Origin: Robiginitomaculum sp.
Lineage (GTDB): Bacteria; Pseudomonadota; Alphaproteobacteria; Caulobacterales; Maricaulaceae
Length of the DNA stretch: 64,000 bases
NCBI GenBank assembly: GCA_026982415.1
Contig: JALSHE010000106.1
Location: 62,001 to 126,000 of the forward strand
Direction: 5' to 3'
Shown here: positions 1 through 64,000 of the stretch, piece by piece
Layout: each line of letters begins with the position of its first letter
How positions within the stretch are numbered: position 1 is the first letter of the stretch
Made by a program: the position numbers and the translations under genes
Notes under the pieces: model-generated
Seen by the model: only the letters and a program-made list of their open reading frames with translations
Databases searched by the model: none
Told to the model about the DNA's origin: nothing

Positions 1-1
1 C

Positions 2-163
2 CGCATCCCGTTTTACCGCCTCACCGAAGCTCTGCGCGACCATCCAAAACTGGTCAACATAAAACGCCTGACTTTGGCACAGAGTTTGAAATGCGTGAAG
101 TTGAAATTATGGTGTGAAGAGAAGCGTAAACTGGTTTCGATTAAAACGGCGATGGCGGTTTAA
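2..163 (+). CDS. Fatty acid desaturase-like protein, C-terminal fragment
   Basis: Only the last 53 codons are inside the window, ending in TAA at 161-163. The visible start (RIPFYRLTEAL) resembles the segment that follows the third histidine box of membrane fatty acid desaturases, where HHL-x-P-x-IP-x-Y-x-L is common. The rest is a basic tail (SLKCVKLKLWCEEKRKLVSI) like the C-terminal end of that family. The histidine boxes themselves lie off the left edge, so the family call rests on the tail alone. It converges on the minus-strand gene that ends at 179. Confidence 0.5.
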   Translation, partial: RIPFYRLTEALRDHPKLVNIKRLTLAQSLKCVKLKLWCEEKRKLVSIKTAMAV

Positions 164-178
164 ATTGCTAACATTAAG

Positions 179-511
179 TTAGCGGTAAAGCCCTTCAATG
201 CCAGTAATTATACCTAAAATAACAAGTGTCGGCGCGACTATGCGCATTATCCAAATTGTTAATGATATTGTATTGTCGTTAAATGTGTTCGGTATTTTAC
301 CTACAATTATTTTGAATATTAACCGTATAGGTTTTAGCCAGTCATGCAGGTTAGTTGCTAAGTGATTAAAAAGAGTAGGTTTACCAAGAGCGATCCATTG
401 TTCATTGTGATTGTTTTTAAGTCGATGAAATAGGAAGTAGCAACTTGCTAGCCAGACGCCTGCGAGAACAAAAGCTGCTATACTTAGTATCACATAGAGT
501 TCGTCGCTCAT
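179..511 (-). CDS. Small membrane protein of unknown function
   Basis: This encodes 110 residues with a hydrophobic segment at about residues 5-28 and a second at about 86-108. Between them lies a loop rich in charged and aromatic residues (HRLKNN, HDWLKPIRLIFK). I do not recognise the family. It starts three bases after the paaZ stop on the same strand, so it is probably co-transcribed with paaZ, but nothing in it suggests a catalytic role in phenylacetate breakdown. It is more AT-rich than paaZ. Confidence 0.55.
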   Translation of the reverse strand: MSDELYVILSIAAFVLAGVWLASCYFLFHRLKNNHNEQWIALGKPTLFNHLATNLHDWLKPIRLIFKIIVGKIPNTFNDNTISLTIWIMRIVAPTLVILGIITGIEGLYR

Positions 512-514
512 GAG

Positions 515-2533
515 TTAATGCTCATCCTCAAACGAAACCATAGTCAGTAGTTCATACCGCGCGCAAATCTCGTCTTTTTGGTTAGTGATCTCTACGTCCC
601 AGCCTACTTCGCCGTAGTCTTCTGTGCGGCGTTTTTTGCGGCGGACTGTTAGCGCTACTTTTATTTCGTCGCCGTCGTAAACCGGGGTCATGAAGGCTAG
701 GTTGTTTAGGCCGGTATTCGCAAGGACGGGGCCGGGGTCGGGGGAGACGAACAGACCCGCCGCCCATGATAGCAATAAATAACCGTGGGCGACCCGGTCT
801 TCGAAAAACGGGTTGGCTTTGGCGGCTTCGCTGTTCATATGGGCGTAGAATGTATCGCCTGTTGAGTTGGCGAATAGCTCTATATCGTTCAGGGTCACCT
901 TGCGGGATTTGGTTTGTAGTTGGTCGCCGATTTTTAGGTCTTTATATATGCGCCTGAACGGATGGGTTTTTACTTTGCGGGTTTTGGCGCCCGGTATCCA
1001 TTCGCCTGTGATATTGGCGATAACCGCCGGGCTTCCTTGAATGGCTGTGCGCTGCATATAGTGCATGACACCGCGCACGCCGCCCATTTCTTCGCCGCCG
1101 CCGGCCCGGCCCGGCCCGCCGTGAACCAGATTTGGCAGGGGCGAACCATGGCCCGTGCTTTCGCCCGCACTGTCTCGGTCGCCGATTAACATGCGCCCGT
1201 GAAAGGCGCTGGCGCCCATGACAATATCCCGCGTAAAGCCCGCGTCATAACTAAACACCGAAGCCACCAAAGAGCCGCCGCCTTTTTGCAAAAGGGCGAT
1301 AGCTTCGTCGGTATCGCCATAGCCCATCAAAGTGCTAACCGGGCCAAAAGCTTCGACGCTATGGACATCGGTTTTTTCAAGCGGATTGTCACAGCACATA
1401 ACGATAGGTTCGAGGTAAGCGCCACCACTGTCCGCGAACCTATCCGCATTGCCAATGACAATAGGGTTTTCTGCGGACAATATGCCGAGCTTCTCCAATA
1501 CATCCGCTCGCTGCCCCATTCCAGCCAGCGCCCCCATACGGGTGGTTTTGCCGCGCGGGTTTCCGATGTCTATTTTGGCAAGACGGTCACCGAGCGCACT
1601 AATCGCCGCGTCCATAAATTCGTTCGGCACCATTGCGCGGCGAATGGCGGTGCATTTCTGTCCGGCTTTAACGGATATTTCACTGGCAATCTCTTTGATA
1701 AATAAATCAAATTCTGGCGTACCGGGTGCGGCGTCCATGCCGAGTACACAACCGTTCAAACTATCTTGTTCGGCAATAAATCGGGTTGAATTTTCTATGA
1801 TATTGGGTTTGCTCCTGAGCATCCTAGCCGTGCTGGCCGAACCGGTAAACGAGATCACATCTTGGCAGGTGACATGGTCGAGCAAATCGCCTGTAGAGCC
1901 GCAAATAAGTTGCACGGCACCCTCAGGTAATATACCCGATTGCACCATCATCCGTACCATAGCTTCGGTCAAATAAGAACCATCAGACGCGGGTTTGATA
2001 ATGGTCGGCACCCCGGCAATGAAGGCTGGCCCGAATTTTTCCAAAGCCCCCCAGACCGGGAAATTATAAGCGTTAATATGGATTGCCGCACCTTGCAAAG
2101 GCAAGGCAATGTGTTGCCCCATAAATGTGCCGCTGCGTGATAATGTCTCAAGCTCGCCGTCCACATAAACGTTACCGTCGGGCATTTCGCGCCGCGCCTT
2201 GCCCGACACCGCGAACAAGGTCATAAACCCGCCCTCAATATCTATCCAGCTGTCAGAGCGGGTGGCGCCTGTGCTATAGGATAATTCGTAAAGGTCCTCT
2301 TTGCGTTCCATCAAATAACCGGCAAGGGCTTTGAGCATATAGGCGCGGTCATGAAACCCGTATTTGCGCAAATTAGCCCCGCCGACCGTGCGGGCATAAT
2401 CGAGCATGGCTTCGAAGTTTAGGCCTTCGGAAGATGTTTTGGCGACAACTTTGCCCGTAACCGAATCCCGTAAGTCCCGGTAGCCAGAGAACCCCGCAAG
2501 CCAGTGTCCCTCGGCATAGTTTTCTAGCAACAT
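515..2533 (-). CDS. paaZ: Bifunctional oxepin-CoA hydrolase / aldehyde dehydrogenase PaaZ
   Basis: PaaZ opens the oxepin-CoA ring made from phenylacetyl-CoA and oxidises the resulting semialdehyde with NADP. The 672 residues show an aldehyde dehydrogenase domain (about 1-520) followed by a MaoC-type hydratase domain (about 535-670). The dehydrogenase cysteine is in GQKCTAIRRAMV and the general-base glutamate in FIAEQDSLNG. The hydratase Asp/His pair is in GDTFYAHM. Length and domain order fit the family. I chose the ATG at 2533 (MLLENYAEGHW) because the family begins there; an in-frame ATG 11 codons upstream would run into the operator candidate. The gene is divergent from paaG-paaJ-paaR. Confidence 0.93.
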   Translation of the reverse strand: MLLENYAEGHWLAGFSGYRDLRDSVTGKVVAKTSSEGLNFEAMLDYARTVGGANLRKYGFHDRAYMLKALAGYLMERKEDLYELSYSTGATRSDSWIDIEGGFMTLFAVSGKARREMPDGNVYVDGELETLSRSGTFMGQHIALPLQGAAIHINAYNFPVWGALEKFGPAFIAGVPTIIKPASDGSYLTEAMVRMMVQSGILPEGAVQLICGSTGDLLDHVTCQDVISFTGSASTARMLRSKPNIIENSTRFIAEQDSLNGCVLGMDAAPGTPEFDLFIKEIASEISVKAGQKCTAIRRAMVPNEFMDAAISALGDRLAKIDIGNPRGKTTRMGALAGMGQRADVLEKLGILSAENPIVIGNADRFADSGGAYLEPIVMCCDNPLEKTDVHSVEAFGPVSTLMGYGDTDEAIALLQKGGGSLVASVFSYDAGFTRDIVMGASAFHGRMLIGDRDSAGESTGHGSPLPNLVHGGPGRAGGGEEMGGVRGVMHYMQRTAIQGSPAVIANITGEWIPGAKTRKVKTHPFRRIYKDLKIGDQLQTKSRKVTLNDIELFANSTGDTFYAHMNSEAAKANPFFEDRVAHGYLLLSWAAGLFVSPDPGPVLANTGLNNLAFMTPVYDGDEIKVALTVRRKKRRTEDYGEVGWDVEITNQKDEICARYELLTMVSFEDEH

Positions 2534-2550
2534 AATAGCCCTTTTATTAA

Positions 2551-2566
2551 TTGATTGATCGGTCAA
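2551..2566. promoter_or_regulatory. Candidate PaaR (TetR-family) operator
   Basis: TTGATTGATCGGTCAA is an imperfect palindrome: 12 of 16 positions match its own reverse complement, with TTGA/TCAA ends and a GATC core. It sits between divergent paaZ and paaG, where a PaaR-type repressor would control both. TetR-family regulators of CoA-ester catabolism commonly bind palindromes of this kind with an ACCG/CGGT core. The regulator assignment is inferred from the neighbouring tetR gene at 4626. Confidence 0.5.
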
Positions 2567-2616
2567 ATATTGGCATAACCCCTCTAAGGCGTAAAGTAAA
2601 GCAAACGGAGTAAGGC

Positions 2617-3408
2617 ATGAGCCAATCGACCATATTATATGAGAAACAAAACGCTGTGGCGATTGTCACGTTAAACCGTCCGGATAAACTTAATTCATTC
2701 AATGAGAAAATGCACCAGGCTTTGGCGTTGACGCTGGACATGATTGATGCGGACGATACTGTGCGCTGTTTGTTGATCACGGGGTCGGGGCGCGGGTTTT
2801 GCGCTGGCCAGGATTTGGGGGAACGTAATGTTTCTCCCGGAGCCAGCAAGACAGACCTGGGCGTAACAATTACCACATATTATAACCCGCTGATAAAGCG
2901 CTTGCACGCTTGTAAAATCCCGACTGTGTGCGCGGTCAACGGGGTCGCTGCCGGGGCGGGGGCAAATATCGCACTGGCCTGTGATATTGTCATTGCGGCA
3001 GATACGGCCAAATTTGTTGAGGTGTTTTCCAATATTGGCTTGCTGCCGGATAGTGGTGGCACTTATCATTTACCACGCCATGTGGGGCTGGCTAGGGCGC
3101 TGGGTTTGTCTTTATTGGCTACGCCCTTAAAAGCAGAAAAAGCAAAAGATTGGGGTTTGATATGGGATGTTTGCGCTCCCGGTGATTTAATGGACGAAGC
3201 ATCGCAATTAGCGGAAAATTTGGCGTCTAAACCTCCCATCGGGTTAGCGCTGAACCGCGCTGCAATCCGGGCGTCTTTTGACAATACCCTAGATGAGCAA
3301 TTGGAGTTGGAGCGCTTATCCATGCAAAAGGCAGGCTTCACCGATGATTACGCCGAAGCGGTTAGTGCGTTCGTGGAAAAACGCAAACCCAGATTTACGG
3401 GGAAATAG
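2617..3408 (+). CDS. paaG: 2-(1,2-epoxy-1,2-dihydrophenyl)acetyl-CoA isomerase PaaG
   Basis: PaaG isomerises ring-1,2-epoxyphenylacetyl-CoA to oxepin-CoA and also acts as a Delta3-Delta2 enoyl-CoA isomerase later in the pathway. The 263-residue crotonase fold shows the oxyanion-hole segments SGRGFCAGQDL (about 57-67) and GVAAGAGANIALACD (109-123). The catalytic aspartate is D145 in LLPDSGGTYHLPR, a PaaG-type residue rather than the paired glutamates of true hydratases. It ends one base before paaJ begins, and its substrate and product are those of the PaaZ/PaaJ neighbours. Confidence 0.88.
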   Translation: MSQSTILYEKQNAVAIVTLNRPDKLNSFNEKMHQALALTLDMIDADDTVRCLLITGSGRGFCAGQDLGERNVSPGASKTDLGVTITTYYNPLIKRLHACKIPTVCAVNGVAAGAGANIALACDIVIAADTAKFVEVFSNIGLLPDSGGTYHLPRHVGLARALGLSLLATPLKAEKAKDWGLIWDVCAPGDLMDEASQLAENLASKPPIGLALNRAAIRASFDNTLDEQLELERLSMQKAGFTDDYAEAVSAFVEKRKPRFTGK

Positions 3409-3409
3409 G

Positions 3410-4624
3410 ATGAGCAAAACAATAAAGCAAGCATATATTTGCGATGCTATCCGCACGCCCATTGGCCGGTATGGCGGTGGCTTGTCCAGCGTCCGTGCTG
3501 ACGACTTGGCGGCCATGCCCTTACGGGATTTAATGGCGCGTAACAAAGATGTGGACTGGTCGCGCGTGGATGATGTATTTATGGGGTGCGCCAACCAGGC
3601 TGGGGAAGACAATCGCAATATTGCCCGTATGGCCACTTTGCTTGCAGGCTTGGGGACGGATGTGCCGGGCGTGACTTTGAATCGTTTGTGTGGCTCTGGC
3701 CTAGACGCCGTTGTTCAGGCTTCGCGGTTGATAAAATCCGGTGAAGGCGAATTGGTCATTGCGGCGGGTGTCGAGAGCATGTCCCGCGCACCCTTCGTGA
3801 CCGCCAAAGCCACCACCGCATTCTCGCGTAATGCGGAAACCTATGATACGACAATGGGCTGGCGCTTTGTCAATACATTGATGGACGCGCAATACGGTAC
3901 AGACTCTATGCCAGAGACTGCGGAAAACTTGGCGGAAGAATTTAATATTTCCCGTGCTGACCAAGACCTCTTCGCCCATAATTCGCAAGTAAAAGCCAAA
4001 GCCGCCCAAGATGCTGGACTGTTTGCCGAAGAAATCGTGCCCATAGAAATCCCGAACCGTAAGGGTGTTGTGACTGTTGTAGAACACGACGAGCATTTGC
4101 GTTTGTCGCCGCTGGATGTGTTGGCGAAACTGCGCGCACCATTCCGTGCGGGCGGCACGGTGACGGCGGGCAATGCTTCAGGCATAAATGACGGTGCGGC
4201 GGCCATGTTGGTGGCGTCAGAGGCGGCGGCAAAAAAATACAATCTCACCCCCCGCGCCCGTATTGTCAGCGCGGCAGTTGCTGGTGTGGCGCCGCGAGTT
4301 ATGGGCATGGGACCTGCGCCTGCCGTGCAAAAAGTATTGGCGCTGATGGGGTTATCGTTGTCGGACATGGACGTGATTGAACTGAACGAAGCCTTTGCCG
4401 CGCAAGCTCTGGCCGTAATGCGCGCGCTCGGCTTGGCCGACGATGATGAACGGGTTAATCCGAACGGAGGAGCTATAGCGCTGGGACATCCGCTGGGCAT
4501 GAGCGGTACACGCATAGCCGGTTCTGCCCTGCACCAATTGGAACGGACGGGCGGTCGTTACGGTTTAATCACTATGTGTATCGGGGTTGGCCAAGGTATC
4601 GCTTGTGTGATTGAACGGGTTTGA
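3410..4624 (+). CDS. paaJ: 3-oxoadipyl-CoA / 3-oxo-5,6-dehydrosuberyl-CoA thiolase PaaJ
   Basis: This thiolase performs the terminal CoA-dependent cleavages of phenylacetate breakdown, giving acetyl-CoA and succinyl-CoA. The 404 residues contain the acyl-accepting cysteine C94 in LNRLCGSGLDA, the histidine in GGAIALGHPLGMSG and the second cysteine in TMCIGVGQG. The family start is MSKTIKQAYICDAIRTP at 3410, directly after the paaG stop; a longer in-frame reading from 3293 lies inside paaG and is rejected. The very similar beta-ketoadipate thiolase PcaF is an alternative name, but the gene context favours PaaJ. Confidence 0.88.
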   Translation: MSKTIKQAYICDAIRTPIGRYGGGLSSVRADDLAAMPLRDLMARNKDVDWSRVDDVFMGCANQAGEDNRNIARMATLLAGLGTDVPGVTLNRLCGSGLDAVVQASRLIKSGEGELVIAAGVESMSRAPFVTAKATTAFSRNAETYDTTMGWRFVNTLMDAQYGTDSMPETAENLAEEFNISRADQDLFAHNSQVKAKAAQDAGLFAEEIVPIEIPNRKGVVTVVEHDEHLRLSPLDVLAKLRAPFRAGGTVTAGNASGINDGAAAMLVASEAAAKKYNLTPRARIVSAAVAGVAPRVMGMGPAPAVQKVLALMGLSLSDMDVIELNEAFAAQALAVMRALGLADDDERVNPNGGAIALGHPLGMSGTRIAGSALHQLERTGGRYGLITMCIGVGQGIACVIERV

Positions 4625-4625
4625 T

Positions 4626-5234
4626 ATGGCGCGGATGCAAGCACAGGATTACCAATCAAAGCGCGCCCGTATCAAGGACAGCGCCACGGCATTGTTCGCG
4701 GCCAAAGGGTATTACGGCACGTCGATTGTTGATATTGCCAAAGCTTGCAATACGGTGAAATCGCGGCTGTATTATTACTTCCCCTCTAAAGGGCAGTTGT
4801 TTTTTGAAATCATAAAAGATCATGCCGAATTTCTAGCGGCAAGTCTATTGCCCACATTGGAAAACAAAGACACAGATGCGCGACAGCGGCTAGAGCAATA
4901 CGCACAGGCGCTACTTGGCATGAATGTCAAATACCGTGATCAACATAAGTTAATATTAAGCGACCTCGGCGCGCTTACGGATGAACAATCCCGCCAGATA
5001 AATTTCCTCCTGCGCCGTAGCGTTGAGGCTTTATATCCGGTTTTAACAGATTTAAACCCGAAGCTAAAAACCCAAAGCCATTTGCAATTTCCGACAGCCA
5101 TGATGTTTGTCGGCATGATCAACTGGACCCATACTTGGTATAGCCGACCAGAAAATGAAAGTAAGCGCAATTTATCTGTAGATGAATTTGCCGCTTTGTT
5201 GTGCGGTACATTTCTGGACGGTTATTCCGCGTAG
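4626..5234 (+). CDS. paaR: TetR/AcrR-family regulator, probably PaaR
   Basis: This is a 202-residue TetR-type repressor. The N-terminal helix-turn-helix covers about residues 10-56, with the typical ALFAAKGYYGTSIVDIA and SRLYYYFPSKGQLFFEI segments, followed by an all-helical ligand domain. The ATG at 4626 lies one base after the paaJ stop, so it is the last gene of paaG-paaJ-paaR. PaaR repressors respond to phenylacetyl-CoA-type inducers and bind a palindrome, a candidate for which lies at 2551-2566. The family is clear; the PaaR name is inferred from context. Its 3' end overlaps the convergent RND gene by 13 bases. Confidence 0.8.
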   Translation: MARMQAQDYQSKRARIKDSATALFAAKGYYGTSIVDIAKACNTVKSRLYYYFPSKGQLFFEIIKDHAEFLAASLLPTLENKDTDARQRLEQYAQALLGMNVKYRDQHKLILSDLGALTDEQSRQINFLLRRSVEALYPVLTDLNPKLKTQSHLQFPTAMMFVGMINWTHTWYSRPENESKRNLSVDEFAALLCGTFLDGYSA

Positions 5235-8200
5235 GCAGCGTCCGTTTTAACATTAAAGTCGCCGTTTGGTTTTTTACGCGACCCGCCCCGCAATTTATCC
5301 AGCCACATATACATAGCCGGTATCAGAAGCAATGTCACAATCGACGCCAAGACCACACCAAAAGCCAAGGAAATTGCCATGGGAATTAGGTATTGCGCTT
5401 GCGGGGCTTTTTGCATTGTGATCGGCATTAGGCCAAAGAACGTGGTCAGCGTGGTCAGCAAAATTGGCCGAAAGCGGCTGGCTGCGGCCTGAGTGACGGC
5501 ATCTTTTATCTTTACGCCTTTGTCACGCAGGACATTGATGTAATCTATCAGCACCAAATTATCATTAACCACAACCCCGGCGGCAGCAACCACGCCGAAA
5601 AAGGAAAACATCGACCAAGGCAAGCCGAAAACTAAATGTCCCAGCACAGCACCTATATAGCCAAACGGAATGGCAAACATCACCAAAAGCGGTTGCAGGT
5701 ATGAGCGAAATGCTATGGCAATTAGCGCGTAAATTCCGAACAAAGACGTGAACCCGGCGATGATTAGGCCCGTAATAAATTTACCGATTTCTTTTTGATC
5801 TCCCTCCAGCACAAATTCCAGATCCGGGTATTTTTCCTGTAATTTAGGCAATATTTCTTTGGTAACCGCGCGCGTGACTTCTTGGGCGTTGGTCTTTTGA
5901 CGGTCTATACTGCCCGTAACTTCGACCACTCTGCGCCTATCGAGACGCTTGATGGAGGTAGCGCCTTGTTCAAAACGGATATTGGCCACAGTTGAGAACG
6001 GTACTTGGGCACCGTCGGGTGTTCGAACTCGCATGTTTTGCAAGGCTTCCAGTGATGTACGCGCCTGTGCCGGGTAGCGAACCTTTACCCTTACATCATC
6101 AGGCCCTCGTGCGATGCGCTGTATATCTTCGCCGAAAAACCCTTGCCTGACTTGGCGCGCAAGGTCACTGGCATTGAGGCCGAGACTTTCTGCCTGGGGT
6201 TTGAGGTCAATGATCAATTCTTGTTTGGCCGACCGCAGGGTGTCGGTGATGTCGTAAACGCCTGCGAATTTTATCAACTCGGCTTCCAAGTCTTTTGCCG
6301 CCGCTTCCATAGTGGCGCGGCTGTCTGCGGCCAATACAAACCGTAAGGGTTTATCCCGACGCCAGCTTTGGTAACTAATCTCGAAATCTTTCATATCCGC
6401 AACAGAGCCAATAGCTTTGCGCCAATAGCTGGCAATATCGCGAACCTGATTTTTGCGTTTGGTGGTTTCTATCAAATCAATGGTTGCGCTGACCCGATTG
6501 CCCTCGGCGTAAGTGTGGACATTAACCACCGGCTCTTCACCGTTTTTGCCCTTGTAATACTGATTAAGCCCGAGGGCTACCGCTTCCACTTGCGCCAATA
6601 CTTCGGCAGTTCTGTCAAAAGCAATACCGTCGGTTAGGGTGATGTCGGCGATGATATAATCATTGGGCACGCTTGGGAAAAAATCCTGCCGCAACCAACC
6701 GCTCTGGACAAAAGAAAACATGATCAACCAAAACCCGGTAAACAGGGCAAATGTCATGAACTTAAACCGCAGGGTCAGGTGTAGGAATGGGGTGTAAACA
6801 TTGGCAATAAACCGTTTCATAGCGGCAGCAATTGCGCGTTGAGTTTTTGTGATCGGGTTGGATGTTGGGCCGATTTTTTTCAGATGGGACAAATGCGCAG
6901 GCAAGATAAAATAGCTTTCGATAAGCGAGAACACCAATGTGATAATGACCACCCAGGGAAGTGGACTCATCACTGCCGCCGCCGTGCCTTCCAAAAACAA
7001 TATAGGGGAGAATGCGACCATGGTGGTTAGTCCGGCATAAAGAACCGGGCGAGCGACCCGCATGGTACCGCTCTCCGCTGCCTCAACACCGACAAGCCCT
7101 TCTTCGCGTACCGAATGAATACTTTCACCAATAATAATGGCATCGTCCACCACCATGCCCAACACCAAAATAAAGGCGAACAATGAGATCATATTCATAG
7201 ATACGCCAACAATAGGCAGCAGCCAGAGCGTGCCCATAAAGGCCGTAAACATGCCGACACACACCCAAAATGCGATGCGTGGACGCAAGAATAGCATCAA
7301 TAAAACAAACACCAGTGCCAGCCCGACAAGTCCGCCTTTGAGTAAGATGCCAACCCGACTTTTGAAGGATTTAGACAAATCCAACCAGCTGATTAACTCA
7401 ACACCCTCGGGCAAGTTTTCATGCGCGTTTTCAATATAGTTCCTGACCTCGTTACTGACCCCGACCACATCCGGATTGGTGATGGTTTTCACGTCTATGA
7501 GTACGACCGGGCGGTTGTTAAACCGGGCGATTACTGGGCTTTCTTCGAACCCGTCTTCGATTGTTGCCACATCGCCTAGTGCAATGTTAGTGCCGTCGGC
7601 ATTTTTGATCAGGGTTATGCTGGCAAAGTCCGCCGCCGTATAGGCTTGGGCGCGGGTGCGTAAGGAAATATCCCCACCTTCGGCGCGAATGACCCCGCCT
7701 GGTACATTCAAAGATGAACCGCGCACGGCATTTGCCACATCGTCAAAGGTCAAGCCGTAGCGTCTCAAAGCCCCTTCCGAAATTTCTATGCCCAGTTCAT
7801 ATTCGCGCGCCCCGACCATCTCTGCATAATCAACGCCTGGTAGTTTAGCCAGATCGTTGCGAATTTTCGTGGCGATTTCTTTACGGGTGCGTTCATCCGT
7901 ATCCACGAGAACCGCGACTTGTACGGGCTGGCTTTCAAACTTAATCAATTCGACCACCGGGCGCTCACTACCAGCGGGGAAAGTGTTTATGGCATCGACC
8001 TGGGCTTTGATATTGGCTACCACCACAATGGTGTCGATATTGGTAGCTGTACCAGCGTTGATTGTACACAGGCCAGTGGTTGCGACGGTCTGGATTTTAT
8101 TGACACCTTCAATATCGGCGATGGCTTCCTCGATGCGGATACACAAGCGGTCTTCAACCTCCGCCGGATCAGCGCCGGGATAGGCGACGGTAATCTGGAT

Positions 8201-8335
8201 AGATTTGGCCGGCATGGTCGGCATAATTTCGCGGTCATAACCGCGCAGAGAAAGTAATCCGCCAACGATAATGGTCAGCATTAATAAATTTGCCGCTACT
8301 GGATTACGGACGAACCATTTAATCAATCCGTTCAT
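5222..8335 (-). CDS. RND-family efflux permease (HAE-1 / AcrB type)
   Basis: This is a 1037-residue proton-driven inner-membrane exporter, the usual size for AcrB relatives. It shows the first membrane span after MNGLIKWFVRNP, the periplasmic porter loop (PTMPAKSIQITVAYPGADP), the TM4 proton-relay pair in GMVVDDAIIIGES, and the repeated second half ending in VTLLLIPAMYMW. Its start overlaps the adaptor stop by four bases (ATGA), so the two are translated together. No outer-membrane TolC partner is in the window. Substrate cannot be read from sequence. Confidence 0.92.
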   Translation of the reverse strand: MNGLIKWFVRNPVAANLLMLTIIVGGLLSLRGYDREIMPTMPAKSIQITVAYPGADPAEVEDRLCIRIEEAIADIEGVNKIQTVATTGLCTINAGTATNIDTIVVVANIKAQVDAINTFPAGSERPVVELIKFESQPVQVAVLVDTDERTRKEIATKIRNDLAKLPGVDYAEMVGAREYELGIEISEGALRRYGLTFDDVANAVRGSSLNVPGGVIRAEGGDISLRTRAQAYTAADFASITLIKNADGTNIALGDVATIEDGFEESPVIARFNNRPVVLIDVKTITNPDVVGVSNEVRNYIENAHENLPEGVELISWLDLSKSFKSRVGILLKGGLVGLALVFVLLMLFLRPRIAFWVCVGMFTAFMGTLWLLPIVGVSMNMISLFAFILVLGMVVDDAIIIGESIHSVREEGLVGVEAAESGTMRVARPVLYAGLTTMVAFSPILFLEGTAAAVMSPLPWVVIITLVFSLIESYFILPAHLSHLKKIGPTSNPITKTQRAIAAAMKRFIANVYTPFLHLTLRFKFMTFALFTGFWLIMFSFVQSGWLRQDFFPSVPNDYIIADITLTDGIAFDRTAEVLAQVEAVALGLNQYYKGKNGEEPVVNVHTYAEGNRVSATIDLIETTKRKNQVRDIASYWRKAIGSVADMKDFEISYQSWRRDKPLRFVLAADSRATMEAAAKDLEAELIKFAGVYDITDTLRSAKQELIIDLKPQAESLGLNASDLARQVRQGFFGEDIQRIARGPDDVRVKVRYPAQARTSLEALQNMRVRTPDGAQVPFSTVANIRFEQGATSIKRLDRRRVVEVTGSIDRQKTNAQEVTRAVTKEILPKLQEKYPDLEFVLEGDQKEIGKFITGLIIAGFTSLFGIYALIAIAFRSYLQPLLVMFAIPFGYIGAVLGHLVFGLPWSMFSFFGVVAAAGVVVNDNLVLIDYINVLRDKGVKIKDAVTQAAASRFRPILLTTLTTFFGLMPITMQKAPQAQYLIPMAISLAFGVVLASIVTLLLIPAMYMWLDKLRGGSRKKPNGDFNVKTDAAYAE

Positions 8336-9501
8336 TGTCCAGCCCCGTTCCTATTACTGGCATTAGATCTGCTCGGATCTACCTGTGTTCCTTCTATGAC
8401 GAGTTCTAGCGCCGATATGACAATGGGCGTACCGCCTTCAATACCGCGAATGAGCGCGATACCAGGCGCAGTGTGGACAAGCTCTACAGTCCTGCTGTGG
8501 ATTTTATTGTCAGTGTCCAGCGTGACAACCCGGTTTCCGGCTCGCAAAGCCTTGCGCGGGATTTGAATGACATTGTCAAGCGCTACGCCCGGAATTTCCG
8601 CTTCCACGAACAAGCCGTTTAGCAAAGGCGGGCCGCCGTTTTTTACGCCGTAAGGGTCTTTGACCTCGACAATGAGATTAAGCACGCGGGACGCTTGGTC
8701 GACTGCACCCGATGTGCGGGCTAATTGCCCTTGCCAAGATTGTCGCTTGCCCCCGACATTGGCAAATAAGCGCACTTTTAATTTACCGTCCGTAGAAGAC
8801 GGATCCAAATCTATCTTGCCCATTTGCGTATCGGTGAGCGGTAGGTGGATTTCCGCTGCGTCGGTCGAATACAAATCTGCCAATACCTTGCCCAGCGATA
8901 CATATTGGCCAAGCCCCGAGCGTTTGACATCCACCCGCCCGGCAAAGGGCGCGGTAATGTTGGTGCGCTGTAAATCCAGTTTCGCTTTGTTGAGCGCAGC
9001 ATTGGCTGAAGCTAAGGTTGCCTGCGCCCCTGCCAGTTGCGGTTTGCGCAAAGCCAAATCCGTGGCGGCGCGCCCACCGCTAATGTCATCCCAATCTTGT
9101 TTGGCGATTTCGCCCTCGGCTATTTCTCTGGCCAGTGCGGCTTGGGCATTGGCGACATTGGCTTGGGCGGCTTCGATGGCGAACTCATAATTACGCGGAT
9201 CAATGCGGACCAGGGTTTCGCCTTTTTTATAGGCACCGCCATTGGAGAAAGACGGCGATACCCAGATGATTTTTCCTGCCACTTCCGGGACAAGTTCAAT
9301 AGAGGTTTTTGGCCTGACCGTGCCTTGGGTGTGAATGACGGGCTGATAATTTATGGGTCGCGCATTGATGACGGTTACACCGGGTCGCTTATCAACGCGC
9401 TCGGCAACTGGGGCTTCCGGGCGCATTTTGGAGATAATTCTAAACGCAAAAATAGCGACGAGTAAAACCAATATAGGTAAAATCCATTTCAAATGACGCA
9501 T
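8332..9501 (-). CDS. RND efflux periplasmic adaptor (membrane fusion protein)
   Basis: This 389-residue protein has an N-terminal membrane anchor (about 5-25, without a lipobox cysteine). A first lipoyl half (IELVPEVAGKIIWVSP) follows, then a helical hairpin rich in alanine (about 115-180) and the second lipoyl half (NITAPFAGRVDVKRSG). The C-terminal beta-barrel and membrane-proximal regions follow. Adaptors of this type bridge the RND pump to an outer-membrane channel. The ATG at 9501 has GGGAA upstream. It is the first gene of a two-gene operon read leftward. Confidence 0.9.
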   Translation of the reverse strand: MRHLKWILPILVLLVAIFAFRIISKMRPEAPVAERVDKRPGVTVINARPINYQPVIHTQGTVRPKTSIELVPEVAGKIIWVSPSFSNGGAYKKGETLVRIDPRNYEFAIEAAQANVANAQAALAREIAEGEIAKQDWDDISGGRAATDLALRKPQLAGAQATLASANAALNKAKLDLQRTNITAPFAGRVDVKRSGLGQYVSLGKVLADLYSTDAAEIHLPLTDTQMGKIDLDPSSTDGKLKVRLFANVGGKRQSWQGQLARTSGAVDQASRVLNLIVEVKDPYGVKNGGPPLLNGLFVEAEIPGVALDNVIQIPRKALRAGNRVVTLDTDNKIHSRTVELVHTAPGIALIRGIEGGTPIVISALELVIEGTQVDPSRSNASNRNGAGQ

Positions 9502-9537
9502 AATGTTTTGTTCCCATTTAGCTTTATTATAAAACTG

Positions 9538-9550
9538 ACTATATTATAGT
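9538..9550. promoter_or_regulatory. Inverted repeat upstream of the RND operon
   Basis: ACTATA-T-TATAGT is a perfect 6-bp inverted repeat in AT-rich DNA, 37 bases upstream of the adaptor start. It also contains TATAAT on the minus strand. It could be an operator overlapping a promoter, but no regulator gene is adjacent and I could not place a convincing -35 element. Confidence 0.3.
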
Positions 9551-9602
9551 TAGCTGACAAATTGCCGCTACGGCTAATACTAAACTGACCGCGCTATGGT
9601 TA

Positions 9603-10802
9603 TCAATGACCCGTAGGTGCGGTATCGACGTTCTGGACTTTTCCAGAGTGTATTAAAATACTCATCCAAATTAGCGCAAATACAACCAAAACTATGCCAA
9701 CAGCATAGGGCAGGCCCTGCCAAATAACATACAATCCGCCCGCAAAAAATGGCCCTGTGGAGCGCCCCAGGGATTGCATAGATTGTACCACCCCCATGAC
9801 CAGACCCCGTTCTGTCGGGTGGGCGCGGTGGGATGCAAGTGCGCTTATGCCCGTCGTGAATAGGGTTGAGCCGATACCCGTCAAGCAAAACCCGACAACC
9901 ACGCCGTAAGGCACCGGGGTGTAAATGATCAGTGTTAATCCGCTTATTAAAGAGAGCAAGGCGAGCCGCACCATGTTTTTTTCGCCCATTAGGTTTTTGA
10001 TGCGCCCAACCAAGCCGCCTTGCACGATAATAATACTAATCCCGACGATGACAAAAATATTACCCATTTGTTGTGGCCCCCAGCCGTAACGATTGCCAAC
10101 CAATAATGGGGTCACAGGATCCATCAAAGCCCCTGTGGTCGAGACCAAAAACACGAAAAAACATAATGTTATCAACACCGGATGTGCGGATATTTTCTTT
10201 ATGGCGTCCAGCCGACCCACACGGGGTTTAGACAGGATTTCCTGACGGTGTTCTTCGTTCAGGGTTTCTTTGAACAAAAAGATAATAGCCAATATTGCCA
10301 TCATAGAAAATACAGCAGAGGCCATTGCCGGATAGACAATATTGGCGGTTTGCGGTGTTGCCCCACCCAAATACCCGCCAATGGCTGGGCCAATGACAAA
10401 GCCAAGCCCAAAGGCCGCCCCCAAAACGCCCATGCCCTTGGCGCGGTCTTTGGGCGGGGTCAGGTCGGCAATTGCAGCGTAGGCAGTGGCGATATTGCCG
10501 GCCATTAACCCAGCAAAGGCGCGCGATAGCAATATCATCTCGGGGGTTTTGGCGTAAATCATAAGGATATAAGCAAGGAATGCACCGGATAGGGCAATAG
10601 CCAGAACCGGCTTGCGGCCTATGCGGTCGGACAACGCCCCCCAAAACGGCCCGGCGATAAATTGCCCAATAGAATAAGTCGCAATAATAATCGAAGCATA
10701 GGCCGGCCCCGCGCCCATATTTTCCAGCACGAACATAATGGACGGCAGTAATATTCCGAACCCGGCAATATCCAGCAAAATAATAAAAAACAAAATACGC
10801 AC
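9603..10802 (-). CDS. MFS transporter, TetA/drug:H+ antiporter-like
   Basis: This is a 399-residue major facilitator with 12 predicted spans. The loop 2-3 signature is GPFWGALSDRIGRKPVL, motif C is in GLGFVIGPAIGGYLGG, and a second-half copy is RGLVMGVVQSMQSLGRSTGP. These features match the TetA-like DHA1 group, so drug or metabolite export is likely, with substrate unknown. I take the GTG at 10802 (VRILFFIILLDIAGFG) as start because GGAGG lies five bases upstream (10808-10812). An ATG 13 codons further out has no such site and would add a non-family tail. Confidence 0.85.
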   Translation of the reverse strand: MRILFFIILLDIAGFGILLPSIMFVLENMGAGPAYASIIIATYSIGQFIAGPFWGALSDRIGRKPVLAIALSGAFLAYILMIYAKTPEMILLSRAFAGLMAGNIATAYAAIADLTPPKDRAKGMGVLGAAFGLGFVIGPAIGGYLGGATPQTANIVYPAMASAVFSMMAILAIIFLFKETLNEEHRQEILSKPRVGRLDAIKKISAHPVLITLCFFVFLVSTTGALMDPVTPLLVGNRYGWGPQQMGNIFVIVGISIIIVQGGLVGRIKNLMGEKNMVRLALLSLISGLTLIIYTPVPYGVVVGFCLTGIGSTLFTTGISALASHRAHPTERGLVMGVVQSMQSLGRSTGPFFAGGLYVIWQGLPYAVGIVLVVFALIWMSILIHSGKVQNVDTAPTGH

Positions 10803-10912
10803 TTTGACCTCCGACGTTTTTGCTACTCCAATGCAACACAAAATGCAAATATGAACTAAAAGCCTGTTCAGATAGCTTTGATGTGCTAGAGAGCCGTCAT
10901 GAAAGTAGGTTT

Positions 10913-12046
10913 ATGGAACTTAATATAAAAACCAACCCTAACCCAAAACCGGCAGGTAAAGTCCAGTTGGCTGGATTAACGCGGGAGGAAATCGCTGAGG
11001 CGCTGACAGATTTTGGTGTCGCGCCAAAGCAAGTGCGTATGCGCGCCGGGCAAATTTTTCGCTGGGTCTATAATTACGGGGTTACGGATTGGGCGTCTAT
11101 GACCAATATCGCCAAAGGCCTGCGGGCGGAGCTGGCCGAGAAATTTGAGCTGAACCGGCCAGAAATTGTCGAGCGGCAAATCAGTGTAGACGGTACAAGA
11201 AAATATTTAATCCGCATGGCCCCGGGCATAGAGGTCGAAAGTGTGTTTATTCCCGCCGTGTCAAAAACCGGGGCTTTGTGTGTGTCCTCGCAAGTTGGCT
11301 GCACGCTGACATGTAAGTTTTGCCACACGGGTAGCCAGCGTTTGGTGCGTAATTTAACCGCCGCCGAGATCGCCCTACAGGTTATGGTAGCTAAGGACGA
11401 TTTGGATGAATGGCCTAGCTCTGAAGGTGGCCGGAAACTCACCAATATTGTGTTTATGGGCATGGGTGAGCCACTGTATAACACGGATGAAGTTGCCAAA
11501 GCTCTTGACATTATCTGCGATTGCGAGGGTCTTAGTTTTGGCCGTCGCCGTATCACATTATCCACGTCCGGCGTTGTGCCGCAAATCGTGCCTGCTGGTG
11601 AGCGAACCAAAGCCATGCTTGCTATATCCTTGCACGCGGCTAACGACGAACTGCGCTCGCAAATCATGCCGATCAACAAGAAGTATCCTTTGGCCGAACT
11701 CATGGCGGCGTGCCGCGCTTATCCGGGTCTTAATAACTCCAAGCGCATCACCTTTGAGTATGTTATGCTCAAGGGTATTAATGACAGCTCTAAACATGCG
11801 GTCGAGCTGATTAACTTACTCAAGGGCATTCCCGCCAAGGTCAATCTCATCCCGTTCAACCCGTGGCCGGGCAGTGATTATGAATGTTCAGACTGGGAGA
11901 CCATTGAGCGCTTTGCCGACAAGATTAACGCCGCCGGTTACGCCTCCCCCATCCGCACCCCCAGAGGCCGCGACATTTTGGCAGCCTGCGGCCAGCTAAA
12001 ATCCGAAAGCGAAAAGGTTAGGGCGAGCGAGAAGCGCAAAAGCTGA
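10913..12046 (+). CDS. rlmN: Dual-specificity RNA methyltransferase RlmN
   Basis: RlmN is a radical-SAM enzyme that makes 2-methyladenosine at A2503 of 23S rRNA and at A37 of some tRNAs. The 377 residues include the cluster motif C130-x3-C134-x2-C137 in [12 protein letters not shown]. Other family blocks are [23 protein letters not shown] and [10 protein letters not shown]. The methyl-carrying cysteine is near the end in ILAACGQL. I start at ATG 10913 (MELNIKTN), preceded by AGTAGG, rather than at the upstream in-frame codon, which would add 31 residues unlike the family. It is divergent from the MFS gene. Confidence 0.93.
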
Positions 12047-12061
12047 AACAGCTAAAAGGGT

Positions 12062-12742
12062 CTAACTCTCTGGCGTAGACGGTTTGAACAAGCTCTCTAG
12101 TGTATGCTCAACCTTTGGTGCTTCTGGCTCATTGACTAGCGCATCTGCAACTGGTTTTAAGGCTTCGCCCTCGTCGCCCTTTGGCGCGTTTTTAGCATCT
12201 AATTTAGCTTTCTTCTCAGCGCCAATTTTTACCGCTTCGTCAAGATCTATCTGTGAACACAGACCCAGCGACACGGGGTCGGTCGGGTTGATGGTGCTGG
12301 TCTTCCAGTGAGTGCGGTCGCGAATAGAGTTAATCGTCGGCTTGGTGGTGCCGATTAGCTTTGAGATTTGCGGGTCGGAAACCTCCGGATGATTGCGGAC
12401 AAGCCATGCGATAGCGTCCGGACGATCTTGACGGCGCGACAAAGGTGTATAGCGCGGGCCACGGCGTTTTTTGGTTTTTTTGGTCTGGATCGGCGTGTGG
12501 TCGAAACTAATCGCGACCATATTATAGGTCGGGTCTTTTTCGGCTTTTTCAATCTCGTCTCTGGTCACTTGCCCGTTTGAAATGGGGTCAGCGCCGCGAA
12601 TACCTGCGGCGACATCGCCGTCGGCTATGCCTTTGACCTCAAGGATATGCAAATCGCAAAATGCGGAAACTTGCTCAAAGGTCATTACAGTATTGTCGAT
12701 TAACCAAACAGCCGTGGCTTTCGGCATTAAAATTTTGCTCAT
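12062..12742 (-). CDS. trcR: DUF1013 protein, cell-cycle transcriptional regulator TrcR
   Basis: This 226-residue protein matches the alphaproteobacterial DUF1013 family. It has the N-terminal MSKILMPKATAVWLIDNT block, a central basic region (KKTKKRRGPRYTPLSRRQDRPDAIAWL) and a helix-turn-helix-like stretch (DPQISKLIGTTKPTINSIRDRTHW, about 125-150). The tail is acidic and low in complexity. The family includes the regulator named TrcR in the Caulobacter literature, which acts with RNA polymerase in cell-cycle transcription. The ATG at 12742 follows GGAGA. It converges on rlmN with a 15-base gap. Confidence 0.85.
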   Translation of the reverse strand: MSKILMPKATAVWLIDNTVMTFEQVSAFCDLHILEVKGIADGDVAAGIRGADPISNGQVTRDEIEKAEKDPTYNMVAISFDHTPIQTKKTKKRRGPRYTPLSRRQDRPDAIAWLVRNHPEVSDPQISKLIGTTKPTINSIRDRTHWKTSTINPTDPVSLGLCSQIDLDEAVKIGAEKKAKLDAKNAPKGDEGEALKPVADALVNEPEAPKVEHTLESLFKPSTPES

Positions 12743-12812
12743 GTCTTTTCTCCGGTTTGGGAAATACTCAAAACTATTTGCTTTGACAAAATCCCATTTT
12801 TAAAAAAGCAAT

Positions 12813-12833
12813 AAAAAACCCCGCTCGGCGGGG
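12813..12833 (-). terminator. Intrinsic terminator between DUF1192 gene and trcR
   Basis: CCCCGC (12819-12824) pairs with GCGGGG (12828-12833) around a three-base loop. On the minus strand six T residues follow the stem. It lies upstream of trcR with no obvious minus-strand gene before it, so either it ends a short RNA or it blocks antisense transcription. Confidence 0.75.
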
Positions 12834-12860
12834 TGGTTTTGGAAGCCTTAGCCTCCGATT
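12813..12860 (-). ncRNA. Possible short RNA upstream of trcR
   Basis: On the minus strand, TTGCCA (12890-12895) and TAGATA (12867-12872) are 17 bases apart, like a sigma-70 promoter. Transcription from about 12860 would copy two adjacent hairpins (12841-12856 and 12819-12833) and stop at the U-run about 48 bases later. No minus-strand gene lies upstream for this terminator to serve. It could instead be an attenuator in a long trcR leader, although a second promoter-like pair closer to trcR argues against that. No expression evidence is available. Confidence 0.25.
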
Positions 12861-12974
12861 AACCCTTATCTAGGCCTTTTGATTAGTTTTGGCAAGGGGG
12901 TATAGAATTTATTGGCGCAGTTCGAAAATTGCCATATAAGGGCGATAGTAAGAGCCAAAACTAGGGATGCCCAT

Positions 12975-13163
12975 ATGGAAGATGCAGATTTAAAGCGCGC
13001 CGGACAGGCATTTCTTGTGGGCGAAGACCTATACGGCGTGTCACTGGCGCAACTTGAGGAAAGGGTGGAAATTCTGTCGGCAGAAAAGGTACGGATTGAG
13101 CGCGAAATAAAGAAAAAAGCCGTCGAGCTGGCTGGCGCGGAAAGTTTTTTTAAGAAAAGTTAA
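12975..13163 (+). CDS. DUF1192 family protein
   Basis: This encodes 62 residues. The start MEDADLKRAGQAFLVGEDL is the family start; AGGG lies upstream of ATG 12975, so I reject a start at 12912. The family core SLAQLEERVEILSAEKVRIE is a short heptad-like helix, followed by a basic stretch and the terminal AESFFKK that DUF1192 members share. Function is unknown. The gene sits just upstream of rcdA on the same strand. Confidence 0.8.
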   Translation: MEDADLKRAGQAFLVGEDLYGVSLAQLEERVEILSAEKVRIEREIKKKAVELAGAESFFKKS

Positions 13164-13201
13164 GATTTGGCGCGGGCTTTGCACACCACTTTGCAAACAG
13201 A

Positions 13202-13231
13202 CTATTTTGATACACTCTATTTTGATATACT
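13202..13231 (+). repeat. Tandem 15-bp repeat in the rcdA promoter region
   Basis: CTATTTTGATACACT is followed directly by CTATTTTGATATACT, two head-to-tail 15-bp copies with one mismatch. They end 27 bases before the rcdA start. Each copy contains a TGATA(C/T)ACT segment that could act as a -10 element or a regulator site. Confidence 0.7.
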
Positions 13232-13258
13232 GGCTATTAGGCCGGGACGGAGCATAAG

Positions 13259-13834
13259 ATGAACGACAGTACGGGACGCACACAGTTTGGGGGCAAAAAG
13301 GTGAATGCATTGGTAGATACATTGGGACCACAAGCCGAAGCGCGGCTAAAAGAATTTACGGCCTCAGAATTGTTTGCAAAAACATTCCGCGAAGGCATGG
13401 ATATGGTCGAGGAAACTGCGGCCTATCTGGACGGGCCGGGCCGCCAGGACAGCAAAAAACTGGGCCGCAATGACGCGCTGATTTATGCGTCCCAAAGCAT
13501 GCGCCTGACCACACGCCTGATGCAGGTAGCATCTTGGCTCTTGGTGCAAAGGGCCTTGAAAGAGGGCGAAATGACCGGAACCGAGGCAAGAGCTGAAAAA
13601 TATAGACTTGTGCCGGAACGGGAATCGGATGTTGGGGACGCCAAGCCGCTGGCGCAATATGCGGCCAGCCTGCCCGCATTGTTGATAGATTTACTGGCCC
13701 GCTCCGAGAAATTATACGAGCGTATTGTACGGCTCGACCGCTCGCTCTACGGCTCCATAAACGCCCAACACGGCAATACGGTCGCCGATCAACTAAATCG
13801 CCTAGAAGCCGCTTTCGCCAAATTCCCGGAATAA
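13259..13834 (+). CDS. rcdA: DUF1465 protein, regulator of CtrA degradation RcdA
   Basis: This encodes 191 residues of the DUF1465 family, which contains Caulobacter RcdA. RcdA is the adaptor that, with CpdR and PopA, delivers CtrA and other substrates to ClpXP. Family blocks visible here include ASELFAKTFREGMDMVEETAAYL, the helical SMRLTTRLMQVASWLL and the C-terminal SLPALLIDLLARSEKLYERI. Start ATG 13259 follows a GGACGGAG-like site. DUF1192 lies upstream. The neighbour on the other side is the restriction-modification pair, which appears to be inserted between rcdA and rpmE. Confidence 0.82.
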   Translation: MNDSTGRTQFGGKKVNALVDTLGPQAEARLKEFTASELFAKTFREGMDMVEETAAYLDGPGRQDSKKLGRNDALIYASQSMRLTTRLMQVASWLLVQRALKEGEMTGTEARAEKYRLVPERESDVGDAKPLAQYAASLPALLIDLLARSEKLYERIVRLDRSLYGSINAQHGNTVADQLNRLEAAFAKFPE

Positions 13835-13923
13835 TCTACCAGACTAGCTAAACATATCCACCTGGTCGCCCGAGTTGGGATTGGCCTTGGGAGGCTTGTG
13901 TTTTTCTGCGTAGCAGAAGCTGT

Positions 13924-15108
13924 TTACAAGTGGGTGTTGGCTTTGGGGGATTGGAGGGTTGGTTTTAGCCTGCCGCCTTCAATATCCTTATTTTCTGATA
14001 TGGTGGAATAAATTGAAGTTCCAAGAATTTTAGCTAGCCTAACTGGAACAGCATTGCCGATTTGGCGCATCCCTTCACCCCAAGCTCCAGTAATTTCATA
14101 ATCGTGCGGGAAAGTTTGAAGTAATTTCCCCTCAAACACAGTGAAATATCTAACTTTGCCATCGACATATCTGATCATATTTTCTCCTCCCGGGACACCA
14201 TGAACGCCCGCCTTAAGAGTTTTAGCAGGTTCATCAATATAGCTACCGGTGTGGCCGGGATATATACGTGCGCCATCACGAAATTCGTGGCCTGCGATAT
14301 TGTGATTATCATTCGGATGTGGCTGTTTTTTAAGACAATCACGAACTGTTCGCCAAGGTTTTACCGAGTGAGGAAATAGTTTTAGTTGAGAAGTTTGGAT
14401 ATGTCGCTTTTGACCGTCAAAGTAACTGTCCACATTGGTTAAACCGTGACCCTCCCAATACTCGCCATTTTGTTGGCAAATTTGAAGCAAGTTTTTTGAA
14501 TGTGTAGGGTCGGGAAACGCCCAACTGCAATTTAAGTCAGATCTGATACCAACAATAATTACTCGCTCTCTTTTTTGTGGCACCCCAAAATCGGCTGTAT
14601 TTAATAATTTAAATTTAACATCATATTCTGCTGGAATTCCGGGGTTCACGTCTATCTTGCGTAGCCGTTCAAGGTCTTCTTCCCATTGGTCAGTGTTCGT
14701 TGTCTGTGTTGGATATTTTAATCTAAGCAAGATATATTCAAAGTAACTAGAAAATGATTTTCTGAGCAAGCCTTTTACATTTTCAAAGAGAAACCCTTTT
14801 GGGCGCAAAGCTTTGATTGCTTCGACAGCAAAAGGGAACATATCTCTATTGTCTAAATCAGCCTTATGTTTTCCCGCTAATGAAAATGGTTGGCATGGCG
14901 GCCCACCAGCAACAAAATCAATATTACTGATCGAAGCGAAGTCAAAATCTTTAATATCACCCTCAAATACAGTGTTAGGATCGAAGTTTTTCCTTAAAGT
15001 GTTGCAGGCTTGTTTATTGAATTCAACTAGCTGTACATGGTCGAAGCCCGCTTGCTTTAAGCCAAGGGCAAGTCCGCCCGCACCAGAGAACAATTCGAGT
15101 GTGCGCAT
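13924..15108 (-). CDS. DNA (cytosine-5) methyltransferase of a type II R-M system
   Basis: This is a 394-residue C5-cytosine methylase. Motif I is ELFSGAGGLALGLKQAGF (SAM binding), motif IV is GGPPCQPFS with catalytic C72, and motif VI is FENVKGLL. Motif VIII is QKRERVIIVG, then a target-recognition region (about 215-310), and motif X is QIGNAVPVRLA. It protects host DNA from the nuclease encoded just upstream; their stop and start codons overlap (TAATG at 15106-15110). The pair is AT-richer than its neighbours, which suggests transfer. Specificity is predicted from the nuclease, not seen in this gene. Confidence 0.93.
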   Translation of the reverse strand: MRTLELFSGAGGLALGLKQAGFDHVQLVEFNKQACNTLRKNFDPNTVFEGDIKDFDFASISNIDFVAGGPPCQPFSLAGKHKADLDNRDMFPFAVEAIKALRPKGFLFENVKGLLRKSFSSYFEYILLRLKYPTQTTNTDQWEEDLERLRKIDVNPGIPAEYDVKFKLLNTADFGVPQKRERVIIVGIRSDLNCSWAFPDPTHSKNLLQICQQNGEYWEGHGLTNVDSYFDGQKRHIQTSQLKLFPHSVKPWRTVRDCLKKQPHPNDNHNIAGHEFRDGARIYPGHTGSYIDEPAKTLKAGVHGVPGGENMIRYVDGKVRYFTVFEGKLLQTFPHDYEITGAWGEGMRQIGNAVPVRLAKILGTSIYSTISENKDIEGGRLKPTLQSPKANTHL

Positions 15109-15746
15109 TATTTAAATAGCTCCAAATGATCATGAATTCGTTTGTTGAGAGATCGAAGAGAAGTGTTGTTTTCCGCACACCTGTCAGCCCATTCTCGTCC
15201 CGGATGTAAAACATCCCAATCTGATTTGGCTTGATTGTACCTTCCCTTCCCAGGGTCATGGTTGCCAAAACCGTCTATTTGTGTATTCCAGAGCGGATGA
15301 AAAAGCCTTATCAGTGCCGCCTCGACTGTTCCAACCATACTGGAGCTAACGCCTTCAAAAACAACAAACCGACACATGAAGTCACCTGCATCAAGATTTT
15401 TGCTTTTGATTATTGTTCTTGTATGCTCACGGATACGGCCAATTAACTCAAATGTTTCTACATTCGCAGACGCCGTTACTCTGGCTTGTCGCCAACCTCT
15501 TGGAACGGCTTTGCCGACATATATAGGAAACTCATACTTTAGTCTATTAAGCTGTCCATACTGAAAATAGGGCTTGGCATTCCCTATGTAATAGAGAGCA
15601 TAAACGCCTACTCCCGAAAATCGTTCTTGAAGTGGCACGGAAAGAACAGGCGTACCGTTGAAAAATCTCACCGCATCTTTGACCAACGCATCAAATGCTT
15701 TGTTTTCATAAACATGTTTTTCACGGTCAAACGGTAAATTTTTCAT
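15108..15746 (-). CDS. Eco29kI-family GIY-YIG restriction endonuclease
   Basis: This 212-residue protein has the size of R.Eco29kI. The GIY-YIG-type half-motifs are GVYALYYIG (Y49) and PIYVGKAVPRGW (Y76). The remaining active-site residues are R104 and H108 in LIGRIREHTRTI, E142 in VEAALIRLF and N154 in PLWNTQ. These are the residues and positions I recall for the Eco29kI active site, so the family call is strong. Eco29kI and its isoschizomers cut CCGCGG, so that is the predicted target. AAAGG precedes ATG 15746. The methylase follows with overlapping stop and start. Confidence 0.9.
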   Translation of the reverse strand: MKNLPFDREKHVYENKAFDALVKDAVRFFNGTPVLSVPLQERFSGVGVYALYYIGNAKPYFQYGQLNRLKYEFPIYVGKAVPRGWRQARVTASANVETFELIGRIREHTRTIIKSKNLDAGDFMCRFVVFEGVSSSMVGTVEAALIRLFHPLWNTQIDGFGNHDPGKGRYNQAKSDWDVLHPGREWADRCAENNTSLRSLNKRIHDHLELFK

Positions 15747-15843
15747 CTCTACCTTTCAAAAATTCAATTTTATCTATAGCTTGCTAGCGCCATAAGTAAA
15801 TATAACATTTTATGGGTACGATTAGAATATGGCTCACCCCAAT

Positions 15844-15871
15844 AAAAAACCCGCCAGCAAGGCGGGTTTTT
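15844..15871. terminator. Bidirectional terminator between rpmE and the R-M pair
   Basis: CCCGCC (15850-15855) pairs with GGCGGG (15861-15866) around a five-base loop. T-runs follow the stem on both strands. On the minus strand it ends rpmE, 24 bases after the stop, and so insulates the restriction gene downstream. Confidence 0.85.
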
Positions 15872-15895
15872 GTGTTTGGTTTGCGAGCTTGCGCT

Positions 15896-16114
15896 TTATG
15901 CAAAGCCTTTGAACTTGTCTTTGAAGCGGGATACGCGGCCTGCGCGGTCTAGGAGTTGTTGCCCGCCGCCTGTCCATACCGGGTGATTGGACGAGTCGAT
16001 GTCCAAAACCAGGGTGTCGCCTTCTTTGCCGTAAGTGGAGCGGGTCATATATTCTGTGCCGTCGGTCATAACCACTTTGATCATGTGGTAATCCGGGTGT
16101 AAATCTTTTTTCAT
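15896..16114 (-). CDS. rpmE: 50S ribosomal protein L31
   Basis: This 72-residue protein begins [19 protein letters not shown], as L31 does, and contains [13 protein letters not shown] and the basic FKDKFKGFA end. The two CxxC zinc pairs of the classical form are absent, so this is the zinc-free type. A terminator follows directly and a GNRA hairpin sits in its leader (16157-16172). Confidence 0.95.
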
Positions 16115-16156
16115 TGTCGTTTCCTGTGTTGATCACGGGTTCAAGCGTTTGTGGTC

Positions 16157-16172
16157 CCCCGCGAGAGCGGGC
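16157..16172 (-). promoter_or_regulatory. GNRA hairpin in the rpmE leader
   Basis: CCCCGC-GAGA-GCGGGC forms a short GC-rich stem with a GNRA-type loop on the plus strand, and TCTC on the transcribed strand. It lies about 45 bases upstream of the rpmE start. No T-run follows on the minus strand, so it is not a standard terminator for lysR. A role in L31 leader control is only a guess. Confidence 0.3.
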
Positions 16173-16214
16173 TTATAACTAGCGGTTTTAAGGAAATCAA
16201 GGCTTATTCGAAAT

Positions 16215-17216
16215 TCAAGCAGCTGTTACTGGTAGCTTCACTTTGGTCTTTATGGGTTTAGATACTGCGGCAATTGTGTGCTTATGGCTGTGTAATTGCG
16301 CGTGCTCAATGAACACCGACGGTGCGCCCGATTTGAAGTGGGCGTGGTCTTTTTGTAGGGCGTTTACAATAAAATCAAATGCAGCGCGAACTCTGGCGCT
16401 CTTTTTGAGGTCCTCATGGGCAACAACCCAAAGGTCTTCTTCGCGGTTCAAATCTGGCAAAACGCGAATCAGCCCCATTTGCGCCGCATCGGCGGCATGG
16501 CCAACCATACCGATGCCGTAGCCAGCAAGCACGGCATTAAAATGCGCCATGAGGTTATTTGTCCGAAACACGGTGCGCGGCATGGGTACTATGTGGCCGC
16601 TATCATCTAAGGGCCAAAATGTTTGTGTGCCAATATTGAGCCGCACACCATTATGGTCGAGCAAATCTTCCGGTTTTGTGGGCGTGCCCTTCTCGTCCAG
16701 ATAAGCTTTTGAAGCATAAAGCCCAAAGCCAAAGCTTGTAACCCGGCGTCCAATAAGGCTGTTTTGAGTGCCCGGCCCCATCCAACGCAGAGCAATATCG
16801 GCTTCGCGCTGAGCCAAATTAGCGGCGCGGAAGTCGATATTAACGTCGACCACTATATCGGGATTGTCTTTGCGAAATTCTTGCATAATGGCGGGCAGCC
16901 AGAAATCCCCAATACCCTCAGATGCCGTGATCATCACTGGCCCGACCAAAGAATGCTCTAGGGTCGCTGAGGAGCGCGTAATGGCATCGGCCTCGGCTTC
17001 CATACGCCTGACATGGTCAAGCACCAGATAGCCAAATTCGGTCGGAGCTAACCGTCCGTCTTCTTTGGTTAATAGGGGCGCGCCAAACCGAGCCTCTAGA
17101 GCCTTCATGCGCCGTCCCACGGTAGGTTGGCTAATATTAAGCTGTTCGCCAGCCGCCGTTAGGCTGCCAGTTTCGGCAACAGCGAGGAAAATCGGATAAT
17201 CGGACCAGTTGTTCAT
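16215..17216 (-). CDS. LysR-family transcriptional regulator
   Basis: This 333-residue regulator has a winged helix at about residues 4-63, with FLAVAETGSLTAAGEQL and ISQPTVGRRMKALEARFG. The substrate-binding domain runs to about residue 295, and an extra basic tail rich in H, K and T follows. LysR proteins usually control a divergent neighbour; here that is the TPR-protein gene at 17309. The binding ligand is not evident. The start ATG 17216 leaves about 90 bases of shared promoter region. Confidence 0.88.
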   Translation of the reverse strand: MNNWSDYPIFLAVAETGSLTAAGEQLNISQPTVGRRMKALEARFGAPLLTKEDGRLAPTEFGYLVLDHVRRMEAEADAITRSSATLEHSLVGPVMITASEGIGDFWLPAIMQEFRKDNPDIVVDVNIDFRAANLAQREADIALRWMGPGTQNSLIGRRVTSFGFGLYASKAYLDEKGTPTKPEDLLDHNGVRLNIGTQTFWPLDDSGHIVPMPRTVFRTNNLMAHFNAVLAGYGIGMVGHAADAAQMGLIRVLPDLNREEDLWVVAHEDLKKSARVRAAFDFIVNALQKDHAHFKSGAPSVFIEHAQLHSHKHTIAAVSKPIKTKVKLPVTAA

Positions 17217-17308
17217 ACAATTATGTATAACATGCCTGCGGTTTAAGTCAATTGCATTCTTATTTGAACGCTTTAAGTATAATCATGTTCACTACACAGG
17301 AGTTTATC

Positions 17309-17818
17309 ATGAACACTTCCCCCCAAAAGTCCGTCCTAAATACCATTTTACTGGCAGCAATTGCCACGACCCTAACGGCCTCTGTCATCATTGGTGTGTC
17401 CGGCACAGCGTCGGCTGGCGAAGCCGCAAGTGCTGACACCGCACCGCGTTTTGTTGTAGAGAAGTCCCGCAAGCGCGTCGTCAATAATGGCGTCATTGCC
17501 TATATGAAGGGTGATTATTCCAAAGCTGCCGCCTTTAACCGCGATGCCTTGCACCAAGGCTTAAAAACCACTCATATGGCTGTGGTCTATAGCAATCAAT
17601 GTGCGGCGCTTGGCGCGCAAGGTCTTTACGGCGCGGCGCTGGACGCTTGCGATAAAGCTTTGAAGTTGACCCCAACAAATTGGCAAGCCTTTTCAAACCG
17701 GGCTGCCGTCAACTGGCTCAGCGGTGATAAATTGCAAGCCAAGCAAGACATAATTTCCGCAAAGGCCCTCGATAGCGCCGCCCCGGAAATCACCTATAAT
17801 ATGAATGTATTTGGGTAG
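17309..17818 (+). CDS. Secreted TPR-repeat protein
   Basis: This encodes 169 residues. ATG 17309 has AGGAG seven bases upstream; an in-frame start at 17252 adds a tail without a signal. A signal peptide covers about residues 1-36, with the hydrophobic core LLAAIATTLTASVIIG and a probable cut after TASAGEA. Two to three tetratricopeptide repeats follow (GVIAYMKGDYSKAAAFNRDAL, GLYGAALDACDKALKLTP, AFSNRAAVNWLSGDKLQAKQ). It is probably a periplasmic protein-interaction module, with unknown partner. A protein of similar design is encoded at 29976. Confidence 0.75.
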   Translation: MNTSPQKSVLNTILLAAIATTLTASVIIGVSGTASAGEAASADTAPRFVVEKSRKRVVNNGVIAYMKGDYSKAAAFNRDALHQGLKTTHMAVVYSNQCAALGAQGLYGAALDACDKALKLTPTNWQAFSNRAAVNWLSGDKLQAKQDIISAKALDSAAPEITYNMNVFG

Positions 17819-17847
17819 TCTGCAGGTAATGCGCGTCTGTGGACAAT

Positions 17848-17881
17848 TAGGGCACGTCCACAGGTAGGGCACGTCAACAGG
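17848..17881 (+). repeat. Tandem 17-bp repeat upstream of etfBA
   Basis: TAGGGCACGTCCACAGG is followed directly by TAGGGCACGTCAACAGG, two adjacent 17-bp copies with one mismatch. They lie about 40 bases upstream of the candidate etfBA promoter, a spacing that would suit an activator. No matching regulator is identifiable. Confidence 0.7.
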
Positions 17882-17922
17882 CTCTAGATATCCCAATAAA
17901 TATTAGGTACCTCATTCTAACA

Positions 17923-17950
17923 TTGCTTGCGCCGGGCTTCATTTTATAGC
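17923..17950 (+). promoter_or_regulatory. Candidate promoter of etfBA
   Basis: TTGCTT (17923-17928) and TATAGC (17945-17950) are separated by 16 bases, a fair match to a sigma-70 promoter. They are placed 52 bases before the etfB start. Confidence 0.35.
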
Positions 17951-18001
17951 ATACGCAACAAATTGAATAACTATTGTTACTTATGTCTTGGGAGAACCTC
18001 T

Positions 18002-18748
18002 ATGAAAGTCCTTGTACCTGTTAAGCGCGTGCTTGATTTTAATGTCAAAGTGCGGGTCAAACCCGACGAAAGCGGCGTCGATTTAGCCAATGTTAAAATG
18101 TCCATGAACCCGTTCGACGAAATTTCTGTCGAGCAAGCCGTGCGTATGCAAGAAGCCGGCACGGCCACGGAAACCATTGCGGTGTCTATCGGCCCGGATA
18201 AAGCCGCCGAGACCATCCGCACATCCCTCGCTATGGGTATTGATCGGGGTATCCATGTCAAAACCGACGCCGAGGTCGAACCTCTGGCGGTGGCAAAAAT
18301 CCTGAAAGCCATCGTAGAAGAAGAAAAACCAGATTTGGTTGTTCTCGGCAAGCAGGCTATTGATGATGACAGCAACCAAACCGGACAAATGCTGGCAGCG
18401 CTAATGGGTTGGCCGCAAGCCACCTTTGCCAATTCAATTGAAAAAGACGGGGACAGCTTGACGGTTGGACGCGAAGTTGACGGCGGTATCCAAACCATCA
18501 AAGTAACCCTGCCTGCAGTCATCACCACGGATCTGCGCCTGAACGAGCCGCGTTATGCGAGCCTGCCCAATATTATGAAAGCCAAGCGTAAGCCGATTGA
18601 TGCGAAAACCTCGGACGATTACGGTGTCGATCTTACACCGCGCTTAACTACGGTAAAAGTCGCCGAGCCTGCGGGCCGCACTGCTGGTGTGAAAGTTGCA
18701 GACGCCGCCGAGCTTGTTGCCAAACTTAAAGAAGAAGGAGTGATCTAA
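18002..18748 (+). CDS. etfB: Electron transfer flavoprotein subunit beta
   Basis: EtfB and EtfA form the AMP/FAD heterodimer that accepts electrons from acyl-CoA dehydrogenases and passes them to ETF-ubiquinone oxidoreductase. The 248 residues begin [19 protein letters not shown] and contain the family blocks [35 protein letters not shown] and [16 protein letters not shown]. Start ATG 18002 follows GGGAG. The stop overlaps the etfA start by one base. It serves the beta-oxidation and phenylacetate enzymes elsewhere in the window. Confidence 0.95.
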
Positions 18749-19701
18749 TGGCCATTCTTGTTATTGCAGAACACGACAATGAAAACCTAAAAGACGCTAC
18801 CCACAAGACGGTTACTGCCGCGCTTGCTATTGCCAAAGATAAGGGATGCGATGTGGACATCCTCGTAGCAGGTAAAGGTGTTAAAGATGTATCCGCCGCC
18901 GCCGCCAAAATTGCTGGTGTGCGCAAAGTCCTCGCTTGTGACCATGCCTCCCTAAAACGCCAATTGGCCGAAGCCATGCAAGAGGTCATCGTGCCGCTCA
19001 TGGACGGCTATGATGCCGTGCTGGCACCCGACACCACGACTGGTAAAAACTTCATGCCCCGCATTGCCGCCATGCTCGACGTTATGCAAATTAGTTCGAT
19101 TAGCGGCGTAGAGAGTGCAGACACATTCGTTCGCCCAATCTATGCAGGCAATGCACTGGCAACGGTTAAATCGTCCGACACAAAAAAGGTAATCACTGTG
19201 CGCCCCACTGCTTTTGCTCCTGCGGCTGAAGGTGGTTCCGCACCTGTGGAAACCATTGCAGACCCGGCTTCGCCAAGTACATCGGAATTTGTTTCAGAAG
19301 AATTGTCCAAATCAGATCGTCCTGAATTAACCGCCGCCAAGATCGTTATTTCTGGCGGTCGCGGCATGGGCAGCGGCGAAAATTTCGCTATCATCGAAAA
19401 GGTCGCCGATCAGCTCGGTGCCGCCGTTGGTGCATCGCGCGCCGCCGTTGATGCGGGCTATGTGCCCAATGACTACCAGGTCGGCCAAACCGGAAAAGTG
19501 GTGGCGCCAGAGCTGTATATCGCCGTCGGTATCTCTGGTGCTATCCAGCATCTCGCCGGTATGAAAGACAGCAAGGTCATCGTCGCCATCAACAAAGACG
19601 AAGACGCACCGATCTTCCAGATAGCAGATTATGGCTGGGTAGCCGATTTGTTCAATGCCGTACCGGAGTTGGAAGCTGAGCTGACTAAAGCCGGGTATTA
19701 A
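18748..19701 (+). CDS. etfA: Electron transfer flavoprotein subunit alpha
   Basis: This 317-residue protein has an N-terminal adenine-nucleotide-like domain (about 1-190) and the FAD-binding C-terminal domain. FAD motifs visible are [51 protein letters not shown] and [16 protein letters not shown]. It is translated with etfB (TAATG overlap). The usual alphaproteobacterial neighbour hbdA is not next to it here; a palindromic repeat follows instead. Confidence 0.95.
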
Positions 19702-19714
19702 ACCCAAAGGGGTA

Positions 19715-19800
19715 TGTAGGGTGGATTAGCGTTTCTTGCGCGTAATCCACCTTGAGGTGCGTGCCAATGGTGGATTACGCTAACGCTAATCCACCCTACA
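19715..19800. repeat. REP-like palindromic element
   Basis: The outer arms TGTAGGGTGGATTAGCGT (19715-19732) and ACGCTAATCCACCCTACA (19783-19800) are perfect reverse complements. Inner arms GTAATCCACC (19742-19751) and GGTGGATTAC (19769-19778) also pair. Each half folds on its own into a GGTGGATTA...TAATCCACC hairpin. This layout, two hairpins in opposite orientation between convergent genes, is typical of dispersed extragenic palindromes. It may also serve as a terminator for etfA and the facing gene. No transposase is present. Confidence 0.8.
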
Positions 19801-19810
19801 ACACCCGCCC

Positions 19811-20455
19811 TCAATATCCACTCGGGGAAAAATGCATGAAGTCTTTTTGGCGGCCTTTTATTTCGCCGCCCCATTTATAGCCGATGTTTTTAAGGGCGCG
19901 GACTGTGGGTTTGTTTTTATGTAGGCCGCCCGGCTTATTTGGTTGCCAATGTCCGCCTTTGCGCAAACGGCAACCCGCGCTAAACTGGATGCAATTGCCG
20001 TATAGCCCGTTTATGTCTGCGTTAATATCCAGAGCAATACCGAAGGAATGGTTTGAATATTCTGTACGATTACCTTGATCATCGAGCGTGCCGCGCGTCA
20101 GGCCAACCCTGTAGCCAATGACGCTGTTGATGGTTTCACCGCGCGCCAATAGAGAATTAAGTGCTTTTCTCGTGGGTTCAGCCAGAGCGGCGCACATCTG
20201 AAATACGACGCCATTTCGCAGTGTGATTTTTGTCTGGTCTTCACGGCAAACCGAACACCCCGTATGGGTATCCCGTTCTTGGGGCGTTAATGCGCTGTAG
20301 GGTTTTTCTACAAAACGACGATCGACAGCGGTCTTGCTGTGGACATTCCAAGCATAGGTATAAAATGTACAGTCCTTGTCCTGAGCGAAAGCATTTGCGC
20401 CCGTAATAAATGCCCATAAGCTCAGACCGACAAAGCCTGACGACCTAAAACCCAA
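19811..20455 (-). CDS. M15-family (VanY-like) peptidase, secreted
   Basis: This 214-residue protein has a signal-like N-terminus (GFVGLSLWAFITGANAFAQ). The zinc motif of M15 D,D-carboxypeptidase or endopeptidase enzymes shows as SNHSFGIALDIN (H and D ligands) and FMHFSPSGY near the end (third ligand). Extra cysteines (CTFY, CSVC, CIQF, CRLR) suggest disulfides in the periplasm. It probably trims peptidoglycan peptides. The first codon appears to be TTG at 20455, one base after the stop of the upstream gene, which fits translational coupling. No better ATG or GTG exists before the signal core. Confidence 0.75.
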   Translation of the reverse strand: MGFRSSGFVGLSLWAFITGANAFAQDKDCTFYTYAWNVHSKTAVDRRFVEKPYSALTPQERDTHTGCSVCREDQTKITLRNGVVFQMCAALAEPTRKALNSLLARGETINSVIGYRVGLTRGTLDDQGNRTEYSNHSFGIALDINADINGLYGNCIQFSAGCRLRKGGHWQPNKPGGLHKNKPTVRALKNIGYKWGGEIKGRQKDFMHFSPSGY

Positions 20456-20456
20456 T

Positions 20457-21089
20457 TTATTTTTTCGGCGTTGTTTTGCGGGTCGCAGGTTTCTTAGCGG
20501 CAGGTTTTTTCGCCGCTGGCTTTTTCTTTGCTGCCGTTCTCTTTGTAGCTGTTTTCTTTGGTGCGGTTTTCTTTGTAGCTGTTTTTTTGGCCGCTGGTTT
20601 TGGCTTAGCTTTGCCCCTAGTTTTTGGTTTAGGAGGTGTCACGTCATCGTAATCCGGATAATCGTCACCGTCGTCTTTGGCTCGTTCGGCTATCTTTGTT
20701 TTTGTTTTCTCAATAGCCGATTTGGTGGCTTCGCTGGCAGATTTTGCGGCCTTAGTAGCGGCCTCGCGGGTGGTCTCGAATACATCGATATCAGCAGTAT
20801 CGGACTTGCCACCGTCCGGCGATAAATTATCATTGATGCTAAATATGGCGATCATCAATTCGCTGATCAAACGCAACAATATGAACATGAACAGGATTTG
20901 GAAAAAAGCTGCAAAGAATAAAACAAATCCGCTACCTGCTGCGCCGTTCAATAAATTACTAAAGGCCGCCCAAAGCGCACCTAAAAACTTAAAGCCAATA
21001 ACAACAAGGCCAAGGAAGAAAAACGCGGCAACCAGCCTGTCTTTCATCAACTTTTGGAAAGAAAAAAACTGTTTAAATAAATCGAGCAT
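20457..21089 (-). CDS. DUF4282-like membrane protein with histone-like Lys/Ala tail
   Basis: This encodes 210 residues. Two membrane spans (about 17-43 and 54-84) are followed by LRLISELMIAIFSINDNLSPD, which resembles the end of DUF4282 domains. A helical linker (about 105-140) with ATKAAKSASEATKSAIEKTK comes next. The last 60 residues consist almost only of K, A, P, T and R in repeats like AAKKPAAKKPA, as in histone H1-like tails. The tail would be cytoplasmic and could bind DNA or acidic polymers. GGAG precedes ATG 21089. The M15 peptidase gene follows one base after its stop. Confidence 0.65.
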   Translation of the reverse strand: MLDLFKQFFSFQKLMKDRLVAAFFFLGLVVIGFKFLGALWAAFSNLLNGAAGSGFVLFFAAFFQILFMFILLRLISELMIAIFSINDNLSPDGGKSDTADIDVFETTREAATKAAKSASEATKSAIEKTKTKIAERAKDDGDDYPDYDDVTPPKPKTRGKAKPKPAAKKTATKKTAPKKTATKRTAAKKKPAAKKPAAKKPATRKTTPKK

Positions 21090-21172
21090 GGTGGTCTCCT
21101 GTTGTATAGGTTAAACCCAACATAAGCACGCAGGGCAAAAGCGCAAGATGCTTTGAAATATAGATTTAATAC

Positions 21173-22615
21173 CTACTGAACATCCGATTTTGTTTCGGAC
21201 ATTGCTGTGGACGCAATATCCACCATTTGCTCTGGTTCGGGCGTAAGCGCCAACTCTGCCCCAGCTTTCTCGGCAATGATTTCTGCCATGCGTTTTTTAA
21301 AGGCTGGGCGGTCGGCTTTTAAGAGCGGCTTGCCCGATAAAGTGGACAAAGTCATCGGGTTAATTTTACGGCCATTTTTATGCACTTCATAATGCAGATG
21401 CGGCCCGGTTGAGCGCCCGGTTGTGCCTACATAACCAATGGTTTGGCCTTGCACGACCCGGCGGCCTTTCTTGATGCCGCGCGCAAAACTTTTCATGTGG
21501 GCATAGGCAGTGACATAGCCGTCTGAATGGCGAATGCTAACATAATTACCGAATGTGCTAAATCTGTTGGCACGGGTAATCGTGCCCGTACCCGCCGCCA
21601 TAATCGGCGTGCCGCGCGGCGCGGCAAAATCAACGCCGGTATGGTTTTTGCGGTAGCCCAATATAGGGTGTTTGCGCCGCCCAAAGCGTGAGGATAGCCG
21701 GGCGCCATTGACCGGGGTACGCATGAGCATGCGTTTCGCGCCCTTACCATTTTCGTCGTAATAGCCCTCGCGGCCTTTGGCGTTTTCAAACAGGTAAAAC
21801 TCCGATTGTTTTCCGCGCGGCGAGAAGCTGGTATAGACTAAATCGCCCGCCTTGATAGTCTTGCCTTGATGGTCACGGAACACTTCGAACATCATTTCAA
21901 ATTTGTCGCCAGGCTGAATATCGCGCTGGAAGTCAACCGAGTGGGCATAAATGTGGGAGAACTGAACAATGACCTTATCCGGTGCGCCCAAAGCTTGCGC
22001 ATCCAGATACAGGCTGTTTTTTATAGCCGCATCTACCCGTACCAAGGTTTTGGTGAACTCGGCGGCGATTTTCTTGCTGGAAAAACCGCCGTCCAAAGCA
22101 CGATTGACGAATATGGTATTCGCCGAATTGGGTTTGAGAGAGATACCGCTAAAATTTGTGCCATCGCCGGTAAAATATAAATTTATTCTTTGACCAGCGC
22201 GCAAATCGCGCGGATTATGCACCTTAGAAAAAGCCTGAGTGACCCCATAGGCGGTATTGGGGTCGACGCCGTTTTTTTGCAGCAAAGGCCCCAGAGATTG
22301 TCCGGGTTTAAGGATGAGGCTTTTGGTTGTGCCGCCTATCAATTCTTGCTCGCTTAAGGATCTGAAATCATACAGATCGGCTGACGATAAAGTCGGTATT
22401 GCAGGGATGGTCTCTACTGCTGCGACTTGTTGCGCGGCTTGGTCATTGCTGGCAAATGAACTCAGTGCCAAGGCACCCCCTATAACCACGCCCGCGCCTA
22501 TCAGCATGGCTTTGGCGCTTTTGGCTGCCTTGCCACGTGTATCTTCAATCAATATTTTCGCGTCATTGCGCAAAGCCAATTGAAGCCACTTTAATTTGTC
22601 TCTTACAAAACTCAT
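21173..22615 (-). CDS. M23-family metallopeptidase (LytM type) with LysM/OapA-like domain
   Basis: This 480-residue envelope protein has a basic cytoplasmic N-terminus and a membrane anchor at about 45-65 (SAKAMLIGAGVVIGGALALSSF). A LysM/OapA-like segment follows (LILKPGQSLGPLLQKNGVDP). The C-terminal zinc peptidase domain has NHTGVDFAAPRGTPIMAA (H and D ligands) and GRSTGPHLHYEVHKNGR (HxH), so the catalytic set is complete. These enzymes cut peptidoglycan cross-bridges during growth and division. I use ATG 22615 (MSFVRDKLKW); an upstream in-frame start adds 19 atypical residues. It is divergent from ydbH. Confidence 0.88.
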   Translation of the reverse strand: MSFVRDKLKWLQLALRNDAKILIEDTRGKAAKSAKAMLIGAGVVIGGALALSSFASNDQAAQQVAAVETIPAIPTLSSADLYDFRSLSEQELIGGTTKSLILKPGQSLGPLLQKNGVDPNTAYGVTQAFSKVHNPRDLRAGQRINLYFTGDGTNFSGISLKPNSANTIFVNRALDGGFSSKKIAAEFTKTLVRVDAAIKNSLYLDAQALGAPDKVIVQFSHIYAHSVDFQRDIQPGDKFEMMFEVFRDHQGKTIKAGDLVYTSFSPRGKQSEFYLFENAKGREGYYDENGKGAKRMLMRTPVNGARLSSRFGRRKHPILGYRKNHTGVDFAAPRGTPIMAAGTGTITRANRFSTFGNYVSIRHSDGYVTAYAHMKSFARGIKKGRRVVQGQTIGYVGTTGRSTGPHLHYEVHKNGRKINPMTLSTLSGKPLLKADRPAFKKRMAEIIAEKAGAELALTPEPEQMVDIASTAMSETKSDVQ

Positions 22616-22778
22616 GTGTTTGTTTCCAAAACCCTTAAATTTTCCAAACCCTTTGAGGCACAATTGGCCCAATTTATATCGCCCGTGCTGGTATTGCCAT
22701 AATTATGGCTTATGATTGGTTAACAACCGTAAGAAAGGCTACAGAAGTTTTGCAAAACATGTGTATAGAGAAAAAGAT

Positions 22779-25700
22779 ATGAGTGCGCAAATAGAGAAAT
22801 CAGACACAGCCAAAATGTCATATTCTGGAAAGGTGTCCAAAGCCGCAGCAAAAAAGGGCGCAAAAAACCAGAAATCCATGGGACGGAAGGCGGTGTACAC
22901 CCTATTTTGGTTGATATTGGTATTTGCGGTTTTAGCGGGCATTGCCCTTGCCTATATCTGGCACAACCGCACGAGTTTGGTTGAAAGCCAAATCCGCAAA
23001 CTTATGGCCAAGCAAGGCTATGACGTGACGCTGGACATCACAAAGTTTTCCAAAAGCCAAGCAGTAGCAACCAATATAATCGTGGGCAAAGGGGGAGATG
23101 TATTTTTCAAAACCGAGCGCGCAATTGTTGATTATGATTTCAGCAAACGCACAGCAAAACGTATCGAGTTGGTGCGTCCTTATATAAAGGCCGAATTTGA
23201 TAGCAAGGGCAATATCACATCAGGCTGGATGCGGCCCAAATCCGACAGTTCGCAAAAACTGCTCCTGCCGCCGGACGGGCTGGTTATTACAGACGGCATT
23301 ATTGATTGGCAAATGATGCTGAGCGAAACCAGCCAAATGGGTGCTGGGCAAGCATATTTAGACGCAGATATTATCACCGCCACGCATTGGAGTACTAATA
23401 TTTCATCTCAGAAAACGTCTTTCAATTTTTCTCTGTTAAAGGCCGAAATTAAACATGATGTTTTCATCGAGACCAAAGACGGGAAATTATTTGATATATT
23501 TGGGTCAATGGATGCCGAGAATTTAATTGCCTATTTAACGAGGGGACAAGCTTCCCAATTCGACAAATTAAATACGCAATTCAAATTCAATTTTACCCCC
23601 ACAGACGGCCAGAACATACCCGTCTTTTCTGGCTGGATGAATGCCAATTTGGGCGGCTTGGCCACAGGCGATTATGAAATAGGCAAGGCTGATATAAAGC
23701 TAAGCGAAATATCCTCAAATCAAAAGGGTGAGATTTTTGCAAATTGGCAAATGGACGCGGCGCATGTGCAAATTAGCGATACGCAAAACCGCGACGCCTT
23801 GGCCGATAGACTAACCAGCTATAGTGCGATGACTAACACACCTATCGCCCAATATTTCACTCAAGGGCTATACGATAAAGCAGTGCGATTATTAGGCGGG
23901 TTTGATATAGATGGGCGCGGGTCATATGCATCAATAGACGGCGGCTATACCCTTAAACTGGATGCGCCCTTGAGCCTGAAAGCGCCTGGCCAAAAAATAG
24001 TGTTCACACAAAAAGATGACGAATTTCTCGACTATAATATGGGTAAAAAACAACTCGCCTTTGGCGCAGATATTCAATGGACTGGCCAGCAAGCCCTCAA
24101 CCTAACCGACTTCAATCTGTTGGCGAAAAGCGCTAACGGTGTAAAAATTGACGGTCTGCACACGATGAAAACGCGGATCCGAAGCCAGCAGACTTGGCGC
24201 TTGCAAAGGGATGGTGAAAATATTCGCCTTGCTCCATTTGACATAGATTTTACCTATGCCGCCCAAGGCCGCAATACCCGTGTGGGCATTGACGGCGGCG
24301 TTGATTATGACGGCCCCGTGCCGGGTGGTTCTGTTGTTGGCCTTATGGCAGACGGCAAAATGGATTTACGCCTGCCCGGCGCTGACTTCACCCTTGGCTA
24401 CACCCCGACAAAGCCGCTCTCTATTACCGCATTTACAGGTCCGTCCGGCTGGACGACCAAGGCACTTACATTCACTATGGAACCTCAAGCGGATATATTG
24501 CGTAAAACATCACATGCAAGCGTCATGCGTACTACTCTCAAAAATGTCAGCACCCAAATCATTGGCCCAGAAGACGAGCGGCATTTAGATGCGCGGTTTG
24601 AAAAATTGGATGTGCGCACTGATTTTACCACATCGCCCCAGCACTGGAGAATTGGTGTTAAGGGCGCGGATATTAGATCCGAAGATTTCCCGGCGCCCGG
24701 CACCCATATTACCGCCCCGGATGCTAAGCTCAATGTGTTTCAGACGCAAAGCGGGGCTATGACCTTCGACCTTGCCAGCCCGTACACATATGTAGCCACA
24801 GACAATGCCGTGATTGAAAATTTGAACATTAGCCTAAGCGGTAGCCCTGATGATATTGCCCTCAAATACAAAGCCGGCAGTGTCACCATGGTCGGCGGGG
24901 CGGTTCCCGTCTTGCCTATGCACGGCACGGCACGGCTTAAATCAGGCGAGCTTACCGGGCGCGCCGTGACCAATTTGCCGCGCACTACGGATACACCCAT
25001 CGACATTCATTACAGGTCTAAGGACGGGCAAGGTAGCGCTAAAATCTTAATTCCGAAAATTATTTTCGATCCGCGCGGATTACAACCACAACACTTAGTC
25101 CCGGTTTTGCGCGGTAAATTGGCCGAAGTGTCGGGCGAAGCTTCTGCCGAATTTGATTTTATATTTGGCGGCGGCAACCCTGTTCAGTCCAGCGGCTGGG
25201 CCGATTTAAAAAACCTAGGCGTGGGCACATTGGTCGGGCCGCTCAGCGGGGTTAATTCTAAACTGGTTTTTACATCTATTTTCCCCCTTAGAACCAAAGG
25301 CATCCAAACAGCGACCTTATCTGGTTTTGACCCAGGGTTTCCCCTCAAAGACGGCACCATAAAATTCGAAATTGTCCCGGGCGGCATCAAAGTTTTTGAA
25401 GCCATCTGGCCCATTGAAAACGTGGTTGGAGCGCCGGGTGAAATCTATTTAAGTCCTGCGGATTGGCGGTTCGGAGATGTGGAAAACCGGGTCGTGGTCA
25501 ATGTGGAAAATGTCGGTCTTGGCACTATGTTGGCGAGTGTAGGCAAGGACAAATTATCGGCCACCGGGCAAGTGTTCGGCACATTACCTGCGCGAATAAA
25601 GGGTGTTGATGTGCTGATTGAAAATGGTGTGTTGGCCGTAGAAGACGGCGGTGTTATCCGTTATAAAAGTGCAGCTACGGACGTAGCGGCGGCGCGCAAT

Positions 25701-25970
25701 CAAAGCACGGAATATGCTTTTAAGGCGCTGGAAAACTTTCATTACCGGAAATTGGAAGCCCGTATTGACGGCCCTTTAGACGGATCTATGGCAATGAAAA
25801 TTGTGTTCGACGGTCAAAATCCGGACGTGCTCGGTGGACAACCATTTCAATTTAACACGGAGGCTAAAGGCGAACTGGCCAATATTGCCCGCAATATGGC
25901 CGGAGCCTTTAGCAATGAAGAAAATTTGGCGCGCATACTGGAAATCAGGAACGGAGAAACCGCAGAATGA
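22779..25970 (+). CDS. ydbH: YdbH-family AsmA-like intermembrane lipid transport protein
   Basis: This encodes 1063 residues: a short basic cytoplasmic N-terminus, one membrane span (about 45-70, VYTLFWLILVFAVLAGIALAYIW), then a long beta-rich periplasmic part typical of AsmA/TamB relatives. The C-terminal portion (about 760-1050) has YdbH family features, including the KSGELTGRAV-type segment, IKFEIVPGGIKVFEAIWPIENV and ALENFHYRKLEARIDGPLDG. YdbH forms a hydrophobic groove carrying phospholipids toward the outer membrane together with YnbE and YdbL, whose genes follow. The start is set at ATG 22779; an in-frame TTG at 22716 is less likely. Confidence 0.85.
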   Translation: MSAQIEKSDTAKMSYSGKVSKAAAKKGAKNQKSMGRKAVYTLFWLILVFAVLAGIALAYIWHNRTSLVESQIRKLMAKQGYDVTLDITKFSKSQAVATNIIVGKGGDVFFKTERAIVDYDFSKRTAKRIELVRPYIKAEFDSKGNITSGWMRPKSDSSQKLLLPPDGLVITDGIIDWQMMLSETSQMGAGQAYLDADIITATHWSTNISSQKTSFNFSLLKAEIKHDVFIETKDGKLFDIFGSMDAENLIAYLTRGQASQFDKLNTQFKFNFTPTDGQNIPVFSGWMNANLGGLATGDYEIGKADIKLSEISSNQKGEIFANWQMDAAHVQISDTQNRDALADRLTSYSAMTNTPIAQYFTQGLYDKAVRLLGGFDIDGRGSYASIDGGYTLKLDAPLSLKAPGQKIVFTQKDDEFLDYNMGKKQLAFGADIQWTGQQALNLTDFNLLAKSANGVKIDGLHTMKTRIRSQQTWRLQRDGENIRLAPFDIDFTYAAQGRNTRVGIDGGVDYDGPVPGGSVVGLMADGKMDLRLPGADFTLGYTPTKPLSITAFTGPSGWTTKALTFTMEPQADILRKTSHASVMRTTLKNVSTQIIGPEDERHLDARFEKLDVRTDFTTSPQHWRIGVKGADIRSEDFPAPGTHITAPDAKLNVFQTQSGAMTFDLASPYTYVATDNAVIENLNISLSGSPDDIALKYKAGSVTMVGGAVPVLPMHGTARLKSGELTGRAVTNLPRTTDTPIDIHYRSKDGQGSAKILIPKIIFDPRGLQPQHLVPVLRGKLAEVSGEASAEFDFIFGGGNPVQSSGWADLKNLGVGTLVGPLSGVNSKLVFTSIFPLRTKGIQTATLSGFDPGFPLKDGTIKFEIVPGGIKVFEAIWPIENVVGAPGEIYLSPADWRFGDVENRVVVNVENVGLGTMLASVGKDKLSATGQVFGTLPARIKGVDVLIENGVLAVEDGGVIRYKSAATDVAAARNQSTEYAFKALENFHYRKLEARIDGPLDGSMAMKIVFDGQNPDVLGGQPFQFNTEAKGELANIARNMAGAFSNEENLARILEIRNGETAE

Positions 25971-26053
25971 TTGCCGCATGACAAGCGATAGATGTGTATT
26001 GCTTAAATGGTTTGTTAATGGCAAGTTCAGCTTGCTCAATATAAGGTGTGCTT

Positions 26054-26266
26054 ATGAAAACAGTTTGGAAAATATCTTTGACCAAGGCTCTCGTCGGTTT
26101 AGTGGCGATATCCATATTGTCAGGGTGTATAACACACAAGGTCGATTTTGAGCCATCGGACAAGCCGATTGTCATCAATATCAACCTCAATATTCAGCAA
26201 GAAATCCGTGTCCGCCTTGATAAGGACATCGAAGACCTGTTGGCTGATAATCCGGATGTGTTCTAA
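26054..26266 (+). CDS. ynbE: YnbE-family lipoprotein
   Basis: This 70-residue lipoprotein has a signal peptide ending in the lipobox LSGC (about residue 24). A short beta-prone stretch, KPIVININLNIQQEIRVRLD, and DIEDLLADNPDVF follow, which are the YnbE hallmarks. In E. coli, YnbE molecules extend the C-terminal beta-sheet of YdbH to make an inner-to-outer-membrane bridge. The gene order ydbH-ynbE-ydbL is the same here. ATG 26054 is preferred over a GTG two codons earlier. Confidence 0.85.
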   Translation: MKTVWKISLTKALVGLVAISILSGCITHKVDFEPSDKPIVININLNIQQEIRVRLDKDIEDLLADNPDVF

Positions 26267-26277
26267 GGAGAACCAAT

Positions 26278-26667
26278 ATGAAAATGCCCATAAAACTAAT
26301 TAGCGCCGCCTTTGCAGCTTGCATCATGGTTGGCACAATTACTTTGATCCCCGCATGGACGCCAAATGCGTTAGCGCAAGTGGCCAGTGCTAAATCAATT
26401 GTAGACCAAGCCAAGACAGACGGGATTGTCGGCGAAAAGCTAAACGGCTATCTGGGTATTGTTCGCACAGACGCCAGTGCCGAAATACGCGCGGCTGTTA
26501 ACGAGATCAATATCAAGCGCAAATCCATCTATACGCGTCTAGCCCGCGAGCAAAAAGTCGGTATCGCAGATGTGGCTGGCCTCACAGGTGAAAAGCTTAT
26601 TGCTAAGGCAAAACCCGGTGAAATGGTCATGCTCGGTGATGGGCAATGGCATGTTTCAGGCGCATAG
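26278..26667 (+). CDS. ydbL: YdbL-family periplasmic protein (DUF1318)
   Basis: This 129-residue protein has a signal peptide (cut probably after NALAQ, about residue 34). The DUF1318 body contains SIVDQAKTDGIVGEKLNGYLGI and IRAAVNEINIKRKSIYTRLAREQ. YdbL modulates assembly of the YdbH-YnbE bridge. AAGGAG stands eight bases before ATG 26278, 11 bases after the ynbE stop. It ends the operon; chpT follows after a 92-base gap. Confidence 0.87.
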   Translation: MKMPIKLISAAFAACIMVGTITLIPAWTPNALAQVASAKSIVDQAKTDGIVGEKLNGYLGIVRTDASAEIRAAVNEINIKRKSIYTRLAREQKVGIADVAGLTGEKLIAKAKPGEMVMLGDGQWHVSGA

Positions 26668-26759
26668 AGCCAAGATCATAAATTCAGGTTTCCTCTTTCC
26701 ATAACCGTAATTGCTAGCCTAGAGTATTCAACAAACCGAATCGCTTTTAAAGGCTCACC

Positions 26760-27419
26760 ATGTCAGAAAACATCACTAAGCTCACCGCTGCAGATTTAGC
26801 CGCGCTTTTATGCGCTCGAATATGTCATGATTTGGTCGGCCCCGTAAGCGCCCTAGAAACCGGACTTGATTTGTTGAACGACGATGACAATCTCGATATG
26901 CACGATGATGCCATTGAACTGATAAAAATTGGTGCGGAACAAGCGAGCGCCAAATTACAGTTTTTACGCATTGCTTTTGGCGCGGGCGGCTCAGCACCAA
27001 CCATAATAGCTGCCGCCGAATTGGAACGGTTAAGCCGGGGCGTATATCCGGACGGTAAAGTCACCTTTGACTGGAATATGGGCGTGGACGGCTTGAACAA
27101 GCCTGCGGCACGCGTATTGTTGAACTTGGTTATGCTCAGCGTTCAGTCTATTCCGCTCGGCGGTACAGTGGCTGTGAGTGCAAAGATAGACGGTGCCCAG
27201 ATTGACATTTCCCTATTGTGTAAAGGCAAAAAAGCCCGTCTCGACCCAGCAATTGCCAAAACGCTTGCTGGCGGCGCCCCGCAAGACGGGTTTAGCGGTC
27301 GCACTATCCAGCCGTTTTACACAGGCATGATTGCCCGCGAAGCAGGTGGTACTGTCAGTAGTACCGTCGAAACCGAGGGCGAAGCCATTATTTTCGGCGC
27401 GCAAATTCCAACTGCATAA
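26760..27419 (+). CDS. chpT: Histidine phosphotransferase ChpT
   Basis: ChpT relays phosphate from the hybrid kinase CckA to CtrA and CpdR, controlling the alphaproteobacterial cell cycle and motility. The 219 residues show the dimerisation hairpin with the phosphorylated histidine H23 in ARICHDLVGPVSALETGLDLL. A degenerate ATPase-like C-terminal domain follows (ARVLLNLVMLSVQSIPLGGTVAVSA, GRTIQPFYTGMIAREAGG). Length matches the family. Together with rcdA and trcR, it puts three CtrA-circuit genes within 15 kb. Confidence 0.9.
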   Translation: MSENITKLTAADLAALLCARICHDLVGPVSALETGLDLLNDDDNLDMHDDAIELIKIGAEQASAKLQFLRIAFGAGGSAPTIIAAAELERLSRGVYPDGKVTFDWNMGVDGLNKPAARVLLNLVMLSVQSIPLGGTVAVSAKIDGAQIDISLLCKGKKARLDPAIAKTLAGGAPQDGFSGRTIQPFYTGMIAREAGGTVSSTVETEGEAIIFGAQIPTA

Positions 27420-27487
27420 GCTAGATACTAAGTCTAAGTACCTTTCTTATTCGCAAGAATTGATTAAACATTTTTGTTTGGGGGTTT

Positions 27488-27503
27488 TTAACCATTTTTA
27501 ACC
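27488..27503 (+). promoter_or_regulatory. Candidate CtrA-binding site
   Basis: TTAACCAT (27488-27495) is an exact CtrA half-site motif, and a second TTAACC starts ten bases later at 27498. The full CtrA box is usually given as TTAA-N7-TTAA; here the gap between the TTAA cores is six, so this is a near match. It lies about 45 bases upstream of the CheA-like gene and would place that operon under CtrA. Confidence 0.4.
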
Positions 27504-27548
27504 AATTAGCCGCACTGTGATTGTAACGATCACAATACCGGATAATTT

Positions 27549-28529
27549 ATGTATTCTGCCGAACGAAATTTTGTTGCCACCGCCCACGCACAACTGCTTG
27601 TGTTGGACGATGATGGACAAGATGCGCACACCCATTTCCCTGCTGCTATTGAGCAAATTAAACAAGCTGCTGCCCCCGTTAAAGCCCGGGCTATATATCG
27701 CGCCGCCTTGCTGTGCGAGGATGTACTGAAACGCTCCAGCTCAGCAACTGATGTAAACTTTCGAAATTCGGTAATGCGATTAAATTCTTTGGTCAAATCA
27801 TATGCAGACGGCTTGTATGAAATTGATCCAGAGTTTAAACAAATAACGCTCGACCCAAGCGTCATTAGCGAGACCCACTCCGCTCAAGATTTATCCAGCG
27901 GGGATTTGCAAGCCGCAAATGAAAATGCTGCCAAAGTGCTCCAGCCCCTATTGCGTCTCGTAAAAGACGACGGGCGAACCAAGGCGCTAAAGTTATTGGC
28001 AAATTTCAGCACACAAAGCGAAACCAAGAGCCGGCAGACAAGTGTGCGATTTGATGCCGTAATGCGGCAAATCACCAACCGGGCTTTGGGCGAAGCCCGT
28101 GCGAGAGCAAAAATTGTTAGCATCTCCTATGCAGCCGATTTTGATATTATTGACGCGAGCATAATGCCGGGGGTGCGAACTTATTTGCAAGAAGTTTGTT
28201 TGGAGATCGTCAGAGACGGTTTGGTCGTAGGTGGTGATCTCGCTGCGAGTTTGCACCGTGCTTGGCAAATTTCCATTACCGGGGAAACGCAGGGGCAAAA
28301 TCTAGCGTTCTCTATTAGCTGGCCTGGGCAGGAAATTTCGGAAATTTGCAAAATCATACAATTGAATAAAGAGATGAAAGACCTTGGTGGCAAAGTGAAC
28401 GCTAAGACGGTGCAAGGCCTTGACGGCGGCACGGATACTCAGCTTATTGAATATATCTGCCCTGCGCGAAAACCAGAACAAATTCCGAAACCGACCCCAG
28501 TACCGCAAACGCAAGCAAGAGAGGGTTGA
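27549..28529 (+). CDS. CheA-like protein with a degenerate kinase domain
   Basis: This encodes 326 residues. The N-terminal half is helical and lacks a recognisable phospho-accepting HxxKG motif. The C-terminal half looks like a worn CheA ATPase domain: EVCLEIVRDGLV sits where the N-box (NAxxHG) should be but has no asparagine or HG, and no DDGxG is visible. NKEMKDLGGKVNAKT and GGTDTQLIEYICP resemble the end of the domain. A proline-rich tail closes it. It is probably a non-catalytic scaffold or receiver partner. It stands first in an operon with a CheY-like and a CheR-like gene, after chpT. Confidence 0.45.
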   Translation: MYSAERNFVATAHAQLLVLDDDGQDAHTHFPAAIEQIKQAAAPVKARAIYRAALLCEDVLKRSSSATDVNFRNSVMRLNSLVKSYADGLYEIDPEFKQITLDPSVISETHSAQDLSSGDLQAANENAAKVLQPLLRLVKDDGRTKALKLLANFSTQSETKSRQTSVRFDAVMRQITNRALGEARARAKIVSISYAADFDIIDASIMPGVRTYLQEVCLEIVRDGLVVGGDLAASLHRAWQISITGETQGQNLAFSISWPGQEISEICKIIQLNKEMKDLGGKVNAKTVQGLDGGTDTQLIEYICPARKPEQIPKPTPVPQTQAREG

Positions 28530-28530
28530 T

Positions 28531-28938
28531 ATGGCCAGTTCTATACAAATTAACGCGAATAAAACATGCTTAATTGTCGACGATTCAAAAATGATCCGCC
28601 GTGTCGCGTCGCGTATTTTACGGGAGCTTAAGTTTGAACCAAGCGAAGCGGGCGATGGCCGCGAGGCTATGGAGCTTTGTAAAGCCAAAATGCCGGACGC
28701 CATATTGCTGGATTGGAATATGCCTATTATGGACGGCTTGTCTTTCCTCAAGACCTTGCGAGGTGTTGAAGGCGGCGCAAAACCTGTTGTCCTGTTCTGC
28801 ACGGCAGAGCGCGATGTTATCAAAATTGCTGAAGCTTTGGATGCAGGCGCTGACGAATATATTATGAAACCGTTTGATTCCGATATTTTAGGCTCCAAGC
28901 TTTCCGAAGTCGGCCTGCTGGATCAGGCGCACTTATGA
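28531..28938 (+). CDS. CheY-like single-domain response regulator
   Basis: This encodes 135 residues. All receiver residues are present: acidic pair in LIVDDSKMIRR, phospho-acceptor aspartate in AILLDWNMPIMDG, switch threonine in LFCTAE and lysine in YIMKPFD. No output domain follows, so it signals by protein contact. ATG 28531 lies one base after the preceding stop. The stop overlaps the CheR-like start (ATGA). Whether it docks on ChpT or on a flagellar or other target is not shown by sequence. Confidence 0.88.
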   Translation: MASSIQINANKTCLIVDDSKMIRRVASRILRELKFEPSEAGDGREAMELCKAKMPDAILLDWNMPIMDGLSFLKTLRGVEGGAKPVVLFCTAERDVIKIAEALDAGADEYIMKPFDSDILGSKLSEVGLLDQAHL

Positions 28939-29873
28939 GCGGAGACCTTTCCTTAAAACCCAGTTACTATGAAGCGCTGAAACGCCTAACTATTGAGCTT
29001 GTCGGTGTCAAACTTGGCGCGGATCACACTTTTTTGGTGGAAACTAGATTATCCGCTCTTGCCCGTAAGGAAGGGTTTGAAGACCTGTCGCAAATGATTG
29101 ATGAGTTGTTCTCGCGCGGACAAACGCGATTGGCTATTCATGTTGTAACTTCGCTTTTGGAGCGGGCAACAAGGTTTTTTGAAGACCGGCCCGGATATGA
29201 AGCGCTAGGCGATATTATATTGCCGGACTTGCACCCGTTATATAGGGGCGGCACATTGCGGATAATGTCTTATGGTTGCTCTAGCGGCCAAGAAATTTAT
29301 TCCGCAGCAATCCTCGCCGATACATTGGCCGATTTATTTCCGAATATGGACATTGAATTGACGGGTGTTGACTACCCGTCTGAAGCTTTGGAACGCGCTA
29401 GAGCCGGGCGGTTTACCCACTTCGAAGTACAGCGCGGTCTACCCATACGTCATCTTATTAAATATTTTGACCGAGACGGCGAAGATTGGGTGATAAAACA
29501 AAGCCTGCGCGATAAAATTACGTTTTTGGATCATAATTTACTCGCCAATATAGATGCGCTCGGTACTTTCCAGGTTGTTATGTTCCGAGGGCATCTCGGA
29601 CAATTTATCTCACCAGCTAAGGTTCGTATATTGCGCAGTCTCGGTAAATTGGTCAGTGTAAATGGGTATTTGATGCTGGGTAGTCACGAAAATCTGGACG
29701 ACACTAATTTTTGGTTCAAGGCTTTGTCGGCTACACCGGGTTGTTACAAAAAGCGCGCCAAACAAGGCCTGATTACGGAGCCAGAGACAGAAACGGGGAC
29801 GGGGACAGAAATTGAAAAATTCCCAAAACAACCCTTTGTCCCTATGGAATATAACGGTTCTAAAACCGTCTAA
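28935..29873 (+). CDS. Divergent CheR-like methyltransferase
   Basis: This 312-residue protein has the CheR two-domain layout: a helical N-terminal domain, then a SAM-binding fold. The glycine loop GCSSGQEIYSAAILAD is good, and the acidic SAM site shows as GVDYPSEALERARAGRF. However, the usual TTNxTxFFR substrate loop reads ERATRFFED, and the CRNVLIYF block reads FRGHLGQF, losing the asparagine. SAM binding is plausible, but receptor methylation is doubtful. No chemoreceptor gene is nearby. It overlaps the CheY-like gene by four bases. Confidence 0.75.
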   Translation: MSGDLSLKPSYYEALKRLTIELVGVKLGADHTFLVETRLSALARKEGFEDLSQMIDELFSRGQTRLAIHVVTSLLERATRFFEDRPGYEALGDIILPDLHPLYRGGTLRIMSYGCSSGQEIYSAAILADTLADLFPNMDIELTGVDYPSEALERARAGRFTHFEVQRGLPIRHLIKYFDRDGEDWVIKQSLRDKITFLDHNLLANIDALGTFQVVMFRGHLGQFISPAKVRILRSLGKLVSVNGYLMLGSHENLDDTNFWFKALSATPGCYKKRAKQGLITEPETETGTGTEIEKFPKQPFVPMEYNGSKTV

Positions 29874-29975
29874 ATTTGGGTTCGGTCTCGGCATCACCGA
29901 ATTGTGTCTGTGATTTTTGCCTTAACTGTGCTACAATGTGAACACAGATTACAAAACACATGCAGGAGGCACAAC

Positions 29976-30557
29976 ATGCTCACGAAACTTTCACTTAGTT
30001 TAGGGTTGGCTCTTGGTTGCTCCATTGGTTTATCAAATGCGGCATTTGCACAATCGCTGGTCATCGGCGACGGCGGTGCGCAAGAGTGTTTTCACAGCGT
30101 CAAACACGGCGACCCTGGGCGCATTTCGACTATAAAGGATTGCAAGCTCGCTTTGCGTGATCCGAATCTTTCTAAAAAAGACGAAGCGGCAACCCATGTT
30201 AATCTCGGTATTTTGCTGATGCGGGCGAAGCGGTATGACGACTCGCGCGCCCAATATAATTTGGCTATAAAAATGCAGCCTGAGCTTTCCGAAGCCTACA
30301 TCAATTACGCCGCTAATCTGATCTATCTCGGTGATTTTGATGCGGCCATAACGGCCTCCAATAAAGGCATAGAGCTTGGCACCAAAAAAATGCCCGAAGC
30401 TCTGTTTAACCGAGCCATGGCTTACGATAATTTGAAGCGATATAATTTAGCCTACGCTGATCTTAAAAAAGCTTTGACCCTACGCCCAAATTGGAAGCCC
30501 GCCTTGCGCGCAATTGACAATTACGAGGTTGCCGCAAAGCCGACCAGTCAAGGTTAG
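29976..30557 (+). CDS. Secreted TPR-repeat protein
   Basis: This encodes 193 residues. ATG 29976 has AGGAGG six bases upstream, which excludes an in-frame start at 29904. The signal peptide ends near NAAFAQS (about residue 25). A stretch with two cysteines (QECFHSV, KDCKLAL) is followed by at least three tetratricopeptide repeats (THVNLGILLMRAKRYDDSRAQYN, AYINYAANLIYLGDFDAAI, ALFNRAMAYDNLKRYNLAYADLKKAL). It resembles the TPR protein at 17309 in plan. It is monocistronic and ends before a bidirectional terminator. Confidence 0.75.
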   Translation: MLTKLSLSLGLALGCSIGLSNAAFAQSLVIGDGGAQECFHSVKHGDPGRISTIKDCKLALRDPNLSKKDEAATHVNLGILLMRAKRYDDSRAQYNLAIKMQPELSEAYINYAANLIYLGDFDAAITASNKGIELGTKKMPEALFNRAMAYDNLKRYNLAYADLKKALTLRPNWKPALRAIDNYEVAAKPTSQG

Positions 30558-30593
30558 TATCATCCTATATTAGTCTCGTTGCTCTAAAACAGA

Positions 30594-30626
30594 AACGGCC
30601 CGCTAAATTAGCGAGCCGTTGTTTTT
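30594..30626. terminator. Bidirectional terminator between the TPR gene and pnp
   Basis: AACGGC (30594-30599) pairs with GCCGTT (30615-30620), and inner arms CGCTAA/TTAGCG pair around one base, with a single mismatch. A T-rich run follows on the plus strand; on the minus strand the U-run is weaker (TTTCTGTTTT). It separates convergent genes. Confidence 0.75.
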
Positions 30627-30642
30627 GTAATTTGACTAAATT

Positions 30643-32763
30643 TTAGTCCTCGTCGCTTGCAATCTCTTCACCAGTTTCCTGGTCGACAACTTTCATAGAC
30701 AAGCGGGTTTTGCCGCGCTTGTCAAAGCCCATAAGCTTGACATAAACTTCGTCGCCCTCAGAGAGGTGATCTTTTGGATGTTCAACACGTTCCGCAACAA
30801 TTTGGCTCACATGGACAAGACCGTCGCGTTTGCCAAAGAAGTTCACGAATGCACCGAAGTCCATAACCTTAACCACTTTACCTTTATAGATAACGCCGAC
30901 TTCTGGCTCAGCCGTTAGGCCGTCAATCCATTCGCGGGCAGCTTCGATAGAGGCTGCATCGCTAGAGGCAAGTTTAATCGTGCCGTCGTCTTCGACAGAG
31001 ACGCGCGCGCCAGTAACTTCAACGATTTCGCGGATAACCTTGCCGCCCGTACCAATGACGTCGCGGATTTTATCAACCGGGATTTTCATGGTAACGATAC
31101 GCGGTGCGAACTCGCCAACATCTTCATTGGCTTCGTCCATGGCTTTGTTCATTTCGCCGAGGATATGAATGCGTCCACCGTGAGCTTGTGCAAGTGCATC
31201 TTTCATGATGTCCATTGTGATACCAGCAATTTTGATGTCCATCTGCAAAGATGTAATACCGTCGCGTGTACCCGCTACTTTGAAGTCCATATCACCGAGA
31301 TGATCTTCATCACCAAGGATGTCTGAAAGGATAGCAACATCGTCGCCCTCTTTAATCAGACCCATAGCAATACCGGAAACCGGTTTGGAGATCGGCACAC
31401 CCGCGTCCATCATAGCCAATGAACAACCGCAGACGGTCGCCATAGATGATGAACCGTTGGATTCCATAATTTCAGAAACCAGACGGATGGTGTATGGAAA
31501 CTCTTCCGGACTCGGAAGAACCGCAGCCAATGCCCGTGCTGCCAATTTACCGTGACCGTATTCGCGGCGCGATGTACCGCGCAAGAAGCGAGCTTCACCA
31601 ACGCAGAACGGCAAGAAGTTATAGTGTAGCATGAACTTGTTTTTGATCGTGCCCGTAAGCTGATCAACAAATTGTTCGTCTTCGGATGTACCCAAAGTCG
31701 CTACACATAATGCCTGTGTTTCGCCGCGTGTGAACAGGGCGGAACCGTGAGTGCGCGGTAGAATGCCGGTTTCGGATTCGATTGGGCGTACTTTGTCTAA
31801 TTTACGGCCATCAATTCGCTTGCCGGTTTTGATTACGCTGGTGCGCACGACTTTGGATTCGACGGATTTAAACGCATCAGAGAATACGCTGCCGTCCATG
31901 CCGTCAGGATTATCGTCAGATGCTATCAATTTCGCGCCCTTATCACGAGCTTCCGCAAGTGCCGCTTGGCGTTCCATTTTGTCAGTTTTCTTATAAGCTT
32001 TGGCGATGTCTTTATCGAGGAGTTTGGCAACCGCTTTTTTCTCAGTCGCATAATCAGGTGCCGTAAAGTCCCAAGGCTCTTTGGCCGCTTTTTCGGCCAG
32101 ATCGATAATCGCGTCAATCACTGGCTGATAGCCTTCGTGAGCAAATTCGAGAGCGCCGAGCATTTCATCTTCGGTCAATTCTTTGGCTTCACTTTCCACC
32201 ATCATCACCGCGCCATTTGTACCGGCAACAACCAAATCAAGTGTGCTGTCTTCCATTTCTTGGATAGTTGGTTGCAGCACATATTCGCCGTCAATAAAGC
32301 CGACGCGCGCCGCGCCGATTGGACCCATAAACGGGACACCGGATAGGGTAATGGCAGCAGAACCAGCAATCATGCCAAGCACATCAGGCTCGGTTTCAAG
32401 GTCGTGCTGTAGCACAGTGATGATAACTTGTGTTTCGCTCATGAAGCCTTTGGCAAATAAAGGCCTGAACGGACGGTCAATAAGGCGCGAGATCAAAGTT
32501 TCGCGTTCGGTCGGACGACCTTCGCGTTTGAAATAGCCGCCCGGTATTTTGCCGGAGGCATAGAATTTTTCTTGGTAGTTAACGGTCAGCGGGAAGAAGC
32601 TCTGTCCCGGCTTGGCTGTCCGCGCCGCACAGATTGTTGCGAGCAATACAGTTTCGCCGTAAGTCGCAAGCACTGCGCCGTCGGCTTGGCGGGCCATGCC
32701 GCCAGTTTCGAGTTTGAGGGTTTTACCGCCCCATTCAATTTCTACAGATTGTTTATTAAACAT
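30643..32763 (-). CDS. pnp: Polynucleotide phosphorylase
   Basis: PNPase degrades RNA 3' to 5' using phosphate and is a core part of the RNA degradosome. The 706 residues contain two RNase PH-like domains, with [16 protein letters not shown] and [16 protein letters not shown] in the second. A KH domain follows ([21 protein letters not shown]), then an S1 domain ([21 protein letters not shown]) near the end. It follows rpsO on the same strand with hairpins in its leader, where E. coli pnp is autoregulated. Confidence 0.97.
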
Positions 32764-32828
32764 AGTTTTCGTCTTTCACATACATATCAGGGCGGTTCAT
32801 TCTAATTTTTGACACGACCCCTACATTC

Positions 32829-32865
32829 GGGCTTTCTTGCCCATTATTCTGGCTCTTCGCGAGCC
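32829..32865 (-). promoter_or_regulatory. Hairpins in the pnp leader
   Basis: Two short stems lie upstream of the pnp start: GGGC/GCCC (32829-32842) and GGCTC/GAGCC (32851-32865, five-base loop). They follow the rpsO terminator-like hairpin. By analogy with E. coli, where PNPase controls its own mRNA after RNase III cuts the leader, these are candidates for the same role. Confidence 0.35.
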
Positions 32866-32875
32866 TACATACTTA

Positions 32876-32903
32876 AAAACCGTCCCCCAGAATTAGGAGA
32901 CGG
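32876..32903 (-). terminator. Terminator-like hairpin after rpsO
   Basis: CCGTCCCC (32880-32887) pairs with GGAGACGG (32896-32903) with one G-T wobble. Five T residues follow on the minus strand. It lies 20 bases after the rpsO stop, between rpsO and pnp, so some pnp expression may depend on readthrough or on its own promoter. Confidence 0.7.
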
Positions 32904-32922
32904 CTTATTTTTGGCGATGCGC

Positions 32923-33192
32923 TTAACGGCGCAGCCCCAGGCTTTTGATGAGGTCTTGATAACGACCCGCATCTTTTTTCTTGAGGTAATCAAGTTGCGT
33001 GCGGCGCAGGCTAACCATAGCCAGCAGACCACGACGGGAATGATTATCTTTTTTGTTGGTTTTAAAATGTTCAGTTAGATTGACAATGCGTTCGGTTAGG
33101 ATCGCGACTTGTACTTCTGGTGAACCGGTATCGCCCTCTGAACGGGCATATTTTTTAACGAGCGCAGCTTTGCGCTTTGGTGTAATCGACAT
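32923..33192 (-). CDS. rpsO: 30S ribosomal protein S15
   Basis: This encodes 89 residues, the exact family length. It begins [19 protein letters not shown] and contains [16 protein letters not shown], the [10 protein letters not shown] loop and the [13 protein letters not shown] end. S15 is a primary 16S-binding protein. The order truB-rpsO-pnp is the classic bacterial arrangement. Confidence 0.98.
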
Positions 33193-33212
33193 CGTATTCT
33201 CCTATAAAACGA

Positions 33213-34160
33213 CTACAAATTAAATACGCGTTTCGGACTTAATCGCCCGGCTCGCGCCTCACATAGAGCAATTTCTACACCTTCGTGTTTTGCCAACACC
33301 ATCCGGCTTACGTCTAAATCTCCGAGCATGCGGGGATAAAACGCGGCCTTCAAGCTTGCAAATATTGAAGGGTGTAGGACAATTGCCCGTCCTTGCTTCA
33401 GATCGAACCGCTCATTTTCGTTGACGGCCAGCACCGGGATGTCGTCCAGTGCGGTCGAAAGCGGGAGAAGTCCGTCCGTTGCGCGCGCCTTATGGCGCAA
33501 TTCTTCCAGCGCGTCCAGTGAAAAACACGCATCTTCTGCAAAGCTGCCAACCCGGGTGCGCCGCAAGGTTTTAACCGATCCTTCCGTGCCGAGCGCATAG
33601 GCCATATCTCGCGCCAGCGACCTTATATATGTACCCTTGCCGCAATCGACGCGGATTATGGCCGTATCTTCTAAAATTTCCAAGACTTCCAGCCCGTCTA
33701 TTTGTACCAAACGCGGCTGCATTTTGGGTTCTTCCCCGGCGCGCGCCAAATCATAGGCCCGTTTGCCGTCTATTTTAATCGCAGAAAACTTCGGTGGTAT
33801 CTGGCTAATCTCGCCCGTAAATTGGGGGAGAATATCAGCAATCTCTTGTCCGCTCGGGCGCACATCAGACACGGCGACCACCGCACCCTCTGCGTCCAGC
33901 GTATCCGTGCGCTCACCCCACTTAATCTCGACCTCATAGGTTTTCTTGGCCTCAACCAGATACGGCATGGTTTTGGTGGCATCGCCAAGTGCTATCGGTA
34001 ATATTCCGGTCGCAAGGGGATCAAGTGTCCCTGCGTGACCAGCTTTCTGCGCCCCAAATATCCAGCGGACTTTACCGACCGCTTGGGTTGATGTCATACC
34101 AAGTGGTTTGTCAAAATTTACCCAACCGTGTATTGGATTACCTTTTCTGCGTCGCGCCAA
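33213..34160 (-). CDS. truB: tRNA pseudouridine(55) synthase TruB
   Basis: TruB makes pseudouridine at position 55 of the tRNA T-loop. The 315 residues include the catalytic aspartate in [19 protein letters not shown], the [15 protein letters not shown] segment, and [20 protein letters not shown]-terminal extension follows. It is first in the truB-rpsO-pnp group; rpsO starts 20 bases after its stop. Confidence 0.96.
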
Positions 34161-34203
34161 ATCTAGCTCCTGTTTTGCTCTTGCACTATATAGTGTAGCA
34201 CAA

Positions 34204-34234
34204 ACAAAAAAACAGCGGTGAAATCACCGCTGTT
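34204..34234 (-). terminator. Intrinsic terminator after the large lipoprotein gene
   Basis: AACAGCGGTGA (34211-34221) and TCACCGCTGTT (34224-34234) form a perfect 11-bp stem with a two-base gap on paper. A run of seven T residues follows on the minus strand. It is 50 bases after the stop at 34285. Confidence 0.9.
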
Positions 34235-34284
34235 GAAGTTTTATATTCTGCCTATTTTCCTTATAGGTTTTTTATCGAGATGTA

Positions 34285-36063
34285 CTATCTGTCTTCGACC
34301 CGTGTCCGCACAGAAGCTCCGTGGGGGTCGCTATGCTCGGCACCTGTATAAAGGTGACCGCCAGGCGCGGCTACTGGTGCCGTATCGATAGTATTGGTGG
34401 TTCTGAGAACGGCGACTAATTTGCCGCCAGCACCACCGTCTGTGATTTCAATGACACCAACGCCCGGGCAACTGCCTTGAGCGGAGTGGGTCACGGATAC
34501 AGGCGTCGGGCCGCGCAGAGCAACCATGATATATTTACCGTTCGGTTCCCCTTCCATCAAATCCGGTGCCGGATCATTGGTAGGTAGGCCTGCATCGTCG
34601 GTTACAGACGCGCCTGCACAAGCACCCGTGCCCGTGCCTTTGCCGTCGGCAGAGGTGAGGTCATATGTTGTCCGCTCCAGAGATCTCGTGTTGAAAACCT
34701 CGACGGTATTTTGCACCCGGTCTGCATTGTGAACATGAGAACCGAAGTTTAGCCTTGTAGCACCGTGAGCATCACGGCGTGTAGATGTACCTGGAAGTTG
34801 ACCCGTATTGTTAGCTGCTATCCCAGTTGGATTGCCCAGAGTAGCCGTATTGTTCGGGTCTCTAAACACCAAAGTAGGCGCAGGTGTATTTGGCGCATTG
34901 GGTGTCGCAGTAAATGTATCAGCGATTGTGTACATAGTAAATGTAGACTGGGTTGCCCCGCTGCCAGCCGCAGATGCACCCGCATTGATCCACATTTGTC
35001 CGTTTACATCAACACCGCCACAACCCGCACCGTTCACTGTGCCTTGGTCGTACTCGCCAATAATCGTCATGGGTGTTGAGCGGGTATTGGCAATAATCAA
35101 GCCGCCGCCGCCAAATGTGACATAAGCATTGTCGTTGTCAGATACGATCGGGCAAACGATTACATTAGCCGGACGACCGCCATTGCCAGCGTCAGGCCCG
35201 GATACACATCCGTTTTCTTTACAAACGCCAGCCGGGGTCAAGTCGCCGAGAGCGCCCATATTGTACGCACCGCTAACCGTCGATACCAATGCATTGCCTG
35301 CAGCATTATTGCCAACAAATGCAGTCGCACCATCCGTAATCGTCATGCTTTTACCCACACCCATGGAGGCAGACAAATTGAAGTCTGCTCCGGTAATGCG
35401 CCCATTTGCGTCTCTGGTAACATCAATACGTTCCAACACGCGGCCATGGAGGTTGGCTAGCAAAAGTGCACTACCGTCCGAATTCCAAAACGACATATGC
35501 AAGGAGCGCCCAGCAGATGTGCCGCTGACCCTAAACAGGGCTACGGCTTCTTTGGTTGCACCGTCAACAATGCCGATATAACCGCCAGTTGGGGCAAACA
35601 TATTGACATTCATATACATGTTTTGCGGATCTGCTATCATGCCGTGTAGACGGCCAAAATTAGGCAATGTCGCCAAAGTAGCACCTGTTGCACCGCCAGT
35701 CCCGACCTGTGTCAACGTACCTGGAAAGACTGCATTGACATCACAAGGCGCAGGAATGCCGCCTGCACACCCAACCGGTTGAGCCGCCGCGCCGCCGTCG
35801 ACTTGTGCTTGAACATCTTCACTGCGCCACACCCAGATAAAGCTACCATTTACACCGCGCGCCGCTTGGCCAGCAACCGAATTTGATTGATCTGATGCCC
35901 AGACTTCATAAGGCACCGTACTGTTAATGGGCTGTTTTCCAGCCGAATTATCGACGGCATCCAACACGTCATCACAGCCCGCCAGCCCGAGTGCAAGCAC
36001 TGCGGCTCCGGTCATTAGCAAGCCTGTTTTAATAGATTTAATTTTAGACATATTTTTACGCAT
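34285..36063 (-). CDS. Large lipoprotein of unknown function, possibly a beta-propeller
   Basis: This encodes 592 residues. The signal peptide ends in the lipobox LAGCDD (about residue 29), so it is a lipoprotein. The mature part is rich in G, A, T and N with repeated strand patterns (GYIGIVDGATKEAVALFRVSG, LLANLHGRVLERIDVTRDANG, NTVEVFNTRSLERTTYDL) that suggest YncE-like propeller blades. Paired cysteines (GCAGGIPAPC, CKENGC) and clustered histidines (SHVHNAD, GGHLYTGAEHSDPHG) stand out. I do not recognise the family and assign no substrate. It is monocistronic, with a strong terminator. Confidence 0.6.
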   Translation of the reverse strand: MRKNMSKIKSIKTGLLMTGAAVLALGLAGCDDVLDAVDNSAGKQPINSTVPYEVWASDQSNSVAGQAARGVNGSFIWVWRSEDVQAQVDGGAAAQPVGCAGGIPAPCDVNAVFPGTLTQVGTGGATGATLATLPNFGRLHGMIADPQNMYMNVNMFAPTGGYIGIVDGATKEAVALFRVSGTSAGRSLHMSFWNSDGSALLLANLHGRVLERIDVTRDANGRITGADFNLSASMGVGKSMTITDGATAFVGNNAAGNALVSTVSGAYNMGALGDLTPAGVCKENGCVSGPDAGNGGRPANVIVCPIVSDNDNAYVTFGGGGLIIANTRSTPMTIIGEYDQGTVNGAGCGGVDVNGQMWINAGASAAGSGATQSTFTMYTIADTFTATPNAPNTPAPTLVFRDPNNTATLGNPTGIAANNTGQLPGTSTRRDAHGATRLNFGSHVHNADRVQNTVEVFNTRSLERTTYDLTSADGKGTGTGACAGASVTDDAGLPTNDPAPDLMEGEPNGKYIMVALRGPTPVSVTHSAQGSCPGVGVIEITDGGAGGKLVAVLRTTNTIDTAPVAAPGGHLYTGAEHSDPHGASVRTRVEDR

Positions 36064-36382
36064 GTAGTCTTCCCCTTTTTGTTAAGTGCGTTCCGATTCT
36101 TCGGTTTACTGCGACAATATGTAGCACATGGCGGGTGACTTGGTAAATATTAGTTTTTACTAATTTAGGAACGCCTAATTTGTATGCCGCGACGATTACC
36201 GCTCTTACCATTTCAGCCACGTACTTTGTATAGGAATTCGTAAACTGTTAACCCATTTATTCGACGGATTATTAATATCAAACTTTCACTGCGTTTTCAC
36301 GCCGATGTGTTTCTATCGCTTTAAATTGGTGCCCTGTCAGAAACTTTGACACAAATTTTGGGCGTGAACCTAGGGGAAGAGT
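36064..36382. promoter_or_regulatory. Intergenic region with divergent promoters (lipoprotein gene / cpaB)
   Basis: This 319-base gap contains no convincing coding sequence and no pilin gene. It is AT-rich. It holds a perfect inverted repeat, ATTAGT-TTTT-ACTAAT (36149-36164), nearer the lipoprotein gene. A GTTAACCCAT segment lies near 36248 on the cpaB side and resembles a CtrA half-site with one change. Both divergent genes must be started from here. Confidence 0.4.
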
Positions 36383-37396
36383 GTGAGAAAAGGTACGATA
36401 ATTACATTAGGCGCATCTGCGGCTTTTGGCGTTTTGGCGATTGTTTTGGCGCGGGGGTTTATCAACACCGCCGTTAATACGCAATATGAGCAGGTCAGAG
36501 ATGAGAAAGCCAGAAAAATTGCCAAGACGGCTGTTTTGGTAAAAATGAAAACGGTGCCTGTAATGGTCGCAGATATGCGCCTCATGCCCGGTGAACCTTT
36601 GACCGAGCAGTCCGTAAATATTGTAGAATTTCCGGAAAATTCCGTACCCGAGGGCAGTTACACTTCTTACGAAATGTTGTTTTTAGAGCCAAATAACCCT
36701 TCAGTGGTTTTAACGCAAATGGCGCAGGGCGAACCAATCCTGGCGTTTAAAATCAGCGCTCCAGGTGGACGCGCATCTCTTTCAGCTCAGCTTGGTGATA
36801 ATATGCGCGCCGTGTCCATACGCGTAAATGATGTCTCGGGTGTTGCCGGGTTCGTCAGTCCGGAAGACACCGTAGATGTAATTTTAACCCGCGAAATAGA
36901 GGCAACTAAAATTGGCCGATACGGAAAAAATGTTAAAGGCGGTGACCGCAAAGCCAGCTTTATCGCAGAAATTCTACTGCAAAATATCAAGGTTCTCGGC
37001 ACAGACCAGACAACCAATATGGGGAGCGATGGACCAAAGCTTGCTAAAACTATTACGTTGGAAGTGAATGCAATGCAGGCACAAAAATTGGCTTTGGCAA
37101 AATCGGTTGGTACTCTAACTTTGGCATTGCGCGCCGTAGGAACCAGCGAAACATTTACCGCTAGCGCTCTCAGGGTCGGTGATTTAACGGGCAAAAAAAC
37201 CAGACCGCGCCGCTCAGTGCGCACAAAGAAAGCCCGGCCTGTTAACCAGACGGCTCAAGTGGTCGTGGTGCGCGATGGGCAACCACGTCTTGTCAAAGTT
37301 TACCGGGACGAGGCCAAGAAACAAGATATGGCGAGCTTGCAAAATCCAGCAGGCCAAAATCTAGCAGGCCAAAATCTAGCAGGGGGCACCCAATAA
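36383..37396 (+). CDS. cpaB: Flp/Tad pilus assembly protein CpaB (RcpC)
   Basis: CpaB is a periplasmic component of the Tad secretion and pilus machine. The 337 residues have an N-terminal anchor (about 5-27) and an SAF-type domain (VPVMVADMRLMPGEPLTEQSV). The CpaB core includes RAVSIRVNDVSGVAGFVSPEDTVDVILTR and KTITLEVNAMQAQKLALAKSVGTLTLALR. A basic linker and a short Gln/Asn/Gly repeat (AGQNLAGQNLAGG) end the protein. The start is GTG 36383 after GGGGAAGA. The stop overlaps the cpaC start (TAATG). Confidence 0.9.
   Translation: MRKGTIITLGASAAFGVLAIVLARGFINTAVNTQYEQVRDEKARKIAKTAVLVKMKTVPVMVADMRLMPGEPLTEQSVNIVEFPENSVPEGSYTSYEMLFLEPNNPSVVLTQMAQGEPILAFKISAPGGRASLSAQLGDNMRAVSIRVNDVSGVAGFVSPEDTVDVILTREIEATKIGRYGKNVKGGDRKASFIAEILLQNIKVLGTDQTTNMGSDGPKLAKTITLEVNAMQAQKLALAKSVGTLTLALRAVGTSETFTASALRVGDLTGKKTRPRRSVRTKKARPVNQTAQVVVVRDGQPRLVKVYRDEAKKQDMASLQNPAGQNLAGQNLAGGTQ
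37348..37377 (+). repeat. Perfect tandem 15-bp repeat in the 3' end of cpaB
   Basis: AGCAGGCCAAAATCT occurs twice head to tail without mismatch, preceded by a partial copy (GCAAAATCC) and followed by AGCAGG. It adds five residues per unit (AGQNL) to the CpaB C-terminus. Its length being a multiple of three keeps the frame, so copy number could vary harmlessly. Confidence 0.85.
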
Positions 37397-38853
37397 TGGC
37401 ATATAGAATTTCAAACCTGCAAAGCGCCGCAAAACTCTTATGGCCAGCTTTAATCCTTGGCACTTTCATGGTCGCCAATGTCCCTGCCAACGCCAAAGCA
37501 TGGGTTGAGGCAAGTTCCGAAATAAATACCATCAATGCGGTGGTCGTCAAGGACGGTAATATCACACTTAGATCTGACACACCATTTTCAGAAGTCCGGG
37601 TTGCGGAAAGCAGTGTCGCCGATGTCGTTGTCTTGACCAATCATTCGTTTTTGGTCACGGGTAAAACCCGGGGTAAAACCAGCGTCATGCTCTATGACAA
37701 TAAAAAACGGCTATTGGATGTGATCAATGTTGAAGTAAATTTAGACATTCAAGGCCTGAAAAAAAGCCTGTACGAGACCTTCCCCAAAGAGCGCATTGAA
37801 GTACGCCGTATGGCAGGAAAGATTTATTTGTCCGGTGATGTCACTACATCAAGAATTGCCGAACAGGCCGAAAAAATTGCTGCAGCATATTCAAGCGCTG
37901 ACGATGTAACTAGTGGCTTGATTGTACGCGATTCGCATCAGGTCATGTTAGAGGTACGCTTTGTTGAAGCTACGCGCTCTGCGATCAAAGAATTAGGCGT
38001 CGGACTTTTGGTGCAACAGGCGGGACAGTTTTCTTTCGCAAGCGGCGTTGGTGCCATAGGCGGTAGTTCTGCCCTTAGTACCTTGTTGCAAGACACAATA
38101 GGCCCGACAAATATTGATGTCAAAATTGATGCTTTAGAGGAAAGCGGCATCATCCGCACATTGGCCGAACCTAATCTGATCTCCATGTCCGGCGAAACCG
38201 CTAGTTTTTTGGCCGGCGGAGAATTCCCTATCCCAATCACGGGGCGAAACGGCGAGGTTACCATTACTTACCGCCAATTTGGTGTTGGTCTTTCCTTTAC
38301 GCCGACCGTGCTTGATGATGGCATTATCAATTTAAAAGTCAGCCCTGAAGTGAGCCAGCTTGATCCGACAAACTCTGTGCGGGTTGGCGGTGTGGAAGTG
38401 CCGGGCCTCACTATTCGCCGCGCCGATACTACGGTGGAGCTGCGTAATTCACAAAGCTTTGCCATTGCTGGCCTGCTACAAAACACCGAGACTAACCGTA
38501 AAACGCAAGTGCCGTGGCTGGGAGATATTCCCGTACTCGGAGCCTTGTTCCGCTCATCGCGGTTTAAAAACAACGAAACCGAATTGGTGATCATTGTTAC
38601 GCCGCGCCTCGTACAACCTGTGTCTGATATTAGTCAATTGTCTACACCGCTGGATAGTAATTATAGCCCAAGTGAAGCAGGGTTTTTCCTTGGCGGGCAA
38701 ATGAACGGCAACGCAGCGAACCGAAGTCCTGTGGCGCAAAATTACAGCAAAGCCTTGAACGGGACATCTGCAACAAAACCGGGTGAAACAAAACCAGCTA
38801 AGACTAAAGCATCTGGCGGATTAGCAGCCCGCTACGGCCATGTGATTAATTAG
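37396..38853 (+). CDS. cpaC: Tad pilus outer-membrane secretin CpaC (RcpA)
   Basis: This 485-residue protein has a signal peptide (to about ANAKA), then the pilus N-terminal domain (SEVRVAESSVADVVVLTNHSFLVTGKTRGKTSVMLYD). A BON-like segment (KIYLSGDVTTSRIAEQAEKIA) follows, then the secretin domain from about residue 180 (QVMLEVRFVEATRSAIKELG, FLAGGEFPIP, VPWLGDIPVLGALFRS). It forms the multimeric outer-membrane pore for Flp pili. It is translated with cpaB. Confidence 0.93.
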   Translation: MAYRISNLQSAAKLLWPALILGTFMVANVPANAKAWVEASSEINTINAVVVKDGNITLRSDTPFSEVRVAESSVADVVVLTNHSFLVTGKTRGKTSVMLYDNKKRLLDVINVEVNLDIQGLKKSLYETFPKERIEVRRMAGKIYLSGDVTTSRIAEQAEKIAAAYSSADDVTSGLIVRDSHQVMLEVRFVEATRSAIKELGVGLLVQQAGQFSFASGVGAIGGSSALSTLLQDTIGPTNIDVKIDALEESGIIRTLAEPNLISMSGETASFLAGGEFPIPITGRNGEVTITYRQFGVGLSFTPTVLDDGIINLKVSPEVSQLDPTNSVRVGGVEVPGLTIRRADTTVELRNSQSFAIAGLLQNTETNRKTQVPWLGDIPVLGALFRSSRFKNNETELVIIVTPRLVQPVSDISQLSTPLDSNYSPSEAGFFLGGQMNGNAANRSPVAQNYSKALNGTSATKPGETKPAKTKASGGLAARYGHVIN

Positions 38854-38864
38854 GGGATATTACA

Positions 38865-39140
38865 ATGTATTTAAACGCTAAATCTATTTTTTGCGGCGGT
38901 ATTTCGCTCTTTATTTTGAGCGGATGCGCCACAGCGAAGCCTGCGCTTGAGGGCCGTATTGATCCTTATTTGGGCAGTGCGGTTAAAGCGAATATCGCTG
39001 CACAATTTGTAGCACCAAGCCCGCAACAAAAAGCCAATACATATATTCCCGCAGACCCGAACCGTGCCGCTTTGGCCCGTAAAAATTACCGGGAAAACAC
39101 AATAGATACGCCGACAGCGGGCAGCCAAACCAGTAGATAG
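38865..39140 (+). CDS. Small lipoprotein of the Tad locus
   Basis: This 91-residue protein has a signal peptide ending in the lipobox LSGCAT (about residue 24). A short mature part follows with GSAVKANIAAQFVAPSP and ALARKNYRENT. It occupies the position where cpaD normally stands, and CpaD is also a lipoprotein, but it is much shorter than CpaD and I do not see the CpaD domain. It is likely a secretin-associated pilotin or a reduced CpaD-like factor. It starts 11 bases after cpaC. Confidence 0.6.
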   Translation: MYLNAKSIFCGGISLFILSGCATAKPALEGRIDPYLGSAVKANIAAQFVAPSPQQKANTYIPADPNRAALARKNYRENTIDTPTAGSQTSR

Positions 39141-39159
39141 CAAAACAAAAGAGAACATT

Positions 39160-40122
39160 ATGGACGATAAATTAAGCAACAACGTTCTTGAGCTTCGCCA
39201 AATAGTGGAAGCTAATCTGGAAATTCCTACGCCGGCGGATGATAAACCTGACGGGTCCGAAACAAAAGCCTCTAAGTTCATCCCCAAAAGTGCAGAACCT
39301 GAAGACCCTAAAGAGGCTAAAATATGGGCTTATCTAGGCGTAGTCGGCGGCGCTGGTGTGACCAGTCTTGCCGTACAATCCGCTTGGGAATTATCGACCT
39401 CGGAAGTGGACGGCGAAAAAGCCCGAGTGCTTTTGGTTGATTTGGATTTTGAACGGGGCGATTGCGCGGCCTATCTTGATATGGAAACCAGTATCAGCAT
39501 TGCTGAGTTGAACGAAACTGAGGGCCGCATGGACGAAAATCTAGCCGCTACCTTCATTCGCCGGGTTAGTCCGGGCTTGTCATTGCTAAGTGCAGAAGCA
39601 GAAATAGGCGGTAATGATTTGCTTTCAACCAACGCTCTTTTGTCATTGCTGGACAGTGTCAGTGGTTTGTTTGATTATATTATTTTAGATGTACCGCCCA
39701 TGTGGCGCGCCTGGACCCAAGCGGTTATTGGCGCCGCCGATAAATTTGCGCTGGTTACGGAAGCCCGTGTGCCTGCTCTTCATCTGACGCGGAAAATGGC
39801 TGAGGACATTCGCGAAGCCATGTCTTTGCCTGCTCTGCCGGATATTATATTAAACAAGCATGAGCGGCGCTCTCTTAGCGGCGGGCTTAGCCTTGGTGAT
39901 GTACATAAAGTATTGAGACGCGATAGCTGCTCGCAAATCGTTGTCGACGACGAAACCCTGCGCATTGCTATTAACACTGGCAAACCGGCAGGTGTTCTAA
40001 AACCAAAGAGCCGCTACACGAAGTCGGTTCGTACACATGTTCGCACTTGGCGTAACTTGGAAGCGAAGACTGCAGCCAAAGCCGCACCGCGCCGCCGCGA
40101 CAGGCGCGCGGCGCGCAGCTAA
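39160..40122 (+). CDS. cpaE: CpaE/TadZ-like pilus localisation ATPase
   Basis: This 320-residue MinD/ParA-like protein places the Tad machine at the cell pole in relatives. A short charged N-terminus replaces the receiver-like domain of many CpaE proteins. The P-loop region reads YLGVVGGAGVTSLAVQSAW, where the standard deviant Walker A lysines are missing (GVTS instead of GKTT/S). The Walker B area (VLLVDLDFERGDCAAYLD) and FDYIILDVPP are present. ATP binding may be weak, as known for some TadZ proteins. A strongly basic tail (PRRRDRRAARS) ends it. The tad genes stop here: no cpaF, tadB or tadC follows. Confidence 0.82.
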   Translation: MDDKLSNNVLELRQIVEANLEIPTPADDKPDGSETKASKFIPKSAEPEDPKEAKIWAYLGVVGGAGVTSLAVQSAWELSTSEVDGEKARVLLVDLDFERGDCAAYLDMETSISIAELNETEGRMDENLAATFIRRVSPGLSLLSAEAEIGGNDLLSTNALLSLLDSVSGLFDYIILDVPPMWRAWTQAVIGAADKFALVTEARVPALHLTRKMAEDIREAMSLPALPDIILNKHERRSLSGGLSLGDVHKVLRRDSCSQIVVDDETLRIAINTGKPAGVLKPKSRYTKSVRTHVRTWRNLEAKTAAKAAPRRRDRRAARS

Positions 40123-40229
40123 AATGTTCAAATTGGTATATTAATACGCCGAACGCCATAAAATCTATTTCGCATGAGTATATGATAGGCTAGGCTTGCT
40201 TTTTTCATGTAGCAAGCCAAGGGGCAAAT

Positions 40230-41156
40230 ATGGACGCAGAGGCGCTCAACAATATCACACTGGACATGGGCGGGCCTTGGGAAATGGTTCTGGCTGCCAT
40301 GTTGGCCTTGATGATGTTTGCAGTAGCACTCGGTTTGAAACCTGCCCAATTCGCATTTTTTAAATCTGACCCCAAGCATTATTTTGCGGGCGTATTGGCG
40401 CAACTTGTCGGCCTGCCGCTTCTTACACTTGGTTTGGTTTATGTACTTGACCCCATCCCTAGCCTCGCCCTTGGGATGATATTGGTGTCCTGCTGCCCCG
40501 GCGGTAATATTTCCAACATCATGACTTTGTTTGGGCGCGGCAATACAGCTTTGTCGGTTTCTATGACCGCGACATCCAGTTTGGCGGCCGCGTTTATTAC
40601 GCCTGTGTCTATTTTATTTTGGCTATCCCTTTATCCCCCAACCCGCGCGCTTTTGACGACGATCAATTTTGATGTTGGTGCCTTCTTGCTCCAGACCCTC
40701 ATCATTCTGGCGATCCCGATTTTGCTGGGTATGGTGGTTGCTTTCAAAGCGCCAGTTTTCGCTACCAAAATCCAAAAACCGCTGGCAATAAGTGCCGTTA
40801 CCGTGATGATGATTATGATTATTATCGGGTTTTATAAATACCGCGCCTTGATCCCCATGGCCGCCGCCCTAGTTGTCCCCTTAGTGGTCATACATAATGC
40901 CTGTGCCTTGGCGTTGGGGTATTTAAGTGGTTTGCTGACGGGGGCAGATGTGCCAACAAGGCGGGCTTTGACCTTTGAGGTTGGGATACAAAATTCAGCA
41001 CTGGGTTTTGTTATTTTAGTGACGCAATTGGACGGGCTAGGTGGCGCGGTAGTGCTGACGGGCTTGTGGGGTTTATGGCATTTAGTTGGCGGGTGGACCA
41101 TGGTGGGTTTATTCCGATACGCAGACAAAAGAAAAAGGAGATATGTTGATGTTTGA
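40230..41156 (+). CDS. Bile acid:sodium symporter family (BASS/SBF) transporter
   Basis: This 308-residue membrane protein has about nine to ten spans. SBF family blocks are MFAVALGLKPAQFAFF, VSCCPGGNISNIMTLFGRGNTALSVSMTATSSL (the conserved crossover region) and TFEVGIQNSALGFVI. Members import bile acids, pyruvate or other organic anions with sodium; the substrate here is unknown. The stop overlaps the start of the amidohydrolase gene, suggesting that the transported compound is a substrate of that enzyme. Confidence 0.85.
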   Translation: MDAEALNNITLDMGGPWEMVLAAMLALMMFAVALGLKPAQFAFFKSDPKHYFAGVLAQLVGLPLLTLGLVYVLDPIPSLALGMILVSCCPGGNISNIMTLFGRGNTALSVSMTATSSLAAAFITPVSILFWLSLYPPTRALLTTINFDVGAFLLQTLIILAIPILLGMVVAFKAPVFATKIQKPLAISAVTVMMIMIIIGFYKYRALIPMAAALVVPLVVIHNACALALGYLSGLLTGADVPTRRALTFEVGIQNSALGFVILVTQLDGLGGAVVLTGLWGLWHLVGGWTMVGLFRYADKRKRRYVDV

Positions 41157-42915
41157 TATAAAAATTATGGGCGGTACCATCTATGACGGCGAGGGCGGTG
41201 CTGCTTATACCGCTAACATCGGCATTAAAGACGGCATAATAACCGAGATTGGCACTTGTTCAGGTGAAGCGGGAGAAACCATAGAGGCTGACGGCCTTAT
41301 CATTACGCCCGGCACAATTGATTTGCACACCCATTATGACGGCCAAATTTCATGGGACGAGGAAATGAAACCATCGGTTAATCACGGTGTTACCACTATT
41401 GTCATGGGCAATTGTGGTGTCGGGTTTGCACCGTGCCGTAAAGACGACCATGATAAACTCATCCGCCTCATGGAGGGTGTTGAAGATATTCCGGGGACTG
41501 CGCTGAGTGAGGGTTTAACATGGGATTGGGAGAGTTTCCCCGAATATATGGACGCTCTCGATGCCCGCCCCCACACTATAGATTTTCTCGCCATGATGCC
41601 CCACGATCCATTGCGGGTGTTCGTTATGGGCGACCGTGCCGTGTTTGACCAAAAAGCCACGGACGCTGACATTGATGAAATGCGCACATTGACCCGCGAA
41701 GCCTTGGAGGCGGGTGCGGTCGGGTTTTCTACTGGACGTTCGGATGCCCACCGCAGCTCGGACGGCGATTGGACACCAACCAGCGAAGCTCATCCCTCAG
41801 AACTGGCAGGCATTGCCAGCGCTTTCAACGGGCTGGATTACGGCGTTTTGCATGCGGTCAATGATTTTGACCAAGAACGCCCCGGCGATCAATTCGACCA
41901 GGAATTTGATATATTGGAAACTTATTTCCGCGCCGCCCCCGGCCACAAGGCAAGCATGACTTTGATGCAACGCGATCTGGTGCCGGATCATTGGAAGAAA
42001 ATCATAAAGCGCGCCGAGGACTTGCAAAAAGACGGTGTGGATTTACGCTTACAAGCCGCACCGCGCGGCATTGGTTTGTTTCTGGGGTTACAATCCACCT
42101 TCCACCCATTAATGGCATTTCCGAGCTATATTGAGATTGCCGATTTATCGTTTGAAGATCGGGTAGAGAAAATGCGCTGCCCGGTGCTGAAAGAAAAAAT
42201 GCTGGCTGAAACGCCTGTTAAGCTGGCAGGTTCGGGTACATCCGTGCCGCCCATGACCGATATAATGATTGCTATGACAGAACAAATTGCGGGCAAAATG
42301 TTCAAGCTGTCCCCGGACGGTTCTGGCAAGGTGGATTATGAGCAAGGCTATGCCAGTTCCGCCGCCGCTGAAGCAGATAACAAAGGCGAGACGGTATGGT
42401 CGGTATTGTATGATTGGATGCTTGAAGACGAAGGCAAGATGCTGATTTACTTCCCGATCTACAATTACACCGACATGAATTATGATGCGGTGCACACTAT
42501 GATGACCCATCCACTGGCACTTCCCGGCCTAACCGACGGTGGTGCCCATGTGGGTTATATTTGCGATGCCAGCTTCCCGACCTATTTGCTCGCCCACTGG
42601 ACCCGCGACCGCGATAGCAAAAAAATCAGCATTGCGCGGGCTGTGCAAATGCTCAGCGCTGATGCGGCAGATTTTTTGGGGCTTGATGACAGAGGGCGGA
42701 TTAAGGTTGGCCTCAAAGCCGACATAAATATTATTGATTATGAAAATCTTGAACTAGAGGTTCCTGTCATGGTCAAGGATTTACCCGCTGGTGGGCAACG
42801 TCTGCTACAACCTGTGACGGGCTACAAAGCCACATTGGTCTCGGGACAGGCTGTGATAAAAGACAACCAGGTCACCAGCGCCCGTCCTGGTCGCTTGGTG
42901 AGAATGGGGCGGTAA
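41149..42915 (+). CDS. Amidohydrolase, N-acyl-D-amino-acid deacylase-like
   Basis: This is a 588-residue metal-dependent hydrolase. The N-terminal composite domain carries the metal motif in GTIDLHTHYDGQISWD. NCGVGFAPC follows, as in D-aminoacylases, with a late LTDGGAHVGYICDASFPTYLL block and the C-terminal GRIKVGLKADINIIDYE. The enzyme probably cleaves an N-acyl or cyclic amide. I chose ATG 41149 because GGAG ends eight bases upstream; an ATG two codons earlier is too close to it. The gene overlaps the symporter gene by eight bases. Confidence 0.83.
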   Translation: MFDIKIMGGTIYDGEGGAAYTANIGIKDGIITEIGTCSGEAGETIEADGLIITPGTIDLHTHYDGQISWDEEMKPSVNHGVTTIVMGNCGVGFAPCRKDDHDKLIRLMEGVEDIPGTALSEGLTWDWESFPEYMDALDARPHTIDFLAMMPHDPLRVFVMGDRAVFDQKATDADIDEMRTLTREALEAGAVGFSTGRSDAHRSSDGDWTPTSEAHPSELAGIASAFNGLDYGVLHAVNDFDQERPGDQFDQEFDILETYFRAAPGHKASMTLMQRDLVPDHWKKIIKRAEDLQKDGVDLRLQAAPRGIGLFLGLQSTFHPLMAFPSYIEIADLSFEDRVEKMRCPVLKEKMLAETPVKLAGSGTSVPPMTDIMIAMTEQIAGKMFKLSPDGSGKVDYEQGYASSAAAEADNKGETVWSVLYDWMLEDEGKMLIYFPIYNYTDMNYDAVHTMMTHPLALPGLTDGGAHVGYICDASFPTYLLAHWTRDRDSKKISIARAVQMLSADAADFLGLDDRGRIKVGLKADINIIDYENLELEVPVMVKDLPAGGQRLLQPVTGYKATLVSGQAVIKDNQVTSARPGRLVRMGR

Positions 42916-42946
42916 GCAGCGCCAAACCGATATAACAAGGGATACT

Positions 42947-45900
42947 CTATTCTACATTAAATGTGAATTTGGTCTCATGACCTTCACTGGTCACGGCTTT
43001 GCCGTCTACGGTCTTTGCTGAAAAAATTGCTTTTTCTGCAGCTTTTACGGCGGCTTTCTCAAAAGCTTTTTTGAAGCGACCAACACCCGAGCTTTCTTTG
43101 GCCATTGCATTCAGTACTGTGCCATTTGCATCTACATCATAAGAAACAAGTACAGTCGCAATTTTGTTGTGGCCACGGCGCTGGGCTACGGCAGGGTAGC
43201 GCGCAGCTGCCGCTTTGGTTTTCTTGGCGTCCACAATCAATTCAGGTGCCAGTTCCGGTTCGGACTCGACAAGTGTTGCAATAGTTACTTCAGCAGGCGT
43301 CAGGCTGGCTTCCAGTGTTGGTTGTTCATTAACAATTTCCGGCTCCGGCACCAAAGGCTCTACGGCAATTCTTGTATTGTTCAATTCTTCCAAAAGAGAT
43401 GCCGTGACTTTATTGTTTGTTTCCAAGCCAAATAATTGTTGATACTGGTTCATAGCGGCAATAGTGGGGCCGTCCATTTTTCCGCTAGCTTCGCCCGCAT
43501 AAAACCCGAGTGTCGCCAATTTTGTCTGGACATCTTTGGTGACTTGGGAAAATGGTATCGCGACAGGTTCAATGTTTGCGGTTGGAATGGCGCGCGGCTC
43601 TACGTTCAGTACGGCGGCAGGAATGGTTACTTTAACGGGACGGCGTTTTTTTGGTAAGCGGGTCGATGCAACTTGCACCGGTTTTTTCTCGACTGTTTTT
43701 TCAAATTTAACTGTGCTTTCGCCCCATTTTCGCGCCGGAATATTGGTAATATTGGCGACGAGAACCGGTGTGATTTGTTTTGTGGGAAGCTCTTTTATAG
43801 CAAGCACTTCTGTTGCTGCGACAAAGTTTTCACCCTTAGCATCGAGTGTAACCTTTGCAGCCATTGTAGGCTCTGTGGGCAATTCAGAAGGTAATACGAT
43901 AGGGGTTACAGTCTGCGCCGTAATGGTCGCAGGCAAAACGGCTTGCGTGTTGATACGTGTTTTTTCCGTGCTTGCAGTTGTTGTCGTCCCTGACCGCGAC
44001 GCGTTAGAGGCGATGACACCAATGCTGGCTACGGATAACAACAACACGGCAGACAATCCCACGACCGCTTTGCGGCTTAAGCCGCTTTCGTCATCAGCAT
44101 CTGCATCATCTTCGAATTTTTCCAGGTCGCTTTCTTCAGTTTCACTGACTAATTTCACGGCAGGTTTTTGCGAATTATCAACCTTGGCCACTGGCTTTGC
44201 AATGGTTCCAGGTTCAATAACTTGTTCAATTTTTTTTTCGGAAGCTGCTGGGGCATTATCGTCAGCGCTCACATCCTCGGTACGGGCGGCCTTATCACTT
44301 ATAGCTTCATTAATAGCTATGTCGACTTCTTCTTTACGACTAAACAACCCTTTGAGCTTTGACATGACGCTGTCTGAATGATCTTCCGTATTTACTTCCA
44401 TCACCAGAGCGGCTCCACCCAGACCACTGGCCAGCGCTGCCGCTTTCTTAAATGGCACACTTGAAATTTTTGTATCCATTTTTAAAATATCGACTATTTT
44501 GTCAACATTGTCCGGCGTGATTTTTTGAGCTTTCAAATGCTTGATCCGAGCGCGCATTTGCTTGGCCACATCACGGGCCGTTTCAAGATTGGATTGGTTG
44601 TCGGCAATCAGACCGTCGGTTTGACGTAGCGCATTACCTGCTTCGGCGTGAATACTGCTTGCATCTTTCAAATTACCTTTCGCTGCACCGAGCGTATCAC
44701 GTACTTGCTCCAGCGTGGCGCGTGCAGATGCTCCGGCTGTTTCCGCTTGGGTTTTTTGCGCTTCCAAATCTTGCATTTGTTGCTGAGAAATTCCCAGATT
44801 GCGCCGCACATTTTGTGCCTCATCCTGTGCAGATTGCGATATGGCGCGTAATTCCACGGCTTTAGCCGCCGCTGCCTTCGCTGCTATTTCGGCGTCTGCC
44901 AAAGCAGATTTGGCTTTTTGCGCTGCGCTTGCCGTTTTAGCCGCCAGTTTTTGCTGTTCGGCCAGGGCTTTTTCGATTTTCTGCAACTCGTCCTTGGTTG
45001 TCTGCTCGATTTGTATTCGCTTGGATAAACCTTTTTCACTTTCTGACACTTTGCGTTCGGCCATTTCAAAGGTGCGTTTGGCTTGGCCTTTAATCTCCCC
45101 TTGGGATTTCACAAATTCTTTAGCTTTCTTGGCACGAACACTTAATTCTTGGGCTTGGTCTTCAAAGCTACGAATAGCCTCTTTTGTGTCTAAAAGTTCT
45201 GCGTTGATCCGCTTGATGTCAGCCCGGCGTTCTTCGTCTGCCTTGCGGGCCTGTTCTTCGCGTCGCGCAAGTTCGGCGCGGCGAGCCTCTTCGGCGAGGC
45301 GGGCTTCTTCAGCTTTACGTTTGGCTTCAATACGCTTCTCTTCTGCGATGCGGGCTAATTCGGCGAGGCGAGCTTCTTCGGCCAATCTGGCTTCTTCGGC
45401 GAGGCGCTCTGCTTCTATACGTTTTTCTTCGGCCAATTTTGCCGCTTCGGCTTTTGCCAAAGCCCGTTTTGCCCGCTCAGCATCCTGAATGCGTGCCTGC
45501 TCCATTTTATGTGCGGCTTCTGCCAGCCGTGCCGCCTCCAAGGCGCGCTCCTCTGCCGCTTGTTTTGCCTCTTGTGCGCGCATCATCTCCGCAGATGAAG
45601 CATCGGCAACCGCACGGGCTTCTTCGGCCAAGCGTTCAACTTCACTTTGTTGCGGCGCTTCAACCTTGCGGTTACCGCCAAAGCGACCAAACAATCCTCG
45701 TTTGGCTGTTGTGTTGGCTACGTCTGCTAAACTGTTTGTGGCGGAAGGCGCGCCGGATGTAGCCCAAACAATACTCTGTTCAAAACTCAGGCTAGGAATT
45801 TTCAAAGAAACCTTGTCGCCCGCATTGATAGATGCTGCAAATATATCAGGTATGGTGAACCGCGTTACATTTCCCTCGATTTCACTATCCAGCAATGTGC

Positions 45901-46051
45901 TTTTCTCGGATTGGCTCCACCCGGTTGGGGATAACCATTCATTGCCGTTCTTGCACAACTTCACCATAGTCTGCGAACTATCAGCTTGTGCTTCAACTAA
46001 AATTGCCGTGCTATTCTCTGCTTGTTTCATGTTTCCACCCGTACTCGCCAT
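42947..46051 (-). CDS. Chimeric envelope protein: coiled coil, one TM, PG-binding and TonB C-terminal domains
   Basis: This encodes 1034 residues (numbering from ATG 46051, which has GGGG eight bases upstream; an ATG at 46069 has no such site). Residues about 15-100 form a small beta-rich domain without a signal peptide. Residues 136-510 are a long charged coiled coil with repeats such as RLAEEARLAEEARLAE. Residues 510-655 are an acidic linker, and about 662-684 form a membrane span preceded by SRK, so the coiled coil is cytoplasmic. A proline-rich periplasmic spacer follows. A peptidoglycan-binding domain spans about 836-890 (VQTKLATLGFYAGEASGKMDGPTIAAMNQYQ), and a TonB-type C-terminal domain spans 947-1034. 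No family I know has this order; it may span from cytoplasm to wall or outer membrane. Confidence 0.75.
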   Translation of the reverse strand: MASTGGNMKQAENSTAILVEAQADSSQTMVKLCKNGNEWLSPTGWSQSEKSTLLDSEIEGNVTRFTIPDIFAASINAGDKVSLKIPSLSFEQSIVWATSGAPSATNSLADVANTTAKRGLFGRFGGNRKVEAPQQSEVERLAEEARAVADASSAEMMRAQEAKQAAEERALEAARLAEAAHKMEQARIQDAERAKRALAKAEAAKLAEEKRIEAERLAEEARLAEEARLAELARIAEEKRIEAKRKAEEARLAEEARRAELARREEQARKADEERRADIKRINAELLDTKEAIRSFEDQAQELSVRAKKAKEFVKSQGEIKGQAKRTFEMAERKVSESEKGLSKRIQIEQTTKDELQKIEKALAEQQKLAAKTASAAQKAKSALADAEIAAKAAAAKAVELRAISQSAQDEAQNVRRNLGISQQQMQDLEAQKTQAETAGASARATLEQVRDTLGAAKGNLKDASSIHAEAGNALRQTDGLIADNQSNLETARDVAKQMRARIKHLKAQKITPDNVDKIVDILKMDTKISSVPFKKAAALASGLGGAALVMEVNTEDHSDSVMSKLKGLFSRKEEVDIAINEAISDKAARTEDVSADDNAPAASEKKIEQVIEPGTIAKPVAKVDNSQKPAVKLVSETEESDLEKFEDDADADDESGLSRKAVVGLSAVLLLSVASIGVIASNASRSGTTTTASTEKTRINTQAVLPATITAQTVTPIVLPSELPTEPTMAAKVTLDAKGENFVAATEVLAIKELPTKQITPVLVANITNIPARKWGESTVKFEKTVEKKPVQVASTRLPKKRRPVKVTIPAAVLNVEPRAIPTANIEPVAIPFSQVTKDVQTKLATLGFYAGEASGKMDGPTIAAMNQYQQLFGLETNNKVTASLLEELNNTRIAVEPLVPEPEIVNEQPTLEASLTPAEVTIATLVESEPELAPELIVDAKKTKAAAARYPAVAQRRGHNKIATVLVSYDVDANGTVLNAMAKESSGVGRFKKAFEKAAVKAAEKAIFSAKTVDGKAVTSEGHETKFTFNVE

Positions 46052-46403
46052 AATAATATCCCCGCTCATTATTTTTTGTAATTTTGCTTATCCCAAAGCT
46101 AAAAATCCCAAAGTTAAAAATCCCGCTAAAACCCCAGTGCTAAAAACGCATTTAATAAAATTTGTTATTTAACCACACGGAAAGGCTCTAGTAATTTCCC
46201 CTATGACAGGATGTTAACCTTTTGTTTACATTATTACCAGTCACTTAATAGATTTTTAGTGCTGCGGCTTGTGGATAATATTGTACCGCGTTGATTGCCT
46301 GCGCATTCTTACCAAGATTTCATGCAATTGGCTGAAATGTTCAGGTTTCTCTCAGGCTATTTGGTTTATATATTGGTCAATATTGAAGTTCAAGGAGACC
46401 AAA
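46052..46403. promoter_or_regulatory. Intergenic region between divergent chimera and DUF3108 genes
   Basis: This 352-base AT-rich gap shows no credible gene. It contains the 15-bp tandem repeat at 46091-46120 and TTAACC sites near 46169 and 46213, which resemble CtrA half-sites. Promoters for both genes must lie here; I could not fix their positions. Confidence 0.4.
46091..46120. repeat. Tandem 15-bp repeat upstream of the chimeric gene
   Basis: TCCCAAAGCTAAAAA is followed directly by TCCCAAAGTTAAAAA, with one mismatch. Further degenerate units with GCTAAAA follow to about 46148. It lies in the probable leader or promoter of the minus-strand gene starting at 46051. Confidence 0.75.
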
Positions 46404-47249
46404 ATGAAGAAAACGACTTTTAAAAAAATGTTGGCCACTACTGTAACGGCGGGGCTTATTAGCTTGCCTATAGCCTTGCCAATAAGTTCTTACGCCCAAC
46501 AGGGCGAATCGGTTACACCAAGTACGACGACAAAGACTGTGGCTTTGGATGTCAAACTTAAAGGTTATGTTTTTGGCTTGCGGGTTATGAAGGCCAATAT
46601 TTCAGGTCAGTTTACGCAAGATTCGTATGCCTTACGCGCAGACTTGTTCACATCAGGCCTCGGGGCATTTCTCAAGAAATTTCAAATTTGGTCAACCACC
46701 ACAGGTCAAATTAACGAAAGTGGTTTGCGGCCTGTGCAACACATTCAGCAAAACATGGATAAGAAAAACCGCCGCGTAGAAATGAGCTACGGCGAGACGG
46801 CTGTAGATATTTCAATTGTACCGCCCTTAGGGTCCCAAGGTAAACCACCTGCAACTCTCAAACAAAGGTTTGAAAGCGATGATACCCTAAGCGCCTTATT
46901 AAATATGATGATGCGCGGTTACAGGTTTACCGACGAACCGTGCACGGGCACTGTGCCTGTATTTGATTCCAAGCAACATTATTTGTTGCGCATGGAAAGG
47001 GATGGTAGCAGACGCATCAAGCAAAAAGGCTATAAAGGCGATACGGTCAAATGTAAGGTTTATTATGTCCCTGTCTCTGGCTTTGATCCCGAAGACCTGC
47101 CGAGCGCGGAGGAGGCTGCAGCACCTATCATCATTTATCTGGCGCCATTTGACGAGGCAGGTCTGTATGTCCCTGTGCGGATGACCTATAAAATCAGTTT
47201 TTTCAAAGCCGTTATCAAAGCGCGGGAAATTACGGTACGCCAGCAATAG
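46404..47249 (+). CDS. DUF3108 domain periplasmic protein
   Basis: This encodes 281 residues. ATG 46404 has AAGGAG seven bases upstream; an in-frame start at 46269 is rejected. A signal peptide ends near SSYAQQ (about residue 29). The body matches DUF3108: VKLKGYVFGLRVMKANISGQF, an FQIWSTTTGQINESGLRPVQH strand pair and a final KISFFKAVIKAREITVRQ. DUF3108 proteins are periplasmic beta-rich proteins of unresolved function. One cysteine pair (DEPCTG, TVKCKV) may form a disulfide. It is divergent from the chimeric TonB gene, so the two may share control. Confidence 0.82.
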   Translation: MKKTTFKKMLATTVTAGLISLPIALPISSYAQQGESVTPSTTTKTVALDVKLKGYVFGLRVMKANISGQFTQDSYALRADLFTSGLGAFLKKFQIWSTTTGQINESGLRPVQHIQQNMDKKNRRVEMSYGETAVDISIVPPLGSQGKPPATLKQRFESDDTLSALLNMMMRGYRFTDEPCTGTVPVFDSKQHYLLRMERDGSRRIKQKGYKGDTVKCKVYYVPVSGFDPEDLPSAEEAAAPIIIYLAPFDEAGLYVPVRMTYKISFFKAVIKAREITVRQQ

Positions 47250-47303
47250 CGTAAGAGAATGTGGTGGGCTAGGCACATCCTAATAAGAAACTTTGCCGCA
47301 GTG

Positions 47304-47717
47304 TTAACCGCCTAAACTGACGCCGCCCAATTGGTATCTGATGAGGACCCGGCAATGCTTTAGGGGTTCCGCTGGCGGGTGGAACTGCCATTTTTTGGCA
47401 GCCGCTTTTGTATTGCCGCCGAACATGCCTGCGGGTAGGGAGCGCTCAACGCGGACATTTTGTGTTGCGCCGCTGGCATCGACATCTAGGCGTAAAATGA
47501 CCCAGCCTTGGCGGCCTGTGCGAAATGCGCGGCGTGGATAATTGGGGAGTTCAAAATTAATGGCTGCCAATTTTTCGCCGCCGATACAATCATCCGGATT
47601 GGCATAGCCTTTGACCCATGGGTCGGGCGGATAGTCGGATTTGGGCATGAACGGTTTGCTGGCACAGCCCGATAATAAAGCGGATAAGCCGAGCGCCGAA
47701 AATATCAATGCGCGCAT
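47304..47717 (-). CDS. Lipoprotein with TonB C-terminal domain
   Basis: This encodes 137 residues. The signal peptide ends in the lipobox LLSGCAS (about residue 18). The rest is a short spacer and a TonB C-terminal-like domain (NYPRRAFRTGRQGWVILRLDVDASGATQNVRVERS, AAAKKWQFHPPAEP). There is no ExbB/ExbD-type membrane helix, so it is not a standard energy transducer. Its start codon overlaps the ptsH stop (TAATG at 47715-47719), so it is translated as part of the EIIA-HPr operon. Two cysteines (DDCIGG, KHCRVL) could pair. Confidence 0.75.
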   Translation of the reverse strand: MRALIFSALGLSALLSGCASKPFMPKSDYPPDPWVKGYANPDDCIGGEKLAAINFELPNYPRRAFRTGRQGWVILRLDVDASGATQNVRVERSLPAGMFGGNTKAAAKKWQFHPPAEPLKHCRVLIRYQLGGVSLGG

Positions 47718-48061
47718 TATTCTGTCTCGCCAAATTTGTCTTCTACCAATGCGGCGAGAGCTTTAATTGCTGCATCAGCGTCGGGGCCGTGGGCGGTGAT
47801 TGATATATCTTCCCCGCACGCCGACCCAAGCAAGAGTAGCTCCATAATACTGTCGCCAACAACGGTTTCTTGGCAGACATCATTGCAAGATGTAACCTCA
47901 ATTTTAGCAGAAAAACTCTGCGCCATTGTGGCAAATTTAGCCGATGCACGTGCGTGGAGGCCGCGCTTGTTGCGCAATGTGACACGGGTGCTTTTCAGGT
48001 ACAGCGCCTCATGGGCGTCGTTTTTTTTAAGAGAGCTATTTGTGGACAGACTATTACGCAT
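47717..48061 (-). CDS. ptsH: HPr-family phosphocarrier protein
   Basis: This 114-residue HPr has about 20 extra N-terminal residues. The phosphohistidine is H36 in NKRGLHARASAKF. The regulatory serine position is kept as S71 in VVGDSIMELLLLGSACG. It receives phosphate from enzyme I and, with the EIIA of the next gene, forms a regulatory PTS branch without a sugar permease, as in other Alphaproteobacteria. The start ATG 48061 overlaps the EIIA stop; ATG 48076 is an alternative. No HPr kinase gene is in the operon. Confidence 0.88.
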   Translation of the reverse strand: MRNSLSTNSSLKKNDAHEALYLKSTRVTLRNKRGLHARASAKFATMAQSFSAKIEVTSCNDVCQETVVGDSIMELLLLGSACGEDISITAHGPDADAAIKALAALVEDKFGETE

Positions 48062-48464
48062 CCATTTCGCCGGCAATGACTTCGGAGGCTATAGCAATAT
48101 AATGGCGCCCCGCTTGCTTCGCTGTCTGGGCGGCCTCAGAGAGAGAAAGTTCGCGCCTAGCTTCGGAGAGTTTAATCAGCATCGGTAAATTAACGCCTGC
48201 CACAACCTCGACATTTTCGCGCCCAAGTAAAGAAATGGACAAATTGGACGGTGTGCCGCCGAACATATCTGTCAGCAACATAACGCCCTTGCCAGTGTCA
48301 GCGGATTTAACCGCCGCATGTACGGCATGACTGGCCAGTTCGAGATCGTCATCAGCGCCAATACAAACCGTGACAAATTGATCGAGCGGGCCGACCACAT
48401 GCTCTGTAGCTAGCTTAAGTTCGTCCGCCAAGCGTCCGTGGGTTACAATTACAAGTCCAATCAA
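48054..48464 (-). CDS. PTS EIIA component, mannose (EIIA-Man) family
   Basis: This encodes 136 residues. The phosphorylation site is H9 in LVIVTHGRLADEL, and the family block LLTDMFGGTPSNLSISLL is intact. No EIIB, EIIC or EIID is present, so its role is regulatory rather than transport. In related genomes it stands after chvI-chvG-hprK; here hprK is missing and chvG lies 80 bases upstream. Its stop overlaps the HPr start. Confidence 0.88.
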   Translation of the reverse strand: MIGLVIVTHGRLADELKLATEHVVGPLDQFVTVCIGADDDLELASHAVHAAVKSADTGKGVMLLTDMFGGTPSNLSISLLGRENVEVVAGVNLPMLIKLSEARRELSLSEAAQTAKQAGRHYIAIASEVIAGEMDA

Positions 48465-48544
48465 AGCAGTGCCTCACATTTACAATAAAACACTTAAACA
48501 AATTCTGGCGGCTATGAAAAGCGTTATTTGTGCATATCTTTACT

Positions 48545-50233
48545 CTATTTACGCTTCCGTTTATCTTGTGTTGAGATTTGCAAGGGCAAGGTCAATGTAA
48601 AACGCGCGCCTATTATTTCTCCGGCCTCGTCTTTGCGGTTAGATGCGACAATAGTGCCGCCGTGAGCCGTCATAATCTGGCGGCAAATAGCAAGGCCAAG
48701 ACCGGAATGGTCACCAAAGGCAGTCCCTTTCGGGCGCTGGGTGTAGAACCGTTTGAAAATCATTTCTAGGTCATCATTGGGGATACCAGGGCCGTCGTCG
48801 TCTATGGTGATAATCGCCTTGTCGCTGTTCTCATTTGCGCTACGCTCGAATGCGAGCCGCACACTGGCGGTTCTATCATCAGGCGAGAAAGTTAAAGCAT
48901 TGTCGACTAGATTTCGCAGAACCTGACCCAGAGAGTTTTCGAGGGCTTGTATGATCACCGGGTTGTCTTGATCTTTCTCGGTCGTTTGCACGACATCTAC
49001 AACAACTTCCCGGCGGGTCTGGGTGTAAAAATCTGTGATGTCCGACAGGAATTTATGCAAATCCAATGGCTCTGCTTTTTCTTTGGCCAGTGCCGCATCC
49101 ATGCGTGAGGCTTTGGAAATATCTGTAATCAACCTATCCATACGCGATACATCGTTCTCAATAATGTCGATCAGTTTGTTGCGGCGCTCGTCGGTTTTGG
49201 AGCCGCGCAAGGTTTCGCTGGCAGAACGCAAGGATGTTAGCGGGTTTTTAATCTCGTGGGCAACATCGGCGGCAAATTTTGCGATGTCATCAATGCGTGT
49301 ATATAGTCCTTCGGTCATTTCGCGCAGGACGATAGACAGATCACCTATTTCGTCGCGTCGGTCAGACAAATCCGGAATGACATCGCGTTTATCGGAAGAC
49401 CGCACGACTTGTTCAGCAGCTCTGGCGAGGCGCCTGATCGGCAATGCGATAAACAGGGTTAGAGACAAGGCAGACAAGATAGAGGCAATAATGGCAATTA
49501 AGATAATCGGGGTTAGGCCTTGGCGTTGAGAGGCCAAGATCGTATCCACGTCATGGGTCTCGAATACCAGAGCGCCTTGAATGTCTTCCACCCGTTTAAC
49601 AGGCATAACCACCGCAACGATTAGTTTTTTATCTTCATATTGTTCACCTGAAACTGTGGTGCCGAGTAGCGCCGATTTAATGTCGCGCTCCAAATGTCGC
49701 TGCTTTTCTTCACGGTTTTTTCGAAAAACCCGCCAATCGTTGATCCATTCATCACTCCATGATTGTAGGCGCACCCACCAGACTTCTTTGGGTTCAAGAG
49801 GTTCAGAATTGCTTGTGATGGGGTCAAGTTGTCCAATTTCGACACTATCGTCGAGCAAATCACTGTCTGCAACCAAGGCGCCATTTCTATCATATAGCCG
49901 GATACGGGCTTTGTCGGGCATTTCTATCCGCGCTACAATGCGCCGCGCTTCAACCTCGTCTAACGCGGCCATCGCTCCCAAACCGGTGGCTTCATCGCCT
50001 AGCAAATTTGCTATGAGACGAGATTGGGAATGTAGATTGTCGATCTTGGCATCAATCAGACCGCGCGAAAATTGATTCATTGTCAGAGCGCCTGCGATCA
50101 GAATAATCAGACCAAGAAGGTTGGCTAAAAAAATCATCCTGGTCAGGGTCGAGAACATAATAAAGCGGCGCACCCCGCGTGCGCGTTTGCGCGTGGCTAG
50201 AAATTTCAACCGTGATTTCTTGGCAGAAGCCAT
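48545..50233 (-). CDS. chvG: Sensor histidine kinase ChvG
   Basis: This 562-residue kinase has a basic cytoplasmic start, TM1 (about 32-52), a periplasmic sensor domain (about 53-238), TM2 (about 240-264) and HAMP. The phospho-histidine is H326 in DVAHEIKNPLTSLRSASE. ATPase boxes are NLVDNALTFSP, DDGPGIP and DHSGLGLAICRQIM. ChvG senses acid and cell-envelope stress and phosphorylates ChvI. It follows chvI by about 50 bases on the same strand and precedes the PTS genes. Confidence 0.92.
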   Translation of the reverse strand: MASAKKSRLKFLATRKRARGVRRFIMFSTLTRMIFLANLLGLIILIAGALTMNQFSRGLIDAKIDNLHSQSRLIANLLGDEATGLGAMAALDEVEARRIVARIEMPDKARIRLYDRNGALVADSDLLDDSVEIGQLDPITSNSEPLEPKEVWWVRLQSWSDEWINDWRVFRKNREEKQRHLERDIKSALLGTTVSGEQYEDKKLIVAVVMPVKRVEDIQGALVFETHDVDTILASQRQGLTPIILIAIIASILSALSLTLFIALPIRRLARAAEQVVRSSDKRDVIPDLSDRRDEIGDLSIVLREMTEGLYTRIDDIAKFAADVAHEIKNPLTSLRSASETLRGSKTDERRNKLIDIIENDVSRMDRLITDISKASRMDAALAKEKAEPLDLHKFLSDITDFYTQTRREVVVDVVQTTEKDQDNPVIIQALENSLGQVLRNLVDNALTFSPDDRTASVRLAFERSANENSDKAIITIDDDGPGIPNDDLEMIFKRFYTQRPKGTAFGDHSGLGLAICRQIMTAHGGTIVASNRKDEAGEIIGARFTLTLPLQISTQDKRKRK

Positions 50234-50286
50234 ATCAGCGTTCCTTTATCCCCTGTTCTATAGTAAACTCTATAGCAGACGGATAT

Positions 50287-50991
50287 TTACGCTTCCTTAT
50301 ATTTATAACCAATTCCGTATAGAGTTTCTATGCCGTCAAATTCTTTGTCGGATTTGCGGAATTTTTTGCGCAGGCGTTTAATGTGGCTGTCAATGGTGCG
50401 GTCGTCTACATAAACTTGGTCGTCATAAGCTATATCCATTAAATTATCACGACTTTTGACGTAACCTGGCCGTTTGGCCAGAGCGTGCAAGATTAAGAAT
50501 TCTGTGACGGTTAATCTAACTGGCTCCCCTTTCCATGAACAGGCATGGCGGTTTGGGTCGAGTAATAATTGCCCGCGTTTGATGACCGCATCATCACCAA
50601 CTTCAGGCATAGGAGTTTCGACACTACCAAGCTTGGCCCTGCGCAACACCGCTTTGATGCGCTCGCCGAGCAGTCTTTGGGAAAACGGTTTTGTTATATA
50701 GTCATCCGCGCCCATATTCAGTCCGAGCGCCTCGTCAAATTCGTCGTCCTTGGAGGTTAGAAATATTACTGGCATATTGGAGGTCTGGCGCAAACGACGC
50801 AAAAGCTCCATGCCGTCCATGCGCGGCATTTTTATATCGAACACGGCTATATCGACCGGATTTTTGCTCAGGGCTTCCAAAGCAGATGCGCCGTCGTGAT
50901 AGCATTTCACCGCATGCCCAGCGTCTTCCAAAAACATCGACACTGATGTTAAAATATTTTCGTCGTCGTCTACCAAAGCAATATTCGCCAT
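50287..50991 (-). CDS. chvI: Response regulator ChvI (OmpR family)
   Basis: This 234-residue protein has the receiver acidic pair in LVDDDENIL, phospho-aspartate D52 in [17 protein letters not shown] in VIFLTSKDD and K in YITKPFS. The C-terminal winged helix ends with [16 protein letters not shown] and GIGYKY. I start at ATG 50991 ([11 protein letters not shown]) with GGAG nine bases upstream; an ATG seven codons earlier is unlikely. With ChvG it controls envelope and outer-membrane genes, which fits the TonB and TPR genes around it, though targets are not shown. Confidence 0.94.
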
Positions 50992-51249
50992 GAGGTCTCC
51001 AAAGTATTCCAAGGGTTACCAAGCAGTAAGGCAACCAAAGAGGTTAAGATTCGTTTTGTCACTGTAACGACCTGCCAGAGCCGCATCAAGTTCACAATAA
51101 CGCCTTTAAAAGCCTAATTGTGGCACGGTTATGGCGGAAAGCACGGTTTTGGCAGTTTTTGCCCATACTCAATGTCCAGGAAATTGGCTTTTAAGCTTGG
51201 TGTAAGGACGCGGTGCGTTATAAAGACATTTGGTTTTAATGGATTGCCA

Positions 51250-51795
51250 ATGGCTAAACGCAAAAAAACGAAACAAAAACGAGAGAAGTCCCGGTTTTTG
51301 ACTATATCACAAGCGGCCAATACTTATGGTGAGCGTAGCTTTGACAATTATGCGCAAATCCGCTCTGTAGCTGAACAGGTACAAGCTGGCTTGTGCGCTT
51401 ATCTTGATGGGGAGAAAAAATGCGTATTTTTGGTGCCGCCTCAAGGGTCGTTTAAGGAACAAAATTATGGCTCGGGCGCATTTTCCGTTTCAGGCAAAGG
51501 GTTTTTACCCTTGGAACCCATTAGTTTTGGTCTTGGTGTTCGCGTCAGTGAGACGGGTGATTTCCTGCGCATAGTCTTGCAGTGCCGCAAAGAGGGCGAC
51601 CGTATTGATGTACAGGTTGAACACAACAAAACTTATGAACTGGATTTACCGCTCAACGACAAAGATTTAAAAGCCGTGCTGGAAGGTTTGTACCAGCATA
51701 TCCTGCACTGGTTTACCGACAGGGTCGAGCGCTATGACCACGGCAATTATGGCACCAGCGATATCGGGTTTGATATTCTTAGAATAAATTCTTAG
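51250..51795 (+). CDS. Protein of unknown function, basic N-terminus
   Basis: This encodes 181 residues. The likely start is ATG 51250 (MAKRKKTKQKREKSRF). The body has beta-rich parts (GKGFLPLEPISFGLGVRVSETGDFLRIVLQCRKEGDRIDVQVEHN) and an acidic-aromatic end (WFTDRVERYDHGNYGTSDIGFDILRI). There is no signal peptide, membrane span or known motif. I do not recognise the family. It is divergent from chvI, with about 260 bases of shared upstream DNA, and lies before the antiporter gene. Confidence 0.6.
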   Translation: MAKRKKTKQKREKSRFLTISQAANTYGERSFDNYAQIRSVAEQVQAGLCAYLDGEKKCVFLVPPQGSFKEQNYGSGAFSVSGKGFLPLEPISFGLGVRVSETGDFLRIVLQCRKEGDRIDVQVEHNKTYELDLPLNDKDLKAVLEGLYQHILHWFTDRVERYDHGNYGTSDIGFDILRINS

Positions 51796-51850
51796 AGCAC
51801 CTAATGCCTACACAGCCCCTAGACGTTATAATGGAAAATGAGAAGTTATC

Positions 51851-53830
51851 ATGGAAAATTTACACACTTTAACCGCCTTGCTCCCATTTAAAATTGCCCT
51901 GATAGGCGTGCTGGGCATTGGCGCCCAGTGGCTAGCTTGGCGTTTGCAGCGCCCGGCCATTGTCCTGATGGCCATTGCCGGATTAATATTTGGTCCGTTC
52001 ATGACATGGTTGTTCTCCTTGGGATTTGTGCAAAACACGGATTTGTTACACGGGATTATTGATGCGGTACGCCTTAACCCGGAAGAAGACTTTGGGGCGA
52101 TGTATAGGCCTATGATCGGGATTGCTGTGGCGATTATACTGTTTGAGGGTGGGCTTAATCTGCGGTTCAAAGATTTGCGCGATGCGTCGCGCGCCGTCAG
52201 CCGCATGGTATTGGTGGCGGCACCCATAGCTTGGGTTTTGGGGACTGCAGCATCCCATTATATCCTAGGTCTACCTTGGGATCTTTCGGCCATGATTGGC
52301 GGATTGTTTGTGGTGACCGGCCCCACGGTTATCCTGCCTTTATTACGCCAAGCCCATTTGCCGGGCCGTCCGGCGGCAGTGCTGAAATGGGAGGGGATTA
52401 TCAATGACCCCTTGGGGGCGTTGTTCGCGGTGGCGGGGTATGAATTTATCCGCTATACTGCCATGGGTGAAAGCACACAATTCGCCATTACCATGCTGGT
52501 ATTTGCGGCTATCATCGGGGCGGTTTTCGGGATTGTTTCGGGCTGGGCATTGGCGTGGGCTTTCCGGCGCGGCCACGTTCCTGAATATCTCAAGGCTCCG
52601 GTAGTGTTGGTCTGGGTATTGTTCATTTATGTTATGGCCAACGAATTGGCCGAGGAAACCGGGCTGGTCGCAGTAACGGCACTGGGCGTTGCTATGGCCA
52701 ACACCAAGTTTGCTGCCATGCAGGAAATGCGGCGTTTCAAAGAAAATATCGCCGTTATATTGGTGTCTGGCGTGTTCATTGTTCTAACCGCTACATTGAC
52801 TTTGGAAGTGCTGAAAGGCTTTGATCTAAAGGTACTTGGCTTTGTACTGGCCATGATGTTCATTGTTCGACCGGTGGCGGTATTTGTCTCAACTTTCTGG
52901 TCGGGGCTGAACTGGCGAGAGACTTTACTGGTGGCATGGATTGCGCCGCGCGGGGTTGTTGCAGTTGCGGTTGCGGGCTTATTTGCCACCGAGCTACAAT
53001 TGATAGGGCGAGCGGACGGAGCTATCTTTGTGCCCCTGGCTTTCGCTTTGGTGTTTGCGACCGTGCTCAGCTCCGGCTTTACCATCACACCTTTATCAAA
53101 ATGGTTGGGGCTTGTGGACAAGGACAAAACTGAAGGCGTGATGATCGTTGGTGCCAATCCGTGGTCGCTTGGTCTGGCCAAAGCCCTCAAGGATATGGAC
53201 ATTCCGGTGCTTGTTGCCGATACTAATTGGCGGCGCTTGCGTGGTGCGCGGCTGGAAGGGTTTGCGGTATTTTACGGCGAAGTTTTGTCAGAGAATGCCG
53301 ACCACCGCCTTGACCATTCTGCCTTTGGAACTTTAATTGCTGCCACACCCAATGACGCTTATAACTCGCTGGTCTGTGTGGAATTTGCCCCCGAACTTGG
53401 CCGCCACCGTGTGTTCCAGATATCCGGGCAAGAGGCGGACGAAACCGATGCGGGCGCGATTATGTACACGGCGCGCGGGCGAACGCTAGCCACCCATGGT
53501 CGTACATTTGATATACTGACCCGCGATTGGTGGTCTGGTTGGCGTTTCCGCTCCACCACCCTCACCGAAGAATACACCATAGAGGATTTCTTAGAAGAGC
53601 GCGGCGAAGACATTGACATCCTTATCGCGAAACGCCCAGACGGCACACTGGATTTCCTCCAACCGGATAGAAAAACCAAAGCCGTCGGCTCTACAATCCT
53701 CAGTTTCGGTGCGGTTTTAAACCCAAATCCAAATAAAGAACCAGAGCGAGGTGAAGGTGCCCCCAGCGCCGCACCCTTAACCAGTGACGGCGCAATTGCA
53801 TTCACTCCCAAAGGTGATTTGCCAAGCTAG
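51851..53830 (+). CDS. Cation/proton antiporter (CPA1, NhaP-like) with C-terminal RCK/TrkA-N-like domain
   Basis: This encodes 659 residues. The first part (about 1-420) has 11-13 membrane spans with the CPA1 segments FEGGLNLRFKDL, MIGGLFVVTGPTVILPLLRQ, IINDPLGALFAVAGYE (paired N-D of the ion site) and WIAPRGVVAVAVAGLFA. The rest is a nucleotide-binding domain (VMIVGANPWSLGLAKALKDMDIPVLVADTNWRRL), then an acidic tail. It exchanges Na+ or K+ for H+ and may be gated by a nucleotide. It is preceded by ATCATGG-type sequence at 51848 without a strong ribosome site. Confidence 0.9.
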   Translation: MENLHTLTALLPFKIALIGVLGIGAQWLAWRLQRPAIVLMAIAGLIFGPFMTWLFSLGFVQNTDLLHGIIDAVRLNPEEDFGAMYRPMIGIAVAIILFEGGLNLRFKDLRDASRAVSRMVLVAAPIAWVLGTAASHYILGLPWDLSAMIGGLFVVTGPTVILPLLRQAHLPGRPAAVLKWEGIINDPLGALFAVAGYEFIRYTAMGESTQFAITMLVFAAIIGAVFGIVSGWALAWAFRRGHVPEYLKAPVVLVWVLFIYVMANELAEETGLVAVTALGVAMANTKFAAMQEMRRFKENIAVILVSGVFIVLTATLTLEVLKGFDLKVLGFVLAMMFIVRPVAVFVSTFWSGLNWRETLLVAWIAPRGVVAVAVAGLFATELQLIGRADGAIFVPLAFALVFATVLSSGFTITPLSKWLGLVDKDKTEGVMIVGANPWSLGLAKALKDMDIPVLVADTNWRRLRGARLEGFAVFYGEVLSENADHRLDHSAFGTLIAATPNDAYNSLVCVEFAPELGRHRVFQISGQEADETDAGAIMYTARGRTLATHGRTFDILTRDWWSGWRFRSTTLTEEYTIEDFLEERGEDIDILIAKRPDGTLDFLQPDRKTKAVGSTILSFGAVLNPNPNKEPERGEGAPSAAPLTSDGAIAFTPKGDLPS

Positions 53831-53866
53831 AGCGGAACCGCACAAAAACCTTGCGAAAAACCCTCT

Positions 53867-54667
53867 TTACTTCGCCATAACATAGTTCAACGCCAGCCGA
53901 CCGCCGTCTACATAGATGCATTCGCCAGTGATATAGCTGGCATCCGTGCTGGCCAAGAAGGCAACTACGCTGGCGACTTCGTCCGGGTGGGCTATGCGGC
54001 CCAGGGGCGTGCGGGAATGAATCATGTCTAGGGCATCTTGGTTCTCGGCTACACCGGCCAGCATGTCGGTTTTTATACTGCCGGGGCCGACACCATTGAC
54101 CCTAATACCGTAAGGGGCAAGCTGTAATGCCATACCTTTGGTCAACTGGTTGATGCCGCCTTTGGAAACCTCATAGGCCAGAATGTCAGAGATTGCGACC
54201 ACGGCATTGACCGAGGACATATTAATGATGGAAAACGGTCGCCGGGAAGCTCCGGAGCGGTCATCACTATCGTCTAGAACCGAAACCATATGCTTGGACA
54301 CGGCCTGAGCAACCATGAAAGCGCCACGCAAATTAACCGATAGGACTTTATCAAAATCCTTAAGGTTAAGGTCGAGAATGCCGCCTTTGACGATTATGCC
54401 TGCATTGTTGACAAGCACGTCAATAACGCCGAATTTACTTAAGGTTTCGGCAATCAAATTATGGACGGAAAGTTTGTCCGAGACATCGGTCGGCACAAAA
54501 AGCACATGTTCGCCGCTAGCGTCCAATTTGTCGGCGGCTTGCTTGCCCGCTTCCTTGTCCTTATCGGCAATAACGACATTATCTCCGTCATTAAAAAACC
54601 TGCGCACACACGCATAGCCAATGCCTTGGGCACCGCCAGTGACAATAACAACTCTTCTATCGGCCAT
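53867..54667 (-). CDS. SDR-family oxidoreductase
   Basis: This is a 266-residue classical short-chain dehydrogenase. The cofactor loop is TGGAQGIGYACVRRF and the NNAG motif is present. The catalytic serine lies in SIINMSSVNA, and the Y-x3-K pair is AYEVSKGG. The C-terminal EVASVVAFLASTDASYITGECIYVDGG is as in FabG-type enzymes. The aspartate after the second strand (VIADKDKEAG) suggests NAD(H) preference. The substrate is unknown; 3-oxoacyl reductase or an alcohol dehydrogenase are both possible. Confidence 0.87.
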   Translation of the reverse strand: MADRRVVIVTGGAQGIGYACVRRFFNDGDNVVIADKDKEAGKQAADKLDASGEHVLFVPTDVSDKLSVHNLIAETLSKFGVIDVLVNNAGIIVKGGILDLNLKDFDKVLSVNLRGAFMVAQAVSKHMVSVLDDSDDRSGASRRPFSIINMSSVNAVVAISDILAYEVSKGGINQLTKGMALQLAPYGIRVNGVGPGSIKTDMLAGVAENQDALDMIHSRTPLGRIAHPDEVASVVAFLASTDASYITGECIYVDGGRLALNYVMAK

Positions 54668-54731
54668 TTGGGGGGGTAACCATATTGGGTCTCCGGCTCT
54701 TTAATATCACAATGTGGTGAATTTGGTCTGG

Positions 54732-54899
54732 TTATCCGGACTGTAATTCGGATATCATTTGTTTGAGATGGTATTTTTGTTTTTTTAGTTCGGTAAGTAG
54801 CATGGCGTCGGGCGCGGGGTGTTTAAGTTCATTTTCGATTTTATCGTCAAGTCTGGCGTGTTTGTTGTTAAGTTCCTTCAAATGCGCTGCTAAAGCCAT
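54732..54899 (-). CDS. YdcH-family (DUF465) small protein
   Basis: This encodes 55 residues beginning MALAAHLKELNNKHARLDDKI. AGGAGG lies five bases before ATG 54899 (54905-54910). The LxxKHxxLDxxI motif followed by a second short helix (LLTELKKQKYHLKQMI) is the DUF465/YdcH pattern, a small helical hairpin of unknown function. A second, longer relative is divergently encoded at 55023. Confidence 0.85.
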   Translation of the reverse strand: MALAAHLKELNNKHARLDDKIENELKHPAPDAMLLTELKKQKYHLKQMISELQSG

Positions 54900-55022
54900 T
54901 CGCACCTCCTATTTAGTGTTTAAGTAAGCCTTTGTAGCACAAAAAAACCGGCAGTCCTACCAGTTTTACATTTTTTCCTTTGTTTGCTTTATTTCGAGTT
55001 ACCGAAGCGTTAGGGTTAGGCT

Positions 55023-55268
55023 ATGAGCGATGATGATTCTGAAGATATAGGTGGTTCTGGGGACAATTCTGGAGATAAGGCCGCATTACGTAGTCTGCTC
55101 AAGCAGTTGAAAGCGGATCACCGCCGGATTGACGACGAGATTGTTGCTCAGCGCGAAATAGGCACTGTTGATATGCTGAAAATCGGGCGCATGAAGAAAA
55201 TAAAACTAATCTTGAAAGATAAAATTGCACTGATTGAAGACAGATTGATGCCGGACATTATTGCATAA
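55023..55268 (+). CDS. YdcH-family (DUF465) small protein, acidic N-terminus
   Basis: This encodes 81 residues. The first 20 are acidic and glycine-rich (SDDDSEDIGGSGDNSGD). The rest is the DUF465 hairpin: LKQLKADHRRIDDEI, then LKIGRMKKIKLILKDKIALIED. It pairs divergently with the 55-residue relative at 54899, with a 123-base shared promoter region. Function is unknown. Confidence 0.82.
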   Translation: MSDDDSEDIGGSGDNSGDKAALRSLLKQLKADHRRIDDEIVAQREIGTVDMLKIGRMKKIKLILKDKIALIEDRLMPDIIA

Positions 55269-55350
55269 ATGGCGGCGCGCTGAAATTTCATTAAATCTGC
55301 CGCCACAAAATTTGTGCTGTTCTTTTGGCTTATATGTGCATAATCGAGCA

Positions 55351-56313
55351 ATGGGAATCAGGCACCAACATGATCATGGGCATAATCACGAGCATAGTCA
55401 TGCACGCGGCACATCTTCTGTGGAAGCTCATGGTCATGGGCATAATCATTTTCATTCTCAAGGCGTGAATGCTAAGAACGAACGCCGCATGGCATTTGCG
55501 GCTGTTCTCATTGGGTCATTTATGGTGGTCGAGTTTATCGGCGGGATACTGTCCGGCTCTCTGGCTCTGCTGGCGGATGCCGGGCATATGCTGACCGATT
55601 TTGCGGCGTTGTCCCTCGCATGGACGGCTTTTCGTATGGCAAGACGTCCTGCCGACTGGAAGCACACCTTTGGTTTTGATAGATTTTCCGTCGTAGTGGC
55701 CTTCGTCAACGGCTTGTCCTTATTTGCTATCGCTGCGTTGATTGTTTGGGAAGCCATAAAGCGTGCCGGCCAACCCGTAGAGGTCATGGGTGCGCCGATG
55801 TTAGTCGTGGCTACACTCGGCTTGATTGTTAACATTATCGTATTTTTCATAATTATTAGCGGCGACAAAGAAAACCTGAATATCCGCGCCGCCGCCCTGC
55901 ATGTGATGGGGGATTTGCTCGGCTCTGTGGCGGCCATTGGGGCGGCGATTGTCATATTGCTGACGGGTTGGATGCCAGCTGATCTTATAATGTCGGTATT
56001 GGTGGCCGTTATCATTCTGCGGTCCGCTTGGTATGTGGTTCGAGAGGCCGGGCATATTTTGATGGAGGGCGCGCCTAAAGGTCTTGATCGCCGAACCATT
56101 AGCGCCGACATGCACGAGCAATTTTCCCAAATCGTGCATGTGGATCATATCCATGCTTGGTCCATATCTCAAGAGCGCCCCATGGTAACTTTGGAGGCCA
56201 TTATAAGCGGCGAAGCCAATATTGAAGACACTGCCCGCGCCATTAAAACCCGCCTACACGACAGGTTCGGTGTCGAGCACGCCACCGTAGAGGTCAAGCG
56301 CGAACGGCGATAA
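55351..56313 (+). CDS. Cation diffusion facilitator (Zn/Co/Cd efflux)
   Basis: This encodes 320 residues. The cytoplasmic N-terminus is a metal-binding histidine tract (HDHGHNHEHSH and HGHGHNHFH). Six spans follow, with the transport site residues in LADAGHMLTDFAAL (TM2) and ALHVMGDLLGSVAA (TM5), the HxxxD pairs of zinc-type CDF proteins. A cytoplasmic ferredoxin-like domain (QIVHVDHIHAWSI) ends it. The start is ATG 55351, because residues upstream are not family-like. It exports divalent metal by proton exchange. Zn is most likely; Co or Cd are possible. Confidence 0.92.
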   Translation: MGIRHQHDHGHNHEHSHARGTSSVEAHGHGHNHFHSQGVNAKNERRMAFAAVLIGSFMVVEFIGGILSGSLALLADAGHMLTDFAALSLAWTAFRMARRPADWKHTFGFDRFSVVVAFVNGLSLFAIAALIVWEAIKRAGQPVEVMGAPMLVVATLGLIVNIIVFFIIISGDKENLNIRAAALHVMGDLLGSVAAIGAAIVILLTGWMPADLIMSVLVAVIILRSAWYVVREAGHILMEGAPKGLDRRTISADMHEQFSQIVHVDHIHAWSISQERPMVTLEAIISGEANIEDTARAIKTRLHDRFGVEHATVEVKRERR

Positions 56314-56327
56314 GTTGATAGGTGTAA

Positions 56328-56873
56328 CTAAAGCGGCTTACCCATCCTGATTAGTGGTATTTTGGTGCCGTCGGAGGTTTGGTCGAAAACCTCTTCTATT
56401 TTAGCATAACCACAGGCTTCATATAACGGCACGCCTGCCAAGGTGGCCATCATTTCAGCGCGTGCAAACCCGGCGTTCCGAGCCGCTTGCTCACAATTCT
56501 CCAAAATCAAACGTCCAACCCCGCGCCGCGTATAGTCCGGATGGGTGTACATAGCGCGGATACGGGCAGCTTCTGTGTCTGGATCCAGCAGGCGCGCGCT
56601 GCGTCCCTTTGAATGGTCGCCGCCGTAAAGTGTTGCACGTTTAGACCAGCCGCCGCATCCGGCAAGGTGTTTATCTGCAAATACTGTGAAATATGTGCCG
56701 TCTTCTATAAGCTGCGTATCTAGCCCCATAACTTCGTAACTGGCGCGGATTTGGGTTTTAGTCAAAAACGGCGCTTGCAAGCTTTCTATAGATTTGCGCA
56801 TTAAATCGCGCAACTTAGGCAAATCATTGCGGCAAGCGTTAACAATTCGTAAATTATTTGCGCGGGTTTCCAT
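56328..56873 (-). CDS. GNAT-family N-acetyltransferase
   Basis: This 181-residue acetyltransferase has the central acetyl-CoA loop in HPDYTRRGVGRLILENCE (motif A) and a preceding strand (ARIRAMYT). A C-terminal strand, ACGYAKIEEVFD, is followed by TKIPLIRMGKPL. The substrate is unknown. It converges on the CDF gene with a 14-base gap. Confidence 0.85.
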   Translation of the reverse strand: METRANNLRIVNACRNDLPKLRDLMRKSIESLQAPFLTKTQIRASYEVMGLDTQLIEDGTYFTVFADKHLAGCGGWSKRATLYGGDHSKGRSARLLDPDTEAARIRAMYTHPDYTRRGVGRLILENCEQAARNAGFARAEMMATLAGVPLYEACGYAKIEEVFDQTSDGTKIPLIRMGKPL

Positions 56874-57026
56874 ATTTACATTGTGGCATATTAGTCACGC
56901 TTGGCAACAAAATTATCAACAGTCCGATTAGCGGTTGTGATTACAGGTATATTCGGTCAAAAGCTGAGGTTAGATTTTATATCTAATTACTATTCATAAT
57001 ATAACTCAAATATGGGGAATATCCAG

Positions 57027-59723
57027 ATGAGAACACTTAATCTAAAAACACAATTGGCGCTTAGCGTTTCAGCACTGATGCTGGTCGGTAATGTCAGTAT
57101 AGCTTCGTTCGCGCAAGAAGGCGCAAATGTTGCTGACGAAGTTATTTCAACAGGTACACGCCGCAAAGCGCGTTCCGCAGCAGATACGCCGGCGCCTGTC
57201 GATGTGATCTCTGGCGACGAGTTTGTAAACAACGCCTCTTCCGATATTGGCGATTTATTGCGGACAGCAGTTCCTTCCTTTAATGTCAATGCGCAACCTA
57301 TCTCTGATGCGGCGACGATTATCCGCCCGGCTAACTTGCGCGGCTTGTCCCCTGACAACACTTTGGTTCTTTTGAACGGTAAGCGTCGTCACCGTGGTTC
57401 CGTTATTTCATTCCTTGGCGGCGGCATTTCTGATGGTGCTCAAGGTGTAGATATTGGCGTTATGCCAGCTATTGGCCTAAAGCAGGTTGAAATTCTCCGC
57501 GACGGTGCATCTTCACAATATGGTTCTGATGCTATTGCTGGTGTGATGAACTTTATTCTTAAAGATGCTTCCGAAGGCGCAACTGTTGAAGTTAAATACG
57601 GCTCCACCTATGCGGGCGACGGCGACAATTACCGGATTTCCGGCAATATCGGCCTGCCGCTCGGCGATAATGGTTTTGTGAATATCTCTGCTGAATACGG
57701 TGCAAGCGACGGTACATTCCGTGCAGTTCAACGTGCTGATGCTGCTAATTTGATTGCCAATGGTTTCCCAGTTAACGACATCAGCGTCAACACTGTGACC
57801 ACAGATTTCGTGCAATATTGGGGTGCGCCTGATGTGAAGGACGATATTAAATTGTTTGTTAATACGGGTATCGAGCTTACTGAGAGCGTCGAAGCTTATG
57901 CATTCGGTAACTATGCTACGCGTAATGTCGAAGGCGGTTTCTTCTTCCGTAACCCAACCAATCGCGGCGGCGTATTCCGCGGCCCTGTTGTTGGCGGTCT
58001 AGCCACATTGCGGACCTTGGACTTAACCGATAATGACGGCATACCTTGTCCTGTCGTAACGATTACAGATACAGACGGTGACGGTAATCTGGATACATAT
58101 GATCCTGTTGGCTTCGCTGCTTTGCAAGCTGACCCGAATTGCGCCAGTTTTGCAGACTTGTTCCCCGGCGGTTTTGTGCCACGCTTTGGTGGCGACAACA
58201 GAGACGTTGCTTTCACGGGCGGTATTCGTGGTGAACTGGAAATCGGTAACGGCTTGGGCTACGATATCAGTGGTTCATACGGTTCCAACAAGACTGAGTT
58301 CTTTATTCGCAACACAATTAATGCGTCTTTGGGCTTGGCCACACCAACATCATTTACACCCGGTGCCTATGAGCAAATTGAAACAGCTTTCAATTTGGAT
58401 CTAACTTACGGCGTACCTGTTAGTGGTTGGGCATCTGATTTGAATATTGCTGCTGGTTTTGAGTGGCGTGATGAGCAATTTGACATCACCGCTGGTGATC
58501 CTGCATCATTTGCTTTGGGGCCATTTGCAACACCATCAGTTGACTACCCAACCGGCCAAGGCTTCTCGTCTAGCTCAAACGGATTTGGTGGTTTCAACAG
58601 AAGCACATCCAACTCCCAAGGCAATATTGCTATTTACGGGGAACTGGAAGCGGACATCACAGATGCTTTCACTTTACAAGCAGCGCTTCGTTGGGAAGAT
58701 TTCGACTCCTTTGGCCAAACAACCAACTGGAAAATCGGTGCTTTGTATAAACTGACAGACAGTGTGCGTGTACGTGGTACTTATTCGACAGGCTTCCATG
58801 CGCCAACCGCTGGTCAAGCCAATGTGGTGAATGTAACAACCGCATTTGATGCACAAGGCGAACTGGCCGATCAAGGTACTATTCCGCTAAGTAGTGTTCC
58901 TGGCGCATTTATTAACAATGCTTTGGGTAACCGTTTCTCATTAGGGCCTGAAACTGCTAATAATCTGTCTTTGGGTGTTGCCTTTGATACTGGTGCGATG
59001 TCTTGGACGGTTGATTACTACAACATTCAAGTGGACGACCGGATTGCAATTACGGATCAGCAAGATTTCCGCGGACTTTTGGTACAACACGGTATTGATG
59101 CAGGTGTTTTTGCGGTCGATCCTGGCACAACGACCAGCCAAGTTCTCAATGCTGTCACTGGTACGACCGCCAACGGTTTCACTGTGAACGCGGCAGATTT
59201 TGCTGGGTTTGAAGACCTAATCACAGCGGCATTCTTTGCTAATGATTTTGATACCAAAACTACTGGTTTCGATATTGTTGGTCGGATGCCATTTGATATT
59301 GGTGCCGGTACCTCGTCCCTGTCTATTGCGGCGAATTACAACAACACTACGGTAACACGCCGTGGTAATTTGGGTAACCAACGCCTGCAGGCTCTTGAAG
59401 AGCAATTGCCAAACTGGAAAGGCAACATTGCGTTCAACCACGAACAGGGTATCTGGCGTGGTTTGGCTCGGGTCAACTACTTTGGTCCGTGGACAGATTC
59501 GGGCAATGGCGGCACACAAATCGGTGGTGAATTTACCATCGATGCCGAAGTTGGTGCTCAGGTCATGGAAAATGTTGAAGTTATCTTCGGTGTTGCCAAT
59601 GCATTTGACAATTATCCGGACGAAAATCCTGGACAGTTGAATATTGGCCAGCTTTACCCTGAAAGCTCGCCAATGGGCTTTAACGGTGGTTCATATTACG
59701 CCAAATTGCGCATCACTTACTAA
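57027..59723 (+). CDS. TonB-dependent outer-membrane receptor
   Basis: This 898-residue receptor has a signal peptide (to about SFAQE), then a plug domain (VISGDEFVNN, LRGLSPDNTLVLLNGKRRH, VEILRDGASSQYGSDAIAGVMNFI) and a 22-strand barrel ending in YAKLRITY, the expected aromatic terminus. One extracellular loop contains DTDGDGNLDTYDP, an EF-hand-like calcium loop, close to two cysteines. GGGGA precedes ATG 57027, which I prefer to an ATG five codons earlier. The substrate is unknown; siderophore, vitamin or carbohydrate uptake are all possible. A strong terminator follows. Confidence 0.94.
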   Translation: MRTLNLKTQLALSVSALMLVGNVSIASFAQEGANVADEVISTGTRRKARSAADTPAPVDVISGDEFVNNASSDIGDLLRTAVPSFNVNAQPISDAATIIRPANLRGLSPDNTLVLLNGKRRHRGSVISFLGGGISDGAQGVDIGVMPAIGLKQVEILRDGASSQYGSDAIAGVMNFILKDASEGATVEVKYGSTYAGDGDNYRISGNIGLPLGDNGFVNISAEYGASDGTFRAVQRADAANLIANGFPVNDISVNTVTTDFVQYWGAPDVKDDIKLFVNTGIELTESVEAYAFGNYATRNVEGGFFFRNPTNRGGVFRGPVVGGLATLRTLDLTDNDGIPCPVVTITDTDGDGNLDTYDPVGFAALQADPNCASFADLFPGGFVPRFGGDNRDVAFTGGIRGELEIGNGLGYDISGSYGSNKTEFFIRNTINASLGLATPTSFTPGAYEQIETAFNLDLTYGVPVSGWASDLNIAAGFEWRDEQFDITAGDPASFALGPFATPSVDYPTGQGFSSSSNGFGGFNRSTSNSQGNIAIYGELEADITDAFTLQAALRWEDFDSFGQTTNWKIGALYKLTDSVRVRGTYSTGFHAPTAGQANVVNVTTAFDAQGELADQGTIPLSSVPGAFINNALGNRFSLGPETANNLSLGVAFDTGAMSWTVDYYNIQVDDRIAITDQQDFRGLLVQHGIDAGVFAVDPGTTTSQVLNAVTGTTANGFTVNAADFAGFEDLITAAFFANDFDTKTTGFDIVGRMPFDIGAGTSSLSIAANYNNTTVTRRGNLGNQRLQALEEQLPNWKGNIAFNHEQGIWRGLARVNYFGPWTDSGNGGTQIGGEFTIDAEVGAQVMENVEVIFGVANAFDNYPDENPGQLNIGQLYPESSPMGFNGGSYYAKLRITY

Positions 59724-59746
59724 GCGCCATTTAAGCTAAAAACTAT

Positions 59747-59778
59747 AACGCCTCCGGTTTTCACTGGGGGCGTTTTTG
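59747..59778 (+). terminator. Terminator of the TonB-dependent receptor gene
   Basis: AACGCCTCC (59747-59755) and GGGGGCGTT (59766-59774) form a nine-base-pair stem with one G-T pair and a ten-base loop, followed by TTTTTGTTTG. It lies 24 bases after the stop. Confidence 0.9.
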
Positions 59779-59814
59779 TTTGTACCATAGGCAAATCTGC
59801 CCTATGGTTTTTTC

Positions 59815-60441
59815 ATGCAAACAGAAATCTTCATTGCCTATATTCTTACTGTCCTCGCGCTGATGAGCACGCCCGGGCCGAGCCATCTTTTGATGCTGAG
59901 CAATTCTGCGGCCAATGGGTTTCGGCGCTCACTAGCGACGGCGGCGGGGGATCTCAGTGCAAATATGTTACAAATGTTGGCGGCGGGCTTAGGTGTCTCT
60001 GCGCTAATTATGGCGGCACCGAAAGCGTTCATTATTATCAAAATTGCGGGTGTGCTCTATCTTGTTTGGCTCGGTATACAGATGCTACGCAAATCTTTTA
60101 AGCCAAGACAGGCAGAGGCAAATGCGCCGCGCACCAGTCTTAAAGCGCTATATTTACAAGGTTTCATCACTTCGGCAACCAACCCGAAAGCTGTCGTGTT
60201 TTTTGCAGCACTTTTCCCGCAATTTATTTCGGAGAATGTAGCGTTTTGGCCACAATTCCTAGCCCTGAGTGCCGCCTATATTTTTATCGATGGGGCATTT
60301 CTCAGCGTCTACGGTTTTACCGCTTCGCGCTTGCGTAAGTTTACGGCTTCTAATGCATCACGGTGGATAGACCGCCTGGGCGGTATCGGTATTTTGATTG
60401 CGGCGGTATTGCTGGGTTTAAAAACTATGCCACGGCCTTGA
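59815..60441 (+). CDS. LysE/RhtB-family exporter
   Basis: This 208-residue membrane protein has about five or six spans. The family signature LMSTPGPSHLLMLSNSAANGFRRSL lies near the N-terminus (about 17-42), with IAGVLYLVWLGIQML and ALYLQGFITSATNPKAVVFFAALFPQFI following. The group exports amino acids such as lysine or homoserine lactone, and other small compounds. It follows the receptor terminator, so it has its own promoter. It ends before a hairpin at 60466. Confidence 0.88.
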   Translation: MQTEIFIAYILTVLALMSTPGPSHLLMLSNSAANGFRRSLATAAGDLSANMLQMLAAGLGVSALIMAAPKAFIIIKIAGVLYLVWLGIQMLRKSFKPRQAEANAPRTSLKALYLQGFITSATNPKAVVFFAALFPQFISENVAFWPQFLALSAAYIFIDGAFLSVYGFTASRLRKFTASNASRWIDRLGGIGILIAAVLLGLKTMPRP

Positions 60442-60465
60442 TGCTAAAAAATCGAACTAAAAATT

Positions 60466-60493
60466 GGGTAGGGCGCTTTGCGGCGCTCTACCC
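60466..60493. repeat. Inverted repeat after the LysE-type gene
   Basis: GGGTAGGGCGC (60466-60476) and GCGCTCTACCC (60483-60493) pair in 10 of 11 positions around TTTGCG. No T-run follows, so it is not a classic terminator. Its TAGGG...CCCTA ends recall the larger palindromic element at 19715, but the core differs. Confidence 0.6.
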
Positions 60494-60644
60494 TCCTATC
60501 AGCACAGGTGATGTGGGCACATGCGCATCAAGAATTCTGCCTCCCTACGATAGCAGAACGGCAAAATAAATCAATATGCATTGAAAAAATGTTTCTTGCG
60601 GCTTGCGTGCGGACTATAGTGCGAGAAAATTCATAGGCAAAAAT

Positions 60645-62723
60645 ATGACAGTGACAATAAAAGCTCAGGGCAATATCGCGGTGATAACAATCGATAATCC
60701 ACCCGTGAACGCCCTATCGGCTCATGTCCGTGCAGGGTTGGTTAAGGCGTTTGAGCAGATAGGTGCCGATAATAACATTGATGGCGCTGTGCTTACGGGT
60801 GCAGGCAGAATATTCATTGGCGGCGCGGACATCAAAGAATTTGGCAAACCGCCGCAACAGCCGTTCCTGCCCGATGTTATCGCCGTTCTCGAAAATTGCC
60901 GTGTGCCCATAGTCGCCGCTATTAATGGTGCGGCGCTCGGCGGAGGGCTTGAGGTGGCGCTCGGCTGTCAGTTCCGTGTCGCAGGGCCAGCCGCAAAATG
61001 CGGTTTGCCCGAAGTACATCTCGGCTTGATACCGGGCGCAGGCGGCACCCAAAGGCTACCGCGCCTTATCGGTGCGGTGAAGGCGGGCGAAATGATAACG
61101 TCCGGCAAGCCGCTCAGTGCAGATAAGGCGCTGGCGGCGGGCGTGGTCGATGCCGTGTTCGCAGATAAACTGCTAGAAAATGCTACGGGTTTTTTACAAA
61201 ATAAACTAGCTGCCGGAGATATGGGCGTAGGGCTAAGCACAGTCACAACGCTACCCAATTGGGACGCCGGACAATTTGCAAAACTGGAAGCAAAAACCAA
61301 AGCCCGCGCCCGTGGGCAATTGTCCCCGGTAAAAGCTTTGGAGGCCGTGCGGGCAGCACAGGAGCTACCGTTCACGGACGGTCTCAAACGCGAGCGGGAA
61401 ATTTTCATGGAGTGCATGAACAGCCCCCAGCGCGCCGGGCTTATCCACGCATTTTTCGCCCAAAGGCAAGTGGCGAAAGTCCCCGGCCTAGATATGTCTA
61501 AGACCCGCCCCATAAACACCGTCAGCATTTTAGGCGCAGGCACTATGGGGGTCGGCATTAGTTTGGCCTTTTTGGCGGGCGGGTATTCTGTCGGCCTGTT
61601 CGATATTAATCGGGAGGCTCAGGAGGCGGGGCTAAACCGTATCGTTAAAACTTTGCAGTCTAATCTGTCCAAAGGCAGGATTACGGCAAAGAATATGGAG
61701 GCGCAAATTGGTAGGCTTTCTGCCGTGTTTGATATGCAAGACCTCTCAAACTCTGATTTGATAATCGAGGCCGCTACAGAAAATCTGGCGGTGAAAAAAA
61801 CCATTTTCCGCGACCTAGACCGCATTGCCAAACCCGGCGCTATTCTGGCCACCAATACATCCTATCTGGACATCAATATTCTGGCGCGAGAAACCAATCG
61901 CCCGGGCGATGTTATCGGTATGCATTTTTTCTCGCCCGCCAATATTATGAAACTCCTAGAGGTGGTACGCACGGATACGGTTAGCGACGAAGTGCTGGCC
62001 ACCGTCATGGGATTGGGGAAAACCATTGGCAAGATTAATGTACTATCGGGCGTGTGCGACGGCTTTATTGGCAACCGTATCTTAAAAGCCTATCGCAAAC
62101 AGGCGGATTATATGGTCGAGGACGGGGCAGAGCCGCAAGATATTGACAGAGCTATGAAAGACTTCGGCATGGCCATGGGGCCGTTCGCGGTGTCCGATTT
62201 GGCGGGCACAGATATAGGCTATTTCAACCGGAGGCGCGAAGACGAAGCGCGGCCAAAGGCGGAGCGCTATTCTCACATCGCCGATTTACTGTACGAACAA
62301 GGCCGGCTCGGGCAAAAATCCGGTGCCGGATATTACCGCTATGAAGACGGTTCCCGCACACCCATTATTGACCCAATCACCACTAAAATTATCGCCGCAG
62401 AGCGCAAACGTCTCGGCATCATCCCGCGCACATTTACGGATGATGAAATCCGCGAACGCATTCTCTATGCCATGATCAATGAGGGCGCGAAAATATTGGA
62501 CGAAGGTATAGCCGCCCGCGCACTCGACATAGATATGGTCTATGTCCACGGCTATGGCTTCCCGGCCTATCAAGGCGGCCCGATGTTTACTGCCGACACA
62601 ATTGGCGCCAAGGGGGTCTTTGAGAAAATTCAAGAATTTTCCAAAGACGACCCCTATTTTTGGCAAGCCGCCACACTACTCAAGAAACTTGCCGAAACAG
62701 ATGGAAGCTTTAAGGGGCTATAA
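60645..62723 (+). CDS. fadJ: Fatty-acid oxidation multienzyme, enoyl-CoA hydratase / 3-hydroxyacyl-CoA dehydrogenase (FadJ/FadB-like)
   Basis: This is a 692-residue bifunctional beta-oxidation enzyme. The crotonase part (about 1-180) has GGADIKEFG and HLGLIPGAGGTQRLPR, with the glutamates of a hydratase. The NAD-binding part starts at about 290 with VSILGAGTMGVGISLAFLAGG and continues with IGMHFFSPANIMKLLEVV. Two C-terminal HAD domains include DGFIGNRIL and YVHGYGFPAYQGGPM. The start is ATG 60645; residues upstream are not family-like. The partner thiolase is not adjacent. Electrons from acyl-CoA oxidation would go to the EtfAB pair. Confidence 0.9.
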   Translation: MTVTIKAQGNIAVITIDNPPVNALSAHVRAGLVKAFEQIGADNNIDGAVLTGAGRIFIGGADIKEFGKPPQQPFLPDVIAVLENCRVPIVAAINGAALGGGLEVALGCQFRVAGPAAKCGLPEVHLGLIPGAGGTQRLPRLIGAVKAGEMITSGKPLSADKALAAGVVDAVFADKLLENATGFLQNKLAAGDMGVGLSTVTTLPNWDAGQFAKLEAKTKARARGQLSPVKALEAVRAAQELPFTDGLKREREIFMECMNSPQRAGLIHAFFAQRQVAKVPGLDMSKTRPINTVSILGAGTMGVGISLAFLAGGYSVGLFDINREAQEAGLNRIVKTLQSNLSKGRITAKNMEAQIGRLSAVFDMQDLSNSDLIIEAATENLAVKKTIFRDLDRIAKPGAILATNTSYLDINILARETNRPGDVIGMHFFSPANIMKLLEVVRTDTVSDEVLATVMGLGKTIGKINVLSGVCDGFIGNRILKAYRKQADYMVEDGAEPQDIDRAMKDFGMAMGPFAVSDLAGTDIGYFNRRREDEARPKAERYSHIADLLYEQGRLGQKSGAGYYRYEDGSRTPIIDPITTKIIAAERKRLGIIPRTFTDDEIRERILYAMINEGAKILDEGIAARALDIDMVYVHGYGFPAYQGGPMFTADTIGAKGVFEKIQEFSKDDPYFWQAATLLKKLAETDGSFKGL

Positions 62724-62828
62724 TAAGATAGAAAAAACAAACTAAACCACGCGCTATCCCACAATTCTCTTGAAGCACCGCGCCCTGTCGCTTACCCTTA
62801 TGCTCAAATTTACATGAATGGTGTTTCT

Positions 62829-63335
62829 ATGATAAAAATTCAATCCAGCTATGATTATGACGACCTGATAATTTCAGGCGAAGAAAGCTTGTTCGGGGAC
62901 GGCAATGCGCAATTGCCTGCGCCGCCTATGTTGATGTTTGACCGCATCACCGAAATTAATGATACAGGTGGAGAATTTGGCAAAGGCCTGATAACAGCGG
63001 AGCTTGATGTTCATCCAGATCTTTGGTTTTTTGGCTGTCATTTTAAAGGGGACCCGGTGATGCCGGGCTGTCTTGGCCTTGACGCGATGTGGCAGTTAGT
63101 GGGGTTTTTTCTAGGCTGGGGTGGTGCGCCAGGCAAAGGTCGCGCTCTTGGAGTTGGTGATTTAAAATTTACAGGCCAAGTGACTAATGACATTAAATTG
63201 GTAAAATATACGGTAAATATAAAACGGGTCATCAAGCGCGGAAATCTGGCTATGGGCATCGCTGACGCCATAATGGAAGGTGACGGGGAAGTGTTTTACA
63301 AGGCACAGAAACTACGGGTCGGCGTTTACGTCTAA
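62829..63335 (+). CDS. fabA: 3-hydroxydecanoyl-ACP dehydratase/isomerase FabA
   Basis: FabA dehydrates 3-hydroxydecanoyl-ACP and isomerises the trans-2 to the cis-3 product, starting unsaturated fatty-acid synthesis. The 168 residues contain [17 protein letters not shown], the catalytic histidine in [22 protein letters not shown] (with D in LGLDAMWQ) and FTGQVTND. Length matches the family. I take ATG 62829, although ATG 62814 five codons earlier is possible. It is followed by fabB after 36 bases, the standard pair. Confidence 0.95.
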
Positions 63336-63371
63336 CCCTGCATTCGAAAGTTCCAAAAAAGGAAACATGTT

Positions 63372-64000
63372 ATGAGAAGAGTTGTTGTTACGGGTATGGG
63401 CATTGTTTCGTGTATCGGCGATAATGTGGCGCAGGTTGCGGCTAGTTTGAAAGCTGGTAAATCCGGCATTTCTACGGACGAAGACATGGTAGCGCGGGGC
63501 TTTCGCTCGCAAATCTCCGGGCGGCCAAGTGTCAATCCCAAAGACCATATCCACAAACGCACATATCGTTTCATGACCGAAACCTCCGGCTGGTCCGGTG
63601 TGGCTATGATGCAAGCAATTGAACAATCCGGCCTGACAGAGGATATGATATCCAATCCGCGCACTGGCATTATTGCAGGTTCCGGCGGGCCGTCGTCTAT
63701 GACCATTGTAAAGGCCGCCGACACCACTCGCGATAAAGGCGCGCCCAAACGCATCGGGCCATTTGCCGTGCCTAAGGCCATGTCCTCGACAGTTTCGGCG
63801 ACCCTCGCCACGCATTTCAAAATCAAAGGTGTCAACTATTCCATCACCTCTGCTTGTACGACCTCCCTGCACTGTATCGGTTCGGCGGTTGAGCAAATTC
63901 AGTGGGGTAAGCAAGACATTATGTTTGCAGGCGGCGGCGAAGAACTGGAATGGACTATGTCCAATTTATTCGATGCTATGGGTGCCATGTCGTCTAAATA
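63372..64000 (+). CDS. fabB: 3-oxoacyl-ACP synthase I FabB, N-terminal part
   Basis: Only the first 209 codons are inside the window. They begin MRRVVVTGMGIVSCIGDN and contain the condensing-enzyme active-site cysteine in YSITSACTTSLHCIG. GRPSVNPKDHIHKRTYRFM and the SGGPSSMTIVKAA segment are FabB-type. FabB elongates the cis unsaturated acyl-ACP made by FabA. AAGGAAAC precedes ATG 63372. The C-terminal histidines lie beyond the right edge. Confidence 0.93.
   Translation, partial: MRRVVVTGMGIVSCIGDNVAQVAASLKAGKSGISTDEDMVARGFRSQISGRPSVNPKDHIHKRTYRFMTETSGWSGVAMMQAIEQSGLTEDMISNPRTGIIAGSGGPSSMTIVKAADTTRDKGAPKRIGPFAVPKAMSSTVSATLATHFKIKGVNYSITSACTTSLHCIGSAVEQIQWGKQDIMFAGGGEELEWTMSNLFDAMGAMSSK

Follow-up and report, generated by a model that had tools for sequence, protein, structure and literature searches.

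A candidate envelope tether of the Robiginitomaculaceae with a coiled coil of conserved length and PG_binding_1 and TonB_C domains

Described relatives and domain architecture

PodJ, a polar scaffold of Caulobacter, consists of cytoplasmic coiled coils, one membrane span and a periplasmic PG-binding domain, and contains Sel1/TPR-type repeats as well (PMC9684454). GltG, a component of the Myxococcus gliding machinery, consists of an FHA domain, a span, a proline-rich TonB-like part and a C-terminal TonB_C domain; it has a role in linking the cytosol and the cell surface, and it was proposed to pass the work of the motor to the surface (PMC3169522). In TonB and TolA, the SHLS motif in the span is the motor-binding site (PMC12204202).

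The window, that is, the whole stretch of 64,000 nucleotides analysed here (Robiginitomaculum sp., contig JALSHE010000106.1), encodes a protein in which several of these parts are combined. The single open frame described in the initial annotation was confirmed at 42947-46069 (-); ATG 46051, the start chosen there, is also acceptable, and 46030 is a further possible start. The features of the gene are as follows.

42947..46069 (-), whole gene, 1040 aa (open frame; orthologues)
45755..46012 (-), conserved N-terminal beta domain, residues 20-105 (22-member alignment, AlphaFold)
45260..45643 (-), A/E/R-rich helix with six-residue AEEARL-type repeats, residues 143-270, non-heptad
45317..45403 (-), 29-residue insertion, residues 223-251, from an 87-bp tandem duplication (TRF array 45272-45430, period 87)
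44531..45259 (-), coiled coil, residues 271-513, some 34 heptads that keep a single phase; same length in every member
44066..44530 (-), disordered charged linker, residues 514-668, probably cytoplasmic (pLDDT <50 over most)
44009..44065 (-), single membrane span, residues 669-687 (hydropathy, 20 full-length members)
43553..44008 (-), disordered Thr/Ala/Pro-rich linker, residues 688-839, probably periplasmic
43388..43537 (-), PG_binding_1 domain, residues 845-894 (Pfam; Foldseek)
42956..43204 (-), TonB_C domain, residues 956-1038 (Pfam; Foldseek)

In the full-length AlphaFold model, residues 14-101 formed the beta domain and 143-513 were helical, most of 514-840 was disordered, and a helical PG domain and a C-terminus of the TonB type followed; only its individual domains were usable, because the mean pLDDT was 55.8. 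The PG_binding_1-like and terminal TonB_C domains proposed from the sequence were both recovered by Pfam, with scores of 27.8 bits over residues 845-894 (curated cut-off 23) and 33.1 bits over 956-1038 (curated cut-off 24.6), and the same profile search of the 1040-aa protein gave no Pfam match upstream of residue 840. In the model, the PG domain resembled the N-terminal domain of SleB (6tci; Foldseek, TMt 0.71, rmsd 0.9), and the TonB_C region resembled the solved TonB domains 1u07, 6i97 and 2gsk (Foldseek, TMt 0.75-0.80), the matches including TonB bound to BtuB and to FoxA.

A conserved beta domain of 85 residues (about 20-105), which lies ahead of the coil, had been missed in the initial annotation. 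It carries the motif WLSPxGW...KxTLLD...IP..A, with 15 invariant columns in the 22-member alignment, and was predicted to be a beta sandwich when modelled alone (AlphaFold pLDDT 78.3, pTM 0.69). Neither Pfam and NCBIfam nor the sequences and folds of the PDB contained a significant match to this domain; the best fold match was an S-layer domain with a Z of 7.2, which is within the chance range, and Foldseek gave weak Ig-like matches only. The lack of a match does not establish a new fold.

With PodJ, the protein shares the coil, the span and PG_binding_1 in the same order. It differs in the periplasmic Sel1/TPR repeats, since no Sel1 match was found in the window protein or in the other members whereas PodJ-like control proteins gave Sel1 at 77-90 bits, and PodJ has neither TonB_C nor the beta domain. 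No sequence similarity to the PodJ-like protein was detected over the coil and the span (BLASTP best E 2.2 and 2.8). The idea that this protein takes over from PodJ was rejected, because a PodJ-like protein was present in 12/12 genomes tested. The resemblance to GltG lies in an N-terminal domain, one span, a proline-rich TonB-like part and TonB_C at the C-terminus, but in GltG an FHA domain takes the place of the beta domain and the long coil, PG_binding_1 has not been reported, and the gene is encoded with motor and glt genes. No FHA domain was found in the window protein by Pfam, and the fold search of its N-terminal domain returned the weak Ig-like matches only. TonB and TolA share the C-terminal fold and a flexible or helical extension, but their span, which bears the SHLS motif, lies at the N-terminus, they have no PG_binding_1 and no cytoplasmic rod, and the helices of TolA are periplasmic.

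The protein belongs to neither PodJ nor GltG, and its full combination of domains represents a distinct family. The statement of the initial annotation that no described family has this order was too broad, as PodJ (PMC9684454) and GltG (PMC3169522) share parts of it. No Pfam or NCBIfam model covering the whole protein was found. Among the top-scoring matches of 136 family genomes, PG_binding_1 and TonB_C occurred in one chain only in members, and the window's own copy was the only such chain in 385 genomes of the class at E 1e-18. The protein is a variant of known bitopic envelope-spanning scaffolds; parts of its layout have precedents, and no published description of the full combination was found in the literature searched, of which the coverage was partial.

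Length and register of the helical rod

About 370 residues of heptad repeats had been described from the sequence. Helices do extend over residues 143-513 in the AlphaFold model, but the heptads are confined to about 271-513. Residues 291-513 showed a strong periodicity of 3.5 (power 4.91; shuffled sequences reached at most 1.72), whereas the power over residues 143-290 was 0.92 (shuffle 95% value 1.2), the main repeats there being of 6 and 29 residues. When hydrophobic positions were averaged over the members, a single 3.5-residue phase ran from about 271 to about 510, with no Pro/Gly column.

Residues 290-513 had zero gaps in every complete row of the alignment. Over residues 143-290, the window copy exceeded every other member by exactly 29 residues, and it is the only one to carry the 87-bp tandem duplication. 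The inserted 29 residues are not a multiple of seven and are located in the non-heptad helix. Because low-complexity helices may misalign, three blocks were also located one by one in every member, using profiles built from the other members. The spacing from block 1 to block 2 was 208 residues in 21/22 members, the window copy having 237 (208+29), and that from block 2 to block 3 was 45 in 22/22; a few block-2 scores were weak (3-10 bits) yet consistent with the other spacings.

This constancy was accompanied by low identity, with a mean of 0.27 over residues 254-442 of the member alignment. The rod was 233 residues long in 10/10 compared members at a mean identity of 0.19, whereas the PodJ-like coil from the same genomes, used as a control, was variable in length, spanning 225-257 residues (a 32-residue range) despite a mean identity of 0.37. 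The length and register of the rod are conserved more than its sequence, which points to a structural role and makes an extended coil without breaks likelier than a hairpin. The extended length of about 34 uninterrupted heptads is about 36 nm. If the protein is a tether, invariant length at low identity predicts that a change of length should break function while a change of sequence should not, and the duplication in the window copy is a natural variant of this rule within the non-heptad helix.

Membrane span, distribution and descent

The single hydrophobic segment, the SRK on its N-side and the absence of a signal peptide, all noted in the initial annotation, agreed with our results: residues 669-687 had a mean hydropathy of 2.49, compared with 1.2 for the next best segment, and the N-terminus had no hydrophobic segment. 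The span was not drawn as a helix in the AlphaFold model (pLDDT about 30 there), and the case for it is based on hydropathy in 20 full-length members. An excess of K/R on the N side was present in 8/20 members; charge counts by themselves do not decide the topology. In known families the two C-terminal domains are periplasmic, which makes a cytoplasmic coil and periplasmic C-terminal domains probable here. The linkers differed widely in length among members, with 105-219 residues from the span to the PG domain and 41-137 from there to TonB_C, and, judged from these lengths and geometry, both could bridge a periplasm of ordinary width.

With the N-terminal domain as query, the gene was found as one copy each in 22/137 genomes of the Robiginitomaculaceae (Maricaulales), the family in which Robiginitomaculum is placed, and in 6/19 genera; members include Hellea balneolensis, Hellea sp. 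MAG-164, Robiginitomaculum NORP227 and Robiginitomaculum NORP13. Two further genomes (G003 and G140) had the C-terminal part only, at contig ends. Outside the Robiginitomaculaceae, no members of this protein family were found among 299 genomes of the order, and in 385 genomes of the class the window copy was the sole hit. Members grouped by genus in a maximum-likelihood tree, indicating mainly vertical descent, and the patchy presence suggests gene losses. Most genomes of the Robiginitomaculaceae are without the gene, so it does not serve a core function.

Homologues with the same order, for which the initial annotation had called, were found: PG_binding_1 was present in 19/22 members and TonB_C in 19/22, and contig ends cut two of the rest. 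The order was kept in all full-length members except one, TonB_C being retained in 19/20. The exception, in G082 (L067:6291-9083), ends after PG_binding_1, and none of the frames downstream of it encodes TonB_C; that genome, at least, can do without the domain. Two candidates were rejected as members: the TonB_C frame of L073 (G095) extends into the antisense strand of a polA-like gene, and L053, from an unrelated genus, matched the pattern by chance.

No conserved neighbour pointing to a pathway was found among the 22 loci, and an operon role was rejected because the neighbours differ from genus to genus. Pilus genes (secretin, AAA protein) were nearby only in the window's genome and in G011. 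No motor or glt-like cluster recurred beside the 22 loci among neighbour families in at least three loci.

Proposed tethering and alternative functions

Taken together, we consider it an even chance that this bitopic inner-membrane protein crosses the envelope as a passive scaffold and tether. Inside the cell, the beta domain would dimerise or assemble in register together with the fixed-length rod, and the single span would carry the chain out of the cytoplasm. The first flexible linker would let PG_binding_1 reach the wall, and the second would let TonB_C reach an outer-membrane protein. Such a working mode would resemble that of PodJ, as a scaffold with a wall anchor, supplemented by a GltG-like, TonB-type contact with the outer membrane. 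We infer the oligomer, the wall binding, the outer-membrane contact and the absence of motor drive. Coupling of a cytoplasmic structure to the wall and the outer membrane by one chain, as the initial annotation proposed, is likewise a predicted property. The fuller claim, that a single polypeptide physically links a fixed-length cytoplasmic rod with the wall and an outer-membrane protein, as a three-layer tether of a new kind with rod length rather than sequence under selection, is advanced tentatively. It counts against tethering that binding to the wall or the outer membrane is not universal among proteins carrying PG_binding_1 and TonB_C. The lack of a conserved neighbour, the G082 copy without TonB_C and the restriction of the gene to a minority of genomes also weigh against it. 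To our knowledge, few single chains could link a cytoplasmic scaffold to both the wall and the outer membrane; if the tether reading is true, this family offers a simple one-gene system for testing how such links position cell structures.

A PodJ-like polar or local scaffold with wall contact only, in which the partner of TonB_C is periplasmic and the outer membrane is never contacted, would account for the PodJ order of coil, span and PG-binding domain (PMC9684454), which is found with Sel1 in the PodJ-like proteins L071 and L085, and for the G082 member that lacks TonB_C and retains the rest. We consider it unlikely, as TonB_C is otherwise kept in the full-length members and its models are close to BtuB- and FoxA-bound TonB. 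It is improbable that the protein is a TonB paralogue with an added cytoplasmic extension that passes ExbB/ExbD force to an outer-membrane transporter. TonB_C is real by Pfam and Foldseek, the window's genome has five ExbD genes, and GltG, with its additional N-terminal domain, is a precedent for a TonB_C protein that can be linked to a motor (PMC3169522). However, the span had no conserved Ser or His in 20 members, and a separate, dedicated TonB adjoins two ExbD genes elsewhere in the genome (C9); on these two grounds a passive tether or scaffold is likelier than a force transducer. Moreover, no conserved ExbB/ExbD neighbour was found among the 22 loci, and a PG-binding domain between the span and TonB_C would hinder pulling.

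Register shifts can travel along uninterrupted coiled coils, which speaks for a signalling protein that reports the state of the outer membrane or the wall through the coil to the cytoplasmic beta domain. A histidine-kinase-like gene is next to the gene in five members, but all five belong to one genus, and the 150-residue disordered stretch between the coil and the span (AlphaFold) would transmit movement poorly; we regard signalling as very improbable.

Other genes with related domains were also observed. A 137-aa predicted lipoprotein at 47304-47717 (-) of the window, 1.2 kb from the candidate tether gene, has a lipobox-like start (ALGLSALLSGC), a TonB_C match of 49.6 bits and no long linker. 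A 468-aa frame (L086; G000:C113:21102-21605) combines an N-terminal span, a phosphoglycerate-mutase-like RHAEK motif and two TonB_C-like stretches, and about ten kb of adjoining frames at G000:C114:11186-21214 carry Sel1-type repeat matches.
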